Shown: positions 1 to 36,197 of the stretch, one piece after another
How positions within the stretch are numbered: the first letter of the stretch is position 1
How the letters are laid out: each line of letters begins with the position of its first letter
NCBI GenBank assembly: GCA_947652925.1
Contig: CANTEW010000026.1
Location: forward strand, 1-36,197
Direction of reading: 5' to 3'
DNA length: 36,197 nucleotides
Origin: an uncultured Lachnospiraceae bacterium
GTDB lineage: Bacteria; Bacillota; Clostridia; Lachnospirales; Lachnospiraceae
Position numbers and translations under genes: made by a program
Notes under the pieces: model-generated
The model's input: only the letters and a program-made list of their open reading frames with translations
Told to the model about the DNA's origin: nothing
The model's database searches: none

Positions 1-204
1 GTAACTGTAGAACAGATCCACCAGAAGCCCTGTCAAAAAACCTGCGAACAATCCGTCGGTCCGCCCGCACATCAATCCGATGCTGACACAGAGTACGACC
101 AGGAGATTGGGGGAGACGGATCCGACGGCGATCCCTTTCATCAAAGTACACTGGAGAAAAAAAGAGACCAGGATGAGCAAGAGCAGGATCAGTTTATTGC
201 GCAT
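1..204 (-). CDS. mreD: MreD, rod shape-determining membrane protein (partial, C-terminus beyond the window)
   Basis: The visible 68 residues start MRNKLILLLLILVSFFLQ, a hydrophobic N-terminal helix, and continue with a second hydrophobic stretch ending near TGLLVDLFYS, as in MreD, a small polytopic membrane protein of the elongasome that works with MreC. The ATG overlaps the last codons of mreC by 11 bases and has a GGAGAG ribosome site inside mreC, so the two are translationally coupled. The gene runs off the left edge, so length and C-terminus cannot be judged. The identification rests mainly on position after mreB and mreC and on hydrophobicity; MreD is poorly conserved. Confidence 0.85.
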   Translation of the reverse strand, partial: MRNKLILLLLILVSFFLQCTLMKGIAVGSVSPNLLVVLCVSIGLMCGRTDGLFAGFLTGLLVDLFYSY

Positions 205-1063
205 TTTTGCTCTCCTCCATATTTTCTTTCAGATCTGTGATGACAAGTACTTTCTGCAGATGGTCAAAATCAGCAGCCGGTACCAGATACCCTCCGTAAG
301 TCAGGTTATTGCTGTCCTGGCTGATCTCGCTGATATAGCCGATCAGCAGCCCCTTCACATATCTGTCGCTGATATGTGAGGTCACGACCCGGTCGCCGAT
401 GCTCACCTTCCCCTCCGGACTCTTCAGCTGGCTGAATTCAATCCGGCCGGAATCGATGAGTTCCAGATTCCCAGTGATGATACATATGTCCTCCGTCTCG
501 GAGACCTGGGCGCTCACATTGGAGTCATTATCCACGATAGACCGAACAGCCGCCCAATCGGGACCTACATCGGTGACGATCCCCACCAGGCCGGCACCGG
601 CCAGCACATTGGAATTTACTTTTACTCCATCGTCGCTCCCTTTGTTTATAGTGAATGTGTGATACCAGTTGCCGGGATCTTTTGCGATCACTTCTGCCAG
701 GATCTTGTTGTACTGGGCATATTCCCGGTCCAGGTCATATAATTCCCGCAAACGGGTCAGATCTTTCTGGTTTTGCGCCAATTCATTATTTTGGAGTGTC
801 AATTCATCTACCTGGGCTTTCAGTGTCTCGTTTTCCTCAGCCAGTTTTTTCACACTCTGGAAATTCCCACGCATGGATAAAAGCCAGTCCCCGATCGTAT
901 TGATCCCTTTTTCAAACGGGATGATGACATAGCCAATGGCTGTCCGGGCCGGATCCCCTGAGATCCCTGTCGCAAACGCCCCTGCGATCATACTGATACA
1001 CACGATGCTCATCAAAATGATCAGATGTTTACTTTTCAGACGGAAATCACTCTTTTTCTTCAT
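194..1063 (-). CDS. mreC: MreC, rod shape-determining protein
   Basis: This 289-residue protein scaffolds the peptidoglycan elongation complex from the outer face of the membrane. A basic start (MKKKSDFRLKSK) is followed by one membrane anchor at about residues 13-33. A coiled coil rich in E, L and N lies at about 60-105 (KKLAEENETLKAQVDELTL), and the C-terminal beta-barrel domain contains the family-like stretches AGLVGIVTDVGPDWA and IGDRVVTSHISDRYVKG. Length and domain order are usual for MreC. An AGGAG site precedes the ATG. It lies 23 bases after the mreB-like gene and overlaps mreD, so the three genes form a normal mreBCD group. Confidence 0.93.
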   Translation of the reverse strand: MKKKSDFRLKSKHLIILMSIVCISMIAGAFATGISGDPARTAIGYVIIPFEKGINTIGDWLLSMRGNFQSVKKLAEENETLKAQVDELTLQNNELAQNQKDLTRLRELYDLDREYAQYNKILAEVIAKDPGNWYHTFTINKGSDDGVKVNSNVLAGAGLVGIVTDVGPDWAAVRSIVDNDSNVSAQVSETEDICIITGNLELIDSGRIEFSQLKSPEGKVSIGDRVVTSHISDRYVKGLLIGYISEISQDSNNLTYGGYLVPAADFDHLQKVLVITDLKENMEESKNAQ

Positions 1064-1086
1064 CTTCTAAACTCCTAATCCCGCTG

Positions 1087-2103
1087 TCACATTTTCCTCT
1101 GCTTGACAGGGACTGCCCATTCCTGCAGATATTTATCTTTGATCATCCGCTCGATGCCGCGGATCGTGCAGGTCTCGTGCATCTCGGAGAGACACACGCC
1201 GTACCCCGTATGATCAGCTAGGAACTTATCTATATTCTTGATCCATGTACTCCCTCCCGCCAGATAGATCCCTTCTTTCAGGATGCTGTAGGCGATCTGG
1301 GGAGGAGTCCGTTCTAAGAATGTCTTTATCTCATTCCCGATCGTAGTGATCGGCCGGATGATGGCTCCGTTGACCGTCTCTGAAGATATCACAGCCTCCC
1401 GGGGGAGACCGGATAGAGTGTCGATCCCGATCACTTTGCGCAGTTGTTCTTTCTGGCTGTATAACTCCCCGATGGAAGTCTTCAGACGGCTGGCCGTTCG
1501 GGTGCCGATCATCAGACGGTCTACCCGGTTGACTTCGTTGCAGATCTCTATGTCGATCTGTTTTCCGCCCAGTTTCAGGACTTTACTGATGATGACTTTT
1601 CCGTCGGCGATCACGGATATCTCTGTACTCTGGGCGCCGATATTGACCACCATGCTCCCTTTTGTCTTCCGGATGGGGATATCCATGGCGATGGCGTCGG
1701 CAATGGGCTTTTCTACGATACGCACCCGGTTGTTCTGCAGCCATCCGCCATTTGCCATGGAATTATAGGCTCTCTTCTCGATCTGGGTCAGATCCGCAGG
1801 AACGGCAAAATACATAACAGACCCAAACCACTGATAGGGATGGATCTTCTTGATCAGGCTGTAGAGTGAGACTTCAGCTTTTACGATATCCGCGATCATC
1901 CCATAGGCCATGGGGGAAGCGACCTCGATCTCATCCGGTGCTTTTTCAAACATCTCATACGCCCGGTCCCCTACAGCCAGGACGCGTTTTTTGTCTTTTA
2001 CGGCCACCATGTTCCTTTCCTGGTAGACCTTATCTTTCTGGTAGGAATAAACTTTGATGGTACTGGTACCCAGATCCACTCCGTATACTTTCCGAAATAA
2101 CAT
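1087..2103 (-). CDS. Divergent MreB/Mbl-like actin homologue
   Basis: This 338-residue actin-fold protein begins MLFRKVYGVDLGTSTIKVY; the ATG shares a base with the radC stop codon (TAATG). The reading frame is open further upstream, but that part lies over radC in another frame and does not look like protein. The phosphate-1 loop DLGTST (10-15) and a version of the catalytic segment (EKPIADAIA, 131-139) are present. The phosphate-2 loop, normally DIGGGTTE in MreB, is NIGAQSTE (154-161): the leading Asp and two Gly are gone. The late LAGGS segment is kept. It is therefore the MreB of this mreBCD group by position but divergent in the nucleotide pocket. A canonical MreB/Mbl elsewhere in the genome is likely. 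Confidence 0.85.
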   Translation of the reverse strand: MLFRKVYGVDLGTSTIKVYSYQKDKVYQERNMVAVKDKKRVLAVGDRAYEMFEKAPDEIEVASPMAYGMIADIVKAEVSLYSLIKKIHPYQWFGSVMYFAVPADLTQIEKRAYNSMANGGWLQNNRVRIVEKPIADAIAMDIPIRKTKGSMVVNIGAQSTEISVIADGKVIISKVLKLGGKQIDIEICNEVNRVDRLMIGTRTASRLKTSIGELYSQKEQLRKVIGIDTLSGLPREAVISSETVNGAIIRPITTIGNEIKTFLERTPPQIAYSILKEGIYLAGGSTWIKNIDKFLADHTGYGVCLSEMHETCTIRGIERMIKDKYLQEWAVPVKQRKM

Positions 2104-2801
2104 TACAGAATTTCCTTTTCCCGAAAACTTATATAAGTATGTTCCCCGATGATGATATGATCCAGGAGATAGATACCCAGGAGTTCCCCTCCCTGCCGGA
2201 CACGCTGTGTGATCTGCACATCCTCCCTGCTGGGCGCAGGGTCGCCGCTGGGATGGTTGTGTACGAGTATGATATGGACAGCCTGGAAGCGCAGCGCCTC
2301 CAGGAACAATTCCCTGGGCGAGACCAAAGACGCATTGACCGTCCCCAGAAATATCTTCTTCTCTCCCAAAAGATGATTTTTCGTATCCAGCATCATACAC
2401 AGGAGGACTTCCTGCTCCAGATGGCGCATCTCTTCCATATAATAATCGGCGATCGTGGCGGGTGCATCAAAAGAAAGACGTTCCCTGGCCCTGTGCCGTG
2501 CCATCCGCCTTGACAGTTCTCCGATACATTTGAGCTGGATCGCTTTTACTTTTCCCACGCCTGGGATGGCCATCAGTTCCTGGACAGAAAGATGATAAAG
2601 ACCGGACATCCCCGTCTCCCGGGTCTGCGCCAGGCGCAAGATCTCGTAAGAGAGTTCCAGAGAATTGCTCCCCCGTCTGCCCGTCCGCAAGATCACCGCC
2701 AGCAGTTCCGCATCTGTCAGATGTTCCGGGCCAAACGCCAGGCATCTCTCATATGGCCTGTCCTGGACCGGGATATCTTTGATGGTATTCTTTTGTTTCA
2801 T
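2103..2801 (-). CDS. radC: RadC family JAB/MPN domain protein
   Basis: RadC proteins (UPF0758) carry a helix-hairpin-helix followed by a JAMM metalloprotease-like domain; the cellular role is unsettled despite the historic DNA-repair name. The N-terminal part has RPYERCLAFGPEHLTDAELLAVILRTG, then an HhH segment (LMAIPGVGKVKAIQL). The metal-binding motif HNHPSGDPAPS followed by an Asp two residues on is intact in the C-terminal half. I chose the ATG at 2801 (MKQKNTIKD), about 232 residues and usual for the family, over a TTG 33 bases upstream that has no ribosome site. It sits directly before mreB, a common arrangement in bacteria. Confidence 0.92.
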   Translation of the reverse strand: MKQKNTIKDIPVQDRPYERCLAFGPEHLTDAELLAVILRTGRRGSNSLELSYEILRLAQTRETGMSGLYHLSVQELMAIPGVGKVKAIQLKCIGELSRRMARHRARERLSFDAPATIADYYMEEMRHLEQEVLLCMMLDTKNHLLGEKKIFLGTVNASLVSPRELFLEALRFQAVHIILVHNHPSGDPAPSREDVQITQRVRQGGELLGIYLLDHIIIGEHTYISFREKEIL

Positions 2802-2859
2802 TTTGATCTGTATTTCCTTCCCCACTCTCTTCAAAAACTGCGGAAAGGATCATAAGTAA

Positions 2860-2887
2860 ATCTTATCTTAACACAGAATCCAATAAA
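2860..2887 (-). promoter_or_regulatory. Possible weak sigma-A promoter for radC-mreBCD
   Basis: The gap between the FAD protein gene and radC is AT-rich and contains TTTATT and TAAGAT separated by 16 bases on the minus strand. Both hexamers are poor matches, so this is a tentative call, supported mainly by this being the one real gap in the otherwise overlapping operon. Confidence 0.3.
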
Positions 2888-2901
2888 TGTATATAAATTC
2901 A

Positions 2902-4503
2902 CTAAATTTTCATGTATTTTTTAGCAATGGCTTCCGCCACTTTGATCCCATCGATCGCAGCAGACGTGATCCCCCCGGCGTATCCGGCGCCCTCCCCGCA
3001 TGGATAAAAACCTCGGATATCGCTCTGCATATCCGGGCCGCGCAGGATGCGCACAGGAGATGACGTCCGGCTCTCTACGCCGCTCAAGAGGCAGTCGGGG
3101 CGGGCGAACCCGGGGATCTTATCCTGGAAAGTCAATATACCCTCTTCGATGGTGTCTCCGACCACTTTAGGTAAGATACTGCGCAGATCGCACAGAGCAT
3201 ACGCTCCTTTTATAGAAGGGATGACATCGCCCAGGCTTTTGCTCTCCCGGGAATTTTTGTAGTCTTCCCATAATTGGACCGGGACTCTCCCGTTGGCCAG
3301 GCTCCAGGCTTTTCGCTCAAGCTCCCGTTGGTAAGCCACTCCACCCAGAGGAGACGGATCTGGATGATCGGCAGGCGAGACTGTGACCACCAGAGCGCTG
3401 TTGGCGTTTTTTCCATCCCGCGCCTGGTAACTCATGCCGTTGACCGCGAGAGCATTTTCTTCAGAAGAAGCATCCACCACATATCCTCCCGGACACATAC
3501 AAAATGAGTATACCCCTCTCCCATTGCTGGCTTTATGGGTCAATTTGTAGCTGGCAGCACCCAGGAACGGGTCTGGCGCACCTCCATAAAGCGCCTGGTC
3601 GATCATCTCCTGGGGATGTTCGATCCGTATCCCCACTGCAAATGATTTTGCTCCCATAGGAACCCCCCGCCGGTACAGCATCTCAAACGTATCCCTGGCA
3701 CTGTGTCCGATCGCACCCACCGCCGCCTGCACAGGGATCTCCTCCCCCGTACTCAGCTGCAGGCGGCAGAGCCTGCCTTCTTCACAGATAAGGTCTGTGA
3801 CCCGTGTCTCAAATAAAAAACGTCCGCCAAGATCCTCGATCTGTCTGCGGATCCGCTCCACGATACCGATCAGGACATCTGTCCCCAAATGAGGCTTTTG
3901 CTGATAAAGGATCTCCGGCGGCGCGCCTGCGTCTACGAAGATCTGCAATACAGCCTGGATGCGTCCCGCAGGATCCTTGATCTGGGTGTGGAGCTTCCCG
4001 TCTGAGAATGTCCCGGCACCGCCCTCTCCAAATTGTACATTGGAATCAGGATCCAGCACGCCGTTCTTCCAGAATGTCTCCACGATCTTTTTTCTCTTTC
4101 TTGCCTGCGCTCCCCGTTCGATGACCAGTGGATGGTATCCGTGTCTGGCCAGCATCAGGGCGCAGAAAAGCCCGGCAGGTCCGCTGCCGATCACCACAGG
4201 CGGATAGCGCAGGGGGCATGTCCCGGCCGCCGGAAATATATATCCCTTTTCTTCAGTTGACATAATATTTTTATGGTGAACTTTTCGCATTATCTGACGC
4301 TCTGTGTTTTTGTCTTTGAAGACAACATCCACTGTATAGACAAATTTTTTGTCTGTTTTTTTCCGGGCGTCCAGAGATTGACGGACGATCTTGTAGGTGA
4401 TCCCTTTTGAGAGTCCTCTTATATGGAGGAGCTTCTTTATCTTTTCTTCCAGCTCCTCCCGGCTGTGTCTGATGGGGAGTTTTATCTGTGTGATCCTGAT
4501 CAT
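2902..4503 (-). CDS. FAD-dependent dehydrogenase-like protein (COG2509 type)
   Basis: This 533-residue flavoprotein has an N-terminal extension of about 100 residues (IKLPIRHSREELEEKIKKLL and on) typical of the uncharacterised COG2509 family. It is followed by a Rossmann FAD-binding site, PPVVIGSGPAGLFCALMLARHG, preceding a Glu that would bind the ribose (VIERG). A second conserved block, NVQFGEGGAGTFSDGKL, and the C-terminal PCGEGAGYAGGITSAAIDG are also characteristic. No membrane segment or signal peptide is seen, so it should be cytosolic. The start codon overlaps the preceding stop as ATGA. The substrate is unknown; the family is widespread in Clostridia and Bacteroidetes and is not restricted to this locus. 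Confidence 0.88.
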   Translation of the reverse strand: MIRITQIKLPIRHSREELEEKIKKLLHIRGLSKGITYKIVRQSLDARKKTDKKFVYTVDVVFKDKNTERQIMRKVHHKNIMSTEEKGYIFPAAGTCPLRYPPVVIGSGPAGLFCALMLARHGYHPLVIERGAQARKRKKIVETFWKNGVLDPDSNVQFGEGGAGTFSDGKLHTQIKDPAGRIQAVLQIFVDAGAPPEILYQQKPHLGTDVLIGIVERIRRQIEDLGGRFLFETRVTDLICEEGRLCRLQLSTGEEIPVQAAVGAIGHSARDTFEMLYRRGVPMGAKSFAVGIRIEHPQEMIDQALYGGAPDPFLGAASYKLTHKASNGRGVYSFCMCPGGYVVDASSEENALAVNGMSYQARDGKNANSALVVTVSPADHPDPSPLGGVAYQRELERKAWSLANGRVPVQLWEDYKNSRESKSLGDVIPSIKGAYALCDLRSILPKVVGDTIEEGILTFQDKIPGFARPDCLLSGVESRTSSPVRILRGPDMQSDIRGFYPCGEGAGYAGGITSAAIDGIKVAEAIAKKYMKI

Positions 4504-5714
4504 GGCGATCCCTTTCTATCTCTTTTTTTTCGTCTGCAGGCGGCTCTGCCTGCCACGGCTCCGGAAGACCAGGCCCATTGGAGATTGTAGCCGCCGCAGG
4601 CTCCGTCCACATCTAAGATCTCTCCAGCAAAATAAAGACCCTTATGCAGTCTGGACTCCAGAGTGCGCGGATCCACCTGCTGAAGATCCACACCTCCCAT
4701 ACATACCTGGGCATACGTATAGTCCTGCCAGCCTTTGATGGGGATCTTCCAATCTTTCAGTTTTCTGGCTATGCGCCGGGGCTGAGCAGGGCGGGCCGCG
4801 ATGCGGCTGATCTTCTCCGGGAAGATCCCCATCAGAACGGCTGTCCAATCTTTATGGGGTGACTGGGCTTTCTTCCCTCTGAGAAGATCTTCCAGCCCCT
4901 GCACATCCAGAGAAGGAAAGAGATCCAGGGACAATTCTGCCCGTTTTTTTTCATGGAGTCCTTCTACTGCATAACGGCTCAGTTGGAAAACAGGGATCCC
5001 GGAGACGCCGTACCCGGTCATCTGGACTTCGCCCGTTTCCTCCTGTACATCCTTCCCGTCCAGGCGCAGAGTTATCCGTGCGTCCATGCGCACCCCCGCC
5101 CACTGCTCAAAATGATCCCCCTCTCCCACCAGGGGGACCAGCGCCGGGAGGACCGGGCAGATCTTATGTCCAAGGCTTTTGGCGAGCTGGTAGCCGCTGC
5201 CGTCCGCACCCGGGAGATTGGAGGCTTTGGAACCGGCGGCCAGGATCACCGCATCCCCTCTATATATCCCGGAATCTGTACACAGACGCCATTGTCCCCG
5301 GCCGGAGGTATCCGGAAAGATCTTCTGGATATGGACTTGTGTCCGCACGTCCACGCCCAGATGCCCGATCTCTGTCAGGAGGATCTGCAGCACGGTCCGG
5401 GCCTGCTGGCTGTAAGGGTAGACCCATCCGTTCTTTTCTCTGGTGTACAGTCCCAGACCGGAGAAAAGATCCAGTGTATCCTCTACGGTAAAACGTCCCA
5501 GCACCTCAGCGACTGCTCCCGGTGCGTGGCTCCTGTAGGCACCGGGATAGATGTGGGTGTTGGTCAGGTTACATTTCCCGTTTCCTGTGGCCAGGATCTT
5601 CTTTCCACATGCAGACTGGTGTTCCAGGACCGTCACATCCGCCCCCCTCCTTGCCGCCATCACCGCTGCCATCAGGCCGGAGGCCCCGCCGCCGATGATG
5701 ATGATCTTCGTCAT
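4500..5714 (-). CDS. HI0933/BaiN-family NAD(P)/FAD-dependent oxidoreductase
   Basis: This 404-residue flavoprotein starts MTKIIIIGGGASGLMAAVMA, a classic GxGxxG FAD-binding fold, followed by the family signature CGKKILATGNGKCNLTN at about residues 36-52. The C-terminal FAD block is AGEILDVDGACGGYNLQWAW, near-invariant in the HI0933 family. One family member, BaiN, acts in gut bile-acid 7-dehydroxylation, but the family is ubiquitous and no other bai gene is nearby, so that role should not be transferred. Start and stop are coupled by ATGA overlaps to both neighbours, making it an internal gene of the miaB-to-mreD transcription run. Confidence 0.9.
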   Translation of the reverse strand: MTKIIIIGGGASGLMAAVMAARRGADVTVLEHQSACGKKILATGNGKCNLTNTHIYPGAYRSHAPGAVAEVLGRFTVEDTLDLFSGLGLYTREKNGWVYPYSQQARTVLQILLTEIGHLGVDVRTQVHIQKIFPDTSGRGQWRLCTDSGIYRGDAVILAAGSKASNLPGADGSGYQLAKSLGHKICPVLPALVPLVGEGDHFEQWAGVRMDARITLRLDGKDVQEETGEVQMTGYGVSGIPVFQLSRYAVEGLHEKKRAELSLDLFPSLDVQGLEDLLRGKKAQSPHKDWTAVLMGIFPEKISRIAARPAQPRRIARKLKDWKIPIKGWQDYTYAQVCMGGVDLQQVDPRTLESRLHKGLYFAGEILDVDGACGGYNLQWAWSSGAVAGRAACRRKKRDRKGSP

Positions 5715-7003
5715 AAGACCACCAAACCGGCCTGTACGAGTTTTTCCAGGGACATGAGGATCCCCATCTTCGCATGTTCCCAGGTCAGTCCCCCCTGGAA
5801 ATACACGGCATAAGGAGGACGGATCGGCCCGTCTGCACTCAGTTCGATAGAAGAACCAGAGACGAAAGCCCCCGCCGCCATGATCACCGGACTGTCATAC
5901 CCAGGCATCTCCCAGGGTTCCGGCTCCACATAGCTGTCCACAGGCGCCGCTGCCTGGATACCTTTACAGAAGGCGACCACTTTCTCAGGACTCCCGAAGG
6001 TGATGGACTGGATGATATCCTGTCTGGGCTCCCGGCTGTCCGGGAGTACCGGATAACCCAGAGACTCATAGACCGCCGCCGCGAAGATCGCCCCTTTCAA
6101 AGCCCCTTTGACCACCATGGGAGCCAGGAAAAAGCCCTGGAAAAATGCCTGTTTTACCCCCAGGCTCGCACCCACTTCTTTTCCAAGGCCCGGTGAGGTC
6201 ATGCGGTAGGAAGCCTGTTCCACCAGCTCTTTTTTCCCCACCACATACCCTCCGATCGGGGCGAGGCCGCCGCCCGGGTTCTTGATCAGGGAACCCACCA
6301 TCAGATCCGCCCCCACATCGGAAGGTTCTATGGTGTCTACAAATTCTCCGTAACAGTTATCCACCATACATATGATGTCCGGCCGCCGTTCTTTTATAAA
6401 TGCGATCAGATCCCCGATCTGCGCCACTGAAAAAGAAGGCCGCGTCTGGTATCCTTTGGAACGCTGGATGGTCACCAAACGGGTCTTCGGCGTGAGCGCC
6501 TGTTCGATCGCCGGGTAGTCAAAAGTACCGTCCTCTCTCAGTTCCACCTGGCGGTAAGTGATCCCATACTCTGCCAGTGAACCTTTCTGCGGACGGATGC
6601 CGATCACCTCTTCTAAAGTATCATAGGGCCTGCCCACCGGAGAGAGCAGCTCGTCTCCCGGGCGCAGATTGCCAAAGAGCGCCACTGCCAGAGCATGGGT
6701 GCCGCATGTGATCTGGGGCCTGACGAGAGCCGCTTCTGTATGGAAAGTATCTGCATAGACCTGCTCCAGCACATCCCGCCCCAGATCATTATAGCCATAT
6801 CCCGTAGACGGATAAAAACAAGCCTCGTTGACCCGGTTTTTCTGCATGGCATGGAGTACCTTCAGCTGACCATACTCGGCGGTCTGGTCCAGCCCTTTAA
6901 ACCTCTCCTCCAGCTCCCGTTGGATCTTCTGCCCCAGATCATAGACTTTCGGGCTGATGCCCATTTCTTTGTAGAGTCCTCTTATCGCCTGGTCATGCGT
7001 CAT
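5711..7003 (-). CDS. Methionine gamma-lyase / aluminium-resistance family PLP enzyme
   Basis: This fold-type I PLP protein belongs to the family annotated as aluminium resistance or methionine gamma-lyase family (YnbB-like). Seen in the sequence are NEACFYPSTGYGYNDLGRD near residue 60, TCGTHALAVALFGNLRPGD for cofactor phosphate binding, and VTIQRSKGYQTRPS with the likely PLP lysine. The stretch MVDNCYGEFVDTIEPSDVGAD contains the aspartate facing the cofactor. I chose the ATG at 7003 because it overlaps the miaA stop (ATGA) and has an AAGGGGGA ribosome site at good spacing; an in-frame ATG 24 bases upstream lacks one. About 430 residues, normal for the family. The physiological substrate is unproven; a position after miaA is common in Clostridia. 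Confidence 0.88.
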   Translation of the reverse strand: MTHDQAIRGLYKEMGISPKVYDLGQKIQRELEERFKGLDQTAEYGQLKVLHAMQKNRVNEACFYPSTGYGYNDLGRDVLEQVYADTFHTEAALVRPQITCGTHALAVALFGNLRPGDELLSPVGRPYDTLEEVIGIRPQKGSLAEYGITYRQVELREDGTFDYPAIEQALTPKTRLVTIQRSKGYQTRPSFSVAQIGDLIAFIKERRPDIICMVDNCYGEFVDTIEPSDVGADLMVGSLIKNPGGGLAPIGGYVVGKKELVEQASYRMTSPGLGKEVGASLGVKQAFFQGFFLAPMVVKGALKGAIFAAAVYESLGYPVLPDSREPRQDIIQSITFGSPEKVVAFCKGIQAAAPVDSYVEPEPWEMPGYDSPVIMAAGAFVSGSSIELSADGPIRPPYAVYFQGGLTWEHAKMGILMSLEKLVQAGLVVL

Positions 7004-7971
7004 TGGATGATCCCCCTTTCTCGGCATTGTTCCAACATATATCCCAGTATCTGTGATCTTGGATGCTCTTTCTTGTGTATCCAGATCACATCTTTCTCCC
7101 GCTTGAACCAGGTCAGCTGCCGTTTGGCAAAATGACGGGTATCCCGTTTGATCAGCCGCACTGCTTCTTCCAGAGGATATTCCCCTTCCAGGTACGCCAG
7201 CAGTTCCTGATAGCCCAGTCCCTGCATGGATACCATATCGCGGGTACAGCCCCGTTCCTTTAAGGCTCTCACCTCATCCAAGAGCCCGTCCTCCATCATC
7301 TGATCCACCCGCTGGTCGATCCGTTGGTACAGAGTCTCCCGGTCGTCTGTCAATACGAAATATGCACAGGTATAGGGAGATGTCTTTTCCCGCTGTTCCC
7401 GGTTGTGGAGGGATATGGGCATGCCTGTATCGTGATGGTATTCCAATGCCCGCAAGATCCTCTTCTGGTTATTGGGATGGATCTGGCGGGCGGCTTCCTC
7501 ATCCACAGCCTCCAGCTGTCTGTGGAGCCATTGTGTGCCCTTTTGCCGGGCGAGACGTTCCATTTCCTGCCGATAGGCATTTTCTTTGGGACGTTCCTCT
7601 CCGAATGCGATATCCCGGACGACCGCCTGGATGTAAAAACCCGTCCCTCCCACCAAAAGGGGGATATGCCCCCGGGTGTAGATACCCTGGATCGCCTGTT
7701 TTGCCATCTGCTGGAACCGGACGACGTGAAAATCCTCTTCTGGCTCCAGGGCGTCGATCAGGTGATGGGGGATCTGTCCCATCTCTTTGGGCATGATCTT
7801 TGCTGAACCGATATCCATATGACGGTATACCTGCATGGAATCCGCACTGATCACTTCCCCGTCCAGCGCTCTGGCCAGCTGGATGGACGTATGGGTCTTT
7901 CCCACAGCCGTAGGTCCGGCCAGTACGACCAAAGGCTTCTTTTGTACAAAATCTGTTCTCTTGTCATCCAT
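7000..7971 (-). CDS. miaA: tRNA dimethylallyltransferase MiaA
   Basis: MiaA adds the dimethylallyl group to the N6 of A37 in tRNAs that read UNN codons; MiaB, encoded four genes upstream in the same run, then methylthiolates that base. The 323-residue protein has the P-loop LAGPTAVGKTHTS (about 17-29), the substrate segment ISADSMQVYRHMDIGSAK, and HHLIDALEPEE. VGGTGFYIQAVV follows at about 105, and the tRNA-contacting C-terminal part ends in RQLTWFKRE. It begins 3 bases after mutL ends. Two enzymes of one tRNA modification therefore flank the mismatch repair genes. Confidence 0.97.
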   Translation of the reverse strand: MDDKRTDFVQKKPLVVLAGPTAVGKTHTSIQLARALDGEVISADSMQVYRHMDIGSAKIMPKEMGQIPHHLIDALEPEEDFHVVRFQQMAKQAIQGIYTRGHIPLLVGGTGFYIQAVVRDIAFGEERPKENAYRQEMERLARQKGTQWLHRQLEAVDEEAARQIHPNNQKRILRALEYHHDTGMPISLHNREQREKTSPYTCAYFVLTDDRETLYQRIDQRVDQMMEDGLLDEVRALKERGCTRDMVSMQGLGYQELLAYLEGEYPLEEAVRLIKRDTRHFAKRQLTWFKREKDVIWIHKKEHPRSQILGYMLEQCRERGIIQ

Positions 7972-7974
7972 TTT

Positions 7975-9978
7975 CTATATGATCCTCTTGAATTTCCTTT
8001 CTATCTCTGTTTTGCTCATGGAAATGATGGTCGGCCTGCCGTGGGGACAGTGATAGGGGTTCTCCAACGTGAGCAGCTCGTCGATCAACTGCTCTACTTC
8101 CTGCCGGGATAAGGCGTGGTTTCCTTTTACAGCCGCTTTACAGGCCATGGTCGCCAGACGGTCTGTGAAGATCTCCAGGTCCTGCCCGACATTTTCTTTT
8201 TCCAGGCTGTCCAGGAGTTCCTTGAACATCCCCTCCCCAGTCATCCCATACAGGTCCGTAGGGACCGCATGGACGCTGTACTCCCGAGGACCGAAGGGCT
8301 CGATCTCAAATCCCAGCTTCTGGAACATCCGCATATGCTCCAGCAACAGGAGTTCTTCTTTGATATCTACGGTAAAGACCAGCGGGGGTTCTAGATATTG
8401 GGATGCGGTCTTCTTTTCACAGAGTTCCCTGCGCAGCTTTTCATACAGGACCTTTTCATGGGTAGCGTGCTGGTCGATGATAAAGAATCTCTCCCCGTAT
8501 TCTACCAGCCAGTAAGTCTTGAACAACTGGCCGATGAGGATATGCTGCTGTCTGGCCTCTTCTGTCAGCAGCTTCTCATTGAATAATCCCATCTGCTCCC
8601 CATCTGATACTCCTGCGTCCCCATCCGGATCATCCGGATCAGCTGGTCTTTCAGGCATTTTTTCTATCACTTCTATCTGTTCGATCTGTTCTTTCTGTTC
8701 CTGGATCCGGGGGCCCAGGGCCGCTCCCATCTTCTGCTCGGGTATCCTCTGCGGCGTCCCTTCCGGCTGCATCCGGCTGGTCTCCCGGATGACCTGTCCC
8801 TGTGCAGGCTGTGGGGCGATCTGTCCATAAGACACGGGCCTGCGGTCATACGGCTGGCTTTGGATCTGGCTGCGCCGTCTCTCTTCAAAAGGCTCCGGTA
8901 TATTTTCTTTCTTCTCTGATGGGACCGAGGGTCTTCTCTTCTTTTTCTCTCCCAGAGATACTTCCGGGATCAGTTCTCTCTGGCTGAGCGTCTCTCTCAC
9001 CGCAGTGCAGACTGCCTGGTAGACGTCTTCTCCCCGGGAAAAGCGTACCTCCAATTTGGAGGGATGTACATTCACATCCAGCTCATTGCCGTTCATTTCT
9101 ATCTGCAATACGGCAAAAGGATATTTATGCTGCATCATATATCCATGGAACCCGTCTTCCAGGCCGCGGGTGATGATCTTGTCTTTGATATAGCGGCCGT
9201 TGATAAAATAATTCTCAAAACTCCGATTCCCTCTGGAGACAGTCGGCTTCCCCAGATAGCCGCTGATCTTGATCGATCCGTTTTCCCATGCGACAGGCAG
9301 CAGCTGCTTGGTGATATCCCTGCCGTAGATCTTGTAGATCACATCCTTCATCTGATCATTTCCGGATGTGTGCAGTTTTAACTGTCCGTTTGCCATATAT
9401 TTTATAGACACTTCCGGGTGGGACAAAGCCATCTGTTCGATCAGACTGCTGATATAGCCTCCTTCAGTGGCGGCAGTCTTTAAAAATTTCTTTCTGGCCG
9501 GGACGTTGTAGAAGAGGTTGCGCACCAGGATCGTCGTTCCCTCCGGCGCCCCCACATCCTCGATCGAACGCTCCTCGCCCCCTTCGATGATGTAACGGGT
9601 CCCGGTCATGGAAGACGGCGTCTTGGAGATCAGTTCTACCTGTGAGACAGCTGCGATAGAGGACAGCGCCTCCCCGCGAAAGCCCAGAGAGGTGATCTTT
9701 TCCAGGTCTTCCGCCCTCTCTATCTTGCTGGTGGCATGGCGAAGGAAAGCCACAGGGATCTCTTCCCGTTCTATGCCTCTCCCGTTATCCGTGATGCGCA
9801 GAAAAGAGATCCCCCCTTCCTTGATCTCCACCGTGACAGCGGAAGCACCCGCATCAATGGCGTTCTCCACCAGCTCTTTCGCCACGGAAGAAGGCCGCTC
9901 CACCACTTCCCCGGCGGCGATCTTATCAATGGTATCTTTACTCAGCACAGAGATCTTGCGCGTATTTTCACTGTTCAT
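7975..9978 (-). CDS. mutL: DNA mismatch repair protein MutL (endonuclease type)
   Basis: MutL couples MutS mismatch recognition to downstream nicking. The GHKL ATPase motifs are seen: ELVENAIDAGAS, DNGRGI and TSKIERAEDL...GFRGEAL. A low-complexity linker rich in R, P, Q and E (about residues 350-470) joins the C-terminal dimerisation domain. The metal-binding endonuclease motif DQHATHEKVLYE fits DQHAxxExxxxE, with the accessory motifs ACKAAVKGN and CPHGRP. This is thus a nicking MutL, as expected where MutH is absent. The ATG at 9978 overlaps the mutS end and has a GGTGGG ribosome site; an ATG two codons earlier is an alternative. Confidence 0.97.
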   Translation of the reverse strand: MNSENTRKISVLSKDTIDKIAAGEVVERPSSVAKELVENAIDAGASAVTVEIKEGGISFLRITDNGRGIEREEIPVAFLRHATSKIERAEDLEKITSLGFRGEALSSIAAVSQVELISKTPSSMTGTRYIIEGGEERSIEDVGAPEGTTILVRNLFYNVPARKKFLKTAATEGGYISSLIEQMALSHPEVSIKYMANGQLKLHTSGNDQMKDVIYKIYGRDITKQLLPVAWENGSIKISGYLGKPTVSRGNRSFENYFINGRYIKDKIITRGLEDGFHGYMMQHKYPFAVLQIEMNGNELDVNVHPSKLEVRFSRGEDVYQAVCTAVRETLSQRELIPEVSLGEKKKRRPSVPSEKKENIPEPFEERRRSQIQSQPYDRRPVSYGQIAPQPAQGQVIRETSRMQPEGTPQRIPEQKMGAALGPRIQEQKEQIEQIEVIEKMPERPADPDDPDGDAGVSDGEQMGLFNEKLLTEEARQQHILIGQLFKTYWLVEYGERFFIIDQHATHEKVLYEKLRRELCEKKTASQYLEPPLVFTVDIKEELLLLEHMRMFQKLGFEIEPFGPREYSVHAVPTDLYGMTGEGMFKELLDSLEKENVGQDLEIFTDRLATMACKAAVKGNHALSRQEVEQLIDELLTLENPYHCPHGRPTIISMSKTEIERKFKRII

Positions 9979-12613
9979 CTGCATCCCACCGATTCCTGAT
10001 CTGATTCTGGAATTTATAGAGTAAGTTCAAAGCCGCCATAGGCGTCAGATCCGTTATATCCAATTCCTTTAATTCTCTGATGATATCATTATCCCGTACA
10101 GTATCCAAAAGGGTCATCTGCTGCATATCCATCTGGTCGGATCCAACAGGGACTGTCTTTGCCCCGGTCAGATCTTTCACCGCTGCAGTGATATCCGCAT
10201 CGCTCAGCTCCTCCACCAGCTCTTTCGCCCTTTGGATCACAGAGTCCGGGATCCCCGCCAGTTTTGCCACCTGGATCCCATAGCTCTTGTCCGCGCCGCC
10301 TTTGACGATCTTTCTCAAAAAAACGATATCGTCTCCCTGCTCTTTTACGGCGATACAGTAATTGTTCACACCCGGGAGCTTCCCTTCTAACTCAGTCAGC
10401 TCATGATAATGGGTGGCAAACAAAGTCTTCGCGCCTAAAAGCCGGGGATCACTGATGTGTTCGATCACCGCCCACGCGATGCTCAGACCGTCGAAGGTGC
10501 TTGTCCCCCGCCCGATCTCATCTAAGATCAATAGGCTTTTCGAAGTAGCGTTGCGCAGGATATTGGCCACCTCTATCATCTCCACCATAAATGTACTCTG
10601 CCCGCTGGCCAGGTCATCCGAGGCCCCTACCCTTGTGAAGATCCGGTCTACGATCCCGATGTCTGCCTGCTGGGCCGGGACAAAACTCCCGATCTGCGCC
10701 ATGAGCACGATCAGGGCAGTCTGTCTCATATAGGTAGATTTTCCTGCCATGTTCGGTCCGGTGATGATGGAGACCCTGTTCTTCTGATCGTCAAGATATG
10801 TATCATTGGCGATGAAGATATCATTGGCGATCATATTCTCCACCACCGGATGGCGTCCGTTTTTCACATGGATCTTCCCTTTGTGGTTGATATGGGGGCG
10901 TATATACTGATTCTGTTCCGCCACCAGAGCAAAAGACGCGAACACATCGATCGCCGCCAGCGCTTTTGCCGTCTGCTGGATACGCTGCACTTCCTGCCCG
11001 ATCTGACTGCGCACTTGTGTGAATAATTCATACTCTAACGCATAGAGCTTATCTTCCGCGCCCAGGATCAGGCTTTCCAGCTCCTTGAGTTTGGGTGTGA
11101 TGAACCGCTCTGCGTTGGCCAGGGTCTGCTTGCGGATATAATCATCCGGCACAAGATCCTTAAAAGAATTGGTCACCTCCAGATAATAGCCGAAGATCCG
11201 GTTATATTTGATCTTCAGATTGCGGATCCCTGTCCTTTCCCGTTCGGAAGCTTCCAGATCGGCCAGCCATTTGGTGCCTTCTGATCTCGACTTGCGGTAC
11301 TGATCCACCTGCGCATCATAGCCGTCCCGGATGATCCCTCCTTCTTTCACAGCCATGGGCGGGTCTTCCTGGATGGCCCGGGACACCAGATCGCACAGAT
11401 CCTCCAGCCCGTCCATATCCTCATAGAGCCTCTTTAACACAGGCTGGCTGAGATCTTTCAGAAGCTCCCGGATCGGAGGGATGCGCTCCAGGGAAGACCT
11501 GAAGGCAGTCAGATCCCTGGGCGTGGCCGACTGATAACTGATGCGGCTGATCAGACGTTCCAGGTCATAGACAGGCCCCAGATGCTCCCGGATCTCATCC
11601 CGCAGCATAGGGGCGTCCACTAATGCCCCCACAGCATCCAGCCTTTCATTGATCAGCGACTCATCGATCAGGGGCTGTTCCACATAACTGCGCAGAGTCC
11701 GGGCGCCCATGGCGGTGCGGGTCTTATCCAGCACCCACAGGAGGGATCCTACCTTATTCTTTTCCCTCAGAGTCTCTACCAATTCCAGGTTTCGTCTGGT
11801 GGAACTGTCCAGGAGCATGAAAGTCTCCGCCGCATAGGGGATGATCTTCGTCATATGTTCCATGGAGGTCTTCTGCGTCTCTCTCAGGTATGTGAACATG
11901 GCCCCGGCAGCGATCGTCCCCGTATCATGATCCCCCATGCCCAGCCCGGACAGGCTCTTTACATGGAAATGATCCATGAGTGTACGTTTACACAGATCAT
12001 CGTCAAAATACCAGGCATCCAATGTATAGATGCAGACACCCAGACGCTGTTTCATCTCCTCCAGATCCAGTCCGCTCACCAGAAAAGATTCATTGCATAT
12101 GATCTCTGCCGGGACATATTTATTGATCTCATCTGATAATTTCCCGTTGGAATCGACTTCTGTGAGGAAGCAGTCCCCCGTGGTCACATCGGCGATGGCG
12201 CATCCGAAACGCTCCTGTATATAGACGATGCACATGAGATAATTATTCTTTGTCTCGTCCAGCGCATGGGCAGAGAGAGTGGTGCCGGGTGTGACCACAC
12301 GGACCACATCCCGCTGCACCAGGCCTTTACTGGATCTTGGATCCCCGATCTGCTCACAGATAGCTACCTTATGTCCTTTCTCCACCAGTTTCTGGAGATA
12401 AGTCTCCGAAGCATGGAAAGGAACGCCGCACATAGGTGCGCGTTCCTCCATACCACAGTCTTTTCCGGTGAGTGTCAGCTCCAGTTCCTTCGATACCTGG
12501 AGGGCATCGTCAAAGAACATCTCATAGAAATCTCCCAGCCGGTAAAATAAGATACAATCCTTATACGCTTCTTTCGTTTTCAAGTATTGCTGCATCATTG
12601 GTGATATAGCCAT
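9968..12613 (-). CDS. mutS: DNA mismatch repair protein MutS
   Basis: MutS recognises mispairs and small loops. The 881-residue protein carries the N-terminal mismatch-reading Phe-x-Glu in LGDFYEMFFDDA (about residues 26-36). It then has connector, lever and clamp domains, and the ABC-type ATPase with Walker A GPNMAGKSTYMR (about 620) and Walker B LLILDEIGRGTSTFDG. The sequence LFATHYHELTELE is the conserved His segment. Size is normal. It starts on the last base of the miaB stop (TGATG) and overlaps mutL, so miaB, mutS and mutL should be translated from one mRNA. Confidence 0.98.
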   Translation of the reverse strand: MAISPMMQQYLKTKEAYKDCILFYRLGDFYEMFFDDALQVSKELELTLTGKDCGMEERAPMCGVPFHASETYLQKLVEKGHKVAICEQIGDPRSSKGLVQRDVVRVVTPGTTLSAHALDETKNNYLMCIVYIQERFGCAIADVTTGDCFLTEVDSNGKLSDEINKYVPAEIICNESFLVSGLDLEEMKQRLGVCIYTLDAWYFDDDLCKRTLMDHFHVKSLSGLGMGDHDTGTIAAGAMFTYLRETQKTSMEHMTKIIPYAAETFMLLDSSTRRNLELVETLREKNKVGSLLWVLDKTRTAMGARTLRSYVEQPLIDESLINERLDAVGALVDAPMLRDEIREHLGPVYDLERLISRISYQSATPRDLTAFRSSLERIPPIRELLKDLSQPVLKRLYEDMDGLEDLCDLVSRAIQEDPPMAVKEGGIIRDGYDAQVDQYRKSRSEGTKWLADLEASERERTGIRNLKIKYNRIFGYYLEVTNSFKDLVPDDYIRKQTLANAERFITPKLKELESLILGAEDKLYALEYELFTQVRSQIGQEVQRIQQTAKALAAIDVFASFALVAEQNQYIRPHINHKGKIHVKNGRHPVVENMIANDIFIANDTYLDDQKNRVSIITGPNMAGKSTYMRQTALIVLMAQIGSFVPAQQADIGIVDRIFTRVGASDDLASGQSTFMVEMIEVANILRNATSKSLLILDEIGRGTSTFDGLSIAWAVIEHISDPRLLGAKTLFATHYHELTELEGKLPGVNNYCIAVKEQGDDIVFLRKIVKGGADKSYGIQVAKLAGIPDSVIQRAKELVEELSDADITAAVKDLTGAKTVPVGSDQMDMQQMTLLDTVRDNDIIRELKELDITDLTPMAALNLLYKFQNQIRNRWDADEQ

Positions 12614-14064
12614 CAGATCATTTCCCCCATATAGTAAAAGCCTTTACTTTCTCTCAAACGCACGTCCAGGATCCTCCCGATCATCCCGGGATCTCCCGGA
12701 AAATGGACCAGTCTGTCATTCCCCAGCCTCCCGGTCAACAGAGAAGCATCCTGACGGTCCACCTGCTCTGCCAATACCTGTCCGGTCGTCCCTTCCCACC
12801 GGGCGCATTCTTCCTGGGCGATCTTTTGGACTGTCTCTAAAAGACGGTCAAACCGGTCCTGGACGATCTCTGGAGGGACTTGCCCCTCCATGACCGCCGC
12901 AGGTGTCCCGGTACGTTTAGAATATTGAAAGGTAAACGCGCTGGAATACCGCACCTGTCTCACCACGTCCAGGGTATGTTGGAAGTCTTCTTCTGTCTCC
13001 CCCGGAAATCCTACGATGATATCCGTGGTCAGGGCGATATCCGGCATTGCCTTTTTGATCTTATCGGTCAGCTGCAGATAACTCTCTTTCGTATATCTGC
13101 GGTGCATCTTCTCTAAGATCCGGGTACTCCCGGATTGCACAGGCAGATGCAGATGGCGGCAGATCTTATCAGAAGAAGCCATCACCTGGATCAAGTCATC
13201 GGAAAGATCCTTCGGATGGGACGTCATAAAACGCACACGGCGAAGACCGGGGATCTCTGCGACCTGGGCTAAAAGCTCCGCAAAAGAAACATGCTGCGCC
13301 AGGGTCTTTCCATAAGAATTGACATTCTGGCCCAGCAGCATCACTTCCACCACCCCATCATCCACAAGGCTCTGGATCTCATCTAAGATCGCCTGGGGTC
13401 CCCGACTGCGCTCCCGCCCCCGCACATAGGGGACGATACAGTAACTGCAGAAATTATCACAGCCGTACATGATATTCACCCCAGATTTAAAAGGGTATTT
13501 TCTCTGGGCCGGAAGATCCTCCACGATCTTATCCGTCCCTTCCCAGACTTCCACCACCATGCGGTCCGACTCCAACATCCGACAGACCAGCTGGGGGAAC
13601 TGGAAGATATTATGGGTGCCGAAGACAAGATCCACAAAGCGGTAACTCTCTCTCAGCCTGTCCACCACCTGGGATTCCTGGGTCATACACCCGCAGAGCG
13701 CGATACGCATATAAGGGTTGTTTTTCTTCAGGCGCTTTAACCGCCCCAGCCGTCCATACACTTTCCGGTTGGCATTCTCCCGCACTGTGCAGGTATTATA
13801 GACCACAAGGTCGGCCTCTTCCGTATCCGCGCAGACATAGCCCATCGCTGTCAGGATCCCCATGAGCTTTTCCGAGTCCCTGGCATTCATCTGACAGCCG
13901 AAAGTCCCTATATGGAACGTCATGGGACGTCCGGCCTCTCTCGCCAGCGCCTGTATATATCCACGGGCTTTTGCTATGAAATAATATTGGCAGGCCGTCT
14001 CATCTGCCGGCGGTCCTTTCGTCAGATCTATCTGATCAAGATCAATATCATCCTCATTATACAT
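12613..14064 (-). CDS. miaB: tRNA-2-methylthio-N6-dimethylallyladenosine synthase MiaB
   Basis: This radical-SAM methylthiotransferase converts i6A37 to ms2i6A37. The N-terminal UPF0004 domain holds the auxiliary 4Fe-4S cysteines C57, C92 and C126 (TFGCQMN, NTCTVRENA, LCGCM). The radical-SAM cluster is C202-x3-C206-x2-C209 in GCDNFCSYCIVPYVRGRERS. A C-terminal TRAM domain closes the 483-residue protein. An N-terminal extension of about 47 residues, before TFHIGTFGCQMN, is longer than in E. coli and common in clostridial MiaB. It is the first gene of the leftward run, with its own promoter divergent from tRNA-Sec. Confidence 0.96.
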   Translation of the reverse strand: MYNEDDIDLDQIDLTKGPPADETACQYYFIAKARGYIQALAREAGRPMTFHIGTFGCQMNARDSEKLMGILTAMGYVCADTEEADLVVYNTCTVRENANRKVYGRLGRLKRLKKNNPYMRIALCGCMTQESQVVDRLRESYRFVDLVFGTHNIFQFPQLVCRMLESDRMVVEVWEGTDKIVEDLPAQRKYPFKSGVNIMYGCDNFCSYCIVPYVRGRERSRGPQAILDEIQSLVDDGVVEVMLLGQNVNSYGKTLAQHVSFAELLAQVAEIPGLRRVRFMTSHPKDLSDDLIQVMASSDKICRHLHLPVQSGSTRILEKMHRRYTKESYLQLTDKIKKAMPDIALTTDIIVGFPGETEEDFQHTLDVVRQVRYSSAFTFQYSKRTGTPAAVMEGQVPPEIVQDRFDRLLETVQKIAQEECARWEGTTGQVLAEQVDRQDASLLTGRLGNDRLVHFPGDPGMIGRILDVRLRESKGFYYMGEMI

Positions 14065-14101
14065 TGGTCTTTGAACACTTCCTTTTATTTTGTGTAGTGC
14101 T

Positions 14102-14130
14102 ATTATACCATAGGATCTTCCCGACGTAAA
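14102..14130 (-). promoter_or_regulatory. Sigma-A promoter of miaB and the following run
   Basis: On the minus strand TTTACG and TATAAT are separated by 17 bases, and the -10 box is preceded by TGG, an extended -10 feature. The site ends about 38 bases before the miaB ATG. The -10 box is a perfect consensus match; the -35 is moderate. Confidence 0.75.
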
Positions 14131-14187
14131 CTCAAAATCCTTTTGTTATAAGTCTGCCATGTTTTTTGCATGATCGGATCTTTTGTC

Positions 14188-14216
14188 TTTACTTTTTCTT
14201 TATTATGTGTTATTAT
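14188..14216 (+). promoter_or_regulatory. Promoter of the tRNA-Sec-selA-selB unit
   Basis: TTTACT and TATTAT are separated by 17 bases in a very AT-rich stretch. Transcription would start near 14223, about 14 bases before the mature tRNA 5' end. No second promoter is visible between the tRNA and selA, so this probably serves all three genes. Confidence 0.6.
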
Positions 14217-14236
14217 TTTTAAGGCAATTTCTTAAT

Positions 14237-14333
14237 GGGGGTAGATAGGTGCTGGTGTGCCTCACGGTCTTCAAAACCGCTGTGAGGGGTTAAGAGCCTC
14301 TCAGGTGAGTTCGATCCTCACGTACCCCCGCCA
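14237..14333 (+). tRNA. selC: Selenocysteine tRNA (UCA anticodon)
   Basis: The 97-base gene encodes its own CCA end and folds as a Sec tRNA, which reads UGA. The D stem has six pairs (AGGUGC with GUGCCU) closed by a four-base loop UGGU. The anticodon loop is CUUCAAA, giving UCA. A long variable arm follows, and a five-pair T stem (GUGAG/CUCAC) carries UUCGAUC. The acceptor begins GGGGGUAG and ends GUACCCCC plus G discriminator: seven pairs are good, but the eighth is G opposite G, and the first anticodon-stem pair is A opposite C. The six-pair D stem, four-base D loop and long variable arm leave little doubt about identity. Confidence 0.95.
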
Positions 14334-14359
14334 AAAAATAAGAGATGAGGTACAAAAGA

Positions 14360-15763
14360 TTGAATATGGATAAGAAAGAGCGTTTGCGCTCTCTCTATAA
14401 AGTTGACGAGGTACTGCAGGACGAGTGCCTTGTTTTTTTTAAGGAAAAACTGCCCTACTCCCTGGTGGCGGACAGTGTCAGAAAAGAGATCGATCTGCTC
14501 CGGGATGCTGTGATCAGGGAGGAAGGCTGCCCGCCCGCTCTGACAGACCGGCAGATATTCCTAGACCGGGTGATCCACCGCATCCAGATGGCGTCCACGC
14601 CCAGCCTGCGCCGGGTGATCAACGCCACAGGCACGATCTTGCACACCAACCTGGGACGCTCCCCCCTGAGCCAAAAAGCCATTGAACACGTGATAGATGT
14701 CTCCTGCTCCTATTCTACCCTGGAATACGATCTGAAGACTGGCCGCCGCGGTTCCAGGCATGACCACGTGAGCGGCCTGATCTGTCAGGCCACCGGAGCC
14801 GAAGCCGCTATGGTCGTCAACAATAACGCAGCCGCCACGATGCTGGTGCTGTCCAGCATGGCAGAGGGACAAGAAGTGATCGTATCCCGGGGGGAGCTGG
14901 TAGAAATCGGAGGCTCCTTCCGGATCCCGGATATCATGAGTCTGAGCGGCGTCACTCTGAGAGAAGTAGGGACCACGAACAAGACCCATCTTTCTGATTA
15001 TATCCGGGCTATAGACAGTGAATGCACAGCCGCCCTCATGAAAGTACACACCAGCAATTACCGTATCATAGGTTTCACAGAAGACGTTCCCCTGTCCGGA
15101 CTGCGGAGATTGGGCGATCAGTACGCATTACCTGTGATCTACGATATGGGGAACGGGCTGCTCACTGACCTGAAAGGATACGGGATCTTCGAGCCGGCTG
15201 TCTCCGACGCCATGAACGCCGGAGCCGACGTGGTATTATTCAGTGGGGACAAACTATTGGGCGGCCCACAGGCTGGCATCATCATCGGAAAGAAAAAATA
15301 TATCGAGAAAATGAAACGCCACCCGCTGGCAAGGGTCGTGCGTATCGATAAGATGACTCTTTCTGCATTGGAAGCTGTATTCTTCCAATACCAGGATATA
15401 GAAAGAGCCAAACAGGAGATCCCTGCCCTGCAGATGCTCACCTGTCCGAAAGAAAAGCTGTATGAAAGAGCCGTCCGGTTAAGAACACGTCTCACACCGG
15501 ACGACAGCTCACTCCATATGGATATAGAAGCCTGCGAGGATTTTGTGGGCGGGGGTTCTGCCCCCGACGTCCGCCTGGATGGATGGGCCGTGACCCTCCA
15601 CTCCCCTATCCTCACCACAAAACAGATCGAATACAACCTCCGGAAGAGCCAGATCCCGGTCATCTCCCATATCAGCCAGGATAAAGTCTGGCTCCATATG
15701 CGGACGATCTCAGATAAAGATATGGAGGATATAGCTGAAAACGTCTCAAAACTGAAAGGATGA
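14360..15763 (+). CDS. selA: L-seryl-tRNA(Sec) selenium transferase SelA
   Basis: SelA is a PLP enzyme that converts Ser-tRNA(Sec) to Sec-tRNA(Sec) with selenophosphate. Family signatures are INATGTILHTNLGRSPLS, the block VVNNNAAATMLVLSSMA, SRGELVEIGGSFRIPDIM and KVHTSNYRIIGFTE. The cofactor lysine lies in FSGDKLLGGPQAG (codon at 15251). The start is uncertain: an ATG at 14345 is only 11 bases after the tRNA and lacks a ribosome site. The TTG at 14360 has GAGGT eight bases upstream, and an ATG at 14366 places the PLP lysine at residue 296, close to the E. coli position. The gene is 7 bases ahead of selB and follows tRNA-Sec with no visible promoter. Confidence 0.95.
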   Translation: MNMDKKERLRSLYKVDEVLQDECLVFFKEKLPYSLVADSVRKEIDLLRDAVIREEGCPPALTDRQIFLDRVIHRIQMASTPSLRRVINATGTILHTNLGRSPLSQKAIEHVIDVSCSYSTLEYDLKTGRRGSRHDHVSGLICQATGAEAAMVVNNNAAATMLVLSSMAEGQEVIVSRGELVEIGGSFRIPDIMSLSGVTLREVGTTNKTHLSDYIRAIDSECTAALMKVHTSNYRIIGFTEDVPLSGLRRLGDQYALPVIYDMGNGLLTDLKGYGIFEPAVSDAMNAGADVVLFSGDKLLGGPQAGIIIGKKKYIEKMKRHPLARVVRIDKMTLSALEAVFFQYQDIERAKQEIPALQMLTCPKEKLYERAVRLRTRLTPDDSSLHMDIEACEDFVGGGSAPDVRLDGWAVTLHSPILTTKQIEYNLRKSQIPVISHISQDKVWLHMRTISDKDMEDIAENVSKLKG

Positions 15764-15770
15764 TAGTCTT

Positions 15771-17678
15771 ATGCAAAATGTCATTATCGGGACTGCCGGT
15801 CACATCGATCACGGAAAGACCTGTCTCATCAAGGCGCTCACCGGTACAGATACCGACCGTTTAAAAGAAGAAAAAAAGCGCGGTATAACCATTGAACTGG
15901 GTTTTGCCAAAATGGAGAGCGGTGACGCGGATACCAATATCGGCATCATCGATGTCCCCGGCCACGAAAAATTTGTGAAAAATATGCTTGCCGGCATCGG
16001 AGGCATCGACCTTGTACTCCTGGTCATCGCAGCAGACGAAGGGATCATGCCCCAGACAAGAGAACACATGGACATCCTGCGGCTGTTGAATATCAGGCAT
16101 GGTCTTGTCGTCCTGACAAAATGCGATAAATGCGAAGAAGACTGGATCGAACTGGTCACAGACGAGGTCACAGGATATCTGGCAGGTACTTTTTTAGAAG
16201 GCTCCCCTGTCTTTCAAGTGTCCTCCCATACAGGCCAGGGTATAGAAGAGCTGCGCACAGAGATCCTGGAAATGGTCAAGACACTCCCCGCCCACAACAC
16301 AGACCCCGACACCTTCCGCCTTCCCATCGACCGGGTCTTTACCATGAAAGGACACGGCACGGTGATCACAGGGACTCTGATCGAGGGGACCTGCAAGACA
16401 GGTGAGGAAGTGGAACTGATGCCCGGTGGGATCCCGGCTAAGATCCGCAGTATCCAAGTCTATGGACAGGAAGCTGAACAAGCCTATGCAGGACAGCGGA
16501 CTGCGCTGAACCTGACGGTAAAGACAGAAGCCATCGACCGGGGATCTGTCGTTGCAAGACCAGGCAGCATGATCAGGACCTATATGGTGGATGTACGTCT
16601 GTATCTGCTCGAGAACACCGAGCGCACTGTACGCAACAACAGCAGAGTCCATTTCTACTATGGTTCCGATGAGGTCATCGGCAAGGTCGTATTTTTCGAC
16701 CGGGATGAGCAGCTCCCGGGGGAGACGTCCTACGCACAGATCCGGTTTGAGAGGGAGATCGCCTTAAAACGCCTGGACTATTTCACCATCCGTTTCTATT
16801 CACCCCTGGAGACGATCGGAGGAGGCGTCGTGCTGGACGCCAGTCCCAGACGGCATAAACGCAGCCAGGAGACTGTGCTGCAGTCTATGCAGATCAAAGA
16901 CACCGGGTCAGAAGAAGAACTCATGGAGAGATTCCTGGAAGAAGAAAGCCCTGTATTCCCGGATACTATGCTTTTATCCTTAAAGACAGATCTCTCCCTC
17001 TCTGAGACGGCCGCTGTCCTGAAAAGATTGAAAGGCACCGGCCGTGTACTTGAGATCAAAAAAAATATCTTCATCCATAAACAGTTTTATGACAGCATCT
17101 GTCCCTTCCTCACGGAAATGCTGGAAAACTTCCATAAGTCCAACGCTCTGACAGAAGGACTTTCAAAAGAAGAAGTAAAGAGCCGGCTGATCAAGAAACT
17201 CCACGATGCCGGCAGCAAAAATATCGACGTATTCTATGACTATCTGATCCAGAAAAAAGTGATCAAAGAAAAAGACGGCCTGACATCCCTCTATGCATTC
17301 GTCCCGAAACAGAGCGTGGATAACAGACAGGAATCCCAGGATATCATCCGTTCCTATAAAGAGGCAGGTTTTGCCATGCCGAAGACCGACGATATCATCA
17401 ACAGGAGCAAGAACTCCAAAGTCACCCGGCAATTATTGGATAAGATGGTCAAGGACGGGGAACTCATAAAGATCACGCCGGCTTATTATATGCACAAAGA
17501 CTGCTATGGACAGGCACTGGGACTCCTAAAAGATTTCATCCAGGAAAAAGGGAGCATCACATTGGCCGATTACCGGACACTCCTGAACAGTTCACGTAAA
17601 TATACGCAGATGATATTGGAGTATTTCGACAGCAAACATATCACAAAACTCGCAGATGAACGAAGGACTCTGTTATGA
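15771..17678 (+). CDS. selB: Selenocysteine-specific elongation factor SelB
   Basis: SelB delivers Sec-tRNA(Sec) to UGA codons marked by a SECIS hairpin. The 635-residue protein has the GTPase motifs G1 GTAGHIDHGKTCLIKALTG (about 7-25), G2 RGITIELGF, G3 DVPGHEKFVKNML and G4 TKCD. EF-Tu-like barrel domains with MKGHGTVITGTLIEG follow, and then an extended C-terminal region (about 380-635). That region should form the winged-helix repeats that bind the SECIS RNA; the last, around KYTQMILEYFDSKHIT, is the likely RNA contact. Length is normal for bacterial SelB. AAAGGA precedes the ATG. It closes the plus-strand Sec unit. Confidence 0.97.
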   Translation: MQNVIIGTAGHIDHGKTCLIKALTGTDTDRLKEEKKRGITIELGFAKMESGDADTNIGIIDVPGHEKFVKNMLAGIGGIDLVLLVIAADEGIMPQTREHMDILRLLNIRHGLVVLTKCDKCEEDWIELVTDEVTGYLAGTFLEGSPVFQVSSHTGQGIEELRTEILEMVKTLPAHNTDPDTFRLPIDRVFTMKGHGTVITGTLIEGTCKTGEEVELMPGGIPAKIRSIQVYGQEAEQAYAGQRTALNLTVKTEAIDRGSVVARPGSMIRTYMVDVRLYLLENTERTVRNNSRVHFYYGSDEVIGKVVFFDRDEQLPGETSYAQIRFEREIALKRLDYFTIRFYSPLETIGGGVVLDASPRRHKRSQETVLQSMQIKDTGSEEELMERFLEEESPVFPDTMLLSLKTDLSLSETAAVLKRLKGTGRVLEIKKNIFIHKQFYDSICPFLTEMLENFHKSNALTEGLSKEEVKSRLIKKLHDAGSKNIDVFYDYLIQKKVIKEKDGLTSLYAFVPKQSVDNRQESQDIIRSYKEAGFAMPKTDDIINRSKNSKVTRQLLDKMVKDGELIKITPAYYMHKDCYGQALGLLKDFIQEKGSITLADYRTLLNSSRKYTQMILEYFDSKHITKLADERRTLL

Positions 17679-17686
17679 TCCATCAG

Positions 17687-17729
17687 AGATGATCGTGGCC
17701 GCCAGATAAACTGGCAGTCACGATCATCT
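17687..17729 (+). terminator. Long hairpin after selB, probable terminator
   Basis: Nine bases after the selB stop, an 11-pair perfect stem (AGATGATCGTG with CACGATCATCT) encloses a short internal loop and a second stem, GCCAG/CTGGC, with loop ATAAA. It is followed by a loose T-rich run (CATTCTTTTATC) rather than a clean U-tract. Its position at the end of a convergent unit supports termination. Confidence 0.6.
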
Positions 17730-17732
17730 ATA

Positions 17733-17916
17733 TCATTCTTTTATCCTATCAAGTTCTGTGAGGTTTATACCGAATGCCGTTAATATGATCTTTAATTCAA
17801 TATATCGTTCTTTCATCTCACGGTATGCTTCAGAATCTTTATCAGATAAACGCATATACCTTTGGAGCCTTGAAAATTTTTCTACATTTTTCTGTATCAC
17901 CTCTTTTTTCAGTCAT
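17733..17916 (-). pseudogene. Small unknown protein gene with an apparent frameshift in an A6 run
   Basis: An ATG at 17916 has a perfect GGAGG site 8 bases upstream and begins MTEK, but after GAAAAAAG the frame drifts and soon stops. Removing one A would give MTEKEVIQKNVEKFSRLQRY followed by a charged, helical 60-residue protein ending NLTELDRIKE, with its stop at 17733. That second frame has protein-like composition but no ATG near its beginning (only CTG at 17912 and GTG at 17900). I read it as one small gene broken by a +1 insertion in the A tract, or a sequencing error, or a recoded gene. I do not recognise the family. Confidence 0.5.
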
Positions 17917-18013
17917 CTCTATCGCCTCCATATTTTGATCGTATGGTCCATCATCTGCACTACCCTTACCCTCATCATACCATGATCTTTTCATAAAAAA
18001 AAGATGCGATGCC

Positions 18014-18046
18014 AAAAAAGAGACCGCACCGCAGCAGTCTCTTTTT
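18014..18046 (-). terminator. Rho-independent terminator of the fdhF-hylCBA unit
   Basis: On the minus strand GAGAC and GTCTC, extended by A/T pairs on both sides, form a stem around a 12-base GC-rich loop and run directly into a TTTTTT tract. It starts about 20 bases after the hylA stop. The A-rich left side makes it potentially bidirectional, which would also insulate the converging selB transcript. Confidence 0.88.
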
Positions 18047-18065
18047 CTCTATATCAATTTTCATT

Positions 18066-18977
18066 TTATTCAACATCCAATTGAGCCTTCAATGCTTCTC
18101 TGGCTCTTTCGATATCCTTAGCCTCTAAGACAGCGATCTGGCCTGGCCTCTGGACATCGTAGAATTCAAACCGACCTTTATTGCAGAGACGGCCTTTATT
18201 AGCAGAATCCGGGTCTGCCACAACATCCAAGATCTTATTATCTTTCAATAACAAGACACGCTTACATTCTTTCTTACAATTATAGCAAGTAGATTCCACT
18301 CTCTTAACTTCCCATGGACGGTACTGAGAACGGTTCTTCGGTCTCAGGGCGCCTACTGGACAAGCCTGGATACAGTTTCCACAGAATTCACATTCCATGT
18401 TGTTGATCCACTGATCCTGGAACGGAGCGGCTGAAACTTTAGAATTGAATCCCCTCTTGGAAAGACCGATCGCGCTGCGGCCTACCAGATGTTCACAGGT
18501 ATTGACGCACCTATGGCAGAGGATGCAGAGGTTCGGGTCATATGTAAAATATGGGTTGGAATCATCGATCGGTTTTTTGACCATCTCACCTTCGTAAGAA
18601 GTCTTTTTCACGCCATATTCATAGCAGAGGGACTGGAACTCACAGTCACCGTTGCCGGCACAGTCAAAGCAGTGGTTGGGATGGTTGGAGAGCATAAGAT
18701 CCAATACGCCTCTCCTCGCTTTGATGACTCTCTCACTCTTTGTGAGGATCTCATTGCCATCGGCGATAGGGAAGGAACATGCCGTTACAAGTTTCGGCAT
18801 ACCAACGATCTCGACCATACACATCCTGCAGGATGCTTCCGGTGTCATGAATTTCAGGTAGCACAAAGTAGGGATCTTGATGCCTACGCTCTCTGCTGCC
18901 TTTAAGATAGTTGTTCCAGGATCCACTTCAACTTCTTTACCGTCTATTGTTGCATGGATTTTTTTAATGTAACTCAA
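18066..18977 (-). CDS. hylA: HylA-like iron-sulfur subunit (NuoG N-terminal type) of formate dehydrogenase complex
   Basis: This 303-residue electron-transfer subunit contains only the cluster-binding part of a NuoG/FdhA protein. It has a 2Fe-2S site (C39, C50, C53, C67) and a His-Cys 4Fe-4S site (H99, C103, C106, C112). Two ferredoxin-type 4Fe-4S sites follow (C151/154/157 with C206; C196/199/202 with C161), then a molybdopterin-type 4Fe-4S site (C231, C234, C238, C265). The protein ends soon after that, without a molybdenum domain. The start is a TTG at 18977 with AGGAGG seven bases before it; upstream codons cover hairpin-rich spacer. It is last in the unit and fits HylA of the clostridial bifurcating formate dehydrogenase. 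Confidence 0.85.
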   Translation of the reverse strand: MSYIKKIHATIDGKEVEVDPGTTILKAAESVGIKIPTLCYLKFMTPEASCRMCMVEIVGMPKLVTACSFPIADGNEILTKSERVIKARRGVLDLMLSNHPNHCFDCAGNGDCEFQSLCYEYGVKKTSYEGEMVKKPIDDSNPYFTYDPNLCILCHRCVNTCEHLVGRSAIGLSKRGFNSKVSAAPFQDQWINNMECEFCGNCIQACPVGALRPKNRSQYRPWEVKRVESTCYNCKKECKRVLLLKDNKILDVVADPDSANKGRLCNKGRFEFYDVQRPGQIAVLEAKDIERAREALKAQLDVE

Positions 18978-19048
18978 GATATAACCTCCTGTACGCAGTA
19001 TTTCAAAAGGATAGTGAACGGACATAGCAGCCCGTGCAATGCCAGAAC

Positions 19049-19074
19049 GAGGGGAACGGGCAGACCCGCCCCTC
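19049..19074 (-). promoter_or_regulatory. GC-rich hairpin in the hylB-hylA gap
   Basis: GAGGGG and CGGG pair with CCCG and CCCCTC, ten pairs interrupted only by an AA bulge, with a CAGA loop. A second small inverted repeat (TCCCG/CGGGA, 19076-19093) lies next to it. There is no U-tract, so termination is unlikely. It sits in a 131-base gap between cotranscribed subunit genes and may protect or set the processing of the mRNA. Confidence 0.55.
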
Positions 19075-19108
19075 ATCCCGACACTATCCGGGACTTTGAT
19101 ACTATGGG

Positions 19109-20989
19109 TTACGCTTTGTAGATAGCGTCTTTCTTACATTTAGTCATACAAACGCCGCACTTCAGGCACTTCGCAGTATCGATCTCATGCGGTTGTTTCT
19201 TCTCGCCAGTGATTGCGTCGCCCGGGCAGTTCTTCTTACAGAGACCGCATCCGATACATTTCTCAGCATCGATATGGTAGGATACCAGGTTCTTACATTT
19301 GCCAGCCGGACATTTCTTATCCTTAACGTGAGCGATGTATTCATCTTTGAAATACTTATATGTGGACAATACAGGGTTCGGAGCTGTCTGTCCCAATGCA
19401 CACAAGGAGTTTTCTTTGATCAGGTTGCAAAGTTCGACCATACGGTCTAAGTCTTCCATCTCAGCTTTGCCGTCTGTGATCTTGTTCAGCAGTTCGAGCA
19501 GTCTCTTTGTACCGATACGGCAAGGTGTACACTTACCACAGGACTCATCTACTGTAAACTCTAAGAAGAATTTAGCGATGTCCACCATACAGTCGTCTTC
19601 GTCCATAACGATAAGTCCGCCGGAACCCATCATAGAACCGATGGATACAAGGTTGTCGTAATCGATCGGGACATCGTAATTTTCCAGAGAGATACATCCG
19701 CCGGACGGTCCGCCTGTCTGTGCAGCCTTGAATTTCTTGCCATTCGGGATGCCGCCGCCGATGTTTTCAACAACTTCGCGGAGTGTGGTCCCCATGGGGA
19801 TCTCTACCAGACCAACGTTGTTGATCTTACCGCCGAGAGCAAATACTTTTGTACCTCTGGACTTCTCTGTCCCCATGCCGGCAAACCAGTCAGCACCCTT
19901 TAAGATGATCTGCGGGATGTTCGCCCATGTCTCAACGTTGTTTAAGATCGTCGGCTGACCGAACAGACCTTTGACTGCCGGGAATGGCGGACGCGGTCTT
20001 GGCTCGCCGCGGTTACCTTCGATAGAAGTCATGAGAGCAGTCTCTTCACCACATACGAACGCACCTGCACCAAGACGAAGATCGATATCGAAGCTGAAGC
20101 CAGTACCGAAGATATTGTCACCCAATACGCCGTACTCCCTTGCCTGTGCAAGAGCGATGTTCAGACGGTCTACTGCGATCGGGTACTCTGCACGGACATA
20201 GATATAGCCCTGGTTAGCGCCGATCACATAACCAGCGATCGCCATCGCCTCAAATACAACATGGGGATCGCCCTCTAATACGGAACGGTCCATGAATGCG
20301 CCCGGGTCACCTTCGTCGGCGTTACAGCAGACATATTTCTGTACGCCTGGTTCTCCGCCCATCGCGAACTGCCATTTCTTTCCTGTGGGGAAGCCACCGC
20401 CCCCACGGCCACGCAGACCGGAGTCTGTGATGCATTTTACAACATCTTCCCTTGACATAGTGGTCAGGACTTTAGCCAGAGCCTGGTATCCGCCTGTGCC
20501 GATATATTCGTTGATACATTCCGGGTTGATCACACCGCAGTTCCTAAGTGCCACACGGTTCTGCGGTTTGTAGAAATTCGTCTGGTTCATGGAAATGATA
20601 CCGTCCTCGGTAACTGTTTCCTGATACAGATATTTTGTCACTACATTGCCTTTTACCAGATGCTCGGACACGATCTCAGGAACATGCTCCAATTCCATAT
20701 TTGAATAGAAAGCTGCTTCCGGATAGATGATCATGACAGGGCCCAGAGCGCAGAGGCCATGGCATCCTGTACGGATCACGCATACTTCTTCTTCCAGCCC
20801 AGCCGCTTTGATCTCTTCTTCCAGTTTGTCAGCGATCTTCTGGCTGCCTGAAGATGTACATCCAGTACCTGCACATACCAGTACATGTGAGCGGTATTTA
20901 CCATTTCCCCTCTCACCGTGTTCTTTTCTGAAATTTACGATATCTTGATTTTTTTCTTTGATTTCTTGTAATTGTTCAATTGTGATCAC
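19109..20989 (-). CDS. hylB: HylB-like NADH/FMN-binding subunit (NuoF family)
   Basis: This 626-residue diaphorase subunit is where NAD would react. An N-terminal thioredoxin-like 2Fe-2S domain (C39, C44, C76, C80) is followed by the NuoF core. The core has the FMN/NADH glycine-rich loop GLRGRGGGGFPTGKKW (about 190-205), CNADEGDPGAFMDRS, and an SLBB domain. The 4Fe-4S site is SCGKCTPCRIGTKRL. The C-terminus adds two ferredoxin 4Fe-4S motifs (CIGCGLCKKNC and CLKCGVCMTKC). The start is GTG at 20989 with AAAGGAGG upstream. The same architecture occurs in HydB of bifurcating hydrogenases; the neighbouring fdhF and lack of any H-cluster protein point to the formate dehydrogenase version. Confidence 0.9.
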   Translation of the reverse strand: MITIEQLQEIKEKNQDIVNFRKEHGERGNGKYRSHVLVCAGTGCTSSGSQKIADKLEEEIKAAGLEEEVCVIRTGCHGLCALGPVMIIYPEAAFYSNMELEHVPEIVSEHLVKGNVVTKYLYQETVTEDGIISMNQTNFYKPQNRVALRNCGVINPECINEYIGTGGYQALAKVLTTMSREDVVKCITDSGLRGRGGGGFPTGKKWQFAMGGEPGVQKYVCCNADEGDPGAFMDRSVLEGDPHVVFEAMAIAGYVIGANQGYIYVRAEYPIAVDRLNIALAQAREYGVLGDNIFGTGFSFDIDLRLGAGAFVCGEETALMTSIEGNRGEPRPRPPFPAVKGLFGQPTILNNVETWANIPQIILKGADWFAGMGTEKSRGTKVFALGGKINNVGLVEIPMGTTLREVVENIGGGIPNGKKFKAAQTGGPSGGCISLENYDVPIDYDNLVSIGSMMGSGGLIVMDEDDCMVDIAKFFLEFTVDESCGKCTPCRIGTKRLLELLNKITDGKAEMEDLDRMVELCNLIKENSLCALGQTAPNPVLSTYKYFKDEYIAHVKDKKCPAGKCKNLVSYHIDAEKCIGCGLCKKNCPGDAITGEKKQPHEIDTAKCLKCGVCMTKCKKDAIYKA

Positions 20990-21008
20990 TATGTACGTCC
21001 TCCTTTAA

Positions 21009-21503
21009 CTATTCATACTGTGCGAGAATACCATCAACCATATCAGCAGTCAGACGTCCATGAACTTCTCCATTAACTGTCATAACTGGCGCCAGACCAC
21101 AAGCACCGATGCAACGGCAGGCTTCTAAAGAGAATTTTCCATCTTCTGTACACTGTCCTCCGGTGATACCCAGAGCGCTCTGCAGTTTGTCGTAGATCTG
21201 GCCGGAGCCTTTTACATAGCATGCTGTACCCAGACATACAGAGATGTTGTATTTTCCCTTCGGATACAGGGAAAAGAATGAATAGAATGTAACGACGCCA
21301 TAGATCTTAGCCAAAGATACCTGCAATTCCTCAGAGATGATCTTCAGCGCTTTTTCCGGAAGATACCCGAAGATATCCTGTGCCTGCTCTAATACAGGGA
21401 TCAGAGGACTCTTTGTGCCTTTATATCTAGCGATCAGTTCCGCTAATTCTTTTTCCTGCTCTGGTGTTCCCCTATAAGGAATGTTGATTCTTTCGTCACT
21501 CAT
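21009..21503 (-). CDS. hylC: HylC-like 2Fe-2S subunit (NuoE family)
   Basis: This 164-residue thioredoxin-fold protein is the partner of NuoF-type subunits. The N-terminal helical part includes LIPVLEQAQDIFGYLPEKAL. The 2Fe-2S ligands are in VCLGTACYVKG and EACRCIGACGLAP, the typical C-x4-C and C-x3-C pairs of NuoE/HydC. An AAGGAGG site precedes the ATG. Only 19 bases separate its stop from the hylB start, so the two are surely cotranscribed. Confidence 0.93.
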   Translation of the reverse strand: MSDERINIPYRGTPEQEKELAELIARYKGTKSPLIPVLEQAQDIFGYLPEKALKIISEELQVSLAKIYGVVTFYSFFSLYPKGKYNISVCLGTACYVKGSGQIYDKLQSALGITGGQCTEDGKFSLEACRCIGACGLAPVMTVNGEVHGRLTADMVDGILAQYE

Positions 21504-21539
21504 TTTATAATACCCTCCTTATTCCACATGAACTGGATA

Positions 21540-21573
21540 CCCAGGGTATCGCTTAAGGGAGCGATACCCCAGG
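21540..21573 (-). promoter_or_regulatory. Strong hairpin just after the fdhF stop
   Basis: Fourteen base positions pair (CCTGGGGTATCGCT with AGCGATACCCTGGG on the minus strand, two of them wobble) around a six-base loop. The stem begins about 15 bases after the fdhF stop and has no U-tract, so it is unlikely to be a full terminator. A 3' stability or processing element in the fdhF-hylC mRNA is a reasonable reading. Confidence 0.6.
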
Positions 21574-21587
21574 ATCATCTTTTATGA

Positions 21588-24359
21588 TCAAAACATTTTA
21601 GCCATTTTCTTTTTTTTGCGCACGATATTCGGTACTTCCATATACTGGCAGCATTCCTTCTCTTCGGTCGCTTTTTCTACTTGGACAGCGGTCACCTTAT
21701 ATTCAGGTGTCTTGGAGAAATCATCCAAGTGATCGCCTACCAGCCAGTTTGAGTTACCGTCTAAGAAATGGAATGGCATCCAAACTTCGCCCTTGCTTGT
21801 CTTGCCGGATACTCTTGCCCAGGATGCGATACGTCCATGTGGGGAAGATACATATACTTTGTCGCCGTCTACAATCCCAAGTGCTTGCGCATCCTCGGTA
21901 TTGATCTCGATAAAGGAGTTGCCGGAAAGCTCATTGATCTCAGGCGTCCGCGCAGTCATAGCACATGCATTGTAATGATAGAGTACACGGCCAGTGATCA
22001 TGATGAACGGATACTCCTCAGATACCTGCTGTGTGGATGGCTGATATTTCGCCGGATAGAAGTAGCCTAAGCCCCTTGCAAATTTGCCCACATGCATGAT
22101 CGGAGTACCAGGATGATCTTTCGCTGTACAGGGCCACTGCAGACCTTTGCCGCCAACTTCCGGGCTGTCCAGTCTCTCATGGCTGATACCGGCAAACGAC
22201 GGAGTGACAGACGCGATCTCATCCATGATCTCGGCAGGTGTGAGGATCGGCTGATCATAGCCCATTCTCTGCATGATCAATGAGAAGATCTCTGTATCTG
22301 GCTTGGTACCTGGGATCTCGATAGCTTTGCGCACTCTCTGTACACGGCGTTCTGTATTCGAGAACGTACCTTCTTTTTCCAGATAAGAACGGCCAGGTAA
22401 GATAACATCGGCATATTTCGCTGTCTCAGTCATGAACAATTCATCTACGACTAAGAAATCCAGGCTCTTCAGAGCTTTGATCACATGGTTTGTATCCGGG
22501 TCTGTCACGACGGGGTCTTCACCGAAGATGAACAGACCTTTGATCTTACCATCGATCATATCATGGAAACATTCCGTTGCCATCCTTCCGGGTTGTAAAT
22601 GTTTCAGGTCTACGCCCCAGGCTTTTTCAAATTTCTCCACGACAGCCGGGTCTGCGACCTTCTGGTAACCTGTATATACGTTTGGCTGAGCGCCCATATC
22701 GCAGGCACCCTGTACATTGTTCTGTCCACGGATGGGGTTCACGCCGCAGCCTGCCTTGCCAAGTTTTCCGACCATCATAGCCATGTTGGACATGGACATA
22801 ACGCCTTCTGTACCTGTGTGATGTTCTGTGACACCCAGGCAGTACATGATCGGAGCACGGTCAGCTTTTGCATACAGGCGGGCGGCTTCCCTCAGATCTT
22901 CTGGATCTATGTGGCAGATCTCACCAACTTTTTCTGGCGTATAATCTTTTACGATCGCAGCCAGTTCTTCAAATCCTTCTGTTCTATCAGCGATAAATTC
23001 TTTGTCGATCAAGCCTTCTTCAATGAAGACATTCATCATACCATTTGCAAATGCAACGTTTGTACCTGGTTTCAGTTTCAGGTGGATCGCCGCTTTCTTT
23101 GCAAGGTCTATCTCACGAGGATCGACTACGATGAGCTTTGCGCCTCTCGCAACTGCCTGACGGACCTGCATACCAATGACTGGATGGGCCTCTTCAGGGT
23201 TGGAGCCGCACAGTAAGATCACATCTGAATCATGTGTGATATCTTCGATGGTGTTTGTCATAGCACCAGAACCTAACGTCATTGCCAGACCGGCAACAGT
23301 AGGTGCATGTCAAACACGGGCGCAGTTATCGGTATTGTTGGACTCGAACGCAACCCTGGTCATCTTCTGGAGCATGTAGATGTCCTCATTGGTTGAACGT
23401 GAGCAAGCAAAACCTGCCAGCGCCTGACCTCCATATGTTTTTTTAAGCTCTGTGAATTTCGATGCTACTAAGTCCAGGGCTTCATCCCAGCCGGCTTCTC
23501 TGAATTCACCGGTCTCCCTGTCCTTGATCAGCGGTGTGGTGATCCTTTCATCACACTGTGCGAAATCAAAGGATGCGGAACGTCCTTTCACACACAGCAG
23601 GCCTCTGTTGGACGGGCCGTCTGCTGCTTCCACGTCTACGACTCTGTTATCCTTTACATATACATAGTATTGGCATCCGGTCGCACAGTGGGGACATGTG
23701 GTGAGGACTTTCTCAACGTCCCAATGACGATATGTTTTCTGTTTCTTCATGGTGAGCGCGCCTGTCGGACATGCCTGTACGCAGTTCCCGCAGGATTCAC
23801 AGTTGCTGTCCGCCCAGTCCATGCCGAATGCAGGGCTGATCACAGACTTGAACCCACGCTGTGTTGTATCGATGGATCCGCGGCAGGTACGTTTCTGACA
23901 TGTGTTCACACACCTGTGGCAGAGGATACACAGATTCGGGTCATATGTAAAGAACTTATTGGAATCGTCGATCGCTTTTTCGACGCCTTCAAACGGCACA
24001 TCCTTCACACCATACTCGAAGCAGAGATCCTGCAGTTTACACATACCATTCTGCGGACATGAGAAGCAGTCAGTCTTATGATTGCTCATCAACAGTTCCA
24101 GTACGCCCCTCCTGGCTTTCACAACCCTTTCAGTCCTGGTGTGGACTACATTTCCGTCAGCAGCAGGGAATGAACATGCTGTGACTAATTTGGGCATCCC
24201 TTCGATCTCGACCATACACATACGGCAAGATGCTTCAGGAGTGACATCTTTTAAATAACATAGTGTTGGGATCTCTACGCCGGCAACTTTGGCTGCCTCT
24301 AAGATCGTAGAGCCTTGCTCGACTTCTACGGTGATCCCATCGATGGTCACTTTAATCAT
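21588..24359 (-). CDS. fdhF: Selenocysteine-containing formate dehydrogenase catalytic subunit, with in-frame UGA (Sec350)
   Basis: This 923-residue enzyme interconverts formate and CO2 at a Mo or W bis-pterin site. Domains: 2Fe-2S (C34, C45, C48, C62); His-Cys cluster (H94, C98, C101, C107); two ferredoxin 4Fe-4S sites (C144/147/150/154 and C187/190/193/197); the catalytic-domain 4Fe-4S site (C222, C225, C229, C256); then the molybdopterin domains. An in-frame TGA at 23310-23312 falls in NCARV-U-HAPTVAG, where formate dehydrogenase H of E. coli has selenocysteine. A SECIS hairpin follows, so this is one gene and not two. The ATG at 24359 has a perfect AGGAGG site; upstream codons lack one. 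The NuoG-like N-terminus fits transfer to the hylCBA products downstream. Confidence 0.95.
23281..23312 (-). promoter_or_regulatory. Bacterial SECIS element and UGA(Sec) codon
   Basis: After the UGA (23310-23312) come 12 bases, then a stem GUUGCC/GGCAAU with loop GGUCU. Spacing and the GUUGC-GGUCUG core coincide base for base with the E. coli fdhF SECIS, in which the GGUC loop and the U after it contact SelB. The hairpin is inside the coding sequence, as usual in bacteria. Confidence 0.9.
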
Positions 24360-24408
24360 CGTATCTCCTCCTATCAGATTTTTTGATGCTAATAAAACGA
24401 TCAGGATT

Positions 24409-24444
24409 TTACGGGATTGACTCCCGTTCATACTTCTTATACAT
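24409..24444 (-). CDS. Possible 11-residue leader peptide upstream of fdhF
   Basis: An AGGAGG site is followed at normal spacing by ATG and the codons for MYKKYERESIP, then TAA. The last codons overlap a five-pair hairpin (CGGGA/TCCCG, 24412-24426). The stop is 50 bases before the fdhF ATG. Such a good ribosome site ahead of so short a frame suggests a translated leader, but conservation cannot be judged from one sequence. It could also be a decayed gene start. Confidence 0.4.
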   Translation of the reverse strand: MYKKYERESIP

Positions 24445-24480
24445 TTTATCTTCCTCCTATTTTATATATGACCGTAACGA

Positions 24481-25728
24481 TCATAAAAAAACATCAGTCC
24501 CCACCCACGGGACTAACACTTCCGGTATCTGTATACTGTCGTTTTCCATGTTCTGGTTCTGCTCCAGTATGGCTGCAAAGAGCCTGCTCGTGGCAAGTCC
24601 CGATCCATTCAGAGTATGCACATGACGGACCTTTCCCCGTTCATCCCTGTAACGGGTGTTCGTCCTGCGCGCCTGATAATCCCTTGCGTTCGATATGGAG
24701 CTGACTTCCTTATAGATCCTTTCTGCAGGGAGCCATACCTCTATATCATAAGTCCGCGCCATGGCCGCACTGCATTCACGCGCCGACGACTTCACCACCC
24801 GATAATGCAGGCCGAGCTGCTGCATCAGATGTTCCGCCTGCTGTAAGATCTCCGCAAACGCCTTATCAGACTCTCCTTCTTCCACGAATTGGACATTTTC
24901 TACTTTATTAAAGTGATGCCCCCGGATCATCCCCCGGTCCTCCGGGGCACTGCTCACTTCCCTGCGGAAGCAGGAAGTGTAGGAAGTATACTTGAGCGGC
25001 AGGTCTATGTGTCTCAAGATCTTATCCCTGTGCAGGTTCACAAGTATCGTCTCTGCTGTGGGGATCAGAAAATTCCCACTGTCCTGGACTTTGTAAGTCT
25101 CATCCTCAAATTTCGGGAACTGTCCCGCACCAAAGCCACAGATCTCACGTGCTACAGGCGGGAGCATCACCATCTCATACCCTGCTTTCTGGTTTTCCTC
25201 CAGACAGAAATTCAAAAGTGCCCATTCCAGCTTGGCGCCTGCCCCTCTGTATATCCAATAACCGCTCCCCATAAGATCCGCCGCCGTCTCATAATCGACC
25301 AGGCGATGTCTCCTGCATAACTCCATATGGCCTTTGGGCTGAAAACCGAACACCGGCTTTTCATTATAATGATATAAGACTTCCGAGGTCTCCTGCACAT
25401 CATCGTCCAGGAGATTGGGCAGGCGTACCAAGATATCCTGTAACTGCGCCGCCTTTGTACGCAGGTTCTGTTCCAAGCCGTCGAGCTTATGGTCGATCGC
25501 ATAGATGACAGCCAGCAGGTCGTCCGCCCCTGCTCCCTCTTTTTTCCGGACAGATACTTCCTTAGACAGAAGGTTTTTCTTATGCTTGAGGTCTTGCAGA
25601 TCCGTTTGCAGGCTCAGTCTTTCTTTATCCAAGCTGAGGAACTCTTCTATCGAGATATGTATGCCCCTTTTACCGAGATTCTCCTGCACATACGCAGGAT
25701 GTCTCCTGATCTGCTCTATGTCCAACAT
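24481..25728 (-). CDS. serS: Divergent seryl-tRNA synthetase
   Basis: SerRS charges tRNA(Ser) and also tRNA(Sec), the first step of selenocysteine synthesis. The 415-residue protein has the N-terminal coiled-coil tRNA-binding arm (about 30-100) and class II motifs: the serine-binding TAE in LIPTAETILVN, motif 2 in SCFRREVSSAPEDRGMIRGH and HFNKVE, and motif 3 in HTLNGSGLATSRLFAAILEQ. Several normally invariant blocks differ: LCTGDLGFSAAKTYD is replaced by KSSARECSAAMARTYD, and AGSAGRDTRGL by VSSAPEDRGM. The catalytic residues remain, so activity is likely. It has its own promoter, no T-box is seen, and no clear terminator separates it from fdhF. A second, housekeeping SerRS elsewhere is likely. 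Confidence 0.9.
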   Translation of the reverse strand: MLDIEQIRRHPAYVQENLGKRGIHISIEEFLSLDKERLSLQTDLQDLKHKKNLLSKEVSVRKKEGAGADDLLAVIYAIDHKLDGLEQNLRTKAAQLQDILVRLPNLLDDDVQETSEVLYHYNEKPVFGFQPKGHMELCRRHRLVDYETAADLMGSGYWIYRGAGAKLEWALLNFCLEENQKAGYEMVMLPPVAREICGFGAGQFPKFEDETYKVQDSGNFLIPTAETILVNLHRDKILRHIDLPLKYTSYTSCFRREVSSAPEDRGMIRGHHFNKVENVQFVEEGESDKAFAEILQQAEHLMQQLGLHYRVVKSSARECSAAMARTYDIEVWLPAERIYKEVSSISNARDYQARRTNTRYRDERGKVRHVHTLNGSGLATSRLFAAILEQNQNMENDSIQIPEVLVPWVGTDVFL

Positions 25729-25799
25729 AAGATCTTTTCCACGCTATCTATCAAAACTCATGCTCTTTACACAACATGTAGTGCTTTTTTCGCACTTTC

Positions 25800-25828
25800 T
25801 TTATATAGTTATAACATAGATCTATCAA
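25800..25828 (-). promoter_or_regulatory. Promoter of serS
   Basis: TTGATA and TATAAA are spaced by 17 bases on the minus strand, about 70 bases before the serS ATG. The leader between them holds only a five-pair hairpin (AGTGC/GCACT with an A-rich loop). No T-box antiterminator sequence is present. Confidence 0.6.
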
Positions 25829-25873
25829 TTTGTACATAGAAACTTACAACATTTTTTCAAGATCGCTGTGATC

Positions 25874-25917
25874 TTTCTATCCGTTCCCTCCAGTGCGCTG
25901 GCGAAAACGGATAGAAA
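25874..25917 (-). promoter_or_regulatory. Long hairpin between oppF and serS
   Basis: A 12-pair perfect stem (TTTCTATCCGTT with AACGGATAGAAA) encloses an internal loop and an inner CCAG/CTGG stem with a four-base loop. A second small inverted repeat (AAGATC/GATCTT) follows. Neither strand has a U-tract directly after the stem, so it is not a textbook terminator, although its place between two units suggests it ends or protects the opp transcript. Confidence 0.5.
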
Positions 25918-25932
25918 ACAGCTGAAGATATA

Positions 25933-26901
25933 TCACCCGCACCTGTGGCACGCCGCAAAATGCCCCTCTCCAATCTTCTCTAACACCGGCGTCTCTTCCC
26001 GGCATTTTTTTTCGGCGTAAGGACACCTGTTCTGGAAACGGCATCCTTCCGGCGGATCGACGGGGCTTGGGATCTCGCCTTCCATGCGGATCCGTACTTT
26101 CCCTGCCTCCACCCGGGGATCCGGGATCGGGATCGCTGACAGGAGCGCCTGGGTGTAGGGATGTGCCGGGTGGTCATAGAGCTGGTCTGCCGTGGTGATC
26201 TCCATGACCTTGCCCAGGTACATGACCATCACCCTGTCGGAGATATGTTTGACCATGGAGAGATCGTGGGCGATGAACATATATGTCAGCTCCTTTTCTT
26301 TCTGGAGCCGTTTGAGGAGATTTACGATCTGCGCCTGGATAGATACGTCCAGAGCTGAGATCGGTTCATCGCAGACGATAAATTCCGGCTCCACAGCCAA
26401 TGCCCGTGCGATCCCGATCCGCTGCCGCTGTCCGCCGGAGAATTCGTGTACATAACGGCTGCCGTATGCCGGATCCAGCCCCACGGTGGACAGGAGTCCT
26501 TCCACCCTTTTTTTGATATCGGCCTCGTCTTCTGCCATCTTATGGGCACGGATGCCTTCCGCGACGATCTCCTGGATCTTCATCTTGGGATCTAGGGAGG
26601 CGTACGGATCCTGGAAGATGATCTGCGCCTGCTCCGTAAATCTCCGCCTGCGTTCTTTATCCATGCCATGTACATCTTCTCCCCGATAGGTCACTTGCCC
26701 GCCTGTCTTGTCGTATATCCCAAGGCAGGTGCGCCCGCAGGTGGTCTTCCCGCAGCCGGATTCCCCCACCACACCCAGTGTCTCCCCTTTACGGATGTAA
26801 AAAGAGACATCGTCCACCGCTCTCAGCATCTTCTTTTTTCCCACTTTAAAGTATTTCTTCAATCCCTGTACTTCCAACAGGCAGTCTGTGTTATCTACCA
26901 T
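25933..26901 (-). CDS. oppF: Oligopeptide-type ABC transporter ATP-binding protein OppF
   Basis: This is one of the paired ATPases energising peptide-type import. Walker A is GESGCGKTTCGRTCLG, the signature is EFSGGQRQRIGIARAL, and Walker B is EFIVCDEPISALDVS, followed by the switch His in FIAHDLSMVKH. The C-terminal peptide-transporter extension has the cysteine-rich stretch GCRFQNRCPYAEKKC. The ATG at 26901 (MVDNTD) has GGAGG eight bases upstream and overlaps oppD by 11 bases; an ATG seven codons earlier lacks a site. About 322 residues, as usual. Confidence 0.93.
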   Translation of the reverse strand: MVDNTDCLLEVQGLKKYFKVGKKKMLRAVDDVSFYIRKGETLGVVGESGCGKTTCGRTCLGIYDKTGGQVTYRGEDVHGMDKERRRRFTEQAQIIFQDPYASLDPKMKIQEIVAEGIRAHKMAEDEADIKKRVEGLLSTVGLDPAYGSRYVHEFSGGQRQRIGIARALAVEPEFIVCDEPISALDVSIQAQIVNLLKRLQKEKELTYMFIAHDLSMVKHISDRVMVMYLGKVMEITTADQLYDHPAHPYTQALLSAIPIPDPRVEAGKVRIRMEGEIPSPVDPPEGCRFQNRCPYAEKKCREETPVLEKIGEGHFAACHRCG

Positions 26902-27886
26902 CGCCGCTCCCTCCCCCATCATCCATATATAGCCAGCAGCAGACCTGATGCCCTTCGGCTATCTCTGCCTCTCCCGGAAAACCTGTCCCACAGACAGGGC
27001 GTTTTTTCTTACATCTATCTGCGAAGGGACAGCCCGCGGGCGGATCTGCCATATTAGGCGGAGCCCCTTCGATCGTCTCCAGCTGTCCTCCGGAGATATC
27101 AAGTCTGGGGACCGCGCGCAGCAGCGCTTCCGTATAGGGATGGGCCGGATGATAGAAGATATCCTCTGCACTGCCCTTTTCTACCACTTTCCCCGCATAC
27201 ATGACGATGATGTCCTGTGCAAAATTCGCCACGATGCCTAAGTCGTGGGTGATCAGGATGATCGTCATGCCCTGTTCTCTCTGGATCTCTTTCATCATAT
27301 CCAGGATATCTGCCTGGATGGTCACGTCCAGAGCCGTTGTGGGTTCGTCTGCGATCAGGAGCTGGGGATGCAGGGTCAGCGCGATCGCGATCATCACACG
27401 CTGGCGCATGCCCCCGGAAAATTCATGGGGGTATTGTCTCATGCGCATGGCCGCGCCCGGGATGCCCACCTGCTCCAGCATGCGGATCCCCTCCTGCCAG
27501 GCTTCCTGCCTGTTCACTCTGCGGTGTACCCGTATCTTCTCCGTGATCTGCCTGCCGATGTCCATCGTAGGATTTAAAGCCGTCAGCGCATCCTGGAACA
27601 CGATGGAACATTTCTGCCCCCGGTAGTCTTCCCACTGTTTTTCTGTGTATCCCAGTATATCTTCTCCTTTAAAGAAGATCTTGCTCTCTTTGGATATCAC
27701 GCCGGGCTTCTGGATCAGTCCCATGACAGCCTTTGACGTGACAGATTTCCCACAGCCGGATTCCCCCACGATCGCTGTGACTTTATTTTCTCTGATACCG
27801 AAAGAGATATCCCTGACTGCCTGTATCGTTCCTGTATATGTGTGGAACTGGACAGACAGGTTTTCTACTTGTAAGATCTGGCTCAC
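26891..27886 (-). CDS. oppD: Oligopeptide-type ABC transporter ATP-binding protein OppD
   Basis: The 331-residue ATPase has Walker A GESGCGKSVTSKAVMG, the long Q-loop insert with VFQDALTALNPTMDIG, signature EFSGGMRQRVMIAIAL, Walker B LLIADEPTTALDVT and switch region ITHDLGIVANFA. The C-terminal oligopeptide extension carries GCPFADRCKKKRPVC, whose cysteines bind a 4Fe-4S cluster in some family members. The start is GTG with AGGGAGGAG upstream. It pairs with OppF. Confidence 0.93.
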   Translation of the reverse strand: MSQILQVENLSVQFHTYTGTIQAVRDISFGIRENKVTAIVGESGCGKSVTSKAVMGLIQKPGVISKESKIFFKGEDILGYTEKQWEDYRGQKCSIVFQDALTALNPTMDIGRQITEKIRVHRRVNRQEAWQEGIRMLEQVGIPGAAMRMRQYPHEFSGGMRQRVMIAIALTLHPQLLIADEPTTALDVTIQADILDMMKEIQREQGMTIILITHDLGIVANFAQDIIVMYAGKVVEKGSAEDIFYHPAHPYTEALLRAVPRLDISGGQLETIEGAPPNMADPPAGCPFADRCKKKRPVCGTGFPGEAEIAEGHQVCCWLYMDDGGGSGDGR

Positions 27887-27904
27887 GTTCTCTCCTCCCT
27901 TGGT

Positions 27905-28738
27905 CTATTTTACCAGTTTTGGATCTAAGATCTGCTGGAGCATATCGCCCATAACGTTAAAGCACAGGACCGTGATCAGGATCATCGTCCCCGGGACGAC
28001 GGCCAGGATCGGGTTATGGAGGATATACTGCTGGGCGCTCTGCAGCATGCTGCCCCAGGAAGCCATGGGGAGCTGGACGCCATAGCCCAGGAAACTCAGC
28101 GCAGATTCATCTAGGATCGCGTTGGCGATGCTGAGACTTGCGGCAACGATGACCTGGGGCATGAGATTTGGGATGATATGCCGCCAGATGATCCTTCCCC
28201 GGGATACCCCCAGGGCTTTTGCAGCCGTCACAAAATCCCGTTCTTTAAGGGATAAGGTCTGTGCCCTCACTACCCTGGCGACTTTCGTCCAGGAAAAAGA
28301 GGCGAGCATCAGCACCAGCGTCATTATATTGCGCGGCATGAACGCATAGACCACAATGATGAATAAAAGGCTTGGCACCGACAGAAAGATGTCCACGATC
28401 CGCATACAGACCATATCGATCCTGCCGCCGCTGTATCCGCTGACCGTCCCGATAAATGTCCCGGCCAGGACAGCTACGCACATGGCGGCAGAACCTACCA
28501 GAAGGGAGACTCTCCCGCCGTAGAGCGCCCTGGTAAATGTATCCCGCCCCAGATCGTCTGTACCTAAGATATGTCTGCCGCTCATTCCCTGTAATCTTTC
28601 CGCCACATTGACGGCGTCCGGGTCGTAGGGTGATAAAGGGGCCAGAAGAGATGCCAGGATCACCAGCAGGAGCAGGACCGCGCATATGACTGTCATCTTA
28701 TTGGAAAAGAATATCTTTTTCATCGCTCTTCTATCCAT
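27905..28738 (-). CDS. oppC: Oligopeptide-type ABC transporter permease OppC
   Basis: This 277-residue inner permease has an N-terminal helix (about 15-33) and the DppC/OppC hallmark region LSPYDPDAVNVAERLQGMSG, GTDDLGRDTFTRALYGGRVSL. The EAA-type cytoplasmic loop is AAKALGVSRGRIIWRHIIPN, followed by further membrane helices. The ATG at 28738 has GGAGG at ideal spacing and overlaps oppB by 8 bases. A longer in-frame start would lie deep in oppB and has no ribosome site. Confidence 0.92.
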   Translation of the reverse strand: MDRRAMKKIFFSNKMTVICAVLLLLVILASLLAPLSPYDPDAVNVAERLQGMSGRHILGTDDLGRDTFTRALYGGRVSLLVGSAAMCVAVLAGTFIGTVSGYSGGRIDMVCMRIVDIFLSVPSLLFIIVVYAFMPRNIMTLVLMLASFSWTKVARVVRAQTLSLKERDFVTAAKALGVSRGRIIWRHIIPNLMPQVIVAASLSIANAILDESALSFLGYGVQLPMASWGSMLQSAQQYILHNPILAVVPGTMILITVLCFNVMGDMLQQILDPKLVK

Positions 28739-29711
28739 TCTGTGCCTCCTTCCCCTGTTTGATCCTGGGATCGGCAAAACCATACAGGATGTCCGCCAGG
28801 AAATTCCCGATCAGGAGTACGATACATGTCAGCACCGTGATCCCCATGATCATCGTATAGTCACGGCTGTTGATCGCGTCCATACATAAAGTCCCCAGTC
28901 CCGGCCATCCGAAAACAGATTCTACGATAAAAGAACCTGTGATCAGCGTCCCGAAGTTCATCCCCACTATGGTGATGATCGGGAGCAGGCAGTTCTTCAG
29001 TACATGCCGCAGCAGCACCTGCATCCGCGGAACGCCCTTTGAGATCACCGTCATCACATATTCTTCTTCTTTTTGCTCAATGGTGTTGGAACGGATGTAC
29101 CGGACAAACACAGCGGTATTGTTCACGCTCAGTACGATCACAGGCAAGATCCCATGCCGGATCACGTCCAGGGCAGACTCTACCCCGATGGTACGCATGC
29201 CCGCGCTGGGCAGCCAGCCCAGCTTTAATGAAAAAACAATGATCAGCATGATCCCAAACCAGAATGCAGGAAGGGATATGCCCAGATACGATACGGCACT
29301 GATCAGGTTGTCGATCCATTTATTTTTGTGATAGCCTGCCAGCAGGCCTAAGGGGATGGCCAGCAGAACAGACAGGACAAGGGCGGCCCCCATCAGCCCG
29401 ATCGTATTGGGCAGTCTGTCCAGGATCTGTTTTTTTACCGGCTGGTGGTTGCTGATGGACAGGCCCCAGTCGCCCTTTAGCATCTTTCCCGCCCAATCTA
29501 TATATCTCTGCACCACATTGCCTTCCAGCCCCAGGGACGCCCGCATATCGTCCAGCTGCTCTTCCGACATCTTATATGTAGACACGGAAGGGGATGTATA
29601 CAGATAGAGCGGATCCCCCGGTGAAAAATATATGATCGAAAAGGCAAACATGGACACGATCACGAACACCACCGCCATCTGTGCCAGACGCTTCATTATA
29701 AGATCTTTCAT
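28731..29711 (-). CDS. oppB: Oligopeptide-type ABC transporter permease OppB
   Basis: This 326-residue inner-membrane permease starts with a membrane helix at about 8-30 and the family motif FSPGDPLYLYTSP, then a conserved external region. The stretch PAFWFGIMLIIVFSLKLGWLPSAGM, read in two halves as PAFWFGIML and LGWLPSAG, is typical of OppB/DppB. The C-terminal part contains the cytoplasmic coupling loop (SKGVPRMQVLLRHVLKN) and FIVESVFGWPGLG. AGGAGAA precedes the ATG. A hairpin lies between it and oppA, which is upstream. Confidence 0.92.
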   Translation of the reverse strand: MKDLIMKRLAQMAVVFVIVSMFAFSIIYFSPGDPLYLYTSPSVSTYKMSEEQLDDMRASLGLEGNVVQRYIDWAGKMLKGDWGLSISNHQPVKKQILDRLPNTIGLMGAALVLSVLLAIPLGLLAGYHKNKWIDNLISAVSYLGISLPAFWFGIMLIIVFSLKLGWLPSAGMRTIGVESALDVIRHGILPVIVLSVNNTAVFVRYIRSNTIEQKEEEYVMTVISKGVPRMQVLLRHVLKNCLLPIITIVGMNFGTLITGSFIVESVFGWPGLGTLCMDAINSRDYTMIMGITVLTCIVLLIGNFLADILYGFADPRIKQGKEAQNG

Positions 29712-29732
29712 CGTCTTCTCCTATCATATGGG

Positions 29733-29773
29733 GATAAAAATAGATCCTGTTCCCGCCAGGATCTATTTTTATC
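29733..29773 (-). terminator. Intraoperon hairpin between oppA and oppB
   Basis: A 17-pair perfect stem (GATAAAAATAGATCCTG and its complement) with a seven-base loop lies 15 bases after the oppA stop; the right arm contains TTTTT within the stem. It probably terminates part of the transcripts and stabilises the oppA message, giving excess binding protein over permease, a common arrangement in such importers. Confidence 0.7.
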
Positions 29774-29787
29774 TATCGTACTAAATC

Positions 29788-31431
29788 CTATTCAAAATAG
29801 AGTTTTGTATAGTCTTCAAATACAGGTGTTGTTGTATAATGTTCCGTTCCCTGGAGATCAGAACTTGTTATGAAGCAGTAATTGGGATACGCGATGGGAT
29901 AGACCAGATACTCGTCAAAAGCTTTCTGCTGCAGCTCTTTATAGATCTCTGCCCTCTTGTCCATGTCGGTCGTCTCCCTGCCCTGTTTGAACAGATCCAG
30001 GATCTCTTCGCTGGTATCCACATTGACGCCCCATGTCCCGTCGTACATACCTGCCACGACAGAATCCGGATCCCCGATCGCCGCGTATTCATTCAGGTAC
30101 AGTTCATAATCTGCCTTATCTGTAAAGACTACATCAAAGAAACCATTTGCATCGATACCCTCGATCTCCACATTTACATCGATCGCTTTTAACTGCTGCT
30201 GGATCAAGAGCGCCGTCTCTTCCATGTAGGAGCGGTCTGTATTATAATGCAGTTTGATCGTCTTTCCAGAAAGCCCTGACTTTTCAGCCAGTTCCTTTGC
30301 CGTATCCAGATCCTGCTCGTACCCTTTCAGGCTTTCATCGTAGAAAAGGTTCTGGTTACTGAAGATCGTATTCGCAGGGATCCCCATGGACGCACCATAG
30401 GCACCGTCCACGATCTCTTTCTGGTCTAACGCTGCAAAGAGAGCCTTCACTGCGTCGCGGTCTTCCCATGTGGCGCAGTATTTATTCCATGCCAGATATT
30501 TTACACGGCCTTCGCCTAACTGATGGACCTGTGCCCCGTCCACATCCTTGAATCCCTCCACTGTTGCGTCGGAGGAGGCGAGCAGGTAATTGATCTCGCC
30601 GTTCTTAAATGCCACTTCCTGTGCGCTCGGGTCGGAGATCACCTGGAATACGATGCTGCCGATCTGCGGTGCATCCCCGTAATAATCTTCAAATCTCTCC
30701 AGTACCAGGGACTCGCCGTCGTTAAACGCTGAGAGTTTATAGGGACCAGATCCGATATCCGTCAGATTCGCCTCTGCAGAGACAATGTCTGTATTCCCGT
30801 CAAATGCATGTGCCGGGATCAGCTGTAACTTTCCAAGCACCTCGAGATATGAAGCGGAAGGTTGAGGGAGCGTGAAGCTGACTGTCAGATCGTCCACCTT
30901 CTCATATTTCACAGGTTCTTCCCCTACAAATACCGTATTTGTATAACCGGCGCCGTTGTCAGTATCGGCGTTGCAGTCAGCAGTGAAGATCACGTCATCC
31001 GCTGTGATCGGCTCGCCGTCGTGCCATTTCAGACCATCTTTTAATCTCAATGTATAGGTCAGACCATCTTCAGAGGCCTCACAGCTCTCTGCCAGATAAT
31101 ACCTTATCTCGTCCTGATCCACATAATACAGCTCATCTGCAAAAGGTGATAGCTGGAACGCGCCTTCTGCCATGGATTCCAGCAATGGGTTCAGATTGGT
31201 CACCGTTGCCGATACCGGGATCACCAGACGGTCATCTCCTGTACTCTCTTCTTCTGCGTCCTCTTCTTCTCCACTCTCGCTGTCAGCACTCTCTTCCTGT
31301 TCTGCAGTGCTGCTCTCTTTTGTCCCTGCAGATCCTTCCTGCCCTGCTCCTGTATCTGCGCTCCCGCATCCTGTGACCATGGATGCGATCATCACGACAC
31401 TGAGAAATATACCTATAAGTTTCTTCTTCAT
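29788..31431 (-). CDS. oppA: Substrate-binding lipoprotein of the Opp-type transporter (SBP_bac_5)
   Basis: This 547-residue extracellular binding protein has a lipoprotein signal peptide (MKKKLIGIFLSVVMIASMVTGC; lipobox VTGC, lipidated Cys22) and then an acidic, low-complexity Ser/Glu linker to about residue 70. The SBP_bac_5 domain follows, with YYLAESCEASEDGLTYTLRL, GLKWHDGEPITADDVIFT and NYLLASSDATVEG. A GGAGGG site precedes the ATG, and it has its own strong promoter. The ligand cannot be read from the sequence: family members bind peptides, nickel chelates, sugars or other solutes. The neighbouring corrinoid methyl-transfer genes make a methylated substrate, peptide or metal/corrinoid ligand worth considering, as inference only. 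Confidence 0.9.
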   Translation of the reverse strand: MKKKLIGIFLSVVMIASMVTGCGSADTGAGQEGSAGTKESSTAEQEESADSESGEEEDAEEESTGDDRLVIPVSATVTNLNPLLESMAEGAFQLSPFADELYYVDQDEIRYYLAESCEASEDGLTYTLRLKDGLKWHDGEPITADDVIFTADCNADTDNGAGYTNTVFVGEEPVKYEKVDDLTVSFTLPQPSASYLEVLGKLQLIPAHAFDGNTDIVSAEANLTDIGSGPYKLSAFNDGESLVLERFEDYYGDAPQIGSIVFQVISDPSAQEVAFKNGEINYLLASSDATVEGFKDVDGAQVHQLGEGRVKYLAWNKYCATWEDRDAVKALFAALDQKEIVDGAYGASMGIPANTIFSNQNLFYDESLKGYEQDLDTAKELAEKSGLSGKTIKLHYNTDRSYMEETALLIQQQLKAIDVNVEIEGIDANGFFDVVFTDKADYELYLNEYAAIGDPDSVVAGMYDGTWGVNVDTSEEILDLFKQGRETTDMDKRAEIYKELQQKAFDEYLVYPIAYPNYCFITSSDLQGTEHYTTTPVFEDYTKLYFE

Positions 31432-31471
31432 GGGTCCCTCCTATGTCCTTTTTGATCGGTTTATGGTATCC

Positions 31472-31500
31472 AATGTACCTCTTTTTATTGAAAATGTCAA
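31472..31500 (-). promoter_or_regulatory. Strong sigma-A promoter of oppABCDF
   Basis: TTGACA (perfect) and TACATT are separated by 17 bases on the minus strand, about 40 bases before the oppA ATG. This gives the importer a promoter separate from the corrinoid unit upstream. Confidence 0.82.
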
Positions 31501-31527
31501 TACTTTTATTTGCATATCAAATGGATG

Positions 31528-31554
31528 GGGCGATGTTGTCCATGGACATCACCC
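31528..31554 (-). terminator. Hairpin between the second UroD-like gene and oppA
   Basis: GGGTGATGT pairs with ACATCGCCC (nine pairs, one wobble) around a nine-base loop, 10 bases after the upstream stop. The following sequence, CATCCATTTGATATG, has only a short T run. It may end the corrinoid-unit mRNA partly before the oppA promoter. The loop contains the 12-base palindrome TGTCCATGGACA, which could alternatively be an operator. Confidence 0.45.
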
Positions 31555-31564
31555 TCCCTTTTTC

Positions 31565-32431
31565 TCAAAGGAGCCGTACAGCCTCCACCTTTTTTTCCAC
31601 CGTATGACTGCTGTTTTTTATACACATCTGTCCTGCGATCGTTATCTGTTCTTTGGTGCTCAGAACGGCATCCACATACTGCATAGGCCCGTCTACGGGG
31701 ACATCCACCCATTCCATTTTGTCCATACCCAGCAGTGCGAAGGATGTCTTCGGGCAGAGGAAGATCTGCGTCCGGCCTGCGGCAGTCTTTTCCGCCTGTT
31801 TCAGGAATGGATAGGTAAAGTGTTCCACCATATATCCCGTGTTTTTCGGCCCCAATATATTCAGACCGCCGGAAGGATCCGCATAGCTGATGATGTCCAC
31901 CTGGTACTCGATCGCTCTCTCGATAAACCGGAGCAGTCCTCCTGCCAGCCTGTCGAAGACCTGCTGCATCTCTTCCGGCTGTTTTTTCATAGCGCGGAAT
32001 ACATAACGTGCATCCATCAGCCCATTTAATATGGTAAATGGCCCGGATATCATGAGAGCCACGTTCTCTCCCTGTCCGCTCAGATATCTGCAGGCTTTCA
32101 GCGTCTCATGGATCCTGCCTTTTTCGTAGTCGATCTCCGGGAGAGCCAGGATCTGTTCCGGTGTCTCGCAGATGTATCCTTTCGCCCGCGGCCCGGCGGT
32201 GGCATTTCCCAGGTTCACACTCCCGCCCATCGCTTCCGCTTCCAGTGTATGGCAAAAAGGAAGCACGCAGAAGTTTACATTTTCTTTTTTCTTTATCTCC
32301 AGAGCGATCTTTGCCATGGTATCCCAGTGGCGATAGGCGTCTGGATATGTAAGATCCAGTCTCTCTGCCACATCGCTGCTGATACCGACAGCATGATCAT
32401 ATGTGCAATCAAAATCGATGAGTTTTCCCAC
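31565..32431 (-). CDS. Short UroD-fold methyltransferase-like protein lacking the zinc His
   Basis: This 288-residue protein is of the uroporphyrinogen decarboxylase/MtaA superfamily. LPFCHTLEAEAMGG and ISYADPSGGLNILGP align with VPFCMTVEAGALGA and ISDPSGTGEILGP of the larger methyltransferase at 34277-35305. It lacks the N-terminal PGGMMN segment. Where that protein has HIC it reads FLC (224-226), keeping one Cys; a further Cys is C270 in AGQMC. The start is GTG with GGGGAGG upstream, directly preceded by an in-frame TAA, so no extension is possible. It follows the RACo gene by 53 bases and is probably cotranscribed. A methyl-donor-specific methyltransferase or regulatory partner is possible; heme synthesis is unlikely. 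Confidence 0.8.
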   Translation of the reverse strand: MGKLIDFDCTYDHAVGISSDVAERLDLTYPDAYRHWDTMAKIALEIKKKENVNFCVLPFCHTLEAEAMGGSVNLGNATAGPRAKGYICETPEQILALPEIDYEKGRIHETLKACRYLSGQGENVALMISGPFTILNGLMDARYVFRAMKKQPEEMQQVFDRLAGGLLRFIERAIEYQVDIISYADPSGGLNILGPKNTGYMVEHFTYPFLKQAEKTAAGRTQIFLCPKTSFALLGMDKMEWVDVPVDGPMQYVDAVLSTKEQITIAGQMCIKNSSHTVEKKVEAVRLL

Positions 32432-32484
32432 TTATGATACCTCCCCTGATATTATCCCCACACAAAGACGGTCATATCCGTCTC

Positions 32485-34284
32485 TTACTCCACGGACGGA
32501 AAGAGCAGACAGTCGGAAAACAATCTTTCATACCCTTTCGTTTCGCTCAGTTCCATATAGTCCATATGAGCGGCTGATCTCTCCATCTCACGTTTTACCT
32601 GGGCGGACATCAGCGCCATATGAGCGCCGGTCTTGGATGAATTGCCCACATATACGATCTTGTCGCTGACCCCAGCCGGAAGGATCCCTGTCCCTGTCAG
32701 GCTTTCGGCTGGAAGATGCGCGCCGAACTGCCCGGCGACCATGATCTTGTCCAGATCTTCCATAGTGATCCCGGCTTTGTTGAGGAGTGCGGTAAGACCA
32801 GAGAGGATGGCGCCTTTTGCCAGCTGGACCTGACGGATATCCCGCTGGGTGATCGATAGCTGTCCCGGATATCCTGTCAGGATAAATTCTCTCTTCTTGC
32901 CGTTTGATCGGAGCATCGGGAAACGGTAGTCTGCATGATCCAGCTGTTCTTTTTTTATAAAGGTCCCGTTGGGACGGATCAGACCCACTCTCAACAGCTC
33001 TTTTACAGCTGCAAGGATGCCGCTCCCACATATCCCGGCGGGCTGCCCGCCTCCGATCACTTTCACTTTGACCCCTTCTCCTGTTATGCGCACATCCTCA
33101 ACAGCGCCCTGGGCGGCACGCATCCCGCAGCTGATGTTCATCCCCTCAAGGGCCGGGCCTGCAGCACAGGAACAGCAGAGGAGTCTCCCGTGGTCTGAAA
33201 GGACGATCTCACCGTTCGTGCCGATATCTATAAAAAGGATGTTCTGATCCGCTCCCTTCAGTCCGCACACATGCGTCCCAGCTACGATGTCCGCGCCGAT
33301 ATAGGCGGATACTGACGGCAGGCAGTAGAGTCTTGCGCCTGCCGCCGCCTTAAGTCCGATCTGGGATGCAGGGATGTCTCTCGCCCTCACGAACATGGGC
33401 GCGTAGGGAGCTTTTCCGATGGATACAGCGTCCACCCCCAGGAGCATATGCATCATGGTGCAGTTCGCGCCCACTGTGATCTCGTAGATCGCCTCCCGCT
33501 GTATCCCTGTCTGGCGGCAGACCTCCTGTATCATGTCATTGACAGAGTCCACGATCGCTCTCTGAAGATCTGCAGTCCCTGTCTCCGGGTGTTCGGATGC
33601 ATAAGTGATACGGGTCAGCACATCCAGACCGAAATGTTTCTGGGCGTTGATCATAGACGCATTGGCCAGTTCTTTCCCTGTGTGCATATCGATCAGCGCA
33701 CAGACTACTGTCGTCGTGCCGATGTCTATGGCTACACCGTATAAAACATCTGAAGTATCCCCCGGTTCCAACTGGATGATCCGTCCGTTGTGTGATACGG
33801 CTGTCATTGTCCCGGGGATAAACCTTCCTGCGGCCAACACGCCAAAATCAAGATCTTCCACGTGTACCTGCTCTCTGATCTGATCTTCGAAAGATGTCTG
33901 GCTGTCTGATCCCGGTTTTGTGATCTTGATGACCTGTTTTGTGATATCACAGTCGAATATAAGATCCGGGATATATCCGGTGGTCAGGACTTCGTGTTCC
34001 CGTTCTTTCTGGAGGAGGCCTATCTCCAGATCCTCCTGGGGCGTCACCATACACGCAAGACGTATCCCCTTGTCCAGTTCTCCTTGTCTGAGCAGTCCTT
34101 TTTCTGTGTCCTGTACGGGCGGGAGTGTCCCGGAAAGTATCTCTACGCGGCATTTTCCACAGATGCCCTTGCCGTTGCAGGGGTTATCCACAAATATTTT
34201 ATGTTCCAGGAGGATATCCAGCAGGCTCTTGCCTGTTTCATATGTGTAGATCTTTCCGGATGGTCGTATGGTCATTTTAGGCAT
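32485..34284 (-). CDS. RACo-type reductive activator of corrinoid proteins (2Fe-2S plus ASKHA ATPase, DUF4445)
   Basis: Corrinoid methyl carriers are occasionally oxidised to Co(II); RACo proteins reduce them back to Co(I), driven by ATP. The 599-residue protein has an N-terminal 2Fe-2S ferredoxin domain (C36, C42, C45, C78) and a linker. The ATPase core of the acetate kinase/Hsp70 type follows: GVAIDIGTTTVVCALID (about 183-199), FIDIGTNGEIVLSDHG, CSCAAGPALEGMNISCGM, GGGQPAGICGSGI. Length and order match RACo from acetogens. It overlaps the methyltransferase gene upstream by 8 bases and starts at an ATG with GAGG upstream. Its presence is a good marker that the neighbouring corrinoid protein is used for methyl transfer. 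Confidence 0.9.
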   Translation of the reverse strand: MPKMTIRPSGKIYTYETGKSLLDILLEHKIFVDNPCNGKGICGKCRVEILSGTLPPVQDTEKGLLRQGELDKGIRLACMVTPQEDLEIGLLQKEREHEVLTTGYIPDLIFDCDITKQVIKITKPGSDSQTSFEDQIREQVHVEDLDFGVLAAGRFIPGTMTAVSHNGRIIQLEPGDTSDVLYGVAIDIGTTTVVCALIDMHTGKELANASMINAQKHFGLDVLTRITYASEHPETGTADLQRAIVDSVNDMIQEVCRQTGIQREAIYEITVGANCTMMHMLLGVDAVSIGKAPYAPMFVRARDIPASQIGLKAAAGARLYCLPSVSAYIGADIVAGTHVCGLKGADQNILFIDIGTNGEIVLSDHGRLLCCSCAAGPALEGMNISCGMRAAQGAVEDVRITGEGVKVKVIGGGQPAGICGSGILAAVKELLRVGLIRPNGTFIKKEQLDHADYRFPMLRSNGKKREFILTGYPGQLSITQRDIRQVQLAKGAILSGLTALLNKAGITMEDLDKIMVAGQFGAHLPAESLTGTGILPAGVSDKIVYVGNSSKTGAHMALMSAQVKREMERSAAHMDYMELSETKGYERLFSDCLLFPSVE

Positions 34285-35305
34285 CTGCAGGGACCTCTTC
34301 TTTTAAAGTGCGCAGGATCGCCTGGATATTGGAAAGGGGGGATCTTGTCCCCAGGCCGCAGGCGGGAGAGATGATATCTGATCCGCTCTCCACACAGTTT
34401 CTTGTGAGCTTTGATACGTGCGCGGGGTCGCCAAATTCCAGGGCGTAAGTACTCACGTTGCCCATCAGGACACGGCCTTCCAGGTTTTTCTTCGCATCTT
34501 TCATAGAGACAACGGAATCGAAGCTCAACACGTCGCTGTGTACCATGTCCACCTGCTCATAGACATTTTTCATCTGCCCGCAGATATGGACGATCGTCCC
34601 GATCTCTGCTCCCCGGAGCTGTCCCAACAGCATGTTCAGGTATCTCACTGCAAATTCTTTGAACATACGCGGGCCGAGGATCTCGCCCGTCCCGCTGGGA
34701 TCGGAGATGGCGATCACATCTGCGCCTGCGTTGATCTGCGCTTTTGCATACTTGATGATCTGCTCTGTCACAAATGTCATATATGCATGGGCTTCTTTAT
34801 TCTTTTTCCGCAGCTCTTTGTAAAAGACAACAGGTTCCAGCAACGAACTGGCGGTGCTGACCGGTCCGGTCACATTGCCGATGATCGGCACGTCCAGATC
34901 CTTTTCTTTCAGGATACGGATGGCGTCCAAGACAACTTTTGCCCTTCCGCTGTCTTCATCCATCGGCTTTAACTTTTTCCATTCTCCTACAGAACCGATG
35001 GCATAGCCGGTCACATGGGGCTCATATTCCTTACTGCCCATGGTGACCTCTGCTCCTAATGCTCCAGCCTCCACAGTCATGCAGAAAGGAACGCCTACGT
35101 TTTCAAAACAGCCGTTTTCATAGGCAGCCAGCGCCAGTTCTGCCATCATGTCTGCATCTGTGTGGACTCCCGGCCAGCTTATCCCACTTTTGTCCATCAG
35201 CTCTGTGGTGATCATATTCATCATCCCGCCCGGACAGATACAGGGCGGACGGTCTACCTGTCCATGGTGGAAAGCTCTCTTTAAACGTTCTTTTTCCGAC
35301 AGCAT
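34277..35305 (-). CDS. Corrinoid-dependent methyltransferase, MtaA/MtbA-like (UroD fold)
   Basis: This 342-residue zinc methyltransferase is of the family that moves methyl groups between a corrinoid protein and a thiol or other acceptor. Features are the N-terminal MLSEKERLKRAF, the marker CPGGMMNM (about 24-31), and DPSGTGEILGPRMF. The zinc ligands H240-x-C242 (VHICGQM) and C316 (SPACGLG) have the His-x-Cys...Cys layout and spacing of MtaA/MtbA. I chose the ATG at 35305 with an AGAGG site; an ATG at 35332 overlaps the previous stop but has a weaker site. In a bacterium lacking coenzyme M the acceptor or donor must differ; tetrahydrofolate or a methoxylated or methylated compound are candidates. 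Confidence 0.87.
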   Translation of the reverse strand: MLSEKERLKRAFHHGQVDRPPCICPGGMMNMITTELMDKSGISWPGVHTDADMMAELALAAYENGCFENVGVPFCMTVEAGALGAEVTMGSKEYEPHVTGYAIGSVGEWKKLKPMDEDSGRAKVVLDAIRILKEKDLDVPIIGNVTGPVSTASSLLEPVVFYKELRKKNKEAHAYMTFVTEQIIKYAKAQINAGADVIAISDPSGTGEILGPRMFKEFAVRYLNMLLGQLRGAEIGTIVHICGQMKNVYEQVDMVHSDVLSFDSVVSMKDAKKNLEGRVLMGNVSTYALEFGDPAHVSKLTRNCVESGSDIISPACGLGTRSPLSNIQAILRTLKEEVPADA

Positions 35306-35328
35306 GCGGTCGCCTCTTTTTATATCTA

Positions 35329-35985
35329 TCATGCTATGCCTACCAGTTCTTTTGCTTTTTTGACCGCGCCGACTGCATTGACAGAATAGCCGTCAGCTCC
35401 GATATCATTGGCGTATTTCTGCGAGACCGGGCTGCCGCCGACCATGACTTTAAACCGATCGCGGATGCCTCTCTCTTCCAGTTTTCCGATGACTGCCGCC
35501 ATACCTGGCATCGTGGTGGTCATGAGTGTGGACATGCAGATGATGGATGCTCCCACTTCCACTGCCTTCTCCACAAAATCATCCAGCGGCACGTCTCTGC
35601 CCAGATCGTATATCTCAAATCCGGCTGTATCCATCATGATCTTCACAAGATTCTTTCCGATATCATGGGTATCGCCTTCAACAACCCCGATGACCACTCT
35701 CGGCTTCTCGGCGCCGTTCTCTTCCACCGGCAGGTGCGGGCGCAGCACGTCAAGTCCGGCGTACATCGCATCAGAACAGAGGAGTACGTCTGTCACAAAA
35801 TATTCTTCCTCATCGTACAGATCACTCACCTTATCCATACCGTCTACCAGACCGTCCATGATCCCGTCAAATACGGGATACCCTGCTCCCAGATATTCAT
35901 TCGCCACATCAACGACTGTCTCATCTTCCATCTCCACGACGCATTCAGATAACTGTGCCAGTAATGCTCCTTTTTCTCTTGCCAT
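35329..35985 (-). CDS. Methyltransferase corrinoid protein (MtaC/MtbC/MttC-like)
   Basis: This 218-residue carrier holds a cobalamin-type cofactor and shuttles a methyl group between two methyltransferases. An N-terminal helical cap (about 1-90; YLGAGYPVFDGIMDGLVDGMDK, read in pieces) is followed by the B12-binding Rossmann domain. There EGDTHDIGKNLV supplies the cobalt-ligating His of the DxHxxG motif (about 105-112), with STLMTTTM and GGSPVSQ further on. Length and order are normal. It is the first gene after the strong promoter, with GGGAGAGAGAG as ribosome site, so it should be the most abundant product of the unit. Confidence 0.93.
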   Translation of the reverse strand: MAREKGALLAQLSECVVEMEDETVVDVANEYLGAGYPVFDGIMDGLVDGMDKVSDLYDEEEYFVTDVLLCSDAMYAGLDVLRPHLPVEENGAEKPRVVIGVVEGDTHDIGKNLVKIMMDTAGFEIYDLGRDVPLDDFVEKAVEVGASIICMSTLMTTTMPGMAAVIGKLEERGIRDRFKVMVGGSPVSQKYANDIGADGYSVNAVGAVKKAKELVGIA

Positions 35986-36076
35986 TCTCTCTCTCCCATC
36001 TATGTATCCTTCTCATCCCTATATAATATACGCTGATCTCAAAATATACAAGATCGGCCTTATTTTCCCTAAAAAA

Positions 36077-36104
36077 ATTATACATTTTTTATCACGATCG
36101 TCAA
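36077..36104 (-). promoter_or_regulatory. Strong sigma-A promoter of the corrinoid methyl-transfer unit
   Basis: TTGACG and a perfect TATAAT separated by 16 bases lie on the minus strand; a TG next to the -10 box may add strength. The leader to the corrinoid protein ATG is about 85 bases and shows no clear riboswitch fold. The remaining sequence to the right edge shows no feature I can name. Confidence 0.82.
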
Positions 36105-36197
36105 TAGCATTATTTATTATTTTGATCCTACTTTGTCCCGCTTCCTAGAGCGTGTTTGAAAACCTCAAATATCCTTAAATTACAGAAAATTTACAGA

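Follow-up and report, generated by a model that had tools for sequence, protein, structure and literature searches.

Among the amino acids, selenocysteine (Sec) has been described as the one that lacks a synthetase of its own, being built on a tRNA-Sec that is charged by the "canonical" seryl-tRNA synthetase (SerRS) (PMC13188914). The locus considered here, in which a divergent SerRS gene lies among a set of Sec-decoding genes and a Sec-dependent formate dehydrogenase, raises the question of what a second such synthetase is doing in this setting, and whether it may serve tRNA-Sec.

The Locus and Its Gene Content

The window, by which we mean the whole 36,197-nucleotide stretch that was analysed, is the entire contig C26 of the draft genome of a gut Lachnospiraceae bacterium, G000 (2.9 Mb, 98% complete). 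In its middle part, tRNA-Sec, selA and selB on the plus strand converge on serS2, fdhF (with its UGA codon), hylC, hylB and hylA on the minus strand:

14188..14216, plus strand: promoter-like site before tRNA-Sec and left edge of the homology with G151; promoter match at chance level
14237..14333, plus strand: tRNA-Sec with UCA anticodon; ARAGORN, and Rfam RF01852 at 68.4 bits (gathering score 47)
14345..15763, plus strand: selA; TIGR00474 at 569.8 bits (cut-off 267.9)
15771..17678, plus strand: selB; TIGR00475 at 368.7 bits (cut-off 242.25)
18066..19076, minus strand: HylA-like iron-sulfur subunit; Pfam, with a C-terminal Molybdop_Fe4S4 domain
19109..20989, minus strand: HylB-like subunit, NuoF-type, with FMN-binding domain; profile and Pfam matches
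21009..21503, minus strand: HylC-like subunit, NuoE-type, 2Fe-2S; profile and Pfam matches
21588..24359, minus strand: fdhF, Sec formate dehydrogenase, with in-frame TGA at 23312-23310
24409..24444, minus strand: mini-ORF encoding MYKKYERESIP, situated between serS2 and fdhF and conserved in G151 and G150
24481..25728, minus strand: serS2, divergent second seryl-tRNA synthetase; TIGR00414 at 370.9 bits (cut-off 301.65)
25808..25836, minus strand: TGTACA-17-TATAAC promoter-like element before serS2, found by eye and unscored

A preliminary description had seen here a Sec-decoding set facing a Sec-dependent fdhF/hyl unit with a divergent SerRS, and profile searches, Rfam and ARAGORN bore out these genes. 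It had also placed selD outside the block, which proved correct: selD lies on a separate contig (C64:5585-6493, 395.4 bits against a cut-off of 125), with an intact frame and, by eye, no further sel gene recognised in its region, while the other genes of the route are present in the block. Of the parts of a bacterial Sec-decoding system, the genome holds tRNA-Sec, SelA and SelB over curated cut-offs, and SelD elsewhere. A search for a second serS, which the same description had proposed, located the ordinary serS (encoding SerRS1) on contig C2, away from the window, so that the gene in the block is the second copy, a paralogue. The promoter placed before tRNA-Sec fared less well: the site at 14188 exists, with 9 of 12 matches, but promoter-like sites are no commoner in the window (13) than in shuffled sequence (mean 14.8). 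PADLOC returned no match.

The Formate Dehydrogenase Unit

A single TGA interrupts the otherwise continuous frame of fdhF, and this codon aligns with a cysteine in four paralogues of the genus (G000:C74, G151, G150 and G153). The true start of the gene is probably the ATG at 24359, which GGAGG precedes, rather than position 24431. A hairpin with a GGUCU loop folds after the TGA, with a z of -0.45 that is not significant, and the window holds no Rfam SECIS match at the gathering score. The HylA-like protein, whose true start, judged by eye, probably lies downstream of 19076, shares 55% identity with the N-terminal part of FdhF and has no hydrogenase large-subunit domain in Pfam. FdhF with three Hyl-type subunits, HylA being without an H-cluster domain, is the gene content of HylABC-FdhF2, and Sec-FdhF with these partners would form an NAD-linked formate dehydrogenase. 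By likeness to the Clostridium acidurici complex (PMC6085437), the FdhF-Hyl complex may join formate/CO2 to NAD and ferredoxin; electron bifurcation of this kind is predicted, as is transcription of the minus-strand genes as an operon.

As a separate observation, NG86 synonymous distances between G000 and G151 are 0.45-0.55 for the part of fdhF after the UGA and for hylB and hylC (19109-23309, minus strand), and 1.0-1.75 for selA, selB, both serS genes and miaB. The low values may reflect either recent exchange or strong codon bias.

tRNA-Sec and Candidate Signals

The tRNA-Sec lacks one nucleotide on the 5' side of the acceptor stem relative to the Rfam model. We considered whether SerRS2 is matched to such short-acceptor tRNAs, and this was ruled out by the same gap in G231, G207 and G032, whose best SerRS2 matches have E-values of 4.2e-92, 4.0e-87 and 1.7e-45, against 5.8e-186 for the orthologue in G685. 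At position 14322, on the 3' side (alignment column 88), all four SerRS2 carriers have G and the 27 other sequences, three of them cut unevenly at their ends, have A (23) or C (4); no other alignment column separates the two groups.

Upstream of serS2, the element TGTACA-17-TATAAC, which was missed by the promoter scan, is present in both G000 and G151 in surroundings that, by eye, have otherwise diverged. The mini-ORF between serS2 and fdhF encodes MYKKYERESIP in G000, MYKRYERESIP in G151 and MFKRFSRESIP in G150, each ending at a stop codon. In a comparison of G000 with G150, the final five codons include four synonymous changes and none that alters the residue, and a different stop codon is used. 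The same stretch was also considered as an RNA element on account of a hairpin, a weak candidate given that the G150 stem is shorter by eye and the peptide is kept.

The Second Seryl-tRNA Synthetase

SerRS2 is 28% identical to SerRS1 and has the features of a class II bacterial SerRS, namely an N-terminal arm, a core domain and motifs 2 and 3, with the catalytic TAE and the motif 2 and motif 3 residues intact. The motif-2 stretch is 14 residues long in all four members of the SerRS2 clade and 15 in 75 of 75 other SerRSs, a one-residue deletion in the loop, and the linker has 23 residues in the three full-length members as against 27-28 in all 75 others; the comparison set is uneven, consisting largely of best matches to the window protein, and a motif filter dropped L076 from it. 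The motif-2 loop of SerRS contacts the tRNA acceptor end.

In a tree of 79 rows, the SerRS2 proteins of G000, G151, G150 and G685 form one clade (SH-aLRT 100) on a stem branch of 1.21. Its neighbours are 34 bacterial SerRSs from other Clostridia, including three of the same family, and SerRS1 lies far away; this is a quick tree with long branches flagged, and the exact sister of the clade is unsure. Judged by sequence, the SerRS2 lineage is different from the ordinary SerRS lineage of the family. The path between G000 and G151 is about fivefold longer for SerRS2 (0.51) than for SerRS1 (0.11). For the same pair, NG86 dN/dS is 0.088 for SerRS2, with a dS of 1.75 that is near saturation, and 0.026 for SerRS1, while SerRS2 values against G150 or G685 are unusable on account of saturated dS. 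The gene is therefore not decaying but under purifying selection.

Two further observations concern SerRS diversity. SerRS1 itself (G000:C2:100695-101948, L006) is of a very divergent type, with motif 3 reading HTLNNTVAAPPR, and the SerRS search also returned a 33% match (L013) in a metagenome-assembled genome titled Nitrososphaera.

Distribution across Genomes

The genomes compared most closely are drafts, five from one genus (G000, G150, G151, G152 and G153) and one, G685, from a second. G151 has the whole block in the gene order of G000, and G150 has it without hylB, on a contig that ends inside serS2; serS2 and fdhF are adjacent in all three. In G153 (98% complete), SerRS2 is missing, no SelB exceeds the cut-off, and the fdhF match is of the Cys type. 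In G152 (61% complete), selAB and the opp operon are present and no SerRS of either kind was found.

Across 397 genomes of the family (334 genera), matches to SerRS2 above 500 bits occur only in G000 and G685; the SerRS2 proteins of G150 and G151 came from a separate search of the genus, outside these matches. Three of the four carriers belong to one genus, so the finding amounts to two independent genera. In G685, contig C7 carries serS2 and, about 17.5 kb away, an fdhF that contains a TGA, together with hylC, hylB and hylA. MoeA and MoaA genes (Pfam) lie between serS2 and fdhF, and serS2 is also accompanied by a gene for a solute-binding protein (Pfam) and by others that, by eye, look like molybdenum genes; tRNA-Sec, selA and selB are on C44 and the ordinary SerRS on C40. 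Because G685 keeps serS2 and fdhF together on C7, apart from selAB, the tie between SerRS2 and Sec-FdhF survives a different gene order. The SelA and SelB of G685 are 67% and 77% identical to those of the window, against at most 55% and 48% at other loci outside the genus, and SerRS2 therefore co-occurs with one SelA/SelB lineage in both genera. All four carriers have a SelB over the cut-off as well as an ordinary SerRS, the latter as two fragments in G150.

Of 150 family genomes, 22 have SelB over the cut-off, counting G000, as do 60 of 391 genomes of the class. Leaving G000 aside, 20 of the remaining 21 SelB-bearing family genomes have no match to SerRS2 of at least 280 bits, and in the last one, G071, a 46% match is the only SerRS; SerRS2 is therefore not required for Sec. 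No SerRS gene was found near selB in 39 regions of other lineages, 22 from the 21 family genomes and 17 from among the 59 further genomes of the class that exceed the cut-off, some of these regions being cut by contig ends; the serS region of G542, taken as a positive control for the scan, was detected. G542 (L179, L187), which belongs to another family, has two full-length SerRS genes on contigs other than that of its selB. G136 has two SelB genes over the cut-off (L146, L147), and the copy on C104 adjoins fdhF and Hyl-type genes.

The SerRSs of the family that are 40-48% identical to SerRS2 were considered as a Sec-linked group and rejected: among the 12 genomes with a match of at least 280 bits, only G000 and G071 have SelB over the cut-off. 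A tRNA-Arg(CCT) gene adjoins serS in 7 of the 11 others, and in both of the two 30%-type serS genes looked at.

Edges and Possible Mobility of the Block

Homology with G151 starts at window position 14188, having ended at 14136 on the side of miaB. Three species have different left neighbours, namely miaB in G000, a Cys-type fdhF in G150, and transposase, PDDEXK_2 and phage integrase genes in G151, where the transposase and integrase lie within about 5.5 kb of tRNA-Sec. To the right, G000 and G151 remain syntenic as far as 35985, across the opp, URO-D, RACo and B12-binding genes, and the unit shared by these two genomes is therefore at least 21 kb. In G152 a lipoprotein-like gene, and not serS2, comes after the opp operon, which fits a putative right edge near 25.8 kb. 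The block is thus sharply bounded on its left, at an edge that varies, and a single genome supports the boundary on its right. Beyond opp on that side (31565-35985, minus strand), the URO-D, RACo, URO-D and B12-binding genes, also kept in G151, resemble those of a corrinoid methyl-transfer system.

The preliminary description had suggested that joint gain or loss across relatives would support a portable selenocysteine-formate module. Within the genus the comparison is largely in its favour, G151 and G150 having the block and G153 lacking it, whereas in G685 the parts lie on different contigs. Portability itself is partly supported: the changing left neighbour speaks for it, and the longer shared unit of G000 and G151 and the separated parts in G685 speak against it, as does a search for repeats, which found no bracketing direct repeat of at least 14 bases around the block. 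No integrase or transposase family appears among the 26 window ORFs scanned with Pfam, no donor was identified and no transfer event was caught for the block.

What the Second Synthetase May Do

The reading that we prefer, with a probability of roughly 0.55, is a predicted co-inherited Sec-formate block whose SerRS paralogue serves tRNA-Sec. SerRS2 would put serine on tRNA-Sec as the first step of the route, SelA would convert Ser-tRNA-Sec using selenophosphate from the unlinked SelD, and SelB would deliver Sec-tRNA at the UGA of fdhF. Such charging may perhaps take place in preference to that of tRNA-Ser; the stronger proposal, that SerRS2 is specialised as a synthetase devoted to selenocysteine, which would make the Sec route partly independent of the housekeeping SerRS, is a tentative one.

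One can also envision SerRS2 as an additional, general-purpose SerRS that charges tRNA-Ser and tRNA-Sec without distinction, its place coupling extra charging capacity to formate metabolism. The retained catalytic motifs and N-terminal arm would suit this role, as would the lack of any tRNA-Sec change clearly matching SerRS2, but the motif-2 loop deletion, the long stem and the fivefold path between G000 and G151 suggest a changed use, and we regard the idea as unlikely. A role as an inhibitor-insensitive spare, as in albomycin producers, placed by chance beside Sec genes, seems distinctly unlikely: a duplicated synthetase at about 30% identity is a described resistance pattern, albomycin included (PMC9437257), and serS2 has a peptide-type ABC transporter next to it in both G000 and G151, yet in both genera the carriers have the same SelA/SelB lineage and a nearby Sec-FdhF, G152 has its opp operon without serS2, and no inhibitor-biosynthesis-like gene is found among the 26 window ORFs scanned with Pfam. 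That this is an ordinary Sec formate dehydrogenase cluster in which a functionally irrelevant SerRS gene hitchhikes would agree with the well-described selABC-fdhA clusters and their joint transfer (PMC1794560) and with the 39 selB regions that have no SerRS gene. It is very improbable in view of the purifying selection on serS2 between G000 and G151 and its presence in a second genus with another gene order.

Comparison with Known Systems

Clusters of selABC and fdhA that move together are already known, and resemble this locus in having tRNA-Sec, selA and selB beside a Sec formate dehydrogenase with selD apart; the seryl-tRNA synthetase gene found here is not mentioned in the part of that account available to us (PMC1794560). 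A grouping of Sec genes into one or two small regions is likewise on record (PMC5322559), a Lachnospiraceae bacterium being one of the examples. The tRNA-Sec has an acceptor stem one pair short and so resembles the short (7+5) class of Clostridiales among others (PMC5330540), from which no difference was found; members of the class without SerRS2 have the short stem too. The formate dehydrogenase unit is like the NAD-dependent HylABC-FdhF2 of C. acidurici (PMC6085437) in having FdhF with three Hyl-type partners and a HylA without the hydrogenase H-cluster domain; HylA here ends in a Molybdop_Fe4S4 domain.

In a review of synthetase duplications, the cases given for SerRS are albomycin resistance, SLIMP and carrier-protein ligases (PMC9437257, as far as available). 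The albomycin-insensitive enzyme is alike in being an additional SerRS that has its own origin and shares about 30% identity with the ordinary enzyme, and differs in that the genomic setting here is that of Sec and formate dehydrogenase. A Sec-linked second SerRS was not met in the literature at the level of titles and abstract openings. Overall, clustering and joint loss or transfer of selABC with Sec formate dehydrogenases are known, and it is the tie of a diverged SerRS to a Sec block that is unusual. If the preferred reading is true, charging by the canonical SerRS would have an exception in a SerRS copy that accompanies one SelA/SelB lineage in two genera. Such a copy could explain how Sec systems work in hosts with a divergent SerRS, and would offer a natural insulated part for selenoprotein production.
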